Below are positions 1 through 64,000 of a DNA stretch of 64,000 nt, one piece after another. Under the pieces are notes generated by a model. It had not been told where the DNA came from. It was given only the letters and a program-made list of their open reading frames with translations, and made no database searches. The DNA comes from Rhizobium etli CFN 42 (GTDB lineage Bacteria > Pseudomonadota > Alphaproteobacteria > Rhizobiales > Rhizobiaceae), in contig NC_007763.1 in assembly GCF_000092045.1 (NCBI RefSeq), positions 62,001-126,000 of the forward strand. Reading direction: 5' to 3'. Position 1 is the stretch's first letter. Each line of letters begins with the position of its first letter. Made by a program: the position numbers and the translations under genes.

Positions 1-33
1 GCCCGTCTTGGCGCGCGGGAGGCCGCCGAATGA
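1..33 (+). CDS. 3' end of an upstream gene (partial)
   Basis: The first frame is open from the window edge and ends in a TGA that overlaps the ATG of the next gene in an ATGA arrangement. Only ten codons are visible, so no function can be assigned. The tight overlap suggests that it belongs to the same operon as the following glycosyltransferase. Confidence 0.5.
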   Translation, partial: ARLGAREAAE

Positions 34-1130
34 CGAGATCGCTCGATATCGTCTTCCTCGGGCTCTCCCTTTCCTCTTCTTGGGGGAACGGTCACGCCAC
101 GACCTATCGCGCCCTGATCAAGGGTCTTCGGCAGGACGGCCATCGGGTCCTGTTCGTGGAGCGGGACGTGCCGTGGTATGCCAGCCACCGGGATCTCCCT
201 TCGCCTGACTTCTGCGAGCTCGCCTATTATTCCGATATCGGCGCAATGCTCGAGCGTCACGGCGAAAGGCTCGACAAGGCCGATGCCGTCATCGTCGGAT
301 CCTATGTTCCCGATGGTGTGCCGCTCATCGACGGGCTCGGGGCGCTGGGGCTGAAACGTCTCTGCTTCTATGACATTGACACGCCGGTCACCCTCGCCAA
401 GCTCGATCGCGGTGATGAGGAATATCTGGCGCTGCGGCAGGTTCCCTTGTTTGACACTTATTTCTCCTTCTCCGGAGGAAGGGTGTTGACGCGGCTCGAA
501 CAGAGATATGGCGCGCGCAGAGCCGTCGCGCTCTATTGTTCGGTCGACGAGGGGCGTTATGCCAATACCGGCGAGCCCACTTGCTGGGATCTCGGCTATC
601 TCGGAACTTATAGCCATGACCGGCAGCCGACACTGGAGCGCCTTCTGCTGGAGTCGGCGCGCCGCCTGCCCTCGATGCGCTTCGTTGTCGCCGGGCCGCA
701 ATATCCAGCCGAGATTGAATGGCCGGCCAACGTCGAGCGCATCGAGCATCTGCCGCCTGCCGATCACGCAAGCTTTTACAGCCGGCAGCGGTTCACGCTG
801 AACGTGACCCGCAGCGATATGATTGCCGCCGGCTGGTCTCCCAGCGTGCGGCTGTTCGAGGCTGCCGCCTGCGGGGCGCCTATCATCAGCGACTTCTGGC
901 AGGGTCTCGATGAACTGCTGCCGGACCGTAACGCTTTGTTCATTGTGCGCACGCCGGAGGATGTCGTGGCGCTGCTGACGGAGCTTCCCGACAGCGACCG
1001 TCTGGCCGCCGCCGCAGCAGCGAGAAAGCTGGTGATGAGCAGTCATACCGGTGTCGCTCGTGCCGGCGAGCTCGCCCGGTCTCTTTCGAATCTGTCCGCT
1101 AATCCAGCTTTTGACCGTATCTCAGCGTGA
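30..1130 (+). CDS. CgeB-like glycosyltransferase
   Basis: This 366-residue protein has a GT-B-type layout. The N-terminal half begins with a Rossmann-like strand and a glycine-containing loop (FLGLSLSSSWGNGHAT). The C-terminal half has the CgeB/group 1 motif WSPSVRLFEAAACGAPIISD near residues 267-286, which normally contacts the sugar nucleotide. It probably transfers a sugar in surface polysaccharide or glycolipid synthesis, because a UDP-sugar epimerase-family gene and a methyltransferase follow within 12 bases each. The donor and acceptor cannot be read from the sequence. The start overlaps the stop of the preceding frame by four bases. Confidence 0.8.
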   Translation: MTRSLDIVFLGLSLSSSWGNGHATTYRALIKGLRQDGHRVLFVERDVPWYASHRDLPSPDFCELAYYSDIGAMLERHGERLDKADAVIVGSYVPDGVPLIDGLGALGLKRLCFYDIDTPVTLAKLDRGDEEYLALRQVPLFDTYFSFSGGRVLTRLEQRYGARRAVALYCSVDEGRYANTGEPTCWDLGYLGTYSHDRQPTLERLLLESARRLPSMRFVVAGPQYPAEIEWPANVERIEHLPPADHASFYSRQRFTLNVTRSDMIAAGWSPSVRLFEAAACGAPIISDFWQGLDELLPDRNALFIVRTPEDVVALLTELPDSDRLAAAAAARKLVMSSHTGVARAGELARSLSNLSANPAFDRISA

Positions 1131-1142
1131 AGGAGAGTATCG

Positions 1143-2189
1143 ATGCTTCAAGCCAATCGTCGCGGAAAAAGCAAGACTGTTCTGGTGGCAGGGGGCGCCG
1201 GCTTCGTCGGCTCGCATCTCTGCGATGCTCTGCTCGGCCGTGGCGACACCGTCATTTGCGTCGACAGCTACATTACCGGCTCGCGAGACAATGTCAGGCC
1301 GTTGATGAACCATCCGGGCTTCCGGCTCATCGAACAGGATATCTGCAAATTCATTGAAATCGGCGAACCGCTCGACCAGATCTATAATCTGGCCTGCGCC
1401 GCGTCCCCGCCGCAATACCAGGCGGATCCCGTTCACACGATGATGACGTGCGTTGCCGGTACGGGTAATCTGCTGGCGCTTGCCGAGCGGCACCGGGCCG
1501 CCTTCCTCCAGGCCTCGACGAGCGAAGTCTATGGCGATCCCGCTGAGCATCCGCAGAAAGAGGACTATCGCGGTAATGTCAGCTGCACAGGACCGCGTGC
1601 TTGTTATGACGAGGGAAAGCGCGCCGCGGAAGCTCTTTGCTTCGACATGCTGCGTGCCGGCCGCGTCGACGTGCGGGTCGCCCGCATCTTCAACACCTAT
1701 GGGCCGCGAATGCAGGCAAATGACGGCCGGATCGTCTCCAACCTGGTCGTGCAGGCCCTCTCGGGGAAACCGCTCACCATCTACGGAAGCGGCATGCAGA
1801 CCCGGTCCTTCTGCTACGTCAGCGATCTTGTCGGCGGCCTTATGGCGCTGATGGATGTGCGGCCGAACCCTGGTGTTCCCGTCAACCTCGGCAATCCGGG
1901 GGAATTCACCATCAACGAGCTCGCGCAGATGATCCGTTCGATGGTGCCGGTGCGAACGGCTGTTGCCTACAGACCTTTGCCGAAGGATGATCCTCAACGC
2001 CGGCGGCCCGATATTTCTCGCGCGACAGAACTGCTCGATTGGCAGCCGACGGTGCCCCTTGCCGAAGGGCTCAGATATACGATCGACTGGTTTGCCGCCA
2101 ATTTGGACGATCGTCCCCGTAAACGTGTCGCTGCGCCTCGCCGTCAGTGCGCCGCGGCGGCCTCGCAGGCTGCCCCCTTGGATAACTGA
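1143..2189 (+). CDS. NAD-dependent epimerase/dehydratase, UDP-glucuronate decarboxylase (UDP-xylose synthase) type
   Basis: This extended short-chain dehydrogenase has 348 residues. The NAD-binding GGAGFVGSHL lies near residues 17-26, the active-site segment TSEVYGDPAEHPQ follows, and the catalytic Tyr-x-x-x-Lys is present as CYDEGKR. The surrounding GNV...GPR.CYDEGKR pattern is typical of UDP-glucuronate decarboxylases, which make UDP-xylose, so it probably supplies the sugar donor for the neighbouring glycosyltransferase. The last 25 residues are an Arg/Ala-rich tail outside the family core. A strong AAGGAG lies 8 bases before the ATG. A close dehydratase relative cannot be excluded. Confidence 0.8.
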   Translation: MLQANRRGKSKTVLVAGGAGFVGSHLCDALLGRGDTVICVDSYITGSRDNVRPLMNHPGFRLIEQDICKFIEIGEPLDQIYNLACAASPPQYQADPVHTMMTCVAGTGNLLALAERHRAAFLQASTSEVYGDPAEHPQKEDYRGNVSCTGPRACYDEGKRAAEALCFDMLRAGRVDVRVARIFNTYGPRMQANDGRIVSNLVVQALSGKPLTIYGSGMQTRSFCYVSDLVGGLMALMDVRPNPGVPVNLGNPGEFTINELAQMIRSMVPVRTAVAYRPLPKDDPQRRRPDISRATELLDWQPTVPLAEGLRYTIDWFAANLDDRPRKRVAAPRRQCAAAASQAAPLDN

Positions 2190-2200
2190 CCGAGAAGCGG

Positions 2201-2944
2201 ATGCAAACGATGATGAACCTGGCTTTGCAACAGCGTATCAGCGAATTGGGTCCCTGGTTTCAGAATATGCGGTTCGGAGAGATCGAAACCGCGCCGGATC
2301 ATTTTCTCGGCGACTATCCGGCGTTCAAATGGGAAGGCTTCAAGCATGTTGTGCCCAAGGATCTGGAAGGATGCAGCGTTCTCGATATCGGCTGCAATGC
2401 CGGCTTTTATGCGCTTGAGATGAAGCGCCGCAATGCCGGTCGGGTGTTGGGCATCGACAGTGACCCACGTTATCTCGAGCAGGCCCGTTTCGCCGCCGAT
2501 CATTTCGGCCTTGATGTCGAGTTCAGGCAGATGTCGGTTTACGAGGTGTCGAAACTCGGCGAGAGGTTCGATCTGGTGCTCTTCATGGGCGTGCTTTACC
2601 ACTTGCGCCATCCGTTGCTGGCATTGGATCTGCTCTACGAGCATGTGGTCGCAGATCTCATGCTGTTCCAATGCCTGCAGCGTGGCGAAGAGCGTATCGC
2701 CAAGCTTGAAGAAGACTACGACTTTTCGGAATGGAAGATTTTCGACCGATCGGATTTCCCGAAGCTGTTCTTTGTCGAAGAGCGCTTTGCCGCCGATCCC
2801 ACCAATTGGTTCATTCCCAATAAGGCAGCGGTCGAAGCGATGCTGCGCAGCTCGGGCTTTGTCATAGAGGCCAATCCCGAGCGAGAAGTTTATCTCTGCC
2901 GCCGAGGTCGGCGGCCATACAAGGTCGAGCCGCCGCCCGGTTGA
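2201..2944 (+). CDS. Class I SAM-dependent methyltransferase (DUF1698/CmoB-like)
   Basis: This 247-residue protein has the SAM-binding motif VLDIGCNAGFYALEM near residues 66-80, an acidic residue after the second strand (GIDSDPRY) and the post-motif LVLFMGVLYHLRHP. This layout is that of the DUF1698/CmoB-like branch of class I methyltransferases. The gene lies 11 bases after the UDP-sugar gene, so a sugar or glycan methylation role is more likely than tRNA modification, but this is inference. Three in-frame ATGs lie within the first five codons, so the exact start is uncertain. Confidence 0.75.
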   Translation: MQTMMNLALQQRISELGPWFQNMRFGEIETAPDHFLGDYPAFKWEGFKHVVPKDLEGCSVLDIGCNAGFYALEMKRRNAGRVLGIDSDPRYLEQARFAADHFGLDVEFRQMSVYEVSKLGERFDLVLFMGVLYHLRHPLLALDLLYEHVVADLMLFQCLQRGEERIAKLEEDYDFSEWKIFDRSDFPKLFFVEERFAADPTNWFIPNKAAVEAMLRSSGFVIEANPEREVYLCRRGRRPYKVEPPPG

Positions 2945-2977
2945 GGCGATTGTTTCACCTAGACTAGCGGGTCCAGA

Positions 2978-3892
2978 ATGCTCAGAGGTGCCCGACTGAT
3001 TTCGACCGCTGTCGCTGCAGTCCTCCTTGTCTTCTCCTCGACTTGGCTACTGACGAGGCCGCATCCCCGTGTCGTTGCCGGCGATCCCACGCTGACGTCG
3101 GGAGATGCCGGGCGTGGCAGACTGGTTTTTGCTGCGGGCGACTGCGCCTCCTGTCATGCTTCCCCCGGACAGCCGGACCGCTTCAGGCTGGGGGGCGATC
3201 TCGCACTGGCCTCACCCTATGGGATCTTCAGAGTCCCCAATATCTCGCCCGACCCGGAGGCCGGTATCGGATCATGGTCGGTCGCCGATCTCGCCAATGC
3301 GCTGATTTCAGGCGTCTCTCCGTCAGGGCAACATTATTATCCGGCATTCCCCTATGCCAGCTATACCGGCATGACGCTCGGCGATATCAGAGATCTCTAC
3401 GCCTTTCTGCATACGCTTTCGCCCGTGCCGGAGCGCGCGCAACCGCATCAGATTTCTCCGCTGTTTCGCATCCGGCGGTTTGTCGGTTTCTGGAAGCTGC
3501 TGTTCTTCCGAGAAGGCAGATCGGGAGGAGCGGAGAATGGCGATCCCGTGCATGATCGCGGCGCATATCTCGTGGAGACGCTTGGCCATTGCGCCGAGTG
3601 CCACTCCTCCCGCAATATCTTCGGTGCGATAAAGCCGAAAACGCGATTTGCCGGCGGAGTGAGTTCGGAAGATGTCGGCTTCAACCCCAATATAACACCG
3701 ATAGGCATTGGCTCGTGGTCGGAGCAGGATCTAGTCGAAATGCTTCGCAGCGGCATGACGCCCGGCCACGGCTATGTCGGCTGGGTCATGGCGGACGTCG
3801 TAGAGAACACGGCGGAACTTCCCGAGGTCGACAGGATGGCCATCGCCCGGTACGTCAAGTCGCTGCCGCCGCGGCCGACGCCCCATCCATAG
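2978..3892 (+). CDS. Membrane-anchored diheme cytochrome c
   Basis: The 304-residue protein begins with a hydrophobic anchor or signal (about residues 7-25) and has two CXXCH haem c sites, CASCH near residue 53 and CAECH near residue 207. It is therefore an exported or periplasmically exposed diheme cytochrome, similar in layout to the cytochrome subunits of membrane alcohol or gluconate dehydrogenases. No dehydrogenase subunit is adjacent. It is convergent with the minus-strand respiratory operon that follows, so it may feed or drain electrons there. The physiological partner is unknown. Confidence 0.8.
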   Translation: MLRGARLISTAVAAVLLVFSSTWLLTRPHPRVVAGDPTLTSGDAGRGRLVFAAGDCASCHASPGQPDRFRLGGDLALASPYGIFRVPNISPDPEAGIGSWSVADLANALISGVSPSGQHYYPAFPYASYTGMTLGDIRDLYAFLHTLSPVPERAQPHQISPLFRIRRFVGFWKLLFFREGRSGGAENGDPVHDRGAYLVETLGHCAECHSSRNIFGAIKPKTRFAGGVSSEDVGFNPNITPIGIGSWSEQDLVEMLRSGMTPGHGYVGWVMADVVENTAELPEVDRMAIARYVKSLPPRPTPHP

Positions 3893-3925
3893 GGCATTCA
3901 ATTGCGGACGATTAACCGGTTCTTC

Positions 3926-4348
3926 CTAGTTGGCATAGAGATAGGCGGCGAGATCACGGGCTTCCTGATCGGATATTCCGGTCGCCGGCATCGCCGTTTT
4001 TGGCGAATGGGCCTGCGGCATGACGATCCAGCCGACGAGATTATCGGCGGAATTGTTGAGGACGCCGGCAATATAGACCCGTTCGCGCAGAGCGGAGAGA
4101 TCGCCGCCGACCTTGCCGTCTGCGCCTGCGATGCCTGGAATGGTATGGCAGCCTGCGCACCCATATCGGCGGAAGATCGCTGGTGCCCGATCGGGATCGC
4201 CTTTCGTCATGGCGACCGCCGCGGCTCGCTTTTCCGATCGCTGCCGGTAGACGTCTGCCAGGGCCAATGCCGCCGTCAGGCTCATCATGCATGCCGCGAT
4301 CATGACGGCGGGTCGAAGGGAATTATGGGGCGGCGATCGGTGTTGCAC
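3926..4348 (-). CDS. Small membrane-anchored cytochrome c
   Basis: This 140-residue protein has one N-terminal hydrophobic segment (about residues 13-35) and one haem c motif, CAGCH, near residue 64. A C-terminal MPATGISDQEARDLAAYLY supplies the likely Met ligand and the final helix of the class I fold. The start is a GTG with AAAGGAG 8 bases upstream, inside the end of the ctaG-like gene. It is the last gene of the oxidase operon and is probably the electron carrier to, or an accessory subunit of, the caa3-type oxidase. Confidence 0.75.
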   Translation of the reverse strand: MQHRSPPHNSLRPAVMIAACMMSLTAALALADVYRQRSEKRAAAVAMTKGDPDRAPAIFRRYGCAGCHTIPGIAGADGKVGGDLSALRERVYIAGVLNNSADNLVGWIVMPQAHSPKTAMPATGISDQEARDLAAYLYAN

Positions 4349-5215
4349 CTGCGTCTCCTTTCCCGGAATCCCGGATCCATAATGCCATCAGCACCAGAGC
4401 GGCCGCCGCGTATATAGTTCCGGCAGGCACCCACATCACCAGGCCTGCCACTTGCTGCTCTTCAAGCGGTGACAAGCCCCAGCTTCCCGAGGCTCGGGTC
4501 TGCGTGGCATAGAGTACGTTTGGTGAAAGCGCGATCAAGGCTCCGAGAATGCTCATATGGAGCATGGTTAGGAAGAGATGCCAGGCCGCAAGCCCTCTGT
4601 CCGTCTTCCAGATGACGGGCCACCAGAACAGGACGGCACTTAGGAAAAAGGTAAGATGTTGCAGACGGTGGAGCGGCGTGCTTTCGATTGCGGCGTCGAA
4701 CAGGAGGGGCGAATGCCATGCCCAGATCGCCGCCCCGTGCAGCAGCGTCGTGAGGCTGCCGTTGCTCAGCATTGTCCAGGTCCTGCGGAACACGCGTAAG
4801 GCGAGCACGTGCCCCGCCCGTCGCCTGACGATCCTTGGCAGCCCCCACAGCAACACCGCCGACGGGCGTGCCAAGACGATGAGCGGCGCGGCAATCGCCA
4901 TAACCAGCTCATGTTCGATCATGTGGAAGGTGAAAAGCTGTTCTCCCAGCCAATGCAGGGGAGAGACAAGCGCGGCGGCAAGCACCAGCCAGCCGGCCCA
5001 ATAGGCCAAAAGACGGTGCATGAAGACGCGACGGCCCGCGGATGATCGCGACATGAAGCGAAGGCTTCCGCTTGCATAGAGGGCTGCGCAGACGCCAGCG
5101 GCGCAATTATCAAGGGATCGGCCGTCCAGTGAAGGGAACTCGCATAAGTATGGCCTTCATGTGCCGATAGCGGTGTCGCCATAAGAACAAGACCGATTGT
5201 CGTTGCTGTTCTCAT
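4323..5215 (-). pseudogene. ctaG: CtaG-like (caa3-type) oxidase assembly protein, apparently frameshifted
   Basis: The long downstream frame (from an ATG at 5054) encodes most of a multi-helix caa3-type CtaG, including HMIEHELVMAIAAPLIVLARP. A second frame starting at the ATG at 5215 encodes a signal peptide and HEGHTYASSLHWTADPLI, the expected N terminus. That ATG overlaps the stop of the subunit III gene as ATGA, so it is the natural start. The two frames join smoothly (IIAPLA then VCAALYASGSLRF) if one base is restored near 5092-5100. Either the gene has a real one-base deletion or the read is wrong. A shorter protein starting at 5054 would lack the first helix. Confidence 0.7.
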
Positions 5216-5814
5216 AGCCGCGGCACCCAGTAGATACACCCGTAGAGGGGAAGCCAGGCGAGGACGACAAAGTTCCAGTAGAGCGCGTTGTCTTCGACAT
5301 CGCCGTAGCGCCGAGCATTGTCGCCATGCTTTGAAAACATCAGGCAGGCGAGAACAATCGTATCAATAAGATCGGTGATGATGTGGGTGGCGTGCAGGCC
5401 GAGCATCGTCCAGATGATTGATCCATAGGCATCGTCGTCCCAACCTATGTGCAGTGCACGAAATTCGAAGGCGCGGGGTATGAGGGGTGACGCTCCGAGA
5501 AGCGTCATGACGATCAGTCCCACCCGCACCTTTCGCAGGTCCCTCTGCTTCGCCCACCGCGCGACGAGCATATTCGGCACGATGCTGACGAGAAGCAGCA
5601 GGGTCAGAATTGTGCCGGGAAGGAGATCCGGGGCAGGGGCTTCGATCGGCCAATGCGGCGCCAGGCTCATGAGATAGAAGTAAACGACGATCGCCAGAGC
5701 GAATCCCATGCCTTCGATCAGCATGAAGGCGCTGGTTCCCCAGAAGGTCAGGCTCGCGCTGCCCAAGCCGTGCAGGGGAAGCTTCGACAGATCGGCCACC
5801 ACGCGCTCCTTCAT
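5212..5814 (-). CDS. ctaE: Cytochrome c oxidase subunit III
   Basis: This 200-residue protein has about five predicted membrane helices. It ends with the subunit III hallmarks GLHATHIITDLIDTIVLA and the final NALYWNFVVLAWLPLYGCIYW. It shares ATGA overlaps with subunit I upstream and with the natural ctaG start downstream, so translation of the three is probably coupled. The start was moved from an upstream in-frame codon to the ATG at 5814 because of that overlap. It belongs to a haem-copper oxidase with a cytochrome c-fused subunit II. Confidence 0.85.
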   Translation of the reverse strand: MKERVVADLSKLPLHGLGSASLTFWGTSAFMLIEGMGFALAIVVYFYLMSLAPHWPIEAPAPDLLPGTILTLLLLVSIVPNMLVARWAKQRDLRKVRVGLIVMTLLGASPLIPRAFEFRALHIGWDDDAYGSIIWTMLGLHATHIITDLIDTIVLACLMFSKHGDNARRYGDVEDNALYWNFVVLAWLPLYGCIYWVPRL

Positions 5815-7724
5815 GACTCGTCCTCCCGCGTTTGCTTGGGCCAGAACCATCCTGTCAGGGTGATAGCCACCGGAGCGGCTCCCCAGACAACGGCCCACGG
5901 GCTGAAGATCGAACCGATCAGCATGATGCCCGTGGCAATGGCGGCCAGAAATGGCCAGATGGAATCGGCTGGCGAGGCCTCCCGCGCCTCCGGCTCGCCC
6001 GCGGTGACACTGCTGACGATTAGTTCCCGCCGATCGAGCCGAAGTCCCGTCGCCACCGCCAATGTCTCGTCCGACATCCAGAGCGGCTCGCGCGATTCGA
6101 CCACCGGAATATGCCGAAAATTATAAGGGGGAGGGGGCGAGGGTACGGCCCACTCCAATGTTGACGCATTCCAGGGATTGGGGCCGGCCCGCGGGCCATG
6201 GCGGAAGCTGCGCAGCGCATCGATGAAAAAGACCAGGAATCCGCCGGCCAGGATAAAGGCGCTGAGGCTGACGAAGAGGTTCAAGCCGGCCCAGGGCAGC
6301 TCGGGCGGATAGGTGTAGACGCGCCGCGGCATACCCTGGAGGCCCAGGATGTGCATCGGGAAAAAAGTCAGGTGGAAGCCGGTGAAGATCAGGCCGAAGG
6401 CCCATCGGCCGGACCTTTCGCTCATCATCCGCCCGGTCATCTTCGGGAACCAGTAATAGATCGCGCCGATCAGCGGGAAGACGGAGCCGCCGATCAGCAC
6501 ATAATGGAAATGGGCGACGACGAAATAGGTGTCGTGGACCTGGCTATCGAGCGGCACCGACGCCACCATGACGCCAGTCAGGCCGCCGATGACGAAGGTG
6601 ATGAGAAAGCCGATGACGAAAAGCAGCGGTGTCTTGAAGACCGGACGGCCATCCCACAGCGTTGCCAGCCAGCAAAAGATCTGGGTTCCGGCGGGAATGG
6701 CGATTGCCATGCTCGAGGCGGTGAAAAAGCTGCTCCCCAGCCGCGGCAGGCCGGCCACGAACATGTGGTGCACCCACAGGCCGAAGGAGAGAATTCCTGT
6801 GGCGATCATTGCCAGCACCAGCGGCATATAGCCGAAGACGGGACGCTGCGTGAAGGTGGAGATTATGGCGGAGACGATGCCGACTGCCGGCAGAAAGATG
6901 ATGTAGACCTCGGGATGACCGAAGAACCAGAACAGGTGCTGCCAGAGAAGGACGTCGCCACCTTCCGCAGGATTATAGAACTGGGTGCCGACCAGCCGGT
7001 CGAGAATGAGGGACGAGCTGGCAAACATGATCGCCGGCATGGCCAGGATGACCAGAAAGGCCGTGACCAGCATCGACCAGACGAAGACGGGGATCCGATC
7101 GAGCGACATGCCGGGCGCCCGCAGCTTGAAGACCGTCACGACGATCTCGACGGCAACGGCGAGGGCGGAGACCTCGGTAAAGGTGATCATCTGTGCCCAG
7201 AGGTCCGCCCGTTTCCCGACACCATATTGCGGGCCGGCCAGAGGCACATAGGAGAACCAGCCGACATCGGGGGCGGTATCGAGGGCGAGGGAGATCCACA
7301 GCAGCAGCCCGCCGGCGAGGTAGATCCAGTAGGAGAAGGCATTCAGCCTGGGAAAGGCGATGTTGCGGGTTCCGACCATCAGAGGAACGAGATAGACCGC
7401 CATCGCCTCCATGACCGGTACTGCAAACAGGAACATCATGTTGCTCCCGTGCACGGTGAAGATCTGATTGTACCGGTCCGCGCTGATGAAGCGGGTCTCG
7501 GGAAAGGCGAGCTGGATGCGCATCACAAGCGCCAGCACGCCGCCGAGGATAAGAAAGACAAAGGCTGTCGCGACATAGCGCCGACCGATGATCTTGTGAT
7601 CGACGGTGGAGAGCGCTGCCAGAAATCCGGAAGGCGTCGACCATGTGCGCCTGAGGAAGGCTTCCGCTTCTTCACTGCCGGCAGCCAGATCGGCGGGGGA
7701 AGGGGGTCTGCCGCTGCCGGTCAT
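5811..7724 (-). CDS. ctaD: Cytochrome c oxidase subunit I (haem-copper oxidase)
   Basis: This 637-residue subunit carries all the haem-copper ligands. They are His92 (HGSNMMF) for the low-spin haem, His270 and Tyr274 in the GHPEVY motif for CuB, the His319-His320 pair, and His405/His407 in AHFHY. Glu272 of the GHPEV motif marks an A1-type D channel. It is the catalytic core reducing oxygen to water in the inner membrane. The ATG at 7724 overlaps the stop of subunit II (ATGA). The ORF remains open upstream, but that part is coding sequence of subunit II in another frame. Confidence 0.93.
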   Translation of the reverse strand: MTGSGRPPSPADLAAGSEEAEAFLRRTWSTPSGFLAALSTVDHKIIGRRYVATAFVFLILGGVLALVMRIQLAFPETRFISADRYNQIFTVHGSNMMFLFAVPVMEAMAVYLVPLMVGTRNIAFPRLNAFSYWIYLAGGLLLWISLALDTAPDVGWFSYVPLAGPQYGVGKRADLWAQMITFTEVSALAVAVEIVVTVFKLRAPGMSLDRIPVFVWSMLVTAFLVILAMPAIMFASSSLILDRLVGTQFYNPAEGGDVLLWQHLFWFFGHPEVYIIFLPAVGIVSAIISTFTQRPVFGYMPLVLAMIATGILSFGLWVHHMFVAGLPRLGSSFFTASSMAIAIPAGTQIFCWLATLWDGRPVFKTPLLFVIGFLITFVIGGLTGVMVASVPLDSQVHDTYFVVAHFHYVLIGGSVFPLIGAIYYWFPKMTGRMMSERSGRWAFGLIFTGFHLTFFPMHILGLQGMPRRVYTYPPELPWAGLNLFVSLSAFILAGGFLVFFIDALRSFRHGPRAGPNPWNASTLEWAVPSPPPPYNFRHIPVVESREPLWMSDETLAVATGLRLDRRELIVSSVTAGEPEAREASPADSIWPFLAAIATGIMLIGSIFSPWAVVWGAAPVAITLTGWFWPKQTREDES

Positions 7725-8704
7725 CGCAGACCACTCATGTAGGCGCTCAACTGTCGCAGTTCTTCGCCGGTAAGGGGGACCAACGGCATGTTGTTGCCCG
7801 GCTTCAGCGTTTGCGGGTCGGCAATCCATGCCGCAACCGATCCCCGCGTATTCTCCAGCAGCCCCGCCGCAATCATGCTGCGGCTGCCGACATGGGTGAG
7901 GTCAGGCCCTGACGTGCCCGATGCCCCGGTGCCGCGGATGGTGTGACAGGCGGCGCAAGGCTTGCTCATGAAGACGAGCTTTCCCGCAGCGGCATCACTG
8001 TCGGCCGGTGCGGCTGCCGTCTTTCTCTGCGACTCCAGCCATCTGGCATAGTCCGCCGGCTCCTCGGCGATCACCAACAGCGCCATGTGGCTGTGCTGCA
8101 GGCCGCAGAATTCGGCGCATTGGCCGCGATAAATGCCGGCTTTGCTGGCATGCAGCGTCAGCCGGTTGTCGCGGCCGGGGACCAGATCCTGCTTTCCCGT
8201 CAGGTTAGGCACCCAGAAGGAATGAATGACATCAGTCGCTTCCAGGCGCAGCCGGACATCGGTTCCCACCGGGATATGCAGCTCGTTGGCGGTCTGGAAT
8301 GTCCTGGCGGGATCCGCGTCGAGGTAGGTAAACTGCCACCACCACTGCTGCCCGCGAACGGTGATGGTCGGCAGATTGTCCCGGCCGCGGTCGACGCCAT
8401 TGGTAGCATAAAAGCTGGTGATGGTCAGGAAGCTTACGACCAGGAAGGTCATAACGATCGCGCCCGTAACGACCCTGCCCATGGAACGCTCAGTCTGCGG
8501 TTCGCCGGGGGCCTGGTTTTTCCTGCGAACCAGCGCCCATGCCATGACGCTCATGACAAGCACGAAAACCACGCCGCAGACGGCGACGAACAGGAATATC
8601 AGGCTCTTGAGTTCCGAAGCGGCGGGTCCGTCCGCATTCAGCGCCGACTGCGTGCCGGCAACGCAGCCGGACAGAAACAGGGTGCATGCCGGGGTGATCT
8701 TCAA
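7721..8704 (-). CDS. ctaC: Cytochrome c oxidase subunit II with fused cytochrome c domain (caa3 type)
   Basis: Read from a TTG at 8704 that overlaps the stop of the preceding cytochrome gene (TTGA), the 327-residue protein begins with a short lipoprotein signal ending in LSGC (Cys14). Two membrane helices follow (about 34-58 and 78-99), then a CuA domain with His161, Cys196, Glu198, Cys200, His204 and Met207. A C-terminal haem c domain has CAACH at 250-254 and a late Met in GNNMPLVP. The fused cytochrome defines the caa3 class. The TTG start is inferred from the lipobox and the overlap. Confidence 0.88.
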   Translation of the reverse strand: MKITPACTLFLSGCVAGTQSALNADGPAASELKSLIFLFVAVCGVVFVLVMSVMAWALVRRKNQAPGEPQTERSMGRVVTGAIVMTFLVVSFLTITSFYATNGVDRGRDNLPTITVRGQQWWWQFTYLDADPARTFQTANELHIPVGTDVRLRLEATDVIHSFWVPNLTGKQDLVPGRDNRLTLHASKAGIYRGQCAEFCGLQHSHMALLVIAEEPADYARWLESQRKTAAAPADSDAAAGKLVFMSKPCAACHTIRGTGASGTSGPDLTHVGSRSMIAAGLLENTRGSVAAWIADPQTLKPGNNMPLVPLTGEELRQLSAYMSGLR

Positions 8705-9294
8705 GGCCGGACACCTCGATCGGAGCGGACGCCCACCGGCCCTTCCTCGAAAAGAGTTGCGGCCGGCGCCCGGTTCTCGGCCGGTCTCGTATGCTTGTCG
8801 TCGTTGCGGCTCGGCGCGGTATAGGGAGCGGAATAGGCACCGATCGTCCTGACGTAGCCCGCGAGCTGCCAGATCTGGTCGCTTGTCATTTTGTTGGCGA
8901 AGGCAGGCATGCCGTGAGGCCGTCCGTCGCGTATGGATGCCACGACCGATACCATTTCCGAGCCATAAAACCACCAGCCGTCAAGGAACGAAGGGCCGGT
9001 CCCGCCTCGTCCGTCTCCATGGCAAGTAGGGCAGCCGAACCAGGAATAAAGGCGCTTGCCCTGGCTCAGATCATAAGCGGTCGTCTCATAGGGCTTGCCA
9101 AGCGCGAAATAGACATCCGACGGGGCGCCGCCGATCCCGCCCGGCATCAGTCTGAATTGATCGAGGGCCGACGTGACAGGCGGATCGGCGCGGTATTGCC
9201 TGGGATGTCTTGCCCAGCCAATGACTGCGCCGACGGCGGATATGCAGAGAACCGTCATCACCGCAAACCAGTTGCCGAACCTGTTTTCGCTCAT
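8701..9294 (-). CDS. Membrane-anchored cytochrome c
   Basis: The 197-residue protein has an N-terminal anchor (about residues 8-28) and one haem c site, CPTCHGDGRGG, near residue 88, followed by a class I cytochrome core (MPAFANKMTSDQIWQLAGYVRTIG). The C-terminal 35 residues are a disordered, charged extension. It sits between the molybdoenzyme gene and oxidase subunit II, so it is a plausible electron bridge from that enzyme to the caa3 oxidase. That role is inferred from gene order only. Confidence 0.8.
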   Translation of the reverse strand: MSENRFGNWFAVMTVLCISAVGAVIGWARHPRQYRADPPVTSALDQFRLMPGGIGGAPSDVYFALGKPYETTAYDLSQGKRLYSWFGCPTCHGDGRGGTGPSFLDGWWFYGSEMVSVVASIRDGRPHGMPAFANKMTSDQIWQLAGYVRTIGAYSAPYTAPSRNDDKHTRPAENRAPAATLFEEGPVGVRSDRGVRP

Positions 9295-9308
9295 CGCCGC
9301 GGCCTGGA

Positions 9309-11710
9309 TCAGAACGGCGATGGCTGGGTCGAGAGGCTAAGGCGCACGGGCAACAGCTTGTAAGACGGCGTCTTGGATTTCGCGTCGTGATGCGCCAGCG
9401 GAAAGAGCGGATTTGCCTCCGGGTAATAGGCTGCGCAGCAGCCTGCCGGAATATCGTGCCCGGCAACCCTGAAGCGCGTGACGCGGCGCGTCCGGGCAAT
9501 ATCGATGGCGGTCGTCAGGTCGACGAAATCGCCCTCCTTCAAGCCCATCCGGCGGATGTCGTCCGCATTCATGAAGACGACTTTCCTGGTTCCGTCTACG
9601 CCGCGGTACCGGTCGCTGCAACCATAGATCGTCGTGTTGAACTGGTCGTTCGACCGCAGGGTGGTGAGATTGAGGACCCGGTCGGCGGCCGGATCGATGA
9701 AAAACTCGGGAAAGAGCCGTGGCGGCGTGACGAAATTGGCCTTCTGGTTTGGCGTCGTCCATTTACGCTCGCGCGCCGGCACCGGCCGTGGGATGCCTCC
9801 AGGCTGGAACATCCGCTTGTTGAAGTCCCTGAAGGTCTCGGGATAGGTCGCTTCGATCGCATCGCGGATTTTCGAATAATCCCCCACCCATTCATCCCAA
9901 GGAACGCGGCCTTGCGTCAGCGTCGCCTTGGCGATGCCGGCGACGATAGCCGGCTCCGACAGAAGCTCGTCGCTTGCGGGCCTTGCCTTGCCGCGCGATC
10001 CGTGGAAATGCGCCACCGAACTTTCGATGGAGACGGCTTGCGCACCGCTCGATTGTTCATCGATCTCCAGCCGGCCGAGACAGGGCAGGAGATAGGCGAT
10101 CTCACCATGGATGACATGGCTGCGGTTGAGTTTCGTGGCAATCTGCACACTCAGGCGAAGTTTCCGCCACGCCTCTTCCATTGCGTCGGTTTCCGGGACG
10201 GCGCGCAGGAAATTGCCGCCGAGGCTGACGAAGGCCCTCGCTTCGCCTTCCATGATCGCTTTGCAGGTGTCGACCGTCGAGCGGCCCTCCCACTTCGGTG
10301 GCTCGAACTGGTAGAGTTCCGCCAGCTTGTCAGAGGCACCAGGCCTGGCTTTTCCGTTATGCCGACGGTGCGCTGTCCCTGGACGTTTGAGTGGCCTCGC
10401 ACTGCGCAGATATTGGCGCCGGGCTTGCCGACGTTCCCCCGCAAAAGGGCGAGATTGACCACCATCTGAACGTTCTGCACGCCCATGACCTGCTGGGTGA
10501 GCCCCATGCCGTAGATCATCAGCACGGCCTCGGAATTGGCATAGGTGCGGGCCGCCTGCGTCATCTGTTGGCGGGTCAGGCCGGAAATGCGCTCCAGTTC
10601 GGCCCAGTCGTGCCGACGCGCAGCGCCGGCGAATTCTTCGAAACCCGCCGTATGTGTCTCGATGAAATCGTGGTCGAGCACATGCCGTTTGTCGGCAGCA
10701 GCTATCGAGGCGGCAAACGCGACCGCTGCGGCGCTGGACGGATCGTCAGGCGAGGCGTCCTCGCCCGAGACCTTGCTCATGCCCGATGCCTTCATGGCAT
10801 CGTCGGCCTCGATCAGAGCCTTGCAGATCCCGAAGAGCGCCGCGACGTCGCCGCCATTCTTCACCTGATAATATTCGGAGGATATCGGCGTCGAGCGGCC
10901 CGTCAGCATCTGACTCGGTATTTGCGGATTGGTGAAATGTTCGAGGCCTGGCTCGCGCAAGGGATTGAAAGTAACGATCTTCACGCCTCTATCGACCGCG
11001 TCCTGCAGATCGTGAAGCATTCTCGGCGAGGAGGTCGCGACGTTCTGCGCCAGATAGAAAATGCAGTCGCAGTTCTGGAAATCGGAAAGAATTGCCGTGC
11101 CGACCGTGGCCCCGATGCTTTCGGGAAGGCCGACTGACGTGCTTTCGTGACACATATTCGAAGAGTCCGGCAAATTGTTGCTGCCGAAGATGCGCGCAAA
11201 CAGCTGATACATGTACGATGTCTCAAGAGCGGCACGTCCGGACGTATAGAAATCGACCTGCTGCGGGGGAACGGCCCGCAACTCTCTGCCGATTTCGTCG
11301 AAGGCTTCCTTCCAGCTGACCGGTTCGTATTTGTCGGTCCGGCTGTTCCATCGCATCGGATGTGTCAGACGACCTTGTTCTTCGAGATCGTGATCGCTCC
11401 ACTCTTCCAGCTCCTGCAATCTGTGAGCGGCGAAGAAGGCGCGGTCTGCGCGGCGCGTGGTAATTTCCCAGGCGGTCGCCTTTGCGCCGCTTTCGCAAAA
11501 TTCCATCGGATGGGGCTTCGCAGGCTTGGCCCAGGCGCAACTCACGCACATGTAGCCGTCAGGCTTGTTGTGATAGGCTAACAACGACGGTCCGGACCGC
11601 GGGACGTGTTCGCGTAGAAGAATTTCTCCAAGAGCTCTCGCCGCCGGCCATCCGCCGGCCGCGTGCGTGCTCTCACCGATAGTCGGATGATGTTTCGGTC
11701 TCGCAGACAT
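9309..11710 (-). pseudogene. YdeP/FdhF-type molybdopterin oxidoreductase, apparently frameshifted
   Basis: Two overlapping minus-strand frames together encode one protein of about 800 residues of the FdhF/YdeP family. The first (from ATG 11710, AAGAGGT-like site upstream) holds the N-terminal CVSCAW segment and the molybdopterin core up to GQRTVGITEKPG. The other continues with ASDKLAELYQFEPPKWEG and ends with the molybdopterin-dinucleotide-binding domain (VAGHDIPAGCCAAYYPEANPL). They join if one base is restored near 10335-10360. The family resembles formate dehydrogenase alpha subunits, but its substrate is generally unknown. The gene heads the oxidase operon. Confidence 0.75.
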
Positions 11711-11885
11711 TTTTACCTCCCGACATTGTCCAAGGGAATCCCGGCAGATATGTCGCGACCCTGAACTCCCTGAGAAACAAACTGTTCCATCCGGGGCGGC
11801 AAAGCATCGTAGTTGCCTGCCGTTGCCGGTCGTGGAAAGCCGAGCAGAAAAATTCCGGAGACGGCCTCAGCCGCCTCGCATGTCC

Positions 11886-12137
11886 TCAGAACTGCGTCGG
11901 AGCGTCGGCCTCCACCTCGGCATAGAGTTGACCGCACATCGTCAGCGATCGCCGCATCGCAGCGACGCGATCTTCGGCGTCCTCGGATGAATAGGCCCAG
12001 ATGTCGGTCGCCCAGCTCTTGCCACCCATCTCGTACTGCAAGGCGAACTTGTAGAGCCGCCGCTTATCCGCGTCGGTGCTCACGAAAGCGCGATCGGGAT
12101 CATCGCGGCGCTGGCGCGGGAAACTTACGACATTCAC
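11886..12137 (-). CDS. Small hypothetical protein
   Basis: This 83-residue soluble protein has a basic N terminus (FPRQRRDDPDR) and a mixed alpha/beta-looking core (KFALQYEMGGKSWATDIWAYSSEDAEDRVAAMRRSL). I do not recognise the family. It has a good GAGGAG about 10 bases before the ATG and a sensible amino-acid composition, which favours a real gene. It lies 175 bases upstream of the molybdoenzyme gene on the same strand, so it may be the first gene of that transcript. Confidence 0.55.
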   Translation of the reverse strand: MNVVSFPRQRRDDPDRAFVSTDADKRRLYKFALQYEMGGKSWATDIWAYSSEDAEDRVAAMRRSLTMCGQLYAEVEADAPTQF

Positions 12138-12309
12138 AATGTGCTCCTCGGGTTCGCCTTGCCGCCAGGGTTCGAAAGGCCGCTTTTGCTTGGACTAACC
12201 TGATCGCCCCTATTTCGTTCCCTTCGCTCCTGGTTAGAGCAGGTCCAATCGCGGTCTGATCCTTCAGGCAAGTTGCATTGCCGCGTCAATTCCGATGTAC
12301 ATACAAATG

Positions 12310-12549
12310 ATGTACACCAGCGGGCCTGACGTCACGGGAGGGAGGATTCGACGGCCGACCGATCGCCTTATGGCGGATCGACGCCGCGCCGTCGGTGCTG
12401 ATGCGATCCAACAGCCGCCGCACCTGGCGCTCGCTCAGAGCAAGCACATGCGCCGCCGTGACCATCGTCATCCGGCCGGCGATCACCTTCGACAGAACCT
12501 CGATCCGCTGCAGATCACGCTCGCTCATCGCAATCAATCCCATCCGCAA
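12310..12549 (-). pseudogene. Truncated ISNCY-type transposase (N-terminal fragment)
   Basis: About 70 codons match the start of ISNCY (IS1202-like) transposases: MSERDLQRIEVLSKVIAGRM, then the helix-turn-helix AAHVLALSERQVRRLLDRI, then SIRHKAIGRPSN. After GRPSN the reading continues into unrelated sequence and stops, so the catalytic DDE domain is gone. This is a dead insertion-sequence fragment between the molybdoenzyme operon and the damaged ydiJ-like gene. Confidence 0.75.
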
Positions 12550-12578
12550 TCTCCCACGTTAGCAAATGCGGGGAGTGT

Positions 12579-12626
12579 GACATTCCAACTTTGCAGAAAC
12601 AGGACATTCTAACTTTGCGGCTACAG
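12579..12626. repeat. Two tandem 24-bp repeats at the IS remnant's outer end
   Basis: Two adjacent 24-base units (12579-12602 and 12603-12626) share 20 of 24 positions and both contain a gacatt-y-aactttgc core. They lie just upstream of the transposase fragment, where such elements carry repeated transposase-binding sites in their terminal region. They are therefore read as the surviving end of the insertion sequence. Confidence 0.6.
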
Positions 12627-12881
12627 GCGAATCTGGCGTAATCAACGTTATGGAACTTGATTCCTGCGGCGGACCATTCGCAACTGTGGCCGCGCGCGAA
12701 AGGAACCATCGCACCGCATGCTCCTTGTTGATCCTCTTCAGATATCCCTGATAGGCGCGTGACGACTGACGGTGCCTGAGCACCAGCTCGAAGTTGATGC
12801 TCTCCATTACCGCTTCCAGAAAACTCGGGAAATGCGGGTTGCGCGTCGCCCGCGCGATCGCGCTGCCTTGCGCCCGGGTTT
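12627..12881. other. No supportable gene
   Basis: A minus-strand ORF of 82 codons spans much of this interval, but its end reads through the IS repeats (AKLECPVSAKLEC) and the rest resembles no family I know. I see no convincing gene. It is probably scar sequence between the IS fragment and the ydiJ-like pseudogene. Confidence 0.4.
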
Positions 12882-15546
12882 TCAGCTTAACAGATCCCGG
12901 ATGACTTCCAGAGGATGGGGGATCGTCCTGCGGTCAATTTCCTTGACCTGCGACCGGCAGGAATAGCCGGTCGCCATGACGACGGTCCCGTCCTCGCCGG
13001 CGGCGATCTGTTCTGCCCAGCTCATCGCATAGAGCGTTTCGGAAATCTCTCTGTTGCGGGCTTCGTGGCCGAACGTTCCCGCCATGCCGCAGCAACCCGC
13101 ATCGGCCACCTGCAGATCGATGCCGAGGGTGCCGAAGACCGCTTTCCACTGCGCAACGGTTGAGGGCATGTTGGTGCGTTCGGTACAGTGCGGCAGAAGC
13201 CGGACCGTCGCCACGGCCTGCCGCCCGACCGCCTCGGCCAGGGTCTTGCTGTTTGCGGCCAGCCATTCCTGCGGCAGCAGCACGGTTGCGTGGGATAATC
13301 CTTTCGGCAAGGTCTTGTACTCGCTGCGATAGGCGAGGGTCATGGATGGGTCCAGCCCGACAAGCGGCACGCCGATTTTCGCCAAACGATCCAGGGAGCG
13401 CGAGGTCGCGACGGCCGTCTTTTCGAAACGGTCGCGATAGCCGTGGACATGCAGCGCTTTTCCGTTGGTGAGCGGCGGCGCGATGAACGGCGACAGGCCG
13501 AGCTTGCGGGCGACCTCGATGGCTGCGACGACCACTTTGGGATCGAAATGCGCAGTGAAGGCGTCGGGAATGAAGACGACGGTGCGGCCGCGCGACTCGG
13601 GAGACATCTCCATGATCTGCTCCGCGTCGGCGGTCGGAACCCCGAGGCCGGCAGCGGCGACGCCGCCGGCATCTTCGGCAGCGCGGTCAAGCCGGCAAGC
13701 TTCATCGCCGCGCGGCCGGCAGCCGTTCCGGCAAGGAGATTGTAGAGAGGACGGATCCGCGCCATCAGCGGCAGAGTCGCCTCGATGCCGGCCACTAGCG
13801 GATCTTTCAGCGGCCTGAGGTAGCCGCCGTAATAGAGGTTCGGGAACTTCGAGCGGAACGCCGGGACGCTGACCTTGACCGGACATTGACCGGCGCAGGC
13901 CTTGCAGGCGAGGCATGTATCCATGGCCGCCCGCACTTCATGCGAAAAATCGGTCCGATTGGCCGGGTTCAGCGAGTTGAACGCCCTCCTGACAAGCCCG
14001 ATCGCCTTGTTCGAATTGCGGAGCCGAACCGCTTCCTCGCGGAGGTCGACACCCTGATCGACGAGCAGCCTCAGCCATTCCCGCATCAGGGCGGGGCGTC
14101 GTTTCGGCGAGTACACCCGGTTGCGGGTCGCCTTGTAGGACGGGCACATCGGGCTGTTCTCGTCGAAATCGAAACAGGCGCCGTTTCCGTTGCAATTGGC
14201 CGCATTGTCGAAGGCTGCGCGGACCTCGTTGCCGATGATCCGGTCGACGCTTCCCCGCAAGGGAACCTCGTCGATCTTCATGAGCGCGCCATCGTCGGGC
14301 GCGGCGATCTTGCCCGGATTGAGGCGGTTCTCTGGATCGAACGCCTTCTTGATCTGCTGAAGGCAGGGATAGAGATCGCCGAAGAATTCCGGCACATATT
14401 CTGAACGCACACCCTTGCCGTGCTCTCCCCAGAGAACGCCGCCATGCTTGCGGGTAAGCGCCACCACCGCGTCGGTGATTTCCCGGATGAGCGGCACATG
14501 GTCGTCCCGCGTCAGGTCGAGGGCCGGCCGCACATGAAGCACGCCCGCATCCACATGCCCGAACATGCCGTAGGAGACGCCGGCAGCATCGAGAAGAGCG
14601 CGGAATTCTGGGATATAGGCGGCGGGATTGTCGGGAGGGACGGCGGTATCCTCGACGAAAGCCACCGGGCGCACCGGGCCTTCGACGTTGCCGAGAAGCC
14701 CGACGGCGCGCTTGCGCATGCTCCATATCGCCTCGACGTCCGCTTTCTCCTGGGCGATCGTAAGGCCGATGTTGCGGACGACATCGGCGCCGGCCAGCGC
14801 CGACGTCACCGCCATGAGCTTCTGTTCCAACTCGACTGGGTCGTCGGCCGGCACCTCGGCGATATTGATGCCGTTGGCGGGGCCGCGCTGGTCGTCCGGG
14901 AAAAACCGGGCGATGCCGCTCCACACGATATCGCCCTTGGTAAGGCCAAGCACCCTCTCGTCGATCGTCTCTACTGAGGCGACGTTCAGCGCGGTCAGCG
15001 ACCTTGCGTCTTCGAGAGCCATGTTGAAGTCGTCGTAGCGGATATTGACCAGCGCCGCACATTTCGGGATCGGCAGAAGGTTGAGCTCGATCTCGGCAAT
15101 CATCGCCAGTGTGCCTTCCGAGCCGCACATGATCGCATTGAGGTCGAAGCGTCCGTCGTCGCGGCGGATATGCGCAAGGTCGTAACCCGCCATGTAGCGG
15201 TTGAGGCGCGGAAAGATTTCCTCGATGCGCGCACGCTCGTCGCGCGCGATCCTGTCGACTGTCCGATGGATCTCCCCGACGCGATCATCGCGAGACTTGA
15301 TCTTGGCAAGAGACACGTCGTCGAGGGGACGCGACCACCAGTCCGTCGCATCGGTCAGGACCATCCTGAGGCCGAGCACATGGTTGCTGGTCTTGCCGTA
15401 GAGGCAGGAGCCCTGGCCGCAGGCATCGGTCGAGACCATGCCGCCGATCGTCGCCCGATTGGAGGTCGAAAGTTCCGGAGCGAAGAACAGGCCATCATCC
15501 TCAAGGACGCGATTGAGCTGGTCCTTGACGACGCCGGCCCAGGAGT
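12882..15546 (-). pseudogene. ydiJ: YdiJ-like FAD/Fe-S dehydrogenase (D-2-hydroxyglutarate dehydrogenase family), 5'-truncated and frameshifted
   Basis: The family is about 1,000 residues long. Homology here begins at AGVVKDQLN, inside the FAD-binding domain, so roughly the first 125-150 residues, including the FAD glycine motif, are missing. The rest continues through FGHVDAGVLHVRPALD and the ferredoxin-like CLACKACAGQCPVK. Near 13640-13665 the frame shifts, and the C-terminal half runs on in another frame to GCCGMAGTFGHEA and ATGYSCRSQ. The 115 bases between the break and the next gene cannot encode the missing part. The protein would be non-functional. The family oxidises D-2-hydroxyacids and passes electrons to the respiratory chain. 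Confidence 0.85.
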
Positions 15547-15669
15547 GCTCCAACGACCTCAGACATGCAGGGTATGGTTCAAAATAACAATGACAGACTC
15601 TAATGCCGAGCCACTCTGGCGGGCTCGAGCGACGCGACAGCCGGTTGGTTGCAGGGGGCATGGTCCTTC

Positions 15670-17295
15670 CTAATCGCCTTTGATGATGGCTTCGGCCGCT
15701 TTCTCAGCAATCATGATCACCGGCGAGTTCGTGTTGCCGGAGACGATCGCCGGCATGATGGAAGCGTCGACGACCCGAAGCTTCGCTACGCCGTGCACGC
15801 GCAGCCGCGTATCCACCACCGCCATCGGATCATTGCCCATCTTGCAGGTGCCGACGGGATGGAAGATCGTCGTGGCGATGTCGCCGGCACGGCGGATCAG
15901 ATCGTCGTCGGTCTCGTATTCCCGGCCCGGCAGCATTTCCTGCGGGTTGAAACGTGAAATGGCCCTCGTCTGCATCAGGCTGCGGGCGTGGCGGATGGAT
16001 TTTGCCGCAAGCAGCCGGTCGCCGGCCGTCGACAGATAGTTCGGGCGGATTTCCGGCGGCTGGCTGGCGTCGCCGGTCGTGACATGCACGGTGCCGCGGC
16101 TTTCCGGCCGCAGATTGCAGACGGAAACCGTGACCGCGGGATAGCGGTGCAACGGCTCGCCAAGCCGGTCGGTGCTGAGCGGCTGGACGTGATATTCGAG
16201 GTCCGCCGTCGCAACCGCCGGATCGCTTTTGGCGAAGATGCCAAGCTGGCTCGGCGCCATCGAAAGCGGGCCGGACCGGTTGACGGCATATTGCAGCCCC
16301 ATGCCGGCGCGGCTGAAGAGGTTGTGATAAAGCTGGTTCAGCGTGCGTGCGCCTTCGATCTTGAAGACCGTGCGGATCTGCAGGTGATCCTGGAGATTTT
16401 CGCCAACGCCCTTCAGGGGGTGACGAACCTGAATATCAAGGGCCGAAAGAAGCTCCGGCCGGCCGATGCCGGAGAGTTCCAGGATTTTGGGCGAGTTGAT
16501 GGCACCCGCCGACAACACGACCTCGCGGGCGGCACGAGCGATGCAGAGCCGGCCGCCAAGCCGGAAGCGCACTCCGGAAACCGCCTTGCCGTCGAACTCC
16601 AGCCGTTCCGTCTCCGCGCCCGTCAGAACGCGAAGATTCGCGCGCTTCGTCGCCGGCCGCAGAAAGGCTTTCGTCGTGTTCCAGCGCAGTCCGCCCTTCT
16701 GGTTGACTTCGAAATAGCCCGAGCCCTCATTGTCGCCATCGTTGAAATCATCAGTCTTCGGGATGCCGAGCTCTTCCGCCGCATCGCGGAAGGCGTCGAG
16801 GATCGGCCAGGAAAGGCGCTGGCGCTCGACGCGCCATTCACCGCCGGCGCCATGCATGGCGGATTTGCCGCGGTAATTGTCTTCCGACTTCAGGAAATAG
16901 GGTAGAACGTCGTCCCAGCCCCAGCCGGCGTTTCCTGCCTGCCGCCAGCCATCATAATCAGCCGCCTGGCCGCGCATGTAGATCATGCCATTGATCGACG
17001 AACAGCCGCCGAGAAGTTTTCCGCGCGGATAGTTCAGTGCGCGGCCATTGAGGCCGGCCTCGGCGGCCGTCTTCATCATCCAGTCGGTGCGCGGATTGCC
17101 CATGCAGTAGAGATAGCCGATCGGCACATGGACCCAGTGATAGCGGTCCGTGCCTCCGGCCTCGAGCAGCAGCACGCGATTCCCAGGGTCGGCCGAGAGC
17201 CTGTTTGCCAGAACACAGCCGGCGGAGCCGGCGCCGACAATGATGAAATCGTAGCTTCCCTCGTCTATCGGCGTTTCATTGCCTTGCATCGTCAC
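15670..17295 (-). CDS. GMC-family FAD oxidoreductase (choline/alcohol dehydrogenase type)
   Basis: The 541-residue protein has the N-terminal FAD motif [17 protein letters not shown] (about 17-33), the GMC signature [19 protein letters not shown] (about 90-108) and the C-terminal active-site HPVGTCKMG plus SGNTNSP. It oxidises an alcohol to an aldehyde or ketone with FAD. Its start overlaps the kinase stop by four bases, so it is the last gene of the polyol locus rather than part of a betaine operon. The substrate is probably the imported polyol or a derivative, which is inference. Confidence 0.85.
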
Positions 17296-18821
17296 GCTGC
17301 AGCTCCCGTCGCGCTAGGTTCGGCTGCCGAAAGCCGCCGCCAGAGCGGCGCCATGGCTTCCGCTATGTCATTATAAAGCGCGTAGCGCCGGTCGTAATGC
17401 GCGGCGAGCGCGGCATTCGGCCGATAGTGCCGGTCGAGACGCACCATGGCATCCGCGCCTTCCGTGAAATCGGCAAACAGGCCCACTCCGGTACCTGCCG
17501 CGATCGCCGCACCGAGAGCTCCGGTTTCCCTGGAGCTGGCGACAGAAACCGGCACGCCGAGCACATCGGCAAAGATCTGCGGCCAGAGGCGGCTGCGCGA
17601 TCCGCCGCCGGACAGCACCGCCTGGTCGAACACAGCCCCCGCCTCGCGGAGCGTCTCGACATGGTGGCGGTGGCCGAAAGCAACGCCTTCGAGAAGGGCG
17701 CGGATCATGTGTCCCTTCGTGTGCCAGCCGGCAACGCCGTAAAAGCCGGCCCGCGCATGGCCGTCCTGCTGGGCGCCGTAGAGATAGGGATGATAAAGCG
17801 GGTCGTCGGCAGCCGGCTGAATTTCCGCCGCCAGCGCGCAGCAGGCGTCGAAGGGCGAGACGCCTTCCGCATGCTCGCCATCGAAAAATTCCCGCACCAG
17901 CCATTCGAGATTGGCGGCCGACGTGGCGCTGTTTTCCATCGCCAGGCAGCGGGTGCGGTCGAAGGTCGAGGACATGAAGACAGGCCTGCCGAGATCGGGC
18001 CGGTCGATGATGACTTGGTTGATGCTCCAGGTACCGGCGATGATCGAGGCGCTGCCGGTGCGCGAGACGCCCGAACCGAGTGCCGAGGCGACGACGTCGA
18101 AGAGCCCGCCGACCACCGGCGTGCCGGCGGCAAGGCCGGTTTCCGCGGCGACCTCTTCCGTCACCCTGCCGGCGATGTCGGCGCTTTCGATCAGCCGCGG
18201 CAGCAGGCCCATGCAGTCGCCGAGGCCGTACGCCTCCATCAGCGTGCGGTCATAACGGCGGGCGGCGAAATCGAGCAGTCCGGCCCCCGACATATCCGAC
18301 ATCTCGCTGACCCGCTCGCCGGTCAGCCGGTTGACGACGAAATCCTTGGAGCAGAACACCGTGCCGATGTGTTGGAAAAACTCAGGGCGATACCGTTTCA
18401 GCCAGGCGAGCAGCGTCGGTGTCTGCGAGGGCCAGGGCCGTTGGCGGGCGATCGGATAGGTGCGATCGCCGACAGCCTCGGCCGCCCATTTCTCGACGAG
18501 CCCGGTCGCCCGCGTATCGAGCGACTGGATGCCGAGGAAGGGTTCGCCATTTCGATCCAGCGCATACAGCCCGTTGCCGTGACCGGCGCAGCCGATTGCG
18601 GCGATATCGGCCGCAGCAATGCCTGCCCGGTCGAGGCAGGTGCGGATGACGCGTTTGGCGTTGGCCCAAAGCTCGCCGAGATCCCGCTCGACATGGCCGG
18701 GACATGGCATGCGGCTATGCCCCTCCTCTCCCGCATAGGCCACTTCCCGGCCGGCGCGGTCGAAGATCACCGCCTTGATGACGGTGTTGCCGGCATCGAG
18801 CCCCAACAGATATTCTCCCAT
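17292..18821 (-). CDS. FGGY-family carbohydrate kinase (xylulose/erythritol kinase branch)
   Basis: This 509-residue kinase has the N-terminal ATPase-fold phosphate loop LLGLDAGNTVIKAVIFD, the substrate-side GHGNGLYALDRNGEPF, the mid-domain GTPVVGGLFDVVASALGSG and the C-terminal adenosine-binding SGGGSRSRLWPQIFADVLG. GLFDVV and the following pattern resemble L-xylulose kinase (LyxK) and erythritol kinase (EryA) more than glycerol or xylulose kinase. It phosphorylates the imported polyol or ketose with ATP. The ATG at 18821 has GGGAGG 8 bases upstream, better than the in-frame codon at 18848. Confidence 0.85.
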   Translation of the reverse strand: MGEYLLGLDAGNTVIKAVIFDRAGREVAYAGEEGHSRMPCPGHVERDLGELWANAKRVIRTCLDRAGIAAADIAAIGCAGHGNGLYALDRNGEPFLGIQSLDTRATGLVEKWAAEAVGDRTYPIARQRPWPSQTPTLLAWLKRYRPEFFQHIGTVFCSKDFVVNRLTGERVSEMSDMSGAGLLDFAARRYDRTLMEAYGLGDCMGLLPRLIESADIAGRVTEEVAAETGLAAGTPVVGGLFDVVASALGSGVSRTGSASIIAGTWSINQVIIDRPDLGRPVFMSSTFDRTRCLAMENSATSAANLEWLVREFFDGEHAEGVSPFDACCALAAEIQPAADDPLYHPYLYGAQQDGHARAGFYGVAGWHTKGHMIRALLEGVAFGHRHHVETLREAGAVFDQAVLSGGGSRSRLWPQIFADVLGVPVSVASSRETGALGAAIAAGTGVGLFADFTEGADAMVRLDRHYRPNAALAAHYDRRYALYNDIAEAMAPLWRRLSAAEPSATGAAA

Positions 18822-18907
18822 TGCGAACCCCTCCCAAGGTTCTGTCATTGCCTACGCAATTCCAAGGACAAACTGCTTCACGCTTTTCCGGGAATTGCTC
18901 CAGCCTC

Positions 18908-19750
18908 TCAGCCTTGACGGTAGATCGCAACGGCTTCTTCGCCGCTCGCATCCTGGTGGATGATCGCCATCAGCCCACGCACGACGGCGCTCGGGTTGGC
19001 ATGCTGGTAAATGTTGCGGCCATAGACCATGCCCATCGCACCCTGCCGCATCAAGGCAGTGGATTTGGCAAAGACGGCGGCGAGATCCTCCTTGCCGCCG
19101 CCGCGCACCAGCACCGGGCATCGCGCCGCCTCGACCACGCGGTGGAAATCCTCCGCATTCGTCGTCGGATCGGCCTTGACGATATCGGCGCCCATTTCGC
19201 GCGCAAGCCGCGTCAAGGTGACGATCTTGTCGGCATCACCATCGACCATGTAGCCGCCGCGCTCGGTGACCGGCTGCATGACCAGCGGTTCGATCATGAG
19301 CGGCATGCCGTATTTCTCGCAGTCCGCCCGGACGCGCGAAATGTTCTGCACGCACTGGCGGAAGAGATCGGGCTCATCCGGCAGCATGAACAGATTGACC
19401 ACTACGCAGGCGGCATCCATCTGCAAGGCGCCGACCAGCGGCTCTGCTTCGTTCTGCAGCACCGCCCACATGTCGCGGTGGCGGATGCGGTTATAAGGAT
19501 TGCCCATGTCGATGCGCATGACGAGCGCCGGCTTGTCCTTGCCGGGCAGATCCTGCAACAGGTCGGCCTGGCCGTAATTCATCTGGATCGCATCCGGTCT
19601 CGCATCGACCAGCGCCTTGACGACCGCGGGCATGTTCTCCAGCCCGTCGAGAAAGGACGGCTCGTTGCAGACGCCGTGATCGATCGCCACATCAAGGCAA
19701 CGGCCGTTGCCGAACAGCCGGTTCATCCGGACCTTGCGGTTGTCTCGCAT
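18908..19750 (-). CDS. DhnA/LsrF-like class I aldolase
   Basis: The 280-residue TIM-barrel protein has LDVAIDHGVCNEPSFLDG at the first strand, the mid-barrel MIEPLVM, and the Schiff-base strand DIVKADPT with the candidate catalytic lysine. CPVLVRGGGKED follows, then the phosphate-binding GAMGMVYGRNIYQH. This is the DeoC/FbaB/LsrF class. It probably cleaves a ketose phosphate made by the kinase and the GlpD-like enzyme. AAGGAG lies 7 bases before the ATG at 19750, so the gene overlaps the dehydrogenase by 28 bases. An inner ATG at 19726, overlapping the stop as ATGA, is an alternative start. Confidence 0.8.
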   Translation of the reverse strand: MRDNRKVRMNRLFGNGRCLDVAIDHGVCNEPSFLDGLENMPAVVKALVDARPDAIQMNYGQADLLQDLPGKDKPALVMRIDMGNPYNRIRHRDMWAVLQNEAEPLVGALQMDAACVVVNLFMLPDEPDLFRQCVQNISRVRADCEKYGMPLMIEPLVMQPVTERGGYMVDGDADKIVTLTRLAREMGADIVKADPTTNAEDFHRVVEAARCPVLVRGGGKEDLAAVFAKSTALMRQGAMGMVYGRNIYQHANPSAVVRGLMAIIHQDASGEEAVAIYRQG

Positions 19751-21471
19751 AATTCACTCCTTCGTTCGTTCCTTGCGGAAAGGGTTGCTTCGGCGACGCC
19801 GTGGCGCTCGCGCATGATGGTGAGAAAGCGGATGCGCTCTTCGGCGGCGCGCTCAGCCGACCAGCCTCTTGCGGCGGCCAGCAGGGCGAGCACGGCGTCA
19901 GCCATGTCGAGCGAGAGCTCGCCGGAAATTGCCAGTGTCGTGCGACGCAGCAGCAGGTCGTCGAGATGCTCGACGGCTTCGGCGCCGATCAGATACTGGA
20001 TTTCGCGAAGGCTGTAGCCGGCATGCGGCAGAGGATGGTCGGGGCCTGCCGCGATGAAGCCGGCGACATGCTCCGCATCGGTCCCATAGCGTTCGAAGAG
20101 GATCGCAGCGCGATCGATGGAGATGCCCGTCGACGCCGCAAGGTCACGAACCCAGCCGCCGCCGTCCTTGGGGAAGGCACGCCCGCCGCCAAATGCCCTT
20201 TCCGCCGTATCGATGCGCCGCGGCCAACCGAGCCGTTCCAGCACCATATCGGCCGCCAGCTCACCGAAGGAGCGGAACGTCGTCCACTTGCCGCCGATCA
20301 TGCAGAGCACCGGCGGGCCGTCCTCATGGCCTTCAATCACGGTGCAGAAATGATCGCGCGGGATCCGTCCGGTAAAGCTGTCCTTACTGGCGGGCAGCGG
20401 GCGCACGCCGGCGAACTGGAAAACAATCTCTTCCGGCCGGATGCCAATGCCGGGCAGCACGAAGGCAAGCGATTGCAGGATATAGTCGCGCTCGTCGGGC
20501 TCGCAGCGTACGGTGCCGGGGTCATCAACGCGAATGTCCGTCGAGCCGACCAGCACCTTGCCGAGATAGGGAAAGAGGATGCAGATGCGCCCATCCTCGT
20601 TCTCGTAATAGATCATGTGGCCGTCGAGCATGTCGCGGAGCGCGGGATTGTCGATGATGAGGTGCGACCCCTTGGTGCCGCCCATCAGGGGTTCAGGCCG
20701 TGTGCCTTCGGAAAACAGCGATCCATTCGCGATGTCGATCCAGCCCCCCGTTGCGTTGACGACCAGCCGCGGCTGGATGCGAAACGTCTCCCCGGCGACG
20801 CCGTCGCAGAGCTGAAAGTCCCCCGCCCCAGCCTGCGCAATCGTCGCATAGTTCAAGGCCCGGGCATTCGGACCGGCAGACAGGCCGTCGCGCAGCAATT
20901 CGATTCCGATCCGCTCCGGATGGCTCACCCAGGCGTCGTAATAGGTTGCGGAACTGCGGATCCCGGGATTGAGCGCCGGCCATTTTGAGAGCGTCGCCCG
21001 GCGTCCGCGGAACTGGTGGCGGGGCATCAGCGCGCGTTTGCGCGTCAGGAAATCGTAGATGGCGAGCCCGGTCTTGATGGCCACGGCGCCGCGGCGGCTC
21101 GGACGGCGGGTGAGACCGAGGAAGCGCACGATGCCGTTGGCAAGGCCGGAGAAGATGTCGAAAACAGGCACCGTCGTCGGCAGAGGCGCGACATAATGGG
21201 GAGCGTTGCGCAGCAGCCGGTCGCGCTCGAAGAGCGATTCCTGCACAAGGCTGAATTCGCCATTCTCCAGATAGCGCAGGCCGCCATGGACCATGCGCGA
21301 GAGGGCAGCACTCGCACCGGAGCAATAGTCACCCTGCTCGACGAGCAGCACGTTCACGCCTTGCAGCGCCAGCTCGCGGAACACGCTGAGCCCGTTGATG
21401 CCGCCGCCGAGGACGCAAACGTCCACCTTCGGGCTTTGGCGAAGCCCGTCCATTGTTTCCACACGGTTCAT
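19723..21471 (-). CDS. GlpD-like FAD-dependent sugar/polyol-phosphate dehydrogenase
   Basis: This 582-residue flavoprotein has the FAD motif VCVLGGGINGLSVFREL near residue 17 and the glycerol-3-phosphate dehydrogenase signature RMVHGGLRYLENGEFSLVQESL. The FAD-binding GSTDIRVDDPG and the C-terminal helical domain are also present. It is a membrane-associated dehydrogenase delivering electrons to quinone. No glycerol kinase, facilitator or GlpR is nearby, and it lies with an aldolase and a LyxK/EryA-like kinase, so the natural substrate may be a longer polyol phosphate. The ATG at 21471 was chosen over an upstream codon because the protein family begins there. Confidence 0.82.
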   Translation of the reverse strand: MNRVETMDGLRQSPKVDVCVLGGGINGLSVFRELALQGVNVLLVEQGDYCSGASAALSRMVHGGLRYLENGEFSLVQESLFERDRLLRNAPHYVAPLPTTVPVFDIFSGLANGIVRFLGLTRRPSRRGAVAIKTGLAIYDFLTRKRALMPRHQFRGRRATLSKWPALNPGIRSSATYYDAWVSHPERIGIELLRDGLSAGPNARALNYATIAQAGAGDFQLCDGVAGETFRIQPRLVVNATGGWIDIANGSLFSEGTRPEPLMGGTKGSHLIIDNPALRDMLDGHMIYYENEDGRICILFPYLGKVLVGSTDIRVDDPGTVRCEPDERDYILQSLAFVLPGIGIRPEEIVFQFAGVRPLPASKDSFTGRIPRDHFCTVIEGHEDGPPVLCMIGGKWTTFRSFGELAADMVLERLGWPRRIDTAERAFGGGRAFPKDGGGWVRDLAASTGISIDRAAILFERYGTDAEHVAGFIAAGPDHPLPHAGYSLREIQYLIGAEAVEHLDDLLLRRTTLAISGELSLDMADAVLALLAAARGWSAERAAEERIRFLTIMRERHGVAEATLSARNERRSELCETTARSG

Positions 21472-21482
21472 GATGGCTTCCG

Positions 21483-22478
21483 TTATCCGTCCATGGTGGC
21501 CAGCTGCGCCGATATGGCGGTGTCGATGGCCGCGAGATCGGCGGTTGAAAGGCGAAGCGTTCCGGCCCGCGCATTGTCGAGCGCCTGCGCCGGGTTTCGC
21601 GCGCCGCAAAGCGCGAAGGTTACGCCGGGCTGCGCCAGCGTCCAAGCGATCACCGTCTGCGCGATGCTGGCGCCGTGGCGCTCCGCGACAGGCCGGATCG
21701 CCTGGGCAAAATCCTTGGCCTTGCGGCGGTTGGCGACGGAAAAGCGCGGATTGTCCTTGCGCTGGTCGTCGCCGGAAAACACGCGCTCAGGCCCGATGGC
21801 GCCGGAAAGCAGGCCGAGCGCCAGTGAGGAATAGCTGAGCGTCGACACGCCGTTGGCGATGGTGAGCGGTAGCAGGTCCGTCTCGATCTGGCGATCGATC
21901 ATGCTGAACCGCTCCTGGATCGCATCGAGCGAGCCGGTCTCGATATATTGTTCGAGTTCCGACCGGTTGACGTTGCTGGCGCCGATCGCGCGGATCTTCC
22001 CGGCCTGTTTCAGCTCTTCCAGCGCCGCAACGGTCTCCTCGATCGGCGTCGTCGGGTCCTGCCAGTGGGTGATGTAGAGGTCGATATAGTCAGTGCCGAG
22101 GCGGCGCAGGCTTTCCTCCACCTCGTGAACGATCGAATCCCGCCCGAGATGGCGGTGCACCGGCTTGCCGTCCTGGTCGAAGAAATGGTTGCCCTTCTGC
22201 GTATGCCACACCAGCCCGCATTTGGTGGCGATCACCGCCTTGTCGCGGCGTCCTGCGAGCGCCTTGCCAACAATTTCTTCGGATCGGCCTAGGCCGTAGG
22301 CCGGCGCCGTGTCGATGAGGGTGACGCCGGCATCGAGCGAAGCCTGGATCGCGGCGATGGATTGCGCCTCGTCCGTGCCACCCCACATCCAGCCGCCGAT
22401 CGCCCAGGTGCCGAGGCCGACGGCCGAGGCCTTGACGCCGGAGCGGCCGATTTCACGGGTCAACTGTTCGCCGCTCAT
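21483..22478 (-). CDS. Aldo/keto reductase (AKR11/IolS-like)
   Basis: The 331-residue TIM-barrel reductase has the signature GLGTWAIGGWMWGG, the catalytic Asp/Tyr pair in LIDTAPAYGLGRSEE, the catalytic lysine in VIATKCGL, and the catalytic His in YITHWQDP. The C-terminal ALCGARNPAQALDNA binds NADPH phosphate. It interconverts a sugar aldehyde or ketone with an alcohol. It overlaps the regulator stop (ATGA) and precedes the GlpD-like gene by 11 bases, so it is part of the same catabolic operon. Confidence 0.85.
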   Translation of the reverse strand: MSGEQLTREIGRSGVKASAVGLGTWAIGGWMWGGTDEAQSIAAIQASLDAGVTLIDTAPAYGLGRSEEIVGKALAGRRDKAVIATKCGLVWHTQKGNHFFDQDGKPVHRHLGRDSIVHEVEESLRRLGTDYIDLYITHWQDPTTPIEETVAALEELKQAGKIRAIGASNVNRSELEQYIETGSLDAIQERFSMIDRQIETDLLPLTIANGVSTLSYSSLALGLLSGAIGPERVFSGDDQRKDNPRFSVANRRKAKDFAQAIRPVAERHGASIAQTVIAWTLAQPGVTFALCGARNPAQALDNARAGTLRLSTADLAAIDTAISAQLATMDG

Positions 22479-23482
22479 GCGGAAAATCCTTCCTCGGATG
22501 CGAGTTCAAGAATGCGCGCACCCGCCGCCTCGTCGGTGACGAGCGTATCGAGATGATTGCCGCGCAGGATGCTGAGGATCGGCCCGGCTTTGTTCGGGCC
22601 GCTCGCGACGCCGATCTTCGTCGGGATCGAGGCGAATTCCGGCAGCGTCAGCGAAACCAGGGACCGGTTCAAGCTGTAGTCGCAGACGCGGCCGCGATCG
22701 TCGAGCAAATGGGCGAGCAGTTCGCAGCTGGCGCCCGAACGCTCGATCGCCGCGCGATCGGTGCTGGAGGAAGGGTGCAGGTCGTAATAGCTCGAATCAT
22801 CGGTCAGGATCGAGCCGATGCCGACCACCGCCACCTTGGCCTCGCGCGCCCGCCGGAAGACGTCGGCGACGGAGCGCATGTTGATCAGCATCGACCGCTG
22901 CTCGGCATCATCGGCAAAGAGCGGCGCATGGATCTGGTAGGAACGCCCGCCAAGCCGGTCGGCCATCAGGGTCGAGACGTGGTTGACGTCGGTATAGTGT
23001 TTGCCCTGCACACAGCCGGTGGCCGGGATGACCTCGACATCGAAGCGGCGCGGCGCCTGGAGGCCGGCGACGACGGCGCTGACGCCCTTGCCGCCGGTGA
23101 TGCAGATCGTGTCGCCATCGGCGATTTCTTCGAGCAGCAGGCGGGCTGCCGCCTCGCCGACCGCCTGCAGCGCGGTCTGCGGATTGTCTGAGACGGTCGG
23201 GACCACGACCGCGCGGCTGATGCCGCCGAGCGCCAGAAGCCGCTCCTCCATGTCGACAAGCGGTTCGATCGGCGACTTAATCTTGATTTCGACCAGGCCG
23301 AGCTGACGGCCCCGCTTGATGAGGCGGTTGACGGTGGCGTGCGAGATTCCGAGCTGATCGGCGATCTGCGCCTGCGTCAGCCCCTCCAGAAAATGCAGGA
23401 CGAGCGCCTGGTGCATCTGGCGGGCGATGACGATTTCTTCGCGCGGGGCTGTCGTCCTGGGTTTCAGTTTGGCGATCGGCAT
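22475..23482 (-). CDS. SorC/DeoR-type transcriptional regulator with sugar-binding domain
   Basis: The 335-residue regulator has an N-terminal helix-turn-helix (LTQAQIADQLGISHATVNRLIKRGRQLGLV, about 34-63) and a C-terminal SorC sugar-phosphate-binding domain (TGGKGVSAVVAGL; VVGIGSILTDDSSYY). It probably senses a phosphorylated intermediate of the locus and controls the importer promoter. A palindromic candidate operator lies in front of the binding-protein gene. The ATG at 23482 follows the permease stop with a one-base gap, so it is co-transcribed with its targets. Confidence 0.85.
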   Translation of the reverse strand: MPIAKLKPRTTAPREEIVIARQMHQALVLHFLEGLTQAQIADQLGISHATVNRLIKRGRQLGLVEIKIKSPIEPLVDMEERLLALGGISRAVVVPTVSDNPQTALQAVGEAAARLLLEEIADGDTICITGGKGVSAVVAGLQAPRRFDVEVIPATGCVQGKHYTDVNHVSTLMADRLGGRSYQIHAPLFADDAEQRSMLINMRSVADVFRRAREAKVAVVGIGSILTDDSSYYDLHPSSSTDRAAIERSGASCELLAHLLDDRGRVCDYSLNRSLVSLTLPEFASIPTKIGVASGPNKAGPILSILRGNHLDTLVTDEAAGARILELASEEGFSA

Positions 23483-23483
23483 G

Positions 23484-24473
23484 TCAGGCGGCCTTCCGCT
23501 TGTGCAGGAAATGGTCGATGGATACGGCGGCAAGCAGGATGCATCCTTTGATCATGTCCTGCCAATAGACGGAAACATTTAGCAGGATCAGCGACGAGGT
23601 GACGAGGGAAAGAAGCGCGATGCCGAGAATGGCGCCGAGGATGGTTCCCGAGCCGCCGTTCAGCGAGGCTCCGCCGATCACCGCGGCGGCGATGATGTTC
23701 AGCTCCATGCCGACGCCGAACGTGGGCGTCGCCGCCCCGAAGCGGGACATGTAGATGACACCGGCGACGCCGGCGAGCGTCGAGCAGAGCACCGTCACCC
23801 AGAACTTCACCTGGTTCGTCTTGATGCCGGAATAGAGCGCCGCCTTTTCATTGCTGCCGGTGTAGAACACCTTGCGGAAGGCGGTCGCCCGGCGCAGCAG
23901 GAAATCGAACAGCATGACGACGGCGACGAAGATCAGGATGACATAGGGAATGCCGTAGAACGTGCCCTGCCCCACCGCCTTGAAGCCGGCCGGCAGCGTG
24001 AAGAGCGAGAGCGGCGTGCCCTTGGTGATGATGAGGCAGAGACCGCGCACGATCACCATGCCCGCCAGCGACGTAATGAAGTGGTTGAGCCCGACGACGG
24101 TCACGAAGAAACCCATGATGGCGCCGATGGCGCTGCTGGCAAGAATGCCGGCAAGCGAGGCCGTCCACGGATCGAGCCCGGCGAGAAAGAGCGAGCCCGA
24201 AAGCACCATTGCGAAGCAGACGACGGAGCCGACCGCAAGATCGATGCCGCCGACGATGAGCAGGATCGTCATGCCGACGACGACGATGCCCTCCACGGAA
24301 AAGCTCATCAGCATGGCGCGGAAATTGCCGAGCGTCAGGAAGTGCGGCGAGGCGAAGCTCATGACGATGCCGAGCGCCAGGATGATCGCGATCAGCCCCG
24401 CCTCGCGCATCGTGGCGATGCGTTTGAAGGACGACGTCCTGGGCAGGCCTGCCGCCATCGTGTCGATTGCCAT
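23484..24473 (-). CDS. Sugar ABC transporter permease (RbsC type)
   Basis: About nine or ten predicted membrane helices in 329 residues, with the RbsC-family loop IGGIDLAVGSVV and the C-terminal GGASLNGGSGTILGAILGIALL, identify the permease of a carbohydrate uptake transporter-2 (CUT2) importer. It works with the adjacent double-domain ATPase and the periplasmic binding protein. The ATG at 24473 has GGAG 8 bases upstream. ATGs at 24488 and 24506 are possible alternatives. Confidence 0.88.
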   Translation of the reverse strand: MAIDTMAAGLPRTSSFKRIATMREAGLIAIILALGIVMSFASPHFLTLGNFRAMLMSFSVEGIVVVGMTILLIVGGIDLAVGSVVCFAMVLSGSLFLAGLDPWTASLAGILASSAIGAIMGFFVTVVGLNHFITSLAGMVIVRGLCLIITKGTPLSLFTLPAGFKAVGQGTFYGIPYVILIFVAVVMLFDFLLRRATAFRKVFYTGSNEKAALYSGIKTNQVKFWVTVLCSTLAGVAGVIYMSRFGAATPTFGVGMELNIIAAAVIGGASLNGGSGTILGAILGIALLSLVTSSLILLNVSVYWQDMIKGCILLAAVSIDHFLHKRKAA

Positions 24474-24495
24474 TTCCCTCTCTCCCATGTTCTCT

Positions 24496-26022
24496 TCACG
24501 CGGCATGGTCTGCCGCCCTTGCGCTGCCCATGCCGGAGGCAAGGCGGATCACGGCCTCCTCCGACATCTCGTCGGCACTGAGCTCTCCCGCGATGCGCCC
24601 TTCGCGGACGACCAGCAGACGGTCTGAAAGGCCGAGAAGCTCCGGCATTTCCGACGAGATGACGATGATGCCGATGCCCGCGCTTGCTAGCTCGCGCAGC
24701 ACGCGGTGGATCTCCGCCTTCGCGCCGACATCGATGCCGCGCGTGGGCTCGTCCATCAGGATGACTTTCGGCTTTACCGCGAGCTGCTTGGCGATCGCCA
24801 CCTTCTGCTGGTTGCCGCCGGAAAGCGATTTCACCGGCGCCTCGATGCCGCTCATGCGCACGGCCAACCGCCGGGCGAAGTCGTCCGCCAGCGCGGCCTC
24901 CGCGCGGCCGTTCAGCAGGCCGACCGCATTGGTGAGCGCCTTCAGATCCAGCACCGATATGTTCTGCGCGATGGACATTTCAAGAAAGATGCCCGACCCC
25001 TTGCGGTCCTCGGACAGGTAGACGATGCCGGCTTTCACCGCATCCGAATAGGCGCGGATCGGTTGGGCCGCGCCGTGCAGGCGCACCGTGCCTGCCGTGC
25101 GCGGCCGCAATCCGCAGATGCCTTCGGCGATTTCCGTGCGGCCGGAGCCGATGAGGCCGCCGATGCCGAGGATCTCGCCCTTGCGCAGGCCGAAGGTGAC
25201 GTCGTGAAAACGCGCCCCGTCACTGATGCCGTCGACCTCGAGAATGATCCCGCCTGACCTTTCGTCGGCACCGAGCTTGTCGGGATAGAGCTGCGTGATC
25301 TCGCGGCCGACCATGCGGCGCACCACGTCATCCGGCGTCAGGTCGGCAAGGCGATCGGTGCAAACGTAGCGGCCGTCACGGAACACGGTAACCCGGTCGC
25401 AGAGGCTGAAGATTTCCGCCATGCGGTGGCTGATATAGATGATCGAAATGCCGTTCGCCTTGAGATCGCGGATGATCGAGAAGAGCTGTTGCGCCTCGGT
25501 CTCGGTCAGGGCAGCCGTCGGTTCGTCGAGGATCAGCACGCGGCAGTCGAGCGTCAGCGCCTTGGCGATCTCGACGAGCTGCTGGCTTGATATCGGCAGG
25601 TCGGCGACCCTACGGCGGACATCGATTGCGGCAAGCCGGTTCATCACCGCCTGGGCATCGCGCTCCAGCCTGCGATAGTTCATGAGCGGCGCCCGACGGC
25701 GATTGGTCGCCGCCATGAACATGTTTTCGGCAACCGTGGCATCGGGGCAGAGTGCGATTTCCTGGTGCACCAGGCCGATGCCGAGATACTGGGCGGCGGC
25801 GGGAGAGGAAATGCGCACAGCCTTGCCGTCGACACGGATTTCGCCTTCGGTCGGCTGCAGCACGCCGGCGATGATGTTCATCAGCGTCGACTTGCCGGCG
25901 CCATTCTCGCCGCAAAGCGCATGGACTTCACCGCGCTCTAGGGTGAAGTCGACATCCCTCAACGCCTTCACCGCCCCGAAATGCTTGGTGACGCCATGAA
26001 TGGTGAGCACGGGCTCCGCCAT
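24496..26022 (-). CDS. Sugar ABC transporter ATP-binding protein (RbsA type, two ATPase domains)
   Basis: The 508-residue protein holds two ABC domains. The first has Walker [11 protein letters not shown], signature [16 protein letters not shown] and Walker [12 protein letters not shown]. The second has a degenerate Walker A region ([13 protein letters not shown]), the signature [15 protein letters not shown] and Walker [13 protein letters not shown]. The degenerate second Walker A is normal for RbsA-type CUT2 transporters. It energises uptake through the adjacent permease. Confidence 0.9.
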
Positions 26023-26080
26023 ATCTCCCCTCCCTCTCAATCTCGGCCATCCGCACCGAACGGATGGCCCTTTCGGGGTC

Positions 26081-27109
26081 TTATTCCTCGATGCCCTTGG
26101 TGCCGCGATGCTTCAGGTACTTGTCCCAGTAGAAGTCATCGGCATTTGCGGCGGTCACGATGGAGAGGCCGTTGTCGACGACCGGGATGCTCATCGGGTT
26201 GAAGCCCGAGCGTTTGGCGTCGTTCATCGGGTCGATCAGTTCCGGGTGCTTGGCAAGCCACAGCAGCATGAAGCCCATGTAACCCTGCATGCCCTGGTTG
26301 GGGTTGATCGAGCCGAAGACTTCGCCGGCCTTGATCATGTCGAGGATGTTGGCATTGACGTCGGCGCACATGACGAGGACCTTGCCGCCGGTTTCCTTGT
26401 TGGCCTGCGCCGCGCCGATCGCGGAGTTCGCTTCCGGCATGAAGACCGCCCCAAGGTTCGGGTTGGCCTGGATGAGGCTGGAAAGACCCTGATAGGCCCT
26501 GGTCGGATCCTGGTTGGACGCGGCGCGGCCGACGAGCTTCATATTCGGCCACTTCTCTTCCATGCGGGCGATAAAGGCGGCGATGCGCTTGTCGTGGTTG
26601 TCTTGGCCGGGGTTTTCCAGAACGGCATATTCGCCCTTGCCGCCCATCTTCTCGGCGATCGCGTCGGCGGCATAGGTGCCTTCGCGAGTATTGTCCGAGG
26701 TGATGAAGGAGACGCGCTTGGACAGCGGTGAGTCGGCGGCGAAGGTGACGACTGCCGTGCCTTGGTCGATGGCGCGGTTGATCGGCTCGATGAACGGGTC
26801 GGAGTTCATCGGGTGAACGAGAATGCCGGCCGGCTTTTGCGCCAGCGCCTGGTCGAAGGTGGCGATCTGCTTATTGACGTCATATTCCGGCGTGCCGGTA
26901 TATTCCGTTTCGCAACCGAGTTGTTGCCCCGCCTGCTTGAACATCTCGTAAACCGGGAACCAATATTCGACCCCCGAAACCATGACGTTCATGACGTATT
27001 TTTCGCCCGGCTTGCAGCGGAACGGGTTTTCCGTCCCCGCGCTTGCGGCGCCGGCGATAAACGTTGCAGCAAAAACCGCCATCGCGGTCGTGGTGAGTAA
27101 AGTGCGCAA
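26081..27109 (-). CDS. Periplasmic sugar/polyol-binding protein of a CUT2 ABC importer
   Basis: This 342-residue protein has a signal peptide (about residues 1-24, ending in AGAASA). Its type I periplasmic binding fold includes [25 protein letters not shown] and [18 protein letters not shown]. It captures the substrate of the locus. Translation appears to start at a TTG at 27109, because AAGGAGG lies 4 bases before it. It is the first gene of the import-catabolism operon and follows a promoter with an overlapping palindrome. The ligand cannot be named from the sequence. Confidence 0.85.
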
Positions 27110-27213
27110 GAGTCCTCCTTGAGGCCGAAGCCTCTCCCAAAAGCCCGAGGGCGCCGAAAGGCGCCGCTGATCACATTGAAGTCCGGACTGCCTCCTCGAC
27201 GTCCGGTATGGGC

Positions 27214-27242
27214 AGCTAAGCCTAAAGCTCGAGGTCTGTCAA
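27214..27242 (-). promoter_or_regulatory. Candidate sigma70-type promoter of the sugar/polyol locus
   Basis: On the minus strand TTGACA (27242-27237) is followed after 17 bases by ttagct (27219-27214). The -35 is perfect and the -10 is poor, as expected for a regulated promoter. It sits about 105 bases before the binding-protein start. Confidence 0.45.
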
Positions 27243-27245
27243 TAT

Positions 27246-27270
27246 AATTCACGTATTGAAATATATTTCA
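27246..27270. promoter_or_regulatory. Candidate operator for the SorC-type regulator
   Basis: A perfect 14-base palindrome, TGAAATATATTTCA, occupies 27257-27270. An extra inverted half-site (ttca, cgtat, tgaa) continues it on the promoter side, giving alternating half-sites 9 bases apart. It lies directly upstream of the -35 hexamer. The AT-rich block stands out in a high-GC surrounding. That the SorC-type regulator binds here is inferred from position. Confidence 0.5.
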
Positions 27271-27290
27271 CAGGGGCGCGGTGCGGCGTC

Positions 27291-27905
27291 TTACCCGACA
27301 GATCGCCAAGGCGCGGTCGCCGCCAGCCACTGTCGGGTGCGGGCCTCCGGATCCGGGTTGCGGGTGATATCAGTGACTACGGCAGCGCTATCGGCGCCGT
27401 TTTCCAATACCAGCGGCGCCCGTTCGGCGGTGATCCCGCCAATGGCAACGAGCGGCATGGGTCCGACACGCCGCCGCCAGTCCGCAAGGCGTTCGACGCC
27501 TTGCGGCGCCCATTTCATTTCCTTGAGGATCGTGGGCCAGACCGGCCCAAGGGCAACATAGTCCGGCGCGGCGGCCAGCGCGGTTTCTAGTTCTGATGGA
27601 TCGTGCGTGGAAAGGCCGAGCTTCAGGCCGGCGCGGCGAATGGCAGCCAGATCGGCAGCCATCAGGTCTTCCTGCCCGAGATGAATGAAATCGCATCCCT
27701 CGTCGATCGCCAGCCTCCAGTAATCGTTGATGATCAATTGGCAGGCCGCTGCCGCGCAGGCGGCTTTCGCACGCCGGATCTCCTCGCGAAGCACTGGCTC
27801 CGGCCGGTCCTTGATGCGCAGCTGGACGAGTTTGACGCCGAGCGGCACGAGACGCTCGACCCAGTCGGCGCTGTCGACAATGAGATAGAAGGGATCGAGC
27901 CTCAT
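27291..27905 (-). CDS. thiE: Thiamine-phosphate synthase ThiE
   Basis: The 204-residue TIM-barrel protein has the ThiE motifs [32 protein letters not shown] and the phosphate-binding [12 protein letters not shown]. It joins hydroxymethylpyrimidine pyrophosphate with thiazole phosphate to give thiamine phosphate. It is the last gene of the thiCOSGE operon and overlaps the thiG stop by four bases. The length and motifs fit the family, and no thiD lies in the window. Confidence 0.9.
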
Positions 27906-28675
27906 GAAAAGACAGCCTTTCCGATGACGGGAGTGGAAGGAACGGCCATATCGCGCGGCTCCAACGGCACGGCGCTATGCGCAATGCGGCCGGCATCGAT
28001 GGCAAGCGCGAAGGCCTCGGCCATGGCGGCGGGATCACCAGCGCCGGCAACGGCGGTGTTGAGAAGTACGGCATCATAGCCGTATTCCATGACAGCGGCG
28101 GCGTGAGACGGGCGGCCGACGCCGGCATCGACGATGAGCGGCACATCCGGAAAATGTGCTCGGAATGCCCGTAGCGCCATCGGGTTTACCGGTCCCATCG
28201 CGGAGCCGATCGGCGCACACCAAGGCATCAGAACGCGGCAACCGGCATCCAGCAGCTTTTCGGCGACGACAAGATCGTCGGTCGTATAGGGGAAGACCTG
28301 AAAGCCCTCGCCCGACAGAATGCGGGCCGCCTCGACAAGTCCGAATACGTCGGGCTGCAGCGTATCGTGATGACCGATCACCTCGAGCTTGATCCAGTCG
28401 GTGCGGAAGACGTCGCGCGCCAACTTTGCCGTCAGCACCGCCTCCTGTACGCTGTGGCATCCGGCCGTATTCGGCAACACGCGCACGCCAAGCTCGCGAA
28501 TCAGCTCGAAGAAGGCGCCGCCCGCCTTGCCGCCGGCCGCCTCGCGCCGCAGCGAGACGGTGACGATCTCCGTCTTCGCGCGTCTCACGGCTTCTGCAAG
28601 GACAGCGGGAGACGGATAGCGTGCGGTGCCAAGCAGCAGCCTTGAGCCAACTTCAACATCGTAAAGTTTCAGCAT
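27902..28675 (-). CDS. thiG: Thiazole synthase ThiG
   Basis: This 257-residue protein builds the thiazole ring from deoxyxylulose phosphate, dehydroglycine and ThiS thiocarboxylate. The Schiff-base lysine is in WIKLEVIGH, and [15 protein letters not shown] and the phosphate-binding [11 protein letters not shown] are conserved. The ATG at 28675 lies one base after the thiS stop, while the longer reading upstream is the thiS gene in another frame. It acts with ThiO and ThiS encoded next to it. Confidence 0.93.
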
Positions 28676-28676
28676 C

Positions 28677-28870
28677 TCAGCCTCCTTGCATGGGTGAGAG
28701 AATTTCAATGCGGTCGCGTTCGCCGAGCCGGAAATCGGCGCGGTCCTCGCGGTGCACCAGTTCACCGTTCACCGCAGTTGCGATCCAGCTGCCTTCGTAG
28801 TCCAACGCGAGAAGCAGATCTGCAAGCGTCGCGGCTGCGACCTCCTGTTCCTCGCCATTGATGATGAAGG

Positions 28871-28874
<4 letters not shown>
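28677..28874 (-). CDS. thiS: Sulfur carrier protein ThiS
   Basis: The 65-residue ubiquitin-like protein starts with a [10 protein letters not shown] strand and ends with the diagnostic Gly-Gly, which is adenylated and converted to a thiocarboxylate for thiazole synthesis. It lies between thiO and thiG with four-base and one-base spacings. The adenylating enzyme ThiF is not in the window and must be supplied elsewhere. Confidence 0.92.
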
Positions 28875-31909
<3,035 letters not shown>

Positions 31910-31919
31910 GAATGGTCGC

Positions 31920-31949
31920 CATCAAAGACCGGAGCGGCGCTTGTGTCAA
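31920..31949 (-). promoter_or_regulatory. Candidate promoter of thiCOSGE
   Basis: TTGACA (31949-31944) is followed after an 18-base spacer by TTGATG (31925-31920) on the minus strand, just ahead of the aptamer. The -10 match is weak, but the position would start the transcript about 5-10 bases before the riboswitch. Confidence 0.4.
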
Positions 31950-32209
31950 GAAGCCCTTTTGCGTTCCAAGGCAGTGGCTGTCGCTGCTAGTCGCCGATCG
32001 GTTTGGGCAGCAGGGTGCGCCGGCGGCCGTACCGGCCCCGGTCGAGCAACATTGATTGTGGATGGGCCGGCTTTACCGGCCCATTTCGCTCGCGCCCCTT
32101 GGACGCGTGCTCCATATTCTCTCGCTCAAGGCCAGGTGACAGCGACCGCGCGTTCATCGGTCCGACGGCACCGGCTCCTCATCCTGTCGCAACGCGATTT
32201 TCTGCATTC

Positions 32210-33478
32210 ATGGCTTATCGTTTCGTCCACACTGCCGATCTCCATCTCGACTCTCCGCTTCGGTCGCTGGCGCTTCGCAACGCCGAGCTGGCCGATCTCG
32301 TGAGTGACGCCAGCCGGCAGGCGCTGATCGCGATCGTCGACCTTTGCCTCGAAGAGCAGGTCGATGCGCTGGTCATCGCCGGCGATCTCTATGACGGCGA
32401 ACAGACGTCGATGAAGACGGCGCGCTTTCTGGCAAGCCAGCTGGAACGGCTGCACCGGGCGGGGATCTGCGTCTTCAAGATCCGCGGCAATCACGATGCG
32501 ATGTCGAAGATCGCCAAGGAGCTGGTGATGCCCGATACGGTAAAGGTCTTCGGCGGCCACGCCGAGACCGTGGAGGCGACGAAGGGCAGCCTTTCGATCG
32601 CGATCCACGGCCTGAGCTTCGCCAAGCCGCAAGCGCCCGACCCGCTTCTGCCGAAATTCAAGTCGCCGGTCGCGGGTGCCGTCAATATCGGCATCATGCA
32701 TACGAGCCTTGCCGGATCGGCCGGCCATGACGTCTATGCGCCCTGCAACGTGCTCGACCTTCACGCCTCGGGATTCGACTACTGGGCGCTCGGGCATCTT
32801 CATCAGCGCAGCCAGTATCCCGGCACGGCAACGATCATCATGCCCGGCATGCCGCAAGGCCGCGACATCAACGAGTCGGGCGTCAAGACCGTATCGCTGG
32901 TGACCGTGGCGGACGACCGGACCGTGACGGTCGACGAGCGGCGAACCAGCATCGCGCAGTTCGAGCGCGTCAATGTCGACCTTACGGGTGTCGATGATTG
33001 GCGTGAGGCGGCCGTGGTGGTCGAGGCGGCGCTGATGGCGCAGCGCGACCGCACGGCTTCGCCGCATCTTGTCGCACGCCTCAGGCTTTCCGGCCGCACG
33101 CCGCTCTCCTGGCAGCTGCGGCGCGATGTTGACCTCATGCAGGCGGAAGCCGAGCGGCGCGGCGACGTGATCGGCCGCACCTGGATCGAGAAGCTGGAAC
33201 TCGCCTTCGAAGCGCCCTCGATCCCCGCAGACGCGTCCGCCGCCGATCCCGTCGTCGAACTTGGCGCGCTGATGCGCGACGAGGTCATCGCCCGCAGCGG
33301 GTTTCGCGACGATGTCAGGGAGATGGTCCGGGACCTGCTCGCCGATTTGCCGCCCGAGAGCCGGGCATTTGCCGGGAATGACGAGACAGGTTTCGAACGC
33401 TTCATCGACGGCCTTCTCGCCGACGGCGCCGAGGATATCGCCGCCCGGATGAAGGTTGCGGAGCGGGGAGACAGCTGA
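32210..33478 (+). CDS. Metallophosphoesterase, YhaO/SbcD-like DNA nuclease
   Basis: The 422-residue protein has the calcineurin-like metal sites FVHTADLHLDSPL (Asp10, His12), IAGDLYDG (Asp59), IRGNHD (Asn94, His95), a later IMHTS and ALGHLHQR. This is the SbcD/Mre11-like layout as found in YhaO. Its stop overlaps the start of the large ATPase gene (TGATG), so the two are translationally coupled and probably form a nuclease-ATPase complex. A long upstream in-frame extension was rejected because the phosphoesterase motif begins at the ATG at 32210. Confidence 0.85.
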   Translation: MAYRFVHTADLHLDSPLRSLALRNAELADLVSDASRQALIAIVDLCLEEQVDALVIAGDLYDGEQTSMKTARFLASQLERLHRAGICVFKIRGNHDAMSKIAKELVMPDTVKVFGGHAETVEATKGSLSIAIHGLSFAKPQAPDPLLPKFKSPVAGAVNIGIMHTSLAGSAGHDVYAPCNVLDLHASGFDYWALGHLHQRSQYPGTATIIMPGMPQGRDINESGVKTVSLVTVADDRTVTVDERRTSIAQFERVNVDLTGVDDWREAAVVVEAALMAQRDRTASPHLVARLRLSGRTPLSWQLRRDVDLMQAEAERRGDVIGRTWIEKLELAFEAPSIPADASAADPVVELGALMRDEVIARSGFRDDVREMVRDLLADLPPESRAFAGNDETGFERFIDGLLADGAEDIAARMKVAERGDS

Positions 33479-36400
33479 TGCGCCTGCGCCGTCTCGACCT
33501 CATCCGTTATGGCAAGTTCACCGACCACTCGATCGATTTCGGCGCGGCCCGTCAGGGGTCGCCGGACCTGCACATCGTCTATGGCCTCAACGAAGCGGGC
33601 AAGTCGACCACCTTCGCCGCCTATCTCGATTTGCTCTACGGCATAGGCGAGCGCAGCACCTACAATTTCCTGCATCCCTACAACACGATGAAGGTCGGTG
33701 CGCGGCTGGAATTCGGTGGCGCGGACCACGAGCTGGCGCGGCTCAAATTGCGGACCGGCAGCCTCGTCGATGATCGGGGACAGGCTGTGAACGAGGCGCT
33801 GCTCGCGGGCGCGCTCGGGGGCGTCGGCCGCGAGGCCTATCGCACCATGTTCTCGCTCGACGACCAGTCGCTCAAGGAAGGCGGCAACGCTATCCTCCAA
33901 AGCAAGGGCGAGCTCGGCGAGCTGCTGTTCTCGGCAAGCTCGGGTCTTGCCGGCCTGAGCCGTTCGCTGGCGACGGCCGTCGACGAAGCCAATGGGATCT
34001 ACAGGAAGCGGTCGTCGAGCACGAAGGTTGCGGAACTCAAACGCTCGCTCGAAGCGCTGAAGGCCGAGCGCAATGCCATCGACACGCTGGCCTCCACCTA
34101 TTCGGGCCTGAAATCGACCCACGAGCGGGCCGACGCCGCCTATGCCGCGACGACGCGGGAACTGGCCGAGGCCAAGGCCCGGCACCAGGAGTTGACGCGT
34201 CTTCTCGGCGCCGTGCCGGCGGCGCTGGAGCTCCGGCGGCTGGACGCCGATGCAGCCGGCATGGGCGACCTGCCGCGGCCGCCGGCCGAATGGTTCACAC
34301 TGCTGCCGCAGCTTTTCCGCGACGAGACGCGCCTGCAGGCGCTTGTCGAAACCGCTGACCGCACGCTGCGCCAGCTTGCCGACGAGATCGAGGCGATCAC
34401 GATCGACGACAAAGCGCTGGCGGTCGCCGCGCATATGGACCTGCTGGATCAGGGCCGGGCGCGCTATCCCGCGGCTGAGAACGACCTGCCGAAGCGCCGG
34501 CTGGCGTTGGCCGAACAGGAAGGCGAGTTGGTGCGGCTGCTGGCCGATCTCGAACAGCCGGACCATGCGACGCCCGAGGCGCTGCTGCTGCCCGCTTCAC
34601 TGATCGGCATCGTCCGCGATCTCATTGAACGGCGCTCCGGCGTCGAGGCGAGACTGGCTGCGGCCGGTCGCGAACTGTTGCGAGCGCGAGAAAATCTCGA
34701 AAGGCTGGACAAGGAAGGCGGCTCGCAAAAGGGAGCCGCGGTTCTCGACGCGTGTCTCGGCCGCATCGAGGTCGCCCTGAGCCGGCTCGCTGGGTCTGAT
34801 CTCGCAATGCGGCTTACCTTGGAAGAACGCACACTTGCCCAGGCGAAGCGAATGCAGGAGAAGCAGTTCGCACAGCTTGCGCCCTGGACAGGTGATGCCG
34901 TCGCCCTGCAGCGGACGACCGGGGCCGAGCCTCGGCAGATCGACGCCTGGCGCAGTCAGGCGAGTTATATCGACAAGCGGATTGCGGATCACGAGGCACA
35001 GCTGCGCGATCTTGGTACCGAGCAGGCGCTGACCAAAGCCCGGATCGCGGCCTTCGCCGCCGGCGGTTCGATAGACGATGCCGAGGCCGCAGGGCTGCGC
35101 GATGCGCGCGATGCCGCCTGGCAGGCGCATCTTGCCAGCCTCAATGCCGCCACGGCCCGGACATTCGAGGAGCGGATGCGCCAGGACGACGTATTGTCCG
35201 CCGGCCGGCTGTCGCGGGCGCAGGAATTGGCCGAGCTGCGCCAGCTCCGTCAGACGGAAGCGGCAACGGCAGCAGCGATCGAACGGCAGAGGGAACTGCT
35301 TGTCGAGGCGCGCGCCGAACAGGATGCGCTCGCCGAGCGCATCGGTAGTCTGCTGCCCGATGCGATCGACTGTCACCCCGAAGCGGTGGCGCGTATTGCC
35401 TCGCTCGAGGCATGGAGCACCAGGCGAGCAGCGGCGCTTTCCGCCTGGGACGATCTGCAGCTGGCCGAAGACGCGGTGGACGCGCTACGCCTCGAACTGG
35501 ACGGGCATGTCGCGACGCTTGCGGCGAGCCTTGCGGATGCCGGTTACAATGGCGTCGACCAATTGTCGGTCGCCGACCTGATACAGACTGCGAACAATAT
35601 GCTTGCCACCGGCAAAGCGGAACAGGCGGCGCGGCAGGCGCATGAGAAGGCGCTCGACGATCTCAATCGCGATTTCAGGGAACGCGAGCGCGACCGGCAG
35701 GAGGCGGAAGCCGCCATGGCGGCCTGGGAGCGGGAATGGGCGGAGGCGCTGTCGCGAACCTGGTTTGCCGACAAGGCCGGTTCGATGGCCGCCGTCCGCG
35801 CAATGCTGAATGCGCTCGCTACACTGCCCTCCATCCTGAAGGAGAGGGATGACCTCGCAAGTCGTGTTGCCGCGATGGAGCGCGACCAGCAGCAATTCCG
35901 CGAGCATATTGCCGGTCTTCTTATAGACTGCGGCCTCAGCCGGCCGGCGGTGGATACGCTCGCCTCCGCAAACGCGCTCGTGGAACGTCACGAGGCGGCG
36001 CGGCATGCGGCGCAGCTTCGGGCAGACCGGCAGGCAGATCTCGAAAAGCAATTGGAAAAACGGCGTGCGCTGGAGGAGGAATTGGCCGTTCACAATGCCC
36101 GCAAGGACGAATTGACCGGCTATTTCGCCACAGACTCGCTTGCTTCGGTCGAAGCATTCCTGAATCAGTCCCGAGAGCGGGACCGGCTGGAGGAGCGGGC
36201 GGCCACCTTGCGCCACCAGATCACCGAGGCATTGCGTATTGCAAGTTTTCCCGAAGCCGAACGGCGCCTTGACGGTGTCGATGCCTCTGCGGTCGAGCGC
36301 GACGCCATGGAGCTTGGCGCCCGGATCGAGGATCTTACCGAGCGTGCGAAGCTTCTCTATTCCGACGTGTCGCTGGCGCGGCAGAAGCTCGAGGCCGTCG

Positions 36401-36948
36401 GCGGAGACGACGCTGTGGCCCGGATCGAGGCCAAGCGCCGAACCATCTTCCTCGAGATCGAGGAACTGGCGGTGCGGCATCTGACGCTGCGCGCCGGCAC
36501 GCTCGCGGCCGAACAGGCGCTGCATATCTATCGGGAAAAACACCGCAGCTCGATGATGAACCGCGCATCGGAAGCCTTTCGCCTGATCACCGGCGGCAAT
36601 TATTCCGGCCTGACGACCCAGCCCGACCGGGACAAGGAGATATTGATCGGCGTGTCGCGCGACGGTGGTTCGAAGCTGGCGGACGCGATGTCGACCGGCA
36701 CTCAGTTCCAGCTCTACCTCGCGCTTCGGCTGGCGGGTTACGAGGAATTCGCAGCGTTTCGCCGGCCCGTACCCTTTGTCGCCGACGACATCATGGAGAG
36801 CTTCGACAATCCCCGCTCCGAAGAGGTTTTCCGCCTGCTCGGCGAAATGGCAAAGGTCGGACAGGTTATCTACCTGACCCACCATTGGCATCTCTGCGAG
36901 ATCGCGCGAGACGTTGTTCCGAACGTGACCATACATCAACTGCCGTGA
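33478..36948 (+). CDS. Large SMC-like AAA ATPase, YhaN/SbcC-like
   Basis: The 1,156-residue protein has a Rad50/SbcC-type split ATPase. Walker A GLNEAGKSTT is at residues 36-45, and the C-terminal signature and Walker B region (MSTGTQFQLYLALRLAGYEEF, then VPFVADDIMESFDN) lies in the last 90 residues. Between them are long charged, Gln/Arg/Glu-rich stretches consistent with coiled coils. With the preceding phosphoesterase it resembles SbcCD/YhaON complexes that process DNA ends or hairpins. I see no zinc-hook CXXC, which fits YhaN rather than SbcC. Confidence 0.85.
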   Translation: MRLRRLDLIRYGKFTDHSIDFGAARQGSPDLHIVYGLNEAGKSTTFAAYLDLLYGIGERSTYNFLHPYNTMKVGARLEFGGADHELARLKLRTGSLVDDRGQAVNEALLAGALGGVGREAYRTMFSLDDQSLKEGGNAILQSKGELGELLFSASSGLAGLSRSLATAVDEANGIYRKRSSSTKVAELKRSLEALKAERNAIDTLASTYSGLKSTHERADAAYAATTRELAEAKARHQELTRLLGAVPAALELRRLDADAAGMGDLPRPPAEWFTLLPQLFRDETRLQALVETADRTLRQLADEIEAITIDDKALAVAAHMDLLDQGRARYPAAENDLPKRRLALAEQEGELVRLLADLEQPDHATPEALLLPASLIGIVRDLIERRSGVEARLAAAGRELLRARENLERLDKEGGSQKGAAVLDACLGRIEVALSRLAGSDLAMRLTLEERTLAQAKRMQEKQFAQLAPWTGDAVALQRTTGAEPRQIDAWRSQASYIDKRIADHEAQLRDLGTEQALTKARIAAFAAGGSIDDAEAAGLRDARDAAWQAHLASLNAATARTFEERMRQDDVLSAGRLSRAQELAELRQLRQTEAATAAAIERQRELLVEARAEQDALAERIGSLLPDAIDCHPEAVARIASLEAWSTRRAAALSAWDDLQLAEDAVDALRLELDGHVATLAASLADAGYNGVDQLSVADLIQTANNMLATGKAEQAARQAHEKALDDLNRDFRERERDRQEAEAAMAAWEREWAEALSRTWFADKAGSMAAVRAMLNALATLPSILKERDDLASRVAAMERDQQQFREHIAGLLIDCGLSRPAVDTLASANALVERHEAARHAAQLRADRQADLEKQLEKRRALEEELAVHNARKDELTGYFATDSLASVEAFLNQSRERDRLEERAATLRHQITEALRIASFPEAERRLDGVDASAVERDAMELGARIEDLTERAKLLYSDVSLARQKLEAVGGDDAVARIEAKRRTIFLEIEELAVRHLTLRAGTLAAEQALHIYREKHRSSMMNRASEAFRLITGGNYSGLTTQPDRDKEILIGVSRDGGSKLADAMSTGTQFQLYLALRLAGYEEFAAFRRPVPFVADDIMESFDNPRSEEVFRLLGEMAKVGQVIYLTHHWHLCEIARDVVPNVTIHQLP

Positions 36949-36994
36949 CAGGTCGCAAAGAAACGCCGCGCCACTTCTAGTTTCGGCAGGGAGA

Positions 36995-37417
36995 TCAATT
37001 TTGCCACGGATCCAGCACGATAATGCCGGCGCCTTCGAAATCCCGGACATTGCGGGTAACGACGGTCAGGCCGTGAACCAGGGCGGTCGCGGCAATCAAG
37101 GCATCGGCTTCATTGCGCCGGTCTGGAACATGCAGATGCGCGCAGCGCGTCGCGACCGCATCGTCGATCGGCACGATACGGTCGGCGAATGCCGGTCGAA
37201 CCTGATTTTCCAGCCACGCACGAAGACGAGCGCCCTGCGCTGCATCGCGGCGCTGCACGCCGAGTATTCCACGTTCCAATTCCAGGATCGTCATGGCGGA
37301 GATGCATAGGCTTGTTGCATCTTGCGCTCCAGCCCATGCGACCACGTTCGCATCGGCCTTGCCGTCTCCGACCTTGCGTAGTTCGGAAACAACATTGGTA
37401 TCCAGCAGATACTTCAA
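36995..37417 (-). CDS. PIN-domain toxin, VapC/FitB type
   Basis: The 140-residue protein has the PIN acidic residues in MKYLLDTNVVSELRK (Asp6), ISAMTILELERGI (Glu) and NEADALIAATALVHGLTVVTRN (Asp pair). These proteins are Mg-dependent ribonucleases that cleave tRNA or mRNA. The gene overlaps the antitoxin stop as ATGA, the usual order of vapBC pairs. Its length and motifs look intact. Confidence 0.88.
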   Translation of the reverse strand: MKYLLDTNVVSELRKVGDGKADANVVAWAGAQDATSLCISAMTILELERGILGVQRRDAAQGARLRAWLENQVRPAFADRIVPIDDAVATRCAHLHVPDRRNEADALIAATALVHGLTVVTRNVRDFEGAGIIVLDPWQN

Positions 37418-37668
37418 GATAGATCGACTCCTCGGGGGGCGATCTCAACACGAGGCAGATCGAAGTCGATATCCGACAGGCCTGGCATTGAGAGAGCATC
37501 GACGAGAGTGCGGGGCTTGCCGGTTAGCCGCTCGAATTCGTCATAGGTCATCAACACGTGGGATGGCTTCCCACGATCCGTGATGATGACCGGACCATTT
37601 TGCGCCGCCTTCTTTGCCCTGCTCACGTCGTGATTTAGTTCGCGGCTGGAAAGATGTGTCACGCTCAT
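37414..37668 (-). CDS. Phd/YefM-type antitoxin
   Basis: The 84-residue antitoxin has an N-terminal DNA-binding half (SSRELNHDVSRAKKAAQNGPVIITDRGKPSHVLMTYDEFERL), typical of Phd/YefM proteins, and a C-terminal acidic/hydrophobic tail for toxin binding. The ATG at 37668 has GGAGG 7 bases upstream. A palindrome directly in front probably serves autoregulation. Confidence 0.88.
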   Translation of the reverse strand: MSVTHLSSRELNHDVSRAKKAAQNGPVIITDRGKPSHVLMTYDEFERLTGKPRTLVDALSMPGLSDIDFDLPRVEIAPRGVDLS

Positions 37669-37680
37669 AATCCACCTCCG

Positions 37681-37700
37681 ATGTAGGCACTTACCTACAT
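37681..37700. promoter_or_regulatory. Palindromic operator of the toxin-antitoxin pair
   Basis: Arms of seven bases, atgtagg and cctacat, flank a six-base centre just upstream of the antitoxin ribosome-binding site. This is the expected place for an antitoxin or toxin-antitoxin complex to repress its own promoter. Binding is inferred. Confidence 0.55.
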
Positions 37701-37913
37701 ATAGCATCCGGAGAGTGAAAGGCAAGATCAGCCATAACGCTCCGGAGCTGATCGGGCAACCGATCGCGGCGACGTCGGGTCACGATCGCGAAATTGATAC
37801 GGGCCTAAACGATGTCGGGATATTGGCTTCCCAGATCATCTTTGATCTAGTCTCGACTCTCAGCCGGGCAGCCCAGCCGCGGCTGGCATCCTAAGAGCGA
37901 GAGCCGTATTCTC

Positions 37914-38828
37914 ATGACCACTCACCGCTTCATTCCGACGATCTTTCACAATGTCATCGGCTCTCTTCCGCCCGCTTGGCATATCGCTGACGGCGATACC
38001 GTCGTCACGGAGACGCTCGACGCCATCGGCTATGACAAGGACGGCATCCGGCGGACCTCCGGTCCCAACCCGATGAACGGCCCGATCTTCGTCGAAGGCG
38101 CCGAACCCGGAGATGCGCTGAAGGTCGAGATCATCAGCATGATCCCTACACGGGACACTGGTTTTACCCGGAGCATCGTCGCGGCCAATGTCATCGATCC
38201 CGAAACGGTTCGCGACCTGCCGCCGCGCGATATGGCGATTTGGGCCATCGATCGCGAAGCCTTGACCGTACGGTTGTCGGAGCCGGTTGCCGGCCTTGAA
38301 AATTTCATTCTGCCGCTCGCCCCGATGATCGGCTGTTTCGGCGTGGCACCGGGTTTAGGTCAGGCGATTTCGACGGCGACGAGCGGGGAATATGGCGGCA
38401 ATATGGACTATCGCCGGTTCGGTCCCGGCACCACAGTTCGTTTCCCGGTATCGGCTCCCGGTGCGCTTTTCTTTCTCGGCGATTGCCATGCCATCCAGGG
38501 CGATGGTGAGATCGTCGGTACCGGCGTCGAGACCACCTTCGAAGTGACGGTGCGACTGACGGTGGAAAAGAAGGCTGGCCTCATCTGGCCGCGCGGCGAA
38601 ACCGCCGAAGACATCTTCACCATCGGCAATGCCCGGCCCCTCGATCAGGCGCTTCAGCATGCCACCAGTGAAATGCTGAACTGGCTCGCATCGGACTACG
38701 GCCTTGACAAGACGGCGGCAAGCCATTTGCTGGGTCAGGTGGTGCATTACGATGTCGGCAACGTCTTCGATCCGGCCTATACGATCGCCTGCCGGGTTGC
38801 CAAGAAATGGCTGGTCCGCCGATCGTGA
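37914..38828 (+). CDS. Acetamidase/formamidase family protein
   Basis: The 304-residue protein matches the FmdA/AmdA family: GPIFVEGAEPGDALKVEI near residues 56-73, APMIGCFGVAP, GGNMDYRRFGPG and the metal-site-like FFLGDCHAIQGDGEIVGTGVE. It probably hydrolyses a short-chain amide to ammonia plus acid in the cytoplasm, giving a nitrogen source. It stands alone, convergent with the peptidase-like gene that follows. The substrate is not readable. Confidence 0.85.
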   Translation: MTTHRFIPTIFHNVIGSLPPAWHIADGDTVVTETLDAIGYDKDGIRRTSGPNPMNGPIFVEGAEPGDALKVEIISMIPTRDTGFTRSIVAANVIDPETVRDLPPRDMAIWAIDREALTVRLSEPVAGLENFILPLAPMIGCFGVAPGLGQAISTATSGEYGGNMDYRRFGPGTTVRFPVSAPGALFFLGDCHAIQGDGEIVGTGVETTFEVTVRLTVEKKAGLIWPRGETAEDIFTIGNARPLDQALQHATSEMLNWLASDYGLDKTAASHLLGQVVHYDVGNVFDPAYTIACRVAKKWLVRRS

Positions 38829-38844
38829 CGGACCGGGTTACGGG

Positions 38845-39747
38845 TCAGTCGTAGCGCGACAGGAAGCCGGAAACCGTCGTAAGGCAAAGCTGCTTTTCCT
38901 CGACATGCGGCATGTGGCTGGAATGTTCGAAGAGCACCCACTCGCAGCGGGGCACGCGTTCGAGATAGGGCCTCACGACCAGCGGCGTCGCCTCGTCGTA
39001 CTTGCCGGAGATCAGCAGCGTCGGCGCTTCGATGCGGTCGAGCCTGTCTTCGATCGTCCAGTCCTTCATCGTTCCGATGACATGGAATTCGGTCGGGCCG
39101 TTCATGTTGCGATAGACTGTGTTGTCTTCGTCCATGATCGCGAAGGTGCGTGCAACTTCGGGCGGCCATGGCGCCACGCGGCAGACATGGCGATCGTAGA
39201 ACGCGCGTGAGGCGGCGATGTAGTCCGGATGGGTGAGGCTTCCCGCCTCTTCATGCTTCAGCAGCGTGTCCTGGACCTCTTTCGGCAGTTCCTGGCGGAG
39301 CCGATTGGCTTCGGCAACCCAGGTGTGCATGTTGGCCGGGGAGTTGGCAATGACAAGCGCCTTCAGACCTCGCGGCCGGCGCACAGCATGTTCGGCGCCG
39401 AGCATGCCGCCCCAGGATTGGCCCAGGAAGGCGTAACGATGCTCGATGCCGAGATGGGCGAGCAGAGCGCTCAGCTCTTCGAGGAAGAGGTCGACCGTCC
39501 AGAAGTCCGGGCCCCTGTCGGGAAGGCGGGTGGAATTGCCGTTGCCGAGCTGGTCGTAATGGATCACCGCGCGGCCATCGAGAGCGGCGATGTCCCTGAA
39601 GGAATCGACATAGTCATGCGTGCAGCCGGGTCCTCCGTGAGCAACGACGAGAGGCAACTTGTCGCTATCGAGTGAACCGGTGACGCGGTACCAGGTCCGG
39701 TAATCGCGAAAGGGCAGATAGGCTTCACTTGTTGCGACTTCGGTCAC
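38845..39747 (-). CDS. Proline iminopeptidase-like alpha/beta hydrolase (pip paralogue 1)
   Basis: The 300-residue hydrolase has the oxyanion motif [13 protein letters not shown], the nucleophile elbow [11 protein letters not shown] (Ser), the acid SGKYDEATP (Asp) and the final HSSHMPH (His). It belongs to the prolyl/proline iminopeptidase branch that releases N-terminal residues from small peptides or amides. The GTG at 39747 (GGAG 6 bases upstream) suits the family start. A GTG at 39813 overlapping the regulator stop would add a 22-residue hydrophobic leader. It is co-directional with the LuxR gene and probably its target. Confidence 0.85.
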
Positions 39748-39809
39748 CGACTTCTCCAATCCTCGAAGGTTCGGAAACCATAACGCGGCGGCGACGGCGA
39801 AGGCAGCTA

Positions 39810-40604
39810 TCACAAGTTATAGGGTGACCAGGTCTGAGTCGGCCGGTCTTCAAGCAGGCGGTAGTGGGTGGCGCGCACCACAGCCTGCGTTCGATTGCGG
39901 GCGCCGAGCTTCTTTGCTGCGGCATTGAGATGCATGACCACGGTGGGTACGGAACGGTCGATGATGCGGGAGATTTCCTTGGCCGAATAGCCTTCCGCAG
40001 AATGGCGCAAACATTCGCGCTCCCGTTCTGTCAGGCGGATGCCGACGCTTTTGTCCTTCCTGTCGAAAAGCGCATAGGCTGTCTCGTGAAAAACATGCGC
40101 CAGCAGGTTGAAGTCGGCGATATAGCGCAGCGCATGTCGTTCGAAATCGCTGTTCCGGCCGAAACGGATGCCGGTGACGGTCGCGTAGTCTCCGCGCGGC
40201 ATATGCACCGGAACAGTGACGCCGGTAGACATGTCGCGTTCACTCAAATAGCGCGTCACCGGTGCAGTGTCCTCGCTCATAAAGCGCCTGATCAGCGTAT
40301 CGGCGTCGGGATCATAGTTCCAGAAAAACGGTGCGGAGGTGCGCAGCGCCACCTGTTGGACCGGATCGATGCGGAAATAACCGCGATCGAACCAATAGTC
40401 GTGCATGTCCTCGGCGATGTTCCTGAGCTTCAGCAGCGACGGTACCATGATCACGCCATCAATATCATAGGGTACCGGCGTATAATCATAGATGAGGGCC
40501 TCGAAGCCCAGCTGCTTCATTGCCTCGAAAGCCTGGTCGATCCGGCCCTCCAGCGTTTCATGCGTCGTAAACTGCCGTCTGATCATTCCGATGTCATCAA
40601 GCAT
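39810..40604 (-). CDS. LuxR solo of the plant-signal-responsive (PipR/OryR-like) subfamily
   Basis: The 264-residue regulator has an autoinducer-type sensor (about 20-180) and a C-terminal LuxR helix-turn-helix ([21 protein letters not shown], then [16 protein letters not shown]). Aligned with TraR, Asp70, Pro71, Trp85 and Gly113 are kept (Asp80, Pro81, Trp95, Gly128). Trp57 is Met67 and Tyr61 is Trp71. Those two changes are the described hallmark of LuxR solos that answer plant compounds instead of acyl-homoserine lactones. DNA-binding residues Glu195, Leu199 and Gly205 are conserved. No luxI gene is in the window. It lies between two peptidase-like genes and beside a peptide importer. Confidence 0.9.
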
Positions 40605-40634
40605 GGGCGTCCCCGGTTCGGCAAGCGCCCTACC

Positions 40635-40650
40635 CTATCACTTCTTATAG
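40635..40650. promoter_or_regulatory. Weak candidate operator in the luxR-pip divergent region
   Basis: CTAT and ATAG flank eight bases in the intergenic space between the divergent luxR-type and second peptidase genes. It is shorter than a typical 18-20-base lux box, so the assignment is tentative. Confidence 0.25.
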
Positions 40651-40730
40651 CTGGCACGGAGCGCGATTTCCGGTAAAAATTTAACCATGCCCAAATAATG
40701 AGCAAGGGATATTTTCTGCTGGAGCAATCA

Positions 40731-41621
40731 ATGTGGCGTGAATTGCAGCCGGACGCGCGATTTGAGGTCGGTGTGGATGGCTATCGCGTCGTCGCCTATA
40801 GTTTCGGGTCCGGCGACGAGACGGTCTTCTGCCTGAATGGCGGCCCGGGCCTGCCGTGCGACTATTTGCGCGAGGCGCACTCCTGTCTCGTCGACAAGGG
40901 TTGTCGTGTCATCGCTTTCGACCAGCTCGGCACCGGCGCTTCCGACCGGCCGGACGATCCCTCGCTCTGGACGATCGGCCGTTATGTCGAGGAGACGGAA
41001 ACGGTGCGCAAGGCGCTGGGGCTCGGCAAGGTCCACATGCTCGGCCATTCCTGGGGCGGGTGGCTGGCGATCGAATATGCGCTGACTTACGCTCAGAACC
41101 TCAAAACGCTGGTTCTCGAGGATACCGTCGCCGACATGCCGCATCTGATCTCGGAACTGGAGCGGCTGCGCGCGGCACTCGGTCCCGAAACCGTCTCGAT
41201 GATGCAGAAGCACGAGGCGCAGGGCACCTATAATCATCCCGAATATCTCGCCGCCGTCACCATCCTCAACCACCGCCATGTCTGCCGTCTGCCGGAATGG
41301 CCGGCGCCGGTCCGCCGCTCGCTCGACGACTGGAACATGGCGCCCTATGAGACGATGCAGGGGCCGAACGAGTTTCTCTATATCGGCAACCTCAAGGACT
41401 GGAACCGGATTGCCGATCTGCCGCGGCTGACGCTGCCGGTGCTGATCACCGCGGGAGAGCATGACGAGCTGACCCCGGCCTGCGCGCTGAGGATGAAGCT
41501 GGCGCTGCCGAATGCCGAGCTCAAGGTGTTTGCCAATGCCAGCCACATGCCCTTCTATGAGAACCCGCAGGATTATTATCCGGCGCTTCTCGATTTTCTG
41601 GCCCGGCACGAGGCAGGCTGA
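40731..41621 (+). CDS. Proline iminopeptidase-like alpha/beta hydrolase (pip paralogue 2)
   Basis: A 296-residue paralogue of the peptidase on the other side of the LuxR gene. It has FCLNGGPGLPCDY, the nucleophile elbow MLGHSWGGWLA, ITAGEHDELTP and NASHMPF as the catalytic set. The ATG at 40731 has GGAG 7 bases upstream, and another ATG at 40698 lacks such a site. It is divergent from luxR and starts the unit running into the peptide ABC importer, so it may process what the importer delivers or the inducing signal itself. Confidence 0.85.
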   Translation: MWRELQPDARFEVGVDGYRVVAYSFGSGDETVFCLNGGPGLPCDYLREAHSCLVDKGCRVIAFDQLGTGASDRPDDPSLWTIGRYVEETETVRKALGLGKVHMLGHSWGGWLAIEYALTYAQNLKTLVLEDTVADMPHLISELERLRAALGPETVSMMQKHEAQGTYNHPEYLAAVTILNHRHVCRLPEWPAPVRRSLDDWNMAPYETMQGPNEFLYIGNLKDWNRIADLPRLTLPVLITAGEHDELTPACALRMKLALPNAELKVFANASHMPFYENPQDYYPALLDFLARHEAG

Positions 41622-41672
41622 TGCAAGAGGCAGTGGACCGGAGCCGACGAAGTCAAAGGGGCGATCGCCGTC

Positions 41673-42611
41673 ATGCATCGCTATAAGTTTGTTCTGACGC
41701 GACCGTTGCAGTTCCTGCCCGTCATTTTCGGCATCAGCGTCATCACTTTCATTCTGGTCCGCCTGATCCCCGGTGATCCCGCCCGCAACATTCTCGGCAC
41801 GCGCGCGACGCCGGCAGCCCTTGCCGGCATCCGCGCCCAATACGGCCTCGATCAGCCGATGTGGGTGCAATATCTCTACTTCCTCAAGAACCTCGCCAAT
41901 GGCGAGATGGGCAAGTCGATCCTCTATAAAGTCGACGTGCTGAAGCTGATCGTCACCCGCATCGAGCCGACGCTTGCGCTCGTCGCCTCCAGCGTCCTGC
42001 TGTCGGTGCTGATCGCGGTGCCGCTGGCGGCAATCGCCGCACGCAATGCCGGCCGCGCGTCGGACCATGCGGTGCGCATCGTCTCGACCTTCGGCATCGG
42101 TTTTCCCCCCTTCTGGCTGGGACTGATGCTGATCATCCTCTTCAGTGTCGAGCTCGGCATGCTGCCGGTTTCGGGCTATGGCGAGACCATCGGCGACAAG
42201 CTTTCCCATCTTGTGCTGCCGAGCCTGACGGTGGCGCTGTCGCTCTCGATCGTTTTGACGCGAAGCCTGCGGGCGGCGATGATCGAAGCGCTGAAGTCGG
42301 ACGTCGCGACGGCGGCGCGCGCCCGCGGCATGCCGGAAGGCATCGTCTTCTGGCGGCATGTGCTGCCGAATTCGCTGGTGCCGACGATCAACCTGCTTGC
42401 GGTCAATATCGGCTGGCTGATCGGCGGCACGGTGGTGGTCGAGAGCGTCTTTGCGCTGCCCGGCATGGGGCAACTGCTTGTCAGGGCGATCTTTTCACGC
42501 GACTACATGGTGGTTCAGGGCGTCGCCATGGTCTTTGCCTGCGCCACCGTGCTCATCAATTTCCTCGCCGACATCGTCACCGTCGCCGTCGATCCGAGGG
42601 TGAAGTTATGA
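41673..42611 (+). CDS. Peptide ABC transporter permease (DppB type)
   Basis: The 312-residue permease has six predicted helices and the DppB/OppB features LIPGDPARNILG near residues 29-40, GLDQPMWVQYLYFLKNLANGEMGKSI and the ATPase-contact EAA loop LPEGIVFWRHVLPNSLVPTINL-like region around 220-240. It forms the translocation channel with the adjacent DppC-type subunit. It overlaps that gene as ATGA. It lies 51 bases after the second peptidase gene. Confidence 0.9.
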   Translation: MHRYKFVLTRPLQFLPVIFGISVITFILVRLIPGDPARNILGTRATPAALAGIRAQYGLDQPMWVQYLYFLKNLANGEMGKSILYKVDVLKLIVTRIEPTLALVASSVLLSVLIAVPLAAIAARNAGRASDHAVRIVSTFGIGFPPFWLGLMLIILFSVELGMLPVSGYGETIGDKLSHLVLPSLTVALSLSIVLTRSLRAAMIEALKSDVATAARARGMPEGIVFWRHVLPNSLVPTINLLAVNIGWLIGGTVVVESVFALPGMGQLLVRAIFSRDYMVVQGVAMVFACATVLINFLADIVTVAVDPRVKL

Positions 42612-43459
42612 GCGTCGAGGCGATCGTGCCTGCATCGCCCGGCTGGCGCCGGTTTTTCCGCCGGCAGCTGATGCTTGCCGTCGGTGCCGGCCTGCTGCTG
42701 TTTTTCGTCCTGCTGGCAGTCGGCGCGCCCATCATCGCGCCCTATGACCCGATCATGCAGAATGCCGAAGTGCGGCTGCAGGCGCCGTCATTGCTTCACC
42801 CGTTCGGCACCGACAATTTCGGCCGCGATATCCTGTCTCGCGTCATCTGGGGCGCGCGCATCGATCTGCAGATGGCGCTGATCGGCGTCATCTTCCCCTT
42901 TCTGATCGGCACGACGGTCGGCACGGTCGCCGGCTTCTTCGGCGGCATTGTCGACGCGCTGTTCATGCGTCTCGTCGATATCATCCTCGCCTTCCCCTTT
43001 CTCGTGCTGATGCTGTCGATCATCGCGATTCTCGGCCCTGGTCTCGGCAGCTTCTACATATCGATGGCGCTGGTCGGCTGGGTGTCCTATGCGCGGCTGA
43101 TCCGGGCGCAGATGCTGGTGCTGAAAAGCAGCGACTACGCCGTTGCCGCCGTCAGCCTCGGCTTCAGCCGCCCGCGCATCATGTTCCGCCACCTGCTGCC
43201 GAACGCAATCGCCGGATCGATCGTCTTTTCCATGTCCGATGCGACGCTGGTGCTGCTCAGCGGCGCCGCCGTCAGCTATCTCGGTCTCGGCGTCCAGCCG
43301 CCGATCGCCGAGTGGGGCGTCATGGTTGCGGAAGGGCAGAGTTTCATCACCACCGCCTGGTGGATCACGCTGTTCCCTGGCCTTTCCATCGTCTGCCTCG
43401 CCTTCGGTTTCAGCATGCTGGGCGATGCGCTGGGCGAGTTGCTGGGGGTGCACGAATGA
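42608..43459 (+). CDS. Peptide ABC transporter permease (DppC type)
   Basis: The 283-residue subunit has the N-terminal hydrophobic segment typical of DppC (LMLAVGAGLLLFFVLLAVGAP), then HPFGTDNFGRDILSRVIWGARIDL and the EAA loop GFSRPRIMFRHLLPNAIAG. It pairs with the DppB-type permease. Both ends overlap neighbouring genes as ATGA, so the whole transporter is translationally coupled. Confidence 0.9.
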   Translation: MSVEAIVPASPGWRRFFRRQLMLAVGAGLLLFFVLLAVGAPIIAPYDPIMQNAEVRLQAPSLLHPFGTDNFGRDILSRVIWGARIDLQMALIGVIFPFLIGTTVGTVAGFFGGIVDALFMRLVDIILAFPFLVLMLSIIAILGPGLGSFYISMALVGWVSYARLIRAQMLVLKSSDYAVAAVSLGFSRPRIMFRHLLPNAIAGSIVFSMSDATLVLLSGAAVSYLGLGVQPPIAEWGVMVAEGQSFITTAWWITLFPGLSIVCLAFGFSMLGDALGELLGVHE

Positions 43460-45189
43460 GCGGCTCCCTGCTCTCCGTTCGCGATCTCACCGTCAGCGCC
43501 CATCTCGATTCCGGCCCGCGCACGCTGCTTGATGCAGTGTCGCTCGATCTCGGCAAGGGCGAGGTCCTCGGCCTCGTCGGCGAGAGCGGTTCAGGCAAGA
43601 GCCTGTTCTGCCGCTCCCTGCTGCGGCTGCTGCCCTCCTCGCTGTTGAAGATCGAAAGCGGATCGGTGCTGCTCGAAGGACGCGACCTCATGCGGGTCGA
43701 CGACGGCGAAATGCTGACGGTGCGCGGCGGCGAGGTCGGCATGATCTTCCAGAACCCGACCAGCCATCTCGACCCGGTGATGCGGGTCGGCGAGCAGATC
43801 GCCGAGGGCATTCGCTATCACGAGAGGCTCGGCGCCCGCGAGGCTCGCGCTGCTGCGACTGATATCCTGGCGCAGGTCGGCTTCCCCGATCCGAAGCGTC
43901 AGTACGACAGCTATCCACACGAATTTTCCGGCGGCATGCGGCAGCGGGCAATGATCGGCGTGGCTTTGTCCTGCAACCCGAAAATCCTGATTGCCGACGA
44001 GCCGACGACGGCACTCGATGTGACCATCCAGGCACAGATCCTGCGGCTGTTAATCGATATTCGCGACCGGCGCGGACTGTCGATCATTCTCATTACCCAT
44101 GATCTTGGCATCGTCGCCCAGACCTGCGACCGCATTGCCGTGATGCGCGGCGGCAAGCTGATTGAAGCGGGGCCGAAGCGGGCGATCCTCGCACGGCCGC
44201 AGCATCCCTATACAGTCAGCCTGATCGACAGCCACCCTTCGATGTCAGGCGAGACTCCCACGTCCTCGCCCGAGGTGGCGGTCGCCGGCCGGCAGGCGGG
44301 ACTAATGCTTGAAATCGACGATCTCCATGTGCAGTTCAGAGCCGGCGGCGGCCTGCTGAAGGGCGGCGCCAAGACGGTCAGCGCGGTTTCCGGCGTCAGC
44401 CTGCAGATCCTGGCCGGGGAGACGGTCGGCATCGTCGGTGAATCCGGCAGCGGCAAGAGCACGCTTGCCCGCGCCGTGCTTGGCCTTACGCCCCTTTCCT
44501 CCGGTCATGTCACTTTCGACGGCGTCGATCTGGCGCTGCAGAAGCGCGCGGGCCTGGCAAAGCTCAGGCGCGAAACGGCGATGGTTTTCCAGGACCCCTA
44601 TAATGCGCTCAATCCTGGATTGACGATCGGTCAGATGCTTGCGGAGGTGCTGAAGGTGCAGGGCAAGGTGGCCAAGGCGGATATCCCGGCGCGGATCGAC
44701 GCTCTGCTCGATCTCGTCGGCCTCGAACGCGAATTCGCTGGCCGCAAACCGCGCAGCATGAGCGGCGGCCAGTGCCAGCGCGCCGGCATCGCCCGGGCCC
44801 TCGCCGTCGACCCGAAGATGATCATTGCCGATGAATGTGTCGCCGCCCTCGACGTCACCATTCAGGCGCAGATCATCGAACTCTTCCGCGAGCTCACCGC
44901 GAAGATGAACCTGACGCTGATCTTCATCGCCCATGATCTCGCGATCGTCCGCAATCTCTGCGAACGCGTGGTCGTCATGTATCGCGGCGAGATCGTCGAG
45001 GAAGGCCGCTGCGAAGAGGTCTTCGCGCGGCCGAAGCATGCCTATACGGCGGCGCTGATCGCCGCCATTCCCGACATCGATCCCGACAAGCCGCTGCCGC
45101 GGGGCGCCGGCGGCAAGGAGGATCTGCAATCGATACCGATCCAGCCCATCAAAACGCATGCCATAACAACGAAGGGGACGAACTCATGA
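43456..45189 (+). CDS. Peptide ABC transporter, fused DppD-DppF ATPase
   Basis: The 577-residue protein contains two complete ABC ATPases: Walker A GESGSGKSLF (about 36-45) with LSGGMRQR-like signature FSGGMRQRAMIGVAL, and Walker A GESGSGKSTL (about 330) with MSGGQCQRAGIARAL. The two Walker B sites are LIADEPTTALD and IIADECVAALD. In the second, Cys replaces the usual Pro after Glu (DEC instead of DEP). Fused oligopeptide ATPases of this kind serve GsiA-like importers. It overlaps both neighbours by four bases. Confidence 0.9.
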   Translation: MSGSLLSVRDLTVSAHLDSGPRTLLDAVSLDLGKGEVLGLVGESGSGKSLFCRSLLRLLPSSLLKIESGSVLLEGRDLMRVDDGEMLTVRGGEVGMIFQNPTSHLDPVMRVGEQIAEGIRYHERLGAREARAAATDILAQVGFPDPKRQYDSYPHEFSGGMRQRAMIGVALSCNPKILIADEPTTALDVTIQAQILRLLIDIRDRRGLSIILITHDLGIVAQTCDRIAVMRGGKLIEAGPKRAILARPQHPYTVSLIDSHPSMSGETPTSSPEVAVAGRQAGLMLEIDDLHVQFRAGGGLLKGGAKTVSAVSGVSLQILAGETVGIVGESGSGKSTLARAVLGLTPLSSGHVTFDGVDLALQKRAGLAKLRRETAMVFQDPYNALNPGLTIGQMLAEVLKVQGKVAKADIPARIDALLDLVGLEREFAGRKPRSMSGGQCQRAGIARALAVDPKMIIADECVAALDVTIQAQIIELFRELTAKMNLTLIFIAHDLAIVRNLCERVVVMYRGEIVEEGRCEEVFARPKHAYTAALIAAIPDIDPDKPLPRGAGGKEDLQSIPIQPIKTHAITTKGTNS

Positions 45190-46700
45190 CAAACAGGTGG
45201 AAATCAATCGGGCTCGCAGCCTTCCTCGCCGGTCTGGCGCTCAGCGCCAGCTATGCCGAAGCCGCCGGTGTGCTCACCATCGGCCGCCGCGAGGATTCGA
45301 CGATATTCGATCCGATTAAAACTGCCCAGAACATCGACAATTGGGTATTCTCAAACGTCTACGACGTGCTGATCCGCGTCGACAAGACAGGCACGAAGCT
45401 GGAGCCCGGTCTTGCCGAAAGCTGGACGGCCTCGGATGAGGGCCTGACCTACACCTTCAAGATTCGCGATACGAAATTTTCCGACGGTTCGCCGCTGACG
45501 GCAGAAGACGCGGCCTACAGTCTTCTGCGCATTCGCGACGATCCTGCCTCGCTCTGGAGCGATTCCTACAAGGTGATTGAAACGGCGATCGCGACCGACA
45601 CGCATACGCTGACGATCAAGCTCAAAAACCCGTCTGCGCCGTTCCTCTCGACGCTTGCGCTGCCCAATGCTTCGGTCATCTCCAAGAAGGGCATGGAGTC
45701 CCTGGGTGCCGAGGCCTACGGCGAAAAGCCGGTCGCATCCGGCGCCTTCGTCATTGACGAATGGCGGCGCGGCGACCGGGTGATCCTGAAGAAGAACCCC
45801 AACTTCTGGCAGGCCGACCGCGTCAAGCTCGACGGCGTCGAATGGATCTCGGTTCCTGACGACAACACCCGAATGCTGAACGTTCAGGCCGGTGAGCTGG
45901 ATGCGGCGATATTTGTTCCCTTCTCCCGCGTCGAAGAGCTGAAAAAGGATCCCAATCTCAATGTCGACATCGATGCTTCGACGCGAGAGGACCATCTGCT
46001 GATCAATCACGCGCATGGTGCGCTCGGCAAAAAGGAAGTCCGTCAGGCGCTCGATATGGCCATCGACAAGAATGCGATTGTCGATGCCGTGACCTTCGGC
46101 CAGGGAACTGTCGCCAATTCCTACATTCCGAAGGGAGCTCTCTTTCACTACGCCGACAATCTGCAGCGGCCCTACGATCCCGCGAAGGCCAAGGAGATGC
46201 TGGCGGCGGCCGGAGCGTCCGATCTGACGCTGAATTACCTCGTGCGCGCGGGCGACGAAGTCGACGAACAGACGGCCATCCTAGTCCAGCAGCAGTTGCG
46301 GAAGGCTGGCATCACCGCCAACCTGCAGAAGGTCGATCCGAGCCAGGAATGGGACATGACCGTTGCCGGGGATTACGACATCTCGGTCAACTACTGGACC
46401 AACGACATTCTCGATCCGGACCAGAAGACCACCTTCGTTCTCGGCCATGATTCCAATAACAACTATCTGACCAACTATAAGAACGAGGCGGTGAAGGAAC
46501 TGGTCGCCAAGGCGCGTCTCGAGCTCGACCCGAAGAAGCGTGAAGAGATGTATGTCGATCTGCAGAAAATGGCGAAGGAAGACGTCAACTGGATCGACCT
46601 CTATTACAGCCCTTATATCAACGTCTCGCGCAAGAATATCGACAACTTCCACCAGAACCCGCTCGGCCGTTTCTTCCTGGAGGATACGGTCAAGAACTGA
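45186..46700 (+). CDS. Peptide-binding protein of the ABC importer (DppA/SBP_bac_5 type)
   Basis: This 504-residue periplasmic protein has a signal peptide (about residues 1-27, ending in YAEAAG) and the family-5 binding fold: TYTFKIRDTKFSDGSPLTAEDAAYS, then the C-terminal domain with NYWTNDILDPDQ. It should bind small peptides or a peptide-like signal and hand them to the permease. It is last in the pip-dpp unit and is followed by a strong terminator. Confidence 0.9.
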   Translation: MTNRWKSIGLAAFLAGLALSASYAEAAGVLTIGRREDSTIFDPIKTAQNIDNWVFSNVYDVLIRVDKTGTKLEPGLAESWTASDEGLTYTFKIRDTKFSDGSPLTAEDAAYSLLRIRDDPASLWSDSYKVIETAIATDTHTLTIKLKNPSAPFLSTLALPNASVISKKGMESLGAEAYGEKPVASGAFVIDEWRRGDRVILKKNPNFWQADRVKLDGVEWISVPDDNTRMLNVQAGELDAAIFVPFSRVEELKKDPNLNVDIDASTREDHLLINHAHGALGKKEVRQALDMAIDKNAIVDAVTFGQGTVANSYIPKGALFHYADNLQRPYDPAKAKEMLAAAGASDLTLNYLVRAGDEVDEQTAILVQQQLRKAGITANLQKVDPSQEWDMTVAGDYDISVNYWTNDILDPDQKTTFVLGHDSNNNYLTNYKNEAVKELVAKARLELDPKKREEMYVDLQKMAKEDVNWIDLYYSPYINVSRKNIDNFHQNPLGRFFLEDTVKN

Positions 46701-46719
46701 GGTCCGGCAGTTCGCAAGC

Positions 46720-46746
46720 GCTCCGCCGCCGTGAAGGCGGCGGAGC
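46720..46746 (+). terminator. Rho-independent terminator after the peptide importer
   Basis: A perfect 11-base stem (46720-46730 with 46736-46746) and a five-base loop (gtgaa) are followed by ctgtttatt. It closes the plus-strand peptide-transporter transcript and may also act on the convergent glutathione-transferase transcript. Confidence 0.8.
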
Positions 46747-46783
46747 CTGTTTATTGCTGCGACACGTCGCTGATGCGGCTTGC

Positions 46784-47659
46784 TTACTCGGCGGCCGCCA
46801 GCTTGTCTTGCGTCCTGGTCTCGAAGTCGCTGGCGTCGTGGCGCTCGTGCAATTGCGTCGAGGGTTCGCCGGAGAGGCGATTGACCATCCGGCCGCGCTG
46901 TACGGCCGGCCTGCTGTGGATGGCGTCGGCCCAGCGCAGCACGTTCTTGTAGTCCTCGACCTGCAGGAACTCGGCCGCCCCGTAGGTCCAGCCCTTCACC
47001 AGGCCACCATACCAGGGCCAGATGGCAATATCGGCGATCGTGTATTGGCTGCCTGCCACATATTCGCTTTCGGCAAGACGGCGATCGAGTACGTCGAGTT
47101 GACGCTTCACTTCCATCGCGAACCGGTCGATCGCATATTCGATCTTGACAGGCGCATAGGCGTAGAAATGGCCGAAGCCGCCGCCGAGATAGGGCGCGCT
47201 TCCCATCTGCCAGAACAGCCACGACAGGCATTCGGCGCGCTCACTCGGCTCGGTCGGCAAGAAAGCGCCGAATTTCTCGGCGAGATAGGTGAGGATGGCG
47301 CCGGACTCGAAGACGCGGATCGGCTTCGGGCCGCTGCGGTCCATCAGCGCCGGGATCTTGGAGTTGGGATTGACGGCGACAAAGCCGCTGCCGAACTGGT
47401 CGCCCTCGCCGATCTTGATCAGCCAGGCGTCGTACTCAGCACCGCTATGGCCAAGGGCCAGCAGTTCCTCGAGCATGATCGTGACCTTCTGGCCGTTCGG
47501 CGTGCCGAGCGAATAAAGCTGCAGCGGGTGGCGGCCGATCGGAAGCTCCTTCTCATGTGTCGGTCCTGCTATCGGGCGGTTGATGTTGGCGAATTGGCCA
47601 CCATTTGCCTTGTTCCAGGTCCAGACCTTCGGGGGGATATAGTCGGAGGTACCGCTCAT
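46784..47659 (-). CDS. yghU: Glutathione S-transferase-like disulfide reductase (YghU/Nu-class)
   Basis: The 291-residue protein has the YghU-type extended N terminus (YIPPKVWTWNKANGGQFANINRPIAGPTHEKELP), a thioredoxin-like domain with QLYSLGTPNGQKVTIMLEEL, and ALMDRSGPKPIRVFESGAILTYLAEK for glutathione binding. A helical C-terminal domain follows. Members reduce disulfides with glutathione in the cytoplasm. AGGAG lies 8 bases before the ATG. It is a single gene convergent with the peptide importer. Confidence 0.9.
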   Translation of the reverse strand: MSGTSDYIPPKVWTWNKANGGQFANINRPIAGPTHEKELPIGRHPLQLYSLGTPNGQKVTIMLEELLALGHSGAEYDAWLIKIGEGDQFGSGFVAVNPNSKIPALMDRSGPKPIRVFESGAILTYLAEKFGAFLPTEPSERAECLSWLFWQMGSAPYLGGGFGHFYAYAPVKIEYAIDRFAMEVKRQLDVLDRRLAESEYVAGSQYTIADIAIWPWYGGLVKGWTYGAAEFLQVEDYKNVLRWADAIHSRPAVQRGRMVNRLSGEPSTQLHERHDASDFETRTQDKLAAAE

Positions 47660-47814
47660 CTTTTAAACTCCTGGCATTGATCAGACAGAGCGCGACGCCG
47701 GTTGGGTCGCCGCATTTTTCCTGACATAGCAGAGGCGATGAGGTTTTGTCACAGCTATCGGAGCGGCTTCACGCAATCGTCAGAGCCTTGGCAACCCTGA
47801 CGAAAACGGCCGGT

Positions 47815-47922
47815 TCAGGCCGCACCCTCGATCAATCGTTTGGCGACCGCGCCTCCCATCGCGCCCGCTCGGATAATGGCAAAGTTCGGATCTGAAACCT
47901 CGATGTTGTGACGGCACCGCAT
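47815..47922 (-). pseudogene. Possible remnant of an NAD(P)-binding dehydrogenase N terminus
   Basis: A 35-codon frame ends in NFAIIRAGAMGGAVAKRLIEGAA. This resembles the Rossmann GAGAMGG loop of 3-hydroxyisobutyrate dehydrogenase or related reductases and then stops. Nothing in the following sequence continues the fold. It could be chance. Confidence 0.3.
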
Positions 47923-48021
47923 GAGAGCTACCGCCGATCGGACGGCCGTCAATTGCGACAATGCGGCTGAATTCTCGCCTTGAGGCGGGCGATGGTTGCC
48001 AAATGCCGGCGGCAGTCCGGC

Positions 48022-48035
48022 TTGACTTTAGTCAA
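48022..48035. promoter_or_regulatory. FNR/FixK-type box upstream of the stress-protein gene
   Basis: TTGACTTTAGTCAA is a perfect palindrome with the TTGAY-N4-RTCAA pattern of FNR/FixK/FnrN sites (anaerobox). Its centre is about 68 bases before the chosen start, a position that suits activation near -41 of a promoter. Universal stress proteins are commonly controlled by these regulators under low oxygen. Confidence 0.6.
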
Positions 48036-48096
48036 AGCAGACGCTGTCGCTAGCGCTATGATCAGGAAAATGACTCCATTCGAGGATATTGATCTC

Positions 48097-48564
48097 ATGT
48101 ATCGCACGATCATCTGCTGCATCGGCATGGGCTCGAGACAGACGGCCGAGCGTCTGCTGCGCCGGGCTGCGGCGCTGGTGGACGAAGGCGGAACGATCTT
48201 CGTCATGCACGTCATTGAAAATATCCCGCGCCACCACCTGACAGACATCCCCGAGGAATTCGAGACGGCTGCCATTATCGACGCCGAACGGAAACTTGCG
48301 TCGCTGTGCAAGGAGCTGGACATCCCGGCGATGATCGAGGTTCGCATCGGCGTTGCCGCCTCGCTGCTCGTGTCGGCCGCAAGGGAGAGAGCGGCCGAGC
48401 TAATCCTGCTGTCATCCCACGTGCCTGATATCACCGATTATGTCTTCTCCTCGATCGTCGAGAAGGTCGCGCGCCATGCCGGGTGCTCGGTACTCATCGA
48501 CCGGCGCCTCGATCATGCCGATGAAGACTCTGCGGCTCAAACAGAAGACGCCGCTTCGCTCTGA
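48097..48564 (+). CDS. Universal stress protein (UspA family)
   Basis: The 155-residue protein has the UspA fold. It starts with MYRTIICCIGMGSRQTAERLLRRAA, has EVRIGVAASLLVSAARERAAELILLSSHVPD, and ends with the domain-closing VEKVARHAGCSVLIDR. The usual ATP-binding glycine-rich loop is degenerate (LLSSHVPDITDYVFSS), so ATP binding is doubtful. The ATG at 48097 was chosen as the family start. ATGs up to 39 codons earlier are possible. An FNR-type box upstream suggests induction at low oxygen. Confidence 0.75.
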   Translation: MYRTIICCIGMGSRQTAERLLRRAAALVDEGGTIFVMHVIENIPRHHLTDIPEEFETAAIIDAERKLASLCKELDIPAMIEVRIGVAASLLVSAARERAAELILLSSHVPDITDYVFSSIVEKVARHAGCSVLIDRRLDHADEDSAAQTEDAASL

Positions 48565-48696
48565 TCCTGGCGAGCCGCCGCCGATCATGGCACGGCGGGC
48601 TTTTGACGTTTGACCACCCCCTCCCCTGCGGCGGCCAGGCAACCTATATCAATCCCAACCCAACCAGCAGTATTCACTGCCCGACCGGAGAGATGC

Positions 48697-49611
48697 ATGA
48701 GCCAGGATCCCTATGAGCTTCTGGGCGTGAGGCGGGATGCCACGCAGAAGGATATTCAGAGCGCGTTCCGCAAGCTCGCCAAGAAACTTCACCCCGATCT
48801 CAACCCCGGCGACAGACACGCCGAGGAAAAGTTCAAGGAGATTTCGACCGCCTACGAGATTTTGAGTGATGAGGAAAAGCGCGGCCGCTTCGACCGCGGC
48901 GAGATCGATATGTCGGGCGCCGAGCGGGCCCAGCGCAACTATTATCGCGATTATGCCTCGGCAAGCGGTCCCAACGATCCCTATCACAACAGCGCCGGCT
49001 TCGCCGATTTCGGCGACGCCGATGATATCTTTGCGAGCTTCTTTTCGCGCCGCACCGGCGGTGGCCGAGCGCGCAGCCATGGCCAGGACGGGCGTTTCTC
49101 CATGGAGGTCGATTTCCTCGAGGCCGTCAACGGCGCCAAAACCGAGGTCAAGTTTCCCAATGGCCCCGCGCTCGAGGTGCAGATCCCACCGGGAACCCGC
49201 GATGGCCAGACCTTGCGGCTGCGCGGCAAGGGTGAGCCGGGCATCGGGGGCGGACCGGCGGGCGACGCGCTGATCGAAATCCGGGTGCGGCCGCATCGCT
49301 TCTTCACGCGTGACGGCGACGACATCCGCCTGGAGCTGCCGATTTCGCTCGGCGAAGCGGTGCTCGGAGGCAAGATTCGCGCACCGACGCCGTCCGGACC
49401 TGTCAGTCTCACGCTGCCGCCGCATTCCAACACCGGCAAAGTTCTGCGCCTCAAGGGCAAGGGCGTTCCGAAACGCGGCGGCGGGCACGGTGACGTCTAC
49501 GTCTCGCTGAAGATCGTATTGCCCGATCGCCCCGACGACCGGCTGACGTCCCTGGTGCAGGAATGGGCGGCCGCACATCCATACGATCCGAGGAAGAACA
49601 TGGAGGCCTGA
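48697..49611 (+). CDS. cbpA: DnaJ-family co-chaperone, CbpA-like
   Basis: The 304-residue protein has a J domain with the DnaK-activating HPD at residues 32-34 ([11 protein letters not shown]). A Gly/Ser-rich linker follows, then two C-terminal peptide-binding domains ([43 protein letters not shown]), without the zinc-finger Cys repeats of DnaJ. That is the CbpA layout. GGAG lies 7 bases before the ATG. The modulator gene follows after two bases. Confidence 0.88.
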
Positions 49612-49613
49612 TC

Positions 49614-49937
49614 ATGGATGATCTCGAATTCCGTCTTTGCTTGAAAATCGATGTCGTCCAGCTCGATTTCTGGGTCGAACAGGGCTGGCTGATCCCGGAG
49701 ACGTCGAGTGGCCAGCGACGGTTTCGCGACGCCGACGTCGCCCGCGCGAGGCTCATCCTGGACCTGATGGGGAATATGGGCGTCAACGAAGCCGGCGTTG
49801 ATATCGTCATGGAGCTGGTGGACGAGCTGCACGGGCTGCGGGAAACGATGGCCATGCTGATGTCAGCTATCAATAGCCAGGAGCGGGATGTTCAGCGCCG
49901 ACTGTTCGCGAGTCTGGAAGATCTCGACCGGTCTTAA
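49614..49937 (+). CDS. cbpM: Chaperone modulator CbpM
   Basis: The 107-residue protein has a MerR-like helix-turn-helix motif (VVQLDFWVEQGWLIPETSSGQRRFRDADVARARLI) followed by a helical tail, as in CbpM, which binds the CbpA J domain and blocks its action on DnaK. Its position directly after the cbpA-like gene supports this over a DNA-binding role. The ATG at 49614 was chosen over an upstream in-frame codon inside cbpA. Confidence 0.85.
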   Translation: MDDLEFRLCLKIDVVQLDFWVEQGWLIPETSSGQRRFRDADVARARLILDLMGNMGVNEAGVDIVMELVDELHGLRETMAMLMSAINSQERDVQRRLFASLEDLDRS

Positions 49938-49948
49938 CATGACCATGC

Positions 49949-50878
49949 CTATGTCGTGAACCAATAGCGGACGATGTGGAAGAACAGCGGCGCTGAGAAG
50001 GTGATGGAATCCAGGCGGTCGAGCACGCCGCCATGGCCCTCAATAACATAGCCCCAGTCCTTGGCGTTGAGGTCGCGTTTGATCGCCGAGAGCACGAAGC
50101 CGCCGAAGAAGCCCGCGACGACGATGACCGTGCTCACGGCGGCCGCCTGCAGAGGCGAGAACGGCGTCAGGCGATAGAGTAGCGTTCCCAGAAGGATCGC
50201 CGATGCGCCGCCGCCGAAGAGACCTTCCAGCGTCTTCGACGGGCTGATGTTCGGCGAGAAGCGGTGCTTTCCCAGGAGCTTGCCCCAGACATACTGGAAA
50301 ACGTCGCTGAGCTGCACCACGACGACGAGATAGACGAGAAGAAGCGCGGAGGGTGTGCCGGTCTGCAGCATAAGGAGCGCGGGGGCGTGGCTGATCGAAT
50401 AGACCGTCAGCATCAAGCCCCATTGCACTCTGGCGCTGCGCGCCAGAAATTCGTTGACGTCCCCCGTCAGGGTGGCCACCGCCGGCAGGATCAGGAAGGC
50501 ATAAACGGGGATGAAGATCGAAAAGAGCCCGTACCACGCCGTTCCGAGCAACACGTAGTGAAGCGGCAGGACCACGAAAAAGGACAGGAAGAGCGCCAGG
50601 TGATCGCCGCGACGCGACGGTGTCAGCGTCCAGAACTCGCGAAGCGCCATGAATGACAGGAATGCGAATAGAATGACCGTCGCCGTATCGCCGAGCAGGA
50701 TCGCGCCGCCGAAGACCCCGACCATGATCCACCATGAGCGGATACGGGCATTGAGGTTGTGGACGGTGGCGACGGACCCGGGCTCGGTCGCGCGCCGTTG
50801 AAGGACGAAGCCGATGGCCGACGCGACGGCCAGCAGGCCGAGGATCGCGGCCAGCACGATGGAGAAAAAGCTGGTCAT
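49949..50878 (-). CDS. CDP-diacylglycerol synthase-like phosphatidate cytidylyltransferase
   Basis: The 309-residue membrane protein has about eight helices and the CdsA signature region SKTLEGLFGGGASAILLG, with the C-terminal SAIKRDLNAKDWGYVIEGHGGVLDRLDS. It converts phosphatidate and CTP to CDP-diacylglycerol at the inner membrane. It overlaps the acyltransferase stop (ATGA). It is closer in layout to E. coli YnbB than to CdsA, judging from its neighbours. Confidence 0.85.
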   Translation of the reverse strand: MTSFFSIVLAAILGLLAVASAIGFVLQRRATEPGSVATVHNLNARIRSWWIMVGVFGGAILLGDTATVILFAFLSFMALREFWTLTPSRRGDHLALFLSFFVVLPLHYVLLGTAWYGLFSIFIPVYAFLILPAVATLTGDVNEFLARSARVQWGLMLTVYSISHAPALLMLQTGTPSALLLVYLVVVVQLSDVFQYVWGKLLGKHRFSPNISPSKTLEGLFGGGASAILLGTLLYRLTPFSPLQAAAVSTVIVVAGFFGGFVLSAIKRDLNAKDWGYVIEGHGGVLDRLDSITFSAPLFFHIVRYWFTT

Positions 50879-51495
50879 GCGACGGGGCCTCCGTCGGCGA
50901 GCTCGATGACCGCGGCGCGGGCGCGGGCCAGGAACGCGCCCTTTTCCTCGCCCGCTTCGACGCGCAGCGGCTTGCCGAACCGCGCCGTGCAGGTGATCGG
51001 GACGATCAGCATGCTTCCCTTCGGCAGGATGCGCTGAAGGTTGTCGAGATGAATCGGGACGAGGTCGACATCGGGAAAACGGCAAGCAAGGCGATAGATG
51101 CCGCTGCGGAACGGAGCGATCTCGTCGCTGGAGTTTCTCGTTCCTTCCGGAAAGATCAGGACCGAGCGCCCCTCCTCGAGCAGGCGCTCGACGGGCGCCA
51201 GCGGATTACTGTCGGGCAGAGGCTTGCGGTCTATCAAGACAGCACGCAGGCCTTTTTCCGCGATGAAACGGAGAAAGGCGTTGGTTCCCCAATAATCGCG
51301 CGCCGCGACCGGATGGGTCAGCCGGCGCACCTGATACGGCAGGGCGGCCATGACAGCGACGGTATCGACATGGCTGTTGTGATTGGCGAAATAAATGCGG
51401 CGGGTCGGATCGGGGGTGCAGCCCCGCCATTCGCTTCGGGCGCCGACCACAATACGGACGAACAGCACGAGAAGACGACGGATGAGCGCAATCAT
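50875..51495 (-). CDS. 1-acyl-glycerol-3-phosphate acyltransferase-like protein (PlsC family)
   Basis: The 206-residue protein has the acyltransferase NHNSHVDT block (the usual NHXXXXD is present as NHNSHVD), FIAEKGLRAVLIDR and FPEGTRNSSDEI. These are the four-block layout of PlsC-type enzymes. It would acylate lysophosphatidate to give the phosphatidate used by the next gene. Start and stop each overlap a neighbour by four bases. Confidence 0.85.
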   Translation of the reverse strand: MIALIRRLLVLFVRIVVGARSEWRGCTPDPTRRIYFANHNSHVDTVAVMAALPYQVRRLTHPVAARDYWGTNAFLRFIAEKGLRAVLIDRKPLPDSNPLAPVERLLEEGRSVLIFPEGTRNSSDEIAPFRSGIYRLACRFPDVDLVPIHLDNLQRILPKGSMLIVPITCTARFGKPLRVEAGEEKGAFLARARAAVIELADGGPVA

Positions 51496-52127
51496 GGTCT
51501 CTCCAGCGAGCGGGCAAGTCTCGTCGTGCGCGTGATGCAGGTGACTAGGCTGCCGGCCGCGATCATGGCGGAGGCGAGGAGCAGAGACCACCGGCTGGCC
51601 GATATCAGTGTCTCGATGCTCTGGGCAAGGAGGCCCGCCGTCAACACCGCCATGCGGCGTTGCTTGGCCATGATGCCGCTGAAATCCTGAGGCAGGCCGA
51701 CCGCTCCTCCGAACACCCTGACATAGGCGGTAAGGGCGGCAAGCAGCGCCGATAGCCAGCCGATTGAGGGAACGCCGCAGGCATAACCGGCGGCGACAAG
51801 CAGCAGGCTGTCGGCGACGCGGTCGGGGAATTCGTTGTAGATCGGCCCGCTCTTGGTTTTCTTGCCGCCTTCGATCGCGACCATCCCGTCAAGTAGGTTG
51901 CAGACGAGCCGCAGTTGCACCGAGATTGCCGCGCCGATCACGGCGATCGGATGTGTCGAGAACAGGATGAGTGCCGCACCGAGGCCGGCAAAGACGATCG
52001 AGAAAAGCGAAATGCTGTTCGGCGTCACGCCACTGCGCGCCAGCCATGCACTCAAGCCGATCGCCCAGGACGACGACCGGCTCGCGATCGGTCCCCGCGA
52101 GGCGTCCTCTTCTTCACCCATCCTCAT
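51492..52127 (-). CDS. CDP-alcohol phosphatidyltransferase (YnbA-like)
   Basis: The 211-residue, multi-helix protein has the CDP-alcohol motif LLDGMVAIEGGKKTKSGPIY then NEFPDRVAD. The usual Asp-Gly-x2-Ala-Arg is DGMVAI, so the Arg is replaced, and the first Asp of the second half is Asn. The same GxxxNExxDxxxD spelling occurs in E. coli YnbA. It transfers a phosphatidyl group from CDP-diacylglycerol to an unidentified alcohol. It leads the three-gene operon. Confidence 0.8.
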   Translation of the reverse strand: MRMGEEEDASRGPIASRSSSWAIGLSAWLARSGVTPNSISLFSIVFAGLGAALILFSTHPIAVIGAAISVQLRLVCNLLDGMVAIEGGKKTKSGPIYNEFPDRVADSLLLVAAGYACGVPSIGWLSALLAALTAYVRVFGGAVGLPQDFSGIMAKQRRMAVLTAGLLAQSIETLISASRWSLLLASAMIAAGSLVTCITRTTRLARSLERP

Positions 52128-52239
52128 TTCCCCCGACCCAATATTCTAATGCATATCCTGCCAATGTCGTCGCGCCAAGCCCTCGTTCGTTCTGTCGGTC
52201 GCGGCGGCCATCAGCCTGATTTTTAAGCTGGTTCTCTGC

Positions 52240-52267
52240 TTGACACCTTTTTGGGCGCTACTATGAT
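52240..52267 (+). promoter_or_regulatory. Strong sigma70-type promoter of the BMP transporter operon
   Basis: TTGACA (52240-52245), a 16-base spacer and TATGAT (52262-52267) match both consensus hexamers almost perfectly. The predicted transcript would start about 25-30 bases before the binding-protein gene. Confidence 0.7.
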
Positions 52268-52300
52268 TTTTGAACCAGATGGTAAAAAGGGGAACAATCA

Positions 52301-53287
52301 ATGACCAAAGACATGCTGATTTCACGCCGAGCAGTGATTGCGTCGGGCATTGCGCTTGGCGTCAGCGGCTTCGCGCCGCTCGCAAGGGCGGCTGCGCCCC
52401 TGAAAGTTGCCGGCATCCATGCCTCACCGGTTGAAAATGCCTGGAACTCCTGTCTGCACAAGGCCCTCCAGGACGCAGCAAAGGATGGCGTCATCGAATA
52501 TGTCTTCTCCGAAGGCGTCTCCGGCACAGATTATCCCCGCGCCATGCGCGAATATGCCGAACAGGGCAACAAGCTGATTATCGGCGAGGCCTATGCAGTG
52601 GAGAGGGAGGCCCGGCAGGTCGCGGCCGATTATCCGGATACCGCTTTCGTATTGGGTTCGAGCGGCGAGCAGGCCGGCGACAATTTCGGTGTCTTCGGCA
52701 CCTGGAACCACGACGGCGCCTATCTGGCCGGCATGCTTGCGGGCAAGATGACCAAGTCGAACGTCGTCGGTTCGGTCGGCGCCATCCCGATCCCCGAGGT
52801 CAACATGCTGATCAACGCCTTTGCCGCGGGCGTCAAGGCCGTCAACCCCGACGCCAAACACCTGGTCTCGTTCATCGGCACCTTCTTCGATCCGCCGAAG
52901 GCTCGCGAGGCCGGTCTTGCCCAGATCGACGCCGGCGCCGACATCCTGTTCGGCGAGCGCATCGGCACGGCCGACGCCGCCAAGGAACGCGGCATCAAGT
53001 CGATCGGCTCGCTGATCGATTACACGCCGCGCTATCCCGATACGGTGTTTGCCAACGCCATGTGGTATTTCCGCCCGATCCTCGATGCCGCGATCGCCGA
53101 TGTCGCCGCCGGCAAACCGGTCGGCAGGAACTACACCTCTTACGGCCTGATGAAGGAAGGCGGCAGCGACATCGTCTTCGTGAAGGGTGTTGCGCCTGCC
53201 GAGGCGGAGGCCGCGATGGAAGCCAAGCGGGCGGAGATCAAGGCCGGCACCTTCGAAGTTCCGAAGGTGATGGAAGAGCCGAAGTAG
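52301..53287 (+). CDS. BMP-family (PnrA/BmpA-like) ABC transporter binding protein
   Basis: This 328-residue periplasmic protein has a signal with an SRRAVIASG segment (Tat-like or Sec) and ends in ARAA near residue 31. Its BMP/PnrA fold includes VLGSSGEQAGDNFGVFGTWNHDGAYLAGMLAGKMTKSN. Members bind nucleosides or nucleobases. It starts an operon with an amidase, an ATPase, two permeases and a cytosine-deaminase-like enzyme, so a nitrogenous base or derivative is the likely ligand. Confidence 0.88.
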   Translation: MTKDMLISRRAVIASGIALGVSGFAPLARAAAPLKVAGIHASPVENAWNSCLHKALQDAAKDGVIEYVFSEGVSGTDYPRAMREYAEQGNKLIIGEAYAVEREARQVAADYPDTAFVLGSSGEQAGDNFGVFGTWNHDGAYLAGMLAGKMTKSNVVGSVGAIPIPEVNMLINAFAAGVKAVNPDAKHLVSFIGTFFDPPKAREAGLAQIDAGADILFGERIGTADAAKERGIKSIGSLIDYTPRYPDTVFANAMWYFRPILDAAIADVAAGKPVGRNYTSYGLMKEGGSDIVFVKGVAPAEAEAAMEAKRAEIKAGTFEVPKVMEEPK

Positions 53288-53295
53288 TTCGGCTC

Positions 53296-54708
53296 ATGCA
53301 GGGCGACGCGACGGAACTGGCGGCAGCGATTAGGCATGGCAGCCTGAGCGCTGCAGAAGCGATGCACATCTCCCTTGAGGCCGCCGCGTTGCATGCGCCG
53401 CTCGGCGCGATCGCCTATCTCGACGGCGCCATGGGCCTCGCCGCGGCGCATGCCTGCGACCGGGAGCGGCAGACCGTGCCCCGTCGTTTCGCGGCGCGGC
53501 CCTTTGCCGGCGTGCCGACCTTGGCGAAGGATCTCGGCGGTCCCTTCCGCGGACTGCCGGTAACAGCCGGCTCCCGCCTCTTCGAGAGAAAGGGCGGCGA
53601 AGCCGATTCCGATCTCGCTTCGCGGTTCCGCGACGCCGGCTTCTGTCTGTTCGGCCTGACGACGAGCCCGGAATTCGGCCTTTCGCTCGCCAGCGAACCG
53701 GCGATCGGACCTGTCTGTCGCAACCCTCTCGATCCCACGCGCACCGCCGGCGGCTCGTCCGGCGGCGCGGCGGCAGCGGTTGCTGCCGGAATCGTCGCGA
53801 TTGCCCATGCCACCGACGCGGGCGGCTCGATCCGCGTGCCCGCCGCCTGCTGCGGTCTCGTCGGAATGAAGCCGACCCGCGGCGCCATCCCCGGCGGGCC
53901 ATCTTTCGGCAACCACCTTGCCGGCATTGCGAGCGAACTGGCGGTCTGCCGCTCGGTGCGGGATACTGCGCTGATTTTCGACCGGCTAAGCGGTAATGCA
54001 CGCGGACCCGTTCCCGATCCCTCTCCCGCCGATATCGACAACGGCCGTCTGCGGATCGGCCTGCTCACCGATACCGGGCCGACCTATTCGACCGAGGGTA
54101 GCCGGCTTGCCGCCGTCGAAGACGCGGCGCGCATGCTGGAGAGCGACGGACACGTCATCGTTCCTTTGGCGTGGGCCGATTTCGAATGGAGCGTCGCCGC
54201 CAGCGGCCGCGCCTTTGCCGATATCGTTTCCGTCAATCTTTCCGCACTCATCGAGGCAGCGGGTCTTGAGGAAAGCAGGGCCGAGCCTCTCACGCAGGCT
54301 TTCGCGGCCCGCGGGCGGGCGCTTTCGGCGTCTATGCTCTGGAACACGCTGAACGCTGCCGTTCTGGTGAGCCACGCCCTTTGGGCACTGTTCGACAAGG
54401 TCGATTGCATGGTGATGTCGATGCTTGCATCCGCGCCCCTTGCGATAGGCTCCTTTCCGTCCGATCATGCCGACACCGATCTGCATCTGGAACGAATGAC
54501 CGCGTTTGCGCCGCTTGCCTGCCTTGCCAATATTTCGGGTTTTCCTGCTTTGACGCTGCCTTTCGGACAGGATGAGCACGCTATGCCGCTGCCGGTGCAG
54601 CTCATGATGTCGATGGGTGACGAGCCGCGGCTTCTGTCGCTGGCGGCGCGCCTGGAGGCCGAGGGGCGATGGCAGCATCGTTTTCCGGTGGCGGGGTTGC
54701 CGTCATGA
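53296..54708 (+). CDS. Amidase-signature family amidase
   Basis: The 470-residue enzyme has the complete Ser-cisSer-Lys triad: Lys78 in PTLAKDLGG, the glycine/serine loop TAGGSSGGAAAA (Ser154-Ser155) and the nucleophile Ser178 in ATDAGGSIRVPA. It hydrolyses a carboxamide. It lies inside the transporter operon, between the binding protein and the ATPase, so the amide is probably made from the imported compound or is imported itself. The start at 53296 is 8 bases after the preceding stop, and a long upstream in-frame reading lies inside the binding-protein gene. Confidence 0.85.
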   Translation: MQGDATELAAAIRHGSLSAAEAMHISLEAAALHAPLGAIAYLDGAMGLAAAHACDRERQTVPRRFAARPFAGVPTLAKDLGGPFRGLPVTAGSRLFERKGGEADSDLASRFRDAGFCLFGLTTSPEFGLSLASEPAIGPVCRNPLDPTRTAGGSSGGAAAAVAAGIVAIAHATDAGGSIRVPAACCGLVGMKPTRGAIPGGPSFGNHLAGIASELAVCRSVRDTALIFDRLSGNARGPVPDPSPADIDNGRLRIGLLTDTGPTYSTEGSRLAAVEDAARMLESDGHVIVPLAWADFEWSVAASGRAFADIVSVNLSALIEAAGLEESRAEPLTQAFAARGRALSASMLWNTLNAAVLVSHALWALFDKVDCMVMSMLASAPLAIGSFPSDHADTDLHLERMTAFAPLACLANISGFPALTLPFGQDEHAMPLPVQLMMSMGDEPRLLSLAARLEAEGRWQHRFPVAGLPS

Positions 54709-56237
54709 CCGGGCCTGTTCTGGAAATTGTCGGCGTCAGCAAACGCTTCGGCGCGAATCTTGCCAATGAGGATATTTCCATGACGCTCGCCAAAGGCGAG
54801 GTCGTTGCCCTGCTCGGCGAGAACGGCGCGGGCAAGACCACGCTGATGAGCATCCTTTTCGGACACTACGTGCCGGATGCCGGCCGAATTCTGATCGAGG
54901 GCGCCGAGGTGCCGCAGGGAAAGCCGCGCGCGGCGATCCGCGCCGGCGTCGGCATGGTGCATCAGCATTTCTCGCTCGCGCCCAATCTGACCGTTCTCGA
55001 AAACGTCATGACCGGCACGGAAGGCCTTTGGTCCTGGCGATCGGCAACATCCGCGGCGCGCAAGAAACTCCTGGCGATTTCGGAGCGCTTCGGCCTGCAA
55101 GTCGATCCGGATGCCCGTCTTGGCGACCTTTCGGTCGGCGAACAGCAAAGAGTGGAAATCCTCAAGGCGCTTTACAACGATGCCCGCATCCTGATCCTCG
55201 ATGAGCCGACGGCTGTGCTGACCAACATCGAAGCCGAGCGGCTGTTCACGACCCTGAAGGAAATGGCCCGCCAGGGCCTGTCGCTGATCTTCATCTCGCA
55301 TAAGCTCGACGAGGTGATGGCGGCGGCAGACCGCATCGTCGTGCTGCGCGCCGGCAGGATGGTGGCCGAGCGCAGGGCATCGGAAACCAGCAAGGCGGAA
55401 CTTGCCGAGCTGATGGTCGGGCACCGCGTAACGCGGCCCGTTCGCGAACCGTCGACCCCCGGCGCCGTTGCACTCGAGGCCTCAGGCGTTTCCGTGCGAA
55501 CCGGCGGCATCGATCGTCTGAAGTCGATCAGCTTCCGGCTGCATCAGGGAGAGATCCTCGGCATTATCGGCGTTTCCGGCAATGGCCAGGCTGCACTGGC
55601 GCATCTTCTTTCCGGCACGCTGGCGCGCAGCAGCGGCGATCTCAGGCTGTTCGGCGAAGTGGTCGGCAATCTTGGCGTCGCCGATGTTGTCGAAGCCGGT
55701 ATCGGGCGCATTCCCGAGGACCGCAACCATGAGGGCGTGATCGGAGAAATGGCGATTTGGGAAAACGCCGTGCTGGAGCGTATCGCCTCGCCGGCCTTCT
55801 CGCGCCACGGTCTCGTCAACCGCAAGGCCGGCATCGCTTTCGCCAGGGAAATCATCGACGGCTTCGACGTTCGCGGCGGCGGCCCGGCCATTCGCACCCG
55901 GCTGCTTTCCGGCGGCAATATGCAGAAGCTCATTCTCGGGCGCAGTCTCTATCGGCGACCGCGCATCCTGATCGCGGCGCAGCCTGCGCGCGGCCTCGAC
56001 GAAGGCGCTGTTGCCGCCGTCCATGCGCGTCTGCTCGAAGCCCGTCGGCAGGGGACTGCCGTGCTGCTGATTTCGGAGGATCTTGACGAGGTGATTGCGC
56101 TGGCAGACCGCATACAGGCGATCGTCGGCGGCCGCCTGTCGCCGCCCGTCGACGCCGACGGCGCCGATGCCCGCAAACTGGGGCTGATGATGGCCGGCGA
56201 ATGGCAAGAGACCCGCGAGGCAGATCATGCGATTTGA
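54705..56237 (+). CDS. ABC transporter ATP-binding protein of the nucleoside/base importer
   Basis: The 510-residue double ATPase has a first Walker A GENGAGKTTL, signature LSVGEQQRVEILKAL and Walker [11 protein letters not shown]. The second domain is degenerate: GVSGNGQAALAHLL in place of Walker A, and LSGGNMQKLILGRSL as signature. Its Walker B reads ILIAAQPARGLD, where the catalytic Asp-Glu pair is replaced. This one-active-site arrangement is usual for BMP-type transporters (YufO-like). It overlaps the amidase stop as ATGA. Confidence 0.88.
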   Translation: MTGPVLEIVGVSKRFGANLANEDISMTLAKGEVVALLGENGAGKTTLMSILFGHYVPDAGRILIEGAEVPQGKPRAAIRAGVGMVHQHFSLAPNLTVLENVMTGTEGLWSWRSATSAARKKLLAISERFGLQVDPDARLGDLSVGEQQRVEILKALYNDARILILDEPTAVLTNIEAERLFTTLKEMARQGLSLIFISHKLDEVMAAADRIVVLRAGRMVAERRASETSKAELAELMVGHRVTRPVREPSTPGAVALEASGVSVRTGGIDRLKSISFRLHQGEILGIIGVSGNGQAALAHLLSGTLARSSGDLRLFGEVVGNLGVADVVEAGIGRIPEDRNHEGVIGEMAIWENAVLERIASPAFSRHGLVNRKAGIAFAREIIDGFDVRGGGPAIRTRLLSGGNMQKLILGRSLYRRPRILIAAQPARGLDEGAVAAVHARLLEARRQGTAVLLISEDLDEVIALADRIQAIVGGRLSPPVDADGADARKLGLMMAGEWQETREADHAI

Positions 56238-57276
56238 GCGCCGCGAGCACCGCCCGCTTTACCTGCTGATCGCTACACCCGTCATCGCCGTGATCGCGGC
56301 GCTTGCACTGGCGGGCATCTTGATCTCGATCGCCGGCGCACCTGTTCTCGATGCCTATTGGCGCATCCTGACCGGCGCCTTCGGCTCGCGGCTTTCGGCG
56401 ACTGAAACGCTGACACGGGCGACGCCGCTGATGCTGACCGGACTTGCCGCCGCCGTCGCCTTCCGGGCGCGGCTGTGGAATATCGGCGCCGAGGGCCAGT
56501 TCTATCTCGGCGCCATCGCCGTTGCGGCGGCAAGCGCGAAACTGCTGGGCAATCTTCCCGCACCCCTTCTCATTCCGCTGCTGCTGCTGATCGGCGCCAT
56601 CGCCGGCATGGTGCTGATCCTGGTTCCGCTGTGGCTCCGGCTGCGCTTTTCCGTCGATGAGGTCGTCACCAGCCTGCTCCTGAATTTCATCGCCGTGCTT
56701 TTCGTCTCGATGCTGATCGATGGCGTCCTCAAGGACCCGCTCGCCTTCGGCTGGCCGCAGTCGCAATCCGTCAGCGATCATGCCATGCTGCCGAAGCTGA
56801 TCGCCCGCTCGCGCCTGCATATCGGTTTGGCGATTGCGATCGCCTTGGCGATCGCCGTCCACTTCGTCCAGTCCCGCACGGTGTTCGGCATGCAGTCGCG
56901 CGCCGCAGGCCTCAATCCTGCCGGTGCGAGTTTTGCCGGTGTGCCGCTCGGAAGAACACTGGTGAAGGTTGCCTGTCTCTCCGGTGGGCTTGCAGGGCTT
57001 GCGGGAGCGATCGAAGTGATGGGCGTCAAGGGTTATGTGACGACTGATCTGTCGCCCGGTTTCGGCTATGCCGGCATCGTCGTCGCAATGCTCGCCAACC
57101 TCAATCCGCTGGGCGTCGTCTTCGCCGCCATTTTCACAGCCACGATGTTCGTTGGCGCCGACGGCATGAGCCGGGGCCTCGGCATCCCGACCTATATCGC
57201 CGATGTCACGGTGGCGCTGTCGCTGCTGACGATGCTGATAGCATTGTTCTTCACGCAATACAGGATAAGGCGATGA
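56227..57276 (+). CDS. ABC transporter permease 1 of the nucleoside/base importer (YufP-like)
   Basis: The 349-residue protein has about nine or ten helices and the branched family-2 permease features: TRATPLMLTGLAAAVAFRARLWNIGAEGQFYLGAI near residues 60-95 and LSGGLAGLAGAIEVMG. It overlaps the ATPase gene by 11 bases and the second permease by four. The pair forms the membrane channel of the importer. Confidence 0.88.
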   Translation: MRFERREHRPLYLLIATPVIAVIAALALAGILISIAGAPVLDAYWRILTGAFGSRLSATETLTRATPLMLTGLAAAVAFRARLWNIGAEGQFYLGAIAVAAASAKLLGNLPAPLLIPLLLLIGAIAGMVLILVPLWLRLRFSVDEVVTSLLLNFIAVLFVSMLIDGVLKDPLAFGWPQSQSVSDHAMLPKLIARSRLHIGLAIAIALAIAVHFVQSRTVFGMQSRAAGLNPAGASFAGVPLGRTLVKVACLSGGLAGLAGAIEVMGVKGYVTTDLSPGFGYAGIVVAMLANLNPLGVVFAAIFTATMFVGADGMSRGLGIPTYIADVTVALSLLTMLIALFFTQYRIRR

Positions 57277-58217
57277 CGCAATTGTTCGATATCATCGCCT
57301 CCGCCGGGCTCTGGGCGGCAATCCTGCGGATCGCCACGCCGCTGATTTTCGGCACGCTCGGCGCCCTGCTCTGTGAACGGGCCGGCGTGCTCAACCTCGG
57401 CATCGAAGGCATCATGACCTTTGGCGCGATGATCGGCTGGCTTTCCGTCTATCATGGTGCCGATCTCTGGACCGGCCTGCTGATCGCGGCGGTCGCCGGC
57501 GGCACGTTCGGCTTGCTGCATGCGTCGCTGACGGTGACGCTCGGCCTGTCCCAGCACGTCTCCGGTCTCGGGGTCACGCTCTTTGCCTCCAGCTTCAGCT
57601 ATTATGTCTTCAGGCTTATCGTGCCGCTTGCCAATACGCCGCCCACCATCGTGCCGTTCCAGCCGATCGCCATCCCCGGTCTCTCGACGCTGCCTTTCAT
57701 CGGCCCGGCCTTCTTCACGCAGACGGCGCCGACCTATCTTGCGATCGTGATTGCTCTGCTGATGGCCTACATCATCTTCCGCACGCCCGTGGGGCTCGCG
57801 ATCCGCATGACCGGCGAAAATCCGCATGCAGCGGAAGCCCAGGGCGTCAATCCGATGAAGGTGCGATACGGTGCAGTCATCATCGGCAGCGCGCTGATGG
57901 GAATGGGCGGCGCCTTCCTGACCTTGTCGGCGTTCAACAGCTTCTTTCCGACCATGGTGCAGGGGCGCGGCTGGATCTGCATCGCGCTTGTCGTGTTCGC
58001 CTCCTGGCGGCCGGGCCGCGCGCTCTTCGGCGCCCTGCTCTTCGCCTTCTTCGATGCCTTTCAGCTTCGGCTGCAAACGGCGTTAAGCGGACTTGTACCC
58101 TATCAGCTCTTCCTGATGACGCCCTATATCCTTTCCATTGCCGCTCTTGCCATCATGGCCCGCCGCGCCCGCGTGCCGCAGGCGCTGATGCAGCCCTATC
58201 GCCGCGGCGAGCGGTGA
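57273..58217 (+). CDS. ABC transporter permease 2 of the nucleoside/base importer (YufQ-like)
   Basis: The 314-residue permease shows TPLIFGTLGALLCERAGVLNLGIEGIMTFGA, the family's N-terminal signature, and GSALMGMGGAFLTLSAFNSFFPTMVQGRGWICIALVVFASWRP in the second half. It is the partner of the preceding permease, with an ATGA overlap. The layout matches bacterial nucleoside importers. Confidence 0.88.
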   Translation: MTQLFDIIASAGLWAAILRIATPLIFGTLGALLCERAGVLNLGIEGIMTFGAMIGWLSVYHGADLWTGLLIAAVAGGTFGLLHASLTVTLGLSQHVSGLGVTLFASSFSYYVFRLIVPLANTPPTIVPFQPIAIPGLSTLPFIGPAFFTQTAPTYLAIVIALLMAYIIFRTPVGLAIRMTGENPHAAEAQGVNPMKVRYGAVIIGSALMGMGGAFLTLSAFNSFFPTMVQGRGWICIALVVFASWRPGRALFGALLFAFFDAFQLRLQTALSGLVPYQLFLMTPYILSIAALAIMARRARVPQALMQPYRRGER

Positions 58218-58242
58218 AGCCGCCCTTTCAAACGAGGTTCCG

Positions 58243-59532
58243 ATGTTTGATCTAATCGTCAGAAACGCAAATCTCCCCGATGGCCGAACCGGCATCGATA
58301 TCGGTATCGAGGGCCGCAGGATCGTCGCCGTCGAGCGCAATCTGCAGGCGCAGGCCGCAGAGGAAATCGACGCAACGGGCAGGCTGGTGAGCCCGCCCTT
58401 CGTCGATCCGCATTTCCATATGGACGCCACCCTGTCGCTCGGGCTGCCGCGGATGAACGTCTCCGGCACATTGCTCGAGGGCATCGCGCTCTGGGGGGAG
58501 TTGCGCCCGATCGTGACGAAGGAGGAATTGGTCGACCGCGCGCTGCGCTATTGCGATCTGGCGGTGACGCAAGGCCTGCTTTTCATCCGCAGCCATGTCG
58601 ATACCAGTGATCCCAGACTGGTGACGGTCGAGGCAATGATCGAGGTTCGCGAAAGGGTCGCGCCCTATATCGATCTGCAACTGGTCGCTTTTCCCCAGGA
58701 CGGCTACTACCGCTCGCCGGGGGCGATCGACGCGCTCAACCGGGCGCTCGATATGGGCGTTGATATCGTCGGTGGCATTCCCCACTTCGAACGGACGATG
58801 GGCGACGGCACGGCGTCGGTCGAGGCGCTCTGCCGCATCGCCGCCGATCGCGGCCTGCCGGTGGACATGCATTGCGACGAAACCGACGATCCGCTCTCGC
58901 GCCATATCGAGACGCTGGCCGCGCAAACCATCCGCTTCGGCCTACAGGGACGTGTCGCCGGCTCGCATCTGACCTCGATGCATTCGATGGACAATTATTA
59001 TGTTTCCAAGCTCATCCCGCTGATGGCAGAGGCGGAGATCAATGTGATCCCCAATCCGCTGATCAACATCATGCTGCAGGGCCGGCACGATACCTATCCG
59101 AAACGCCGCGGCATGACCCGGGTCCGCGAGCTGATGGATGCCGGGCTGAATGTCTCCTTCGGGCACGATTGCGTCATGGATCCCTGGTATTCAATGGGGT
59201 CCGGCGACATGCTGGAGGTTGGCCACATGGCGATTCATGTCGCGCAGATGGCCGGCATCGACGACAAGAAAAGGATATTCGACGCGCTGACCGTCAATTC
59301 GGCGAAGACGATGGGGCTTGCAGGCTACGGGCTGGAGAAAGGCTGCAATGCCGATCTCGTCGTCCTCCAGGCGAACGACACGCTGGAGGCGCTGCGGCTG
59401 AAGCCGAACCGGCTGGCGGTCGTCCGCCGCGGCAAGGTCGTCGCCCGTACGGCGCCGCGCATCGGCGAGCTTTTCCTCGACGGGCGCCCGGCGCAGATCG
59501 ACGGCGGTCTGGACTACATACCTCACTCTTGA
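58243..59532 (+). CDS. Cytosine-deaminase-like amidohydrolase (CodA family)
   Basis: The 429-residue TIM-barrel enzyme keeps the CodA metal and catalytic residues: His57 and His59 (DPHFHMD), His210 and Glu213 (MHCDETDDP) and Asp309 (FGHDCVMDPWYSMG). The Gln of FPQDG (about residue 152) corresponds to substrate-binding Gln156 of E. coli CodA. The Asp next to the metal Asp, E. coli Asp314, is Cys310 here, so the substrate may not be plain cytosine. It deaminates or hydrolyses a cyclic nitrogen compound brought in by the upstream importer. GAGG lies 5 bases before the ATG. Confidence 0.85.
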   Translation: MFDLIVRNANLPDGRTGIDIGIEGRRIVAVERNLQAQAAEEIDATGRLVSPPFVDPHFHMDATLSLGLPRMNVSGTLLEGIALWGELRPIVTKEELVDRALRYCDLAVTQGLLFIRSHVDTSDPRLVTVEAMIEVRERVAPYIDLQLVAFPQDGYYRSPGAIDALNRALDMGVDIVGGIPHFERTMGDGTASVEALCRIAADRGLPVDMHCDETDDPLSRHIETLAAQTIRFGLQGRVAGSHLTSMHSMDNYYVSKLIPLMAEAEINVIPNPLINIMLQGRHDTYPKRRGMTRVRELMDAGLNVSFGHDCVMDPWYSMGSGDMLEVGHMAIHVAQMAGIDDKKRIFDALTVNSAKTMGLAGYGLEKGCNADLVVLQANDTLEALRLKPNRLAVVRRGKVVARTAPRIGELFLDGRPAQIDGGLDYIPHS

Positions 59533-59559
59533 AAGATGACGCCGCTGACCATCGATGAA

Positions 59560-59910
59560 GATCGTTGCTCTGCCCGCCTCTCCGCTATCCCGCCGTTCGG
59601 CGAGCGGTGATGATCCATGCCCGCGAGCGAACAACACGCCCTCGCTGCGCTGAGAAGCTCCTTAGCAACACCAGGATCGCCCCGCGAAAACGGATCGGGT
59701 GTACCTGCAGAAACCGCAGTGGGCGCCGCCAAGGCCTGGCGGATGGCGCCGGACCACGCGTTGCGCTCCCGGCTCTGCCATACCATCCACACGAGGCGCC
59801 CACCCGGCCGCATCGCCCGGCCGATATTGGCAAATGCCGCCGCGGGATCGGCAAAAAACATCACGCCGAACCGGCTGATGACGCGAAAACAGATTGCATA
59901 TTAGGATCAG
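59560..59910 (-). pseudogene. Fragment of a class I SAM methyltransferase
   Basis: The minus strand reads VISRFGVMFFADPAAAFANIGRAMRPGGRLVWMVWQSRERNAW, the middle block of UbiE-like methyltransferases. The upstream SAM-binding motif is absent, and after about 60 residues the reading degenerates (AAPTAVSAGTPDPFSRGD). Both ends are missing, so it is a remnant. It fills the gap between the deaminase-like gene and the next hydrolase. Confidence 0.65.
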
Positions 59911-59959
59911 TGATGCAAGTTGGAGAGTAATGCGGTCTGCAACCAGGAGGATTGATGCC

Positions 59960-60838
59960 ATGGAAACGACCGGATCAATACTCGTCGCCGACAAGATCGT
60001 CGAACTCACAGGTGCGAAACTGCAGACCCAGGCTTTCGGCGACCCGGCCGGCGCACCGATCCTGCTGATCATGGGAATGATGTCCTCGATGCTGTGGTGG
60101 CCGGAACGATTCTGCGAGGAACTCGCCGCCCAGGGACGCTACGTCATCCGCTACGATCAGCGTGACACCGGCCTTTCCACGCATTATGCGCCCGGTGAGC
60201 CCGGCTATTCGTTTGGCGATCTGTCCGAAGACGCCATCGCCGTTCTCGATGGCTATGGGATTGAAGCCGCGCATTTGGTCGGCATGTCGATGGGCGGTTT
60301 CGTCGCCCAAGAGGCCGCTTTGCGCCACCCCCGGCGCGTGCTGACCCTCACCCTGATCAGCACGTCGCCGATCGGGATCGAAGGCCTGCCTTCCTCGACC
60401 AAGGCTTACAAGGAGCATTCCTCTGCTGCCGAGCATATCGACTGGTCGGACCTTGAAGCCATTGCCGATTTCATGCGCCGCGATTCAGCCATGCTGGCCG
60501 GCACCAGGCATCCGCACGATGGCGAGGCGGCGAGTGCGCTGATCGCACGCGACATCGGTCGTGCCACCTCCTTTGTCAGTGCGACCAATCATTTCATGCT
60601 CTCGAGTGGGGACGAGGCCGCCACGCACCATGCATCCAATATCGAGGCGCCGGTTCTCGCGATCCATGGCACGGCCGATCCCCTCTTCCCGATCGAGCAC
60701 GCAAAGGCCTTCACCCGGATCGTGCCGAACGCGCGACTGCACCGGATTGCCGGTGGAGGCCACGAAATTCACGATCGCGACATTGACGAGATGGTGTGTG
60801 TCATAGTCGACCATACTGCGGCCGGGCCTGGCGGCTAA
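59960..60838 (+). CDS. Alpha/beta hydrolase
   Basis: The 292-residue hydrolase has the oxyanion region LLIMGMMSSMLWW, the nucleophile elbow LVGMSMGGFVAQEAAL (Ser), the acid HGTADPLFP (Asp) and the catalytic HEIH (His). It belongs to the haloperoxidase/esterase-like branch. Substrate unknown. AGGAGG lies 9 bases before the ATG. It stands alone and is convergent with msrA across a large hairpin. Confidence 0.82.
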   Translation: METTGSILVADKIVELTGAKLQTQAFGDPAGAPILLIMGMMSSMLWWPERFCEELAAQGRYVIRYDQRDTGLSTHYAPGEPGYSFGDLSEDAIAVLDGYGIEAAHLVGMSMGGFVAQEAALRHPRRVLTLTLISTSPIGIEGLPSSTKAYKEHSSAAEHIDWSDLEAIADFMRRDSAMLAGTRHPHDGEAASALIARDIGRATSFVSATNHFMLSSGDEAATHHASNIEAPVLAIHGTADPLFPIEHAKAFTRIVPNARLHRIAGGGHEIHDRDIDEMVCVIVDHTAAGPGG

Positions 60839-60852
60839 ACAATTGAACGGGT

Positions 60853-60884
60853 CATGCATGCCGGCGTTGCGTCCGGCATGCATG
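60853..60884. terminator. Bidirectional hairpin between convergent genes
   Basis: A 12-base perfect inverted repeat (catgcatgccgg at 60853-60864 and its complement at 60873-60884) encloses an eight-base loop. It lies in the 57-base space between two converging genes. No clear T-run follows on either strand, so it may be a Rho-assisted terminator or a transcript-stabilising structure. Confidence 0.6.
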
Positions 60885-60895
60885 CATGAATTCCC

Positions 60896-61405
60896 TCAGG
60901 CGATCTTCTGGCGGGCCGGCAGCTTCCAGCCGGGTCGAACGAAGTGGCAGGTATAGCCGTTCGGGATCCGCTCCAGATAGTCCTGATGCTCCGGCTCGGC
61001 CTCCCAGAAATCGCCGGCCGGCACGACTTCGGTGACGACCTTGCCGGGCCAGAGGCCGGATGCGTCGACATCGGCGATCGTATCCCTGGCGACGCGCTCC
61101 TGCTCGGGGCTGGTGTAGAAGATCGCCGAACGATAGCTCATGCCGACGTCGTTGCCCTGGCGATTGCGCGTGGTCGGGTCATGAATCTGGAAGAAGAATT
61201 CGAGGATGTCGCGGTAGCTGGTCTTGGCCGGATCGAAAATGATCTCGATCGCCTCGGCATGAGTTCCGTGGTTGCGGTAGGTGGCGTTCGGCACATCGCC
61301 GCCGGTATAGCCGACGCGGGTCGAAATCACGCCGTTCAATCGGCGGATGAGGTCCTGCATACCCCAGAAGCAGCCACCGGCGAGCACTGCACGTTCTTCG
61401 GTCAT
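60896..61405 (-). CDS. msrA: Peptide methionine sulfoxide reductase MsrA
   Basis: The 169-residue enzyme has the catalytic GCFWG motif (Cys12) at the N terminus and the family blocks [22 protein letters not shown] and the [15 protein letters not shown] block. It reduces methionine-S-sulfoxide in oxidised proteins. The ATG at 61405 has GGAGA about 6 bases upstream. The longer upstream reading was rejected because the family starts at [11 protein letters not shown]. Confidence 0.93.
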
Positions 61406-61538
61406 TGGGTGTCTCCTTGTTTGCCCAAAGATAGTGTCTCGCGCCGCCGATTTCCATAAGGGGCGCCATGAGCGCAGTCTGGCGATACCGCCCATTGAAG
61501 ATCACGCTGAGATCTATGTCGCTGCCGGTTCAAAACGA

Positions 61539-62372
61539 TCAGGCTTTGCCTTGAAAGCCTTGCTTGAGCCAGGGATGCAGTGCCTTGCTGGCGGCGAGGA
61601 TATCGCCCTTCCCGTCGACTTCGGCGCCGGAAAAACGGGTGACGATGCCGCCCGCCTCTTCGACCATCAGCGCCGATGCGCCGAAATCATGGATCGAAAG
61701 CCCATCCTCGAAGAAGCCGTCCAGCCGGCCGCAGGCGACATAGGCGATCGACAAAGCCGCCGAGCCAAGGCGGCGGACGCCAGCCGTGTTGGCCATCAGG
61801 CGCTTGATCGCGTCGAAATAAGTCTCTTCCGCCACCGCCTTGACCTGACCGGGGACCGGCAGCCCGGCACCGATGAGCACGTTCTCGATGTCGCCGACAT
61901 CGGCGCAGCGGATACGCTCGCCATCGAGATAAGCGCCGCCGCCGCGCTCGGCGCTGAACAGCTCGTCCTGCATGGCGTCATAGACGACGCCGGCCACCAG
62001 ACTGCCGCCTTCGGCGATTGCGATCGTCATGCCAAAATGCGGGACGCCCCAGGCATAATTGGTGGTGCCGTCGATCGGGTCGATGTAGATGATCGGCGCG
62101 TCGGGCCCGGCCGTGCGGTTGCCGACGGCTTCCTCGCCCTGGATGGCATAATCAGGAAAGGCCTTGGTCATTTCGTCGACGATGATCCGCTCGACGGCGA
62201 CATCGATCTCGGTCTGATAGTCACGTGGCGCCTTGGCGAGCATTTCCCGAGAGGTTCGCCGCCGCAGCGAGACGCGGGCGGTTTCGCCCGCCTTCACTAC
62301 GGCTTCAGCAAGCACGACAAGGCGGGATGACGCGGTCGGTGAAAGACGCGCTGATATCAGGGAGGATGCCAT
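61539..62372 (-). CDS. Inositol monophosphatase-family protein
   Basis: The 277-residue phosphatase has the metal sites GEEAVGN (Glu), IDPIDGTTNY (Asp-x-Ile-Asp-Gly-Thr) and the C-terminal SIHDFGASALMVEEAGG with the catalytic-domain Asp. The family includes inositol monophosphatase, 3'-phosphoadenosine 5'-phosphatase (CysQ) and fructose-bisphosphatase-like enzymes. Its position 111 bases after the ABC ATPase gene on the same strand suggests a role with an imported sugar or inositol phosphate. Confidence 0.85.
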   Translation of the reverse strand: MASSLISARLSPTASSRLVVLAEAVVKAGETARVSLRRRTSREMLAKAPRDYQTEIDVAVERIIVDEMTKAFPDYAIQGEEAVGNRTAGPDAPIIYIDPIDGTTNYAWGVPHFGMTIAIAEGGSLVAGVVYDAMQDELFSAERGGGAYLDGERIRCADVGDIENVLIGAGLPVPGQVKAVAEETYFDAIKRLMANTAGVRRLGSAALSIAYVACGRLDGFFEDGLSIHDFGASALMVEEAGGIVTRFSGAEVDGKGDILAASKALHPWLKQGFQGKA

Positions 62373-62482
62373 GAAAAATCCGGACGCTGCAGATGGGACG
62401 GAGTGACTTGTGCGGAGGCAATCCCTTCGCCAAGGCCGATGATGGCTTTATGAAGCTGACCGCCGCCCCTGTCCACCGGTTG

Positions 62483-63559
62483 TTATGTCAATCGGTCCGT
62501 CGATGCATCGAAGAGATGGATCTGAGCCGGATCGATCGAGAGGCCAATCATGTCTCCCGCCTTGACCCGGTCGCGGCGAGTCTCGACGATCGTTAGTTCC
62601 GGCTCGGTCGCCGCGACGATGAAGGTCGAAGAGCCGGTCGATTCGACGAAGGCAATCGGGACGTCGAAGCTGCCCTGCCCGGGAGCGACAACCTCGATAT
62701 GTTCAGGCCTGACACCCGCGAAGAGCTTGCGCCCAGGCTCGATAGCGCGGTTGATGGCAAGTGTCTGCTTCACCGCGCCGAAATCCAGGATCAGGCTCTT
62801 GCCGTCTTCCGCGACGATTGCCGGAATGAAATTCATCGCCGGTGAACCGATGAAACCGGCAACGAAGCGGTTGGCCGGCCGATCGTAAAGCTCGAGCGGC
62901 GCCCCCTGCTGTTCGATCACGCCGTCGCGCATCACCACCACGTGGTCGGCCATCGTCATCGCTTCGACCTGGTCATGCGTGACGTAAACGAAGGTAGCGC
63001 CCAGCCGGTCGTGCAGGGCGCGGATTTCCTTGCGCATCGAGACACGCAGCGCAGCATCGAGATTGGAAAGCGGCTCGTCGAACAGGAAGGCCTGAGGGTT
63101 GCGGATAATGGCGCGGCCCATGGCGACGCGCTGCCGTTGGCCCCCGGAAAGCTGGCGCGGATAACGGTCGAGCAGCCGGGAAAGACCGGTGATGACAGCG
63201 ACTTCCTCCGCCTTCTGCTTTGCCTCAGCCTTAGGAACGCCGTGCATTTTCAGCGAATAGGTCAGGTTCTGTTCCACCGTCATATGCGGATAGAGGGCGT
63301 AACTCTGAAAAACCATGGCGATATCGCGTGCCCGCGGAGGCACGTCGTTCATCACCTTGCCGGCAATCTTCAGCGTGCCGCCGGTAATTCTTTCCAGCCC
63401 GGCAAGCGAACGGAGCAACGTGGACTTGCCGCATCCGGACGGACCGACCAGCGCCACGAACGTGCCCTTGGGAATTGAAAGGTTGACGTTCTTAAGCGCG
63501 TGAAAGGCGCCGTAGTGCTTCTCGACGCCCGAGAGCTCGATTTGGATGTCCTGGCTCAT
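62483..63559 (-). CDS. Sugar ABC transporter ATP-binding protein (MalK/UgpC type)
   Basis: The 358-residue ATPase has Walker A GPSGCGKSTLLRSL, the Q-loop VFQSYALYPHMTVEQNL, the signature LSGGQRQRVAMGRAI, Walker B AFLFDEPLSNLDA and the H-loop THDQVEA. A C-terminal regulatory OB domain begins with FIGSPAMNF. This is the CUT1 transporter ATPase used with MalFG-type permeases. The permease gene lies 61 bases upstream on the same strand. Confidence 0.92.
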   Translation of the reverse strand: MSQDIQIELSGVEKHYGAFHALKNVNLSIPKGTFVALVGPSGCGKSTLLRSLAGLERITGGTLKIAGKVMNDVPPRARDIAMVFQSYALYPHMTVEQNLTYSLKMHGVPKAEAKQKAEEVAVITGLSRLLDRYPRQLSGGQRQRVAMGRAIIRNPQAFLFDEPLSNLDAALRVSMRKEIRALHDRLGATFVYVTHDQVEAMTMADHVVVMRDGVIEQQGAPLELYDRPANRFVAGFIGSPAMNFIPAIVAEDGKSLILDFGAVKQTLAINRAIEPGRKLFAGVRPEHIEVVAPGQGSFDVPIAFVESTGSSTFIVAATEPELTIVETRRDRVKAGDMIGLSIDPAQIHLFDASTDRLT

Positions 63560-63620
63560 ACCGAAAACCTTGCTGGTCCCCAACCGGGACCGATAAGATG
63601 GTCAAGGGTGAAAAACGTCG

Positions 63621-64000
63621 TCACTTGACCGCTCCAGCGGCGATGCCGCGCGTTAGCGTACGCTGGAAGATCAAGAAGAAGATCACGGTCGGTATTATAC
63701 CCAGGAAAGCCGCCGAGGCCTGCAGCACCGGGTCCGACATGTTCTGTCCGCGGGTGAGGCCCATGGCAACCGAGACCGTCTGGTTGTTGTTGGAAACCAG
63801 CATGACGAGTGGGATCAAGAATTCATTCCAAGTCCAGATGAAAAAGAAGGTTCCCAGGACCATGAGCGTCGGCCTCAGCACCGGGACGACTACGAACCAC
63901 AGCGTTTTCCAGTGAGTCGAGCCATCCATCTCCGCCGCTTCAAGGATTTCCTTGGGGAAGGTACTCAGCACGGTCGAGAGCAGGTAAGTCCCGAAAGCGC
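63621..64000 (-). CDS. Sugar ABC transporter permease (MalG/UgpE type), 5' part beyond the window
   Basis: The minus-strand frame is open to the right edge and encodes at least 126 residues: AFGTYLLS, then the EAA loop EILEAAEMDGSTHWKTLWFVVVPVLRPTLMV that contacts the ATPase, FFIWTWNEFLIPLV and the final QRTLTRGIAAGAVK. It is the C-terminal half of the second permease of a CUT1 sugar importer. The missing part and the binding protein should lie just past the window. Confidence 0.88.
   Translation of the reverse strand, partial: AFGTYLLSTVLSTFPKEILEAAEMDGSTHWKTLWFVVVPVLRPTLMVLGTFFFIWTWNEFLIPLVMLVSNNNQTVSVAMGLTRGQNMSDPVLQASAAFLGIIPTVIFFLIFQRTLTRGIAAGAVK

Follow-up and report, generated by a model that had tools for sequence, protein, structure and literature searches.

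A NesR/PipR-type LuxR solo cassette with a predicted pair of operators on a plasmid of Rhizobium etli CFN 42

What does a LuxR-type regulator respond to, and what does it control, when it has no synthase of its own and lies between genes for peptidases and a peptide importer? Such a locus is found in a 64,000-nucleotide stretch of Rhizobium etli CFN 42 (NC_007763.1, positions 62,001 to 126,000; hereafter, the window). We consider it very probable that it is a NesR/PipR-type PAB LuxR solo cassette working as a dedicated local switch, in which a peptide-like or amide ligand induces the peptidases and the importer through two operators. Gene content and order, their conservation, the residue types of the pocket, the pair of conserved DNA sites and the restriction of the full 20-mer to this place in the genome are direct observations. 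The locus itself is an ordinary member of an already described group; what is added here is the predicted operator pair. Coordinates are given in the table.

Table. Features of the luxR locus, in positions of the window
Feature	Position	Strand	Basis and remarks
pip1, proline-iminopeptidase-family hydrolase downstream of luxR, in PipA's place	38845..39747	-	TIGR01250 257 bits
Predicted LuxR operator for pip1, CCCTATAACTTGTGATAGCT, over luxR stop codon	39805..39824	-	16-bp core 39807-39822; centre -67.5 from pip1 start
luxR, PAB-type LuxR solo, NesR orthologue (PipR/OryR group)	39810..40604	-	PF03472 + PF00196; pocket residues; 83% identity to E. aridi LMR001 protein
Predicted LuxR operator for pip2-transporter operon, CCCTATCACTTCTTATAGCT	40633..40652	+	16-bp core 40635-40650; centre at -88.5 (pip2 start) and -38.5 (luxR start)
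pip2, proline-iminopeptidase-family hydrolase heading transporter operon, in AapA's place	40731..41621	+	TIGR01250 272 bits; aligned with solved proline iminopeptidase 1mt3
Permease, OppB/DppB type, AapB-like	41673..42611	+	PF00528 137 bits
Permease, OppC/DppC type, AapC-like	42608..43459	+	PF00528 85 bits; OppC_N
Fused double ATPase, two ABC domains in one protein	43456..45189	+	PF00005, two stretches
Substrate-binding protein (SBP_bac_5), AapF homologue	45186..46700	+	PDB 7kz8/7kz9

A first-pass annotation had described a LuxR-type regulator with no luxI in the window, and this is borne out by a profile search, which recovers PF03472 (102 bits) and PF00196 (50 bits) in luxR and places none of the six genome-wide PF00765 (LuxI) matches on the contig that holds the window (C4). 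It had also read Met and Trp at the positions of TraR 57 and 61, with Asp70, Pro71 and Trp85 kept. A HMMER alignment of the sensor with LasR and RhlR, in which residues were placed by what we take to be the TraR numbering of LasR positions, gives the same result: Met67, Trp71, Asp80, Pro81, Trp95 and Gly128 correspond to TraR 57, 61, 70, 71, 85 and 113. Furthermore, V82, Q83, V116, L120, M125 and T144 correspond to the PAB pocket residues V72, Q73, V101, L105, M110 and T129, and Met57/Trp61, Gln73, Val101 and Leu105 (TraR numbering) occur in 80 of 80 relatives. At all 12 cluster-1 and cluster-2 pocket positions the residue is the one most frequent among PAB regulators in Table 1 of PMC3821632, where position 57 is M in 13 and W in 5 of the 18 members. 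Met57 and Trp61 are thus confirmed for the present regulator, but the statement that both changes mark PipR along with OryR, PsoR and NesR is not supported, as PipR of Pseudomonas sp. GM79 is reported to keep Trp57 (PMC4981722). The genome holds eight other LuxR-domain genes, and among the six that were read five have W/Y at 57/61 and one has M/Y with Ser70. Judged by its domains, the absence of a paired luxI, Trp61 together with Met57, the adjacent pip genes and the pip-box-like sites, the regulator is a PAB LuxR solo of the OryR/NesR/PipR group.

By sequence comparison, its studied counterpart is NesR (PAB LuxR solo, subgroup 0). The published Ensifer aridi nesR primers match one of the relative loci (E. 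aridi LMR001, L084) exactly, and luxR is 83% identical to the protein of that strain and 84% identical to that of S. meliloti 4H41. The NesR loci share gene order and both boxes with CFN 42, whereas the CFN 42 cassette is plasmid-borne and adjoins fmdA and yghU. Still closer proteins (97-99% identity) occur in R. esperanzae CNPSo 668 and R. etli Mim1. The rhizobial version is not a new find: it belongs to the NesR group, in which surveys of 2015 and 2023 already name Rhizobium. A survey of gene order, which the first-pass annotation had proposed as a check, found the same core order and strands in all 80 named relative loci; close relatives dominate this set, so the conservation partly reflects kinship. 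Of 37 same-genus genomes, the same 22 contain LuxR, the binding protein and pip2.

The claim of proline-iminopeptidase-like genes on both sides of luxR holds, as both products score above the TIGR01250 cut-off of 168 bits. The start of pip1 is most likely GTG 39747 and not 39813, because relatives differ in the length of the gap by numbers of bases not divisible by three and because RefSeq annotates the same start in the near-identical plasmid pRetMIM1a. Likewise, ATG 40731 is the most likely start of pip2 since ATG 40698 is not the consensus of the relatives and the RefSeq start in pRetMIM1a matches 40731. The five components ascribed to the importer are present as domains, but they are encoded by four genes. 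Its ATPase fusion is a true difference from the five-gene GM79 importer, yet it is the rule among the rhizobial loci examined, being uninterrupted in 78 of 81. Residues 23-504 of the binding protein match PDB 7kz8/7kz9, in which the molecule is named AapF, with 790 bits (E 7.1e-237); by this match it is a close relative of AapF, whose structure has been solved.

A 20-bp imperfect palindrome, CCCTATnACTTnTnATAGCT, precedes each peptidase gene. Both copies fit CT(N12)AG, the form named for Xanthomonas pip boxes (PMC4471428); the "pip box" of PMC3826837 is the HrpX PIP box, an unrelated element. Of the 80 relative loci, 79 have the core pattern in both positions, the downstream copy usually overlapping the luxR stop codon; the exception (L101) has two mismatches in the downstream box. 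Flanks and spacing of both boxes are near-invariant in the 79 loci scored, and no further copies of the core pattern were found in the 1.43 Mb of these loci. In the 6.53 Mb genome the full 20-mer is confined to this locus, with no further site at up to two mismatches; the one site at three mismatches lies within background, as the reversed control gives nine. A loose pattern of 10 bases yields at least two boxes in 22 of 22 same-genus genomes with LuxR and at most one in 15 of 15 without it, although the pattern is not rare in itself (0-6 reversed-control matches per same-genus genome). In loci from other classes of the phylum, as examined, the box was divergent or not found. A sigma-70 consensus scan of 39700-40800 returned no promoter-like site. 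We suggest that LuxR probably controls its own neighbours via these two near-invariant sites, and that the upstream one, 40633-40652, possibly also serves luxR.

The closest experimental parallel comes from Pseudomonas sp. GM79, where an aapA-importer operon is divergent from pipR-pipA and where, as here, there are two peptidases and an AapF-type binding protein; the authors call this arrangement similar to nesR of Ensifer meliloti (PMC4981722). Two pip paralogues are thus no departure from a single one, as had been proposed, given that GM79 has both pipA and aapA. Its sites are centred at -71.5 and -91.5, compared with -67.5 (pip1) and -88.5 (pip2) here. According to the same report, a two-base change in the pipA site abolished PipR-dependent activity, and the aapA promoter responded weakly to PipR. 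The GM79 aapA site overlaps the pipR coding sequence, unlike the pip2 box of CFN 42. PipR has Trp61 but retains Trp57, its importer has two ATPase genes, and its pocket positions 53/57 are Thr/Trp instead of Ile/Met, while Lys49 and His58 are common to both (the equation of positions is our own). OryR and XccR of Xanthomonas resemble the present regulator in W57M, Y61W, the adjacent pip and the CT(N12)AG box, but are described as having an APC-type transporter in place of a linked ABC importer (PMC4981722); by our reading, the cluster-3 residues of OryR are Met/Ala/Gln/Cys, versus Lys/Ile/His/Phe here.

By analogy with GM79, from which ligand import, activation via the sites and peptidase feedback are all taken, a small and hydrophilic compound, peptide-like or an amide and probably plant-derived, would be captured by the AapF-like protein and taken up. 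Once in the cytoplasm it would bind LuxR, which may then occupy the predicted operators in front of pip1 and between the divergent luxR and pip2 genes. This would induce both peptidases together with the importer, and the peptidases could in turn use up the inducer or a related compound. Against this model speak the weak response of the GM79 aapA promoter and, in Kosakonia, PsrR, which is reported to give no pip induction under the conditions tested. HEHEAA, according to PMC10134790, is not bound by a close homologue of the binding protein from another species. Of the original reading of the locus, the PAB-type LuxR solo, the peptidases and the peptide importer stand; the marking of PipR by both changes and the pip count do not, and the plant response is a presumption. 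For NesR, a 2013 paper states that this response had 'not yet been addressed' (PMC3821632), and one of 2018 that it 'warrants investigation' (PMC5977203).

The strongest alternative is a nutritional operon, in which whatever peptide or amide is imported, from any source, itself serves as the inducer and no plant is needed; we regard the chances of this as close to balanced, leaning slightly against it. It agrees with 20-mer sites found only at uptake and hydrolysis genes, with reports that GM79 PipR also answers peptones and Ser-His-Ser and that NesR is linked to carbon-source use and stress, and with relatives on a Klebsiella variicola plasmid from human faeces and in a bacterium of the intertidal zone (37% identity). 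A genome that lacks the LuxR (G051) carries two pips in tandem and a similar importer; the module can thus occur where this regulator is absent. Against it, the subgroup is described as plant-associated, leaf or rice macerates are reported to act on several members, and PipR responds to HEHEAA at low concentration. The nutritional account overlaps with the dedicated switch and is set apart by the role that the compound plays for the cell.

How far the direct regulon extends is a separate matter. We tentatively put forward, while leaning against it, that NesR of rhizobia acts as a closed switch with two operators and directly regulates nothing beyond its own cassette, that the reported effects on stress, methionine and nodulation are indirect or stem from a lost pip1 operator, and that the ligand is HEHEAA-like (Lys49 and His58 being common) but adapted where the pocket has Ile53, Met57 and Phe62 (TraR numbering). 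This is weakened by the S. meliloti nesR promoter, reported to bind ExpR/AHL (PMC5977203), so that the switch may not stand alone, and by OryR and XocR, for which effects on flagellar and further genes via pip-box-like sequences are reported (PMC4399327). The latter would also suit the opposite, and in our opinion unlikely, notion that NesR broadly governs the methionine cycle and the stress response, pip and the transporter being secondary targets. That notion also draws on the E. aridi nesR deletion, which lowered nodulation and salt tolerance and led its authors to read NesR as a methionine-cycle regulator (PMC8877191). By the printed primers, however, the 749-bp deletion probably also took out the pip1 operator (L084 9766-9785; primer C from 9786), so the phenotype may mix two effects, a point to be borne in mind with this published mutant. 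The search of the CFN 42 genome described above, in which the single three-mismatch site was within the reversed control, likewise speaks against many direct targets with full-length boxes.

That luxR encodes an AHL-responsive protein which merely lost its synthase seems very improbable: Asp70, Pro71, Trp85 and Gly113 are kept and the genome has several LuxI-type matches, but the PAB residue types are constant in all 80 relatives, and PipR and OryR are reported not to answer the AHLs tested. Finally, a chance juxtaposition of flanking genes outside the regulator's control is scarcely credible, because all 80 loci preserve core order and strands, and the boxes recur among them.

The operator pair makes the ligand and direct targets of the rhizobial members testable by a reporter and a minimal mutation, with only two strong sites predicted. 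A third loose box (C2:3652511) was rejected as a target, the same sequence being present in LuxR-less genomes (G001 and G018). The neighbouring acetamidase gene was not counted as part of the cassette; in 24 of the 80 loci it adjoins pip1, some of the others ending at a contig edge.

The genes of the cassette (table below) keep the same order and strands in all 80 relative loci compared (luxR, pip1, pip2, both permeases, both ATPase domains and the binding protein), a count inflated, like the other conservation figures, by kinship among the loci. These are the best 80 of 156 relatives retrieved from GTDB contigs by a scan using 31 aligned LuxR relatives; in one of them, L076, the contig end cuts pip1. 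Of 81 loci, 78 encode the ATPase domains in a single open frame; the other three (L041, L102 and L106) have a frame break or stops. The window is part of contig C4 in the 6.53-Mb genome. In the plasmid collection, LuxR has its best named match, at 99.2% identity, on pRetMIM1a of Rhizobium etli bv. mimosae Mim1, alongside another R. etli plasmid, and the gene neighbourhood of pRetMIM1a matches the window over about 33.5-49.6 kb. The start codons proposed for pip1 and pip2 in the first-pass annotation have both been replaced, in view of intergenic indels, the consensus of the relatives and the RefSeq starts in pRetMIM1a.

Cassette genes, predicted sites and neighbouring features (window positions)
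Feature	Position	Strand	Remark
Phd/YefM-VapC pair	36995-37725		type II toxin-antitoxin
Acetamidase/formamidase-family gene	37914-38828		PF03069
pip1	39747-38845	-	peptidase gene after luxR
Downstream box	39805-39824		predicted operator
luxR	40604-39810	-	LuxR regulator, followed by pip1
Upstream box	40633-40652		predicted operator
AT-rich stretch	40660-40700		conserved
pip2	40731-41621	+	peptidase gene, divergent from luxR
Permease gene	41673-42611	+	
Permease gene	42608-43459	+	
Fused ATPase gene	43456-45189	+	
Binding-protein gene	45186-46700	+	
yghU-type gene	46784-47659		oxidoreductase

In a sample of 61 genomes (the window's own counted), LuxR was matched at E 1e-30 or better in 22 of 37 from the same genus and in none of 24 outside it, and the binding protein and pip2 occur in exactly these 22 and in one outsider, G051. 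At E 1e-50, again with the window's own genome included, LuxR was present in 23/199 genomes of the family sample and 12/398 of the phylum sample. We conclude that the cassette is accessory and moves as one unit within the sampled genomes.

When the relatives are aligned, each of the two non-coding stretches contains a single block of strong conservation. Both blocks match CTATnAnnnnTnATAG, which occurs twice in the window and on average 0.00 times in 100 shuffled versions. Among the 79 of 80 named loci that were scored, the upstream box is present in 79 and the downstream box in 78, with no further copy in their 1.43 Mb. Since the unscored locus, L076, likewise has both, and the exception, L101, has two mismatches in its downstream site, both boxes are present in 79 of the 80. 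The same is true of all 21 scorable loci in a second set of 22, which takes in the window and in part repeats strains of the first, and of two plasmid loci. In the orientation facing the peptidase gene, the upstream box has the sequence CCCTATCACTTCTTATAGCT; across 102 matching loci, 18 of its 20 bases are conserved at 99-100%, one at 97% and the first at 59%. The search pattern itself preset ten of the 20 positions. For the downstream box the sequence is (T/C)CCTATAACTTGTGATAGCT. The upstream box is centred at -88.5 from pip2 in 58/79 loci, and the downstream box at -66.5 to -72.5 from pip1 in at least 73/78. The luxR stop falls inside the downstream box in 74/79 loci, which explains the common Tyr-Asn-Leu/Phe C-terminus of LuxR. 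Judged by sequence and position, the two boxes are probable LuxR operators. Between the upstream box and pip2, another stretch, rich in AT (GGTAAAAATTTA...CATGCCC), is also well conserved in 86 aligned relatives; it is perhaps the promoter or a site for another regulator.

When up to 3 mismatches are allowed, the full 20-mer has three matches genome-wide: both boxes, matched perfectly, and a third place with 3 mismatches. Its reversed control has nine. The loose pattern (10 bases) gives at least two matches in 22/22 same-genus genomes with LuxR and at most one in 15/15 without; its reversed control gives 0-6 per same-genus genome, and the loose-pattern count by itself is therefore unremarkable. 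What stands out is where the boxes lie, the match to the full 20-mer, and the link with LuxR.

Such pip boxes are already known for the subfamily: GM79 sites are centred at -71.5 (pipA) and -91.5 (aapA), and altering two bases of the pipA site abolished PipR-dependent activity (PMC4981722), while a CT(N12)AG core is described in Xanthomonas (PMC4471428). The rhizobial consensus was not met in passages of mostly open main texts found by searching for names rather than for the motif; we therefore claim no priority. Beyond the genus, Phyllobacterium zundukense (L137) and an order-level relative (L128) each carry two strict boxes, and a class-level relative (L133) carries one. Imperfect boxes were seen in the luxR-pip2 interval of L129 and L130 (one or two mismatches) and, with two mismatches each, after luxR in Rahnella (L135) and on a Klebsiella variicola plasmid (L136, CTAGCATTTTTGCTAG) and beside luxR in L132.

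In the Ensifer aridi LMR001 locus, L084, the luxR gene is matched exactly by the four primers published for deleting nesR (PMC8877191), so its LuxR orthologue is the protein that this study calls NesR. By our arithmetic, the primers delete positions 9037-9785 of the locus; this length, 749 bp, is the one printed in the paper, and the deleted interval includes the box at 9766-9785. If so, the nesR mutant would lack both the regulator and the putative pip1 operator.

In the sensor, Lys59, Ile63, Met67, His68, Trp71 and Phe72 correspond to TraR 49, 53, 57, 58, 61 and 62, Asp80, Pro81, Val82, Gln83 and Trp95 to TraR 70-73 and 85, and Val116, Leu120, Met125, Gly128 and Thr144 to TraR 101, 105, 110, 113 and 129, by our own count anchored on a LasR alignment, not a curated one, and on LasR numbering that we take to be correct. 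Fourteen of these 16 positions are invariant across the best 80 of 156 relatives; 58 and 62 vary. Compared with the pocket residues of 18 PAB solos in Table 1 of PMC3821632, the window agrees with the commonest PAB residue throughout the 12 positions of clusters 1 and 2; at the four variable positions, Lys49 is found in 5/18, Ile53 in 4/18, His58 in 8/18 and Phe62 in 4/18. PMC7301841 gives Lys96, Thr100, Trp104 and His105 for PipR; equated by order with TraR 49, 53, 57 and 58, Lys (49) and His (58) are common to PipR and the window, whereas 53 and 57 differ. The comparison offers no more than a lead on the ligand. Ten more distant relatives have Met/Trp (seven), Leu/Trp (one, L138) or Trp/Trp (two) at 57/61. 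The Trp/Trp pair, also reported for GM79 PipR, is that of L129 and L130, which belong to a different class of the phylum.

L142 (G051, contig C21, 1812-8871) carries a tandem pair of pip genes and an importer with a 52% identical binding protein; G051 has neither a box nor a match to LuxR at E 1e-30, so this is the peptidase-importer module without its regulator. In L131 (G412, contig C15, 6447-8746) a PAB-type LuxR (Met/Trp) adjoins an APC-like permease. There, tblastn with pip1, pip2 and the binding protein found nothing in the 17 kb examined, and the locus has no box; it is an apparent exception to the rule of a pip gene beside PAB solos. L138 (7001-9474), a 37% relative from the Antarctic intertidal bacterium Roseicitreum antarcticum, likewise without a box at the locus, lies near a pip-family gene, a nitrilase-related gene and iron-type ABC importer genes; it is a setting away from plants.

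Convergent with pip1, with 16 bases between, lies the acetamidase/formamidase-family gene, present in 24 of the best 80 of 156 relative loci; on R. johnstonii 3841 pRL9 the matching stretch (94% identical, tblastn) has no gene in the plasmid table and is perhaps a pseudogene. An amide hydrolase adjoining a system with an acetamide ligand in GM79 is suggestive only. The toxin-antitoxin pair, named after RefSeq in pRetMIM1a, also adjoins the cassette, and a gene for a yghU-type glutathione-dependent disulfide-bond oxidoreductase, present in 27 of the same 80 loci, is convergent with the binding-protein gene.
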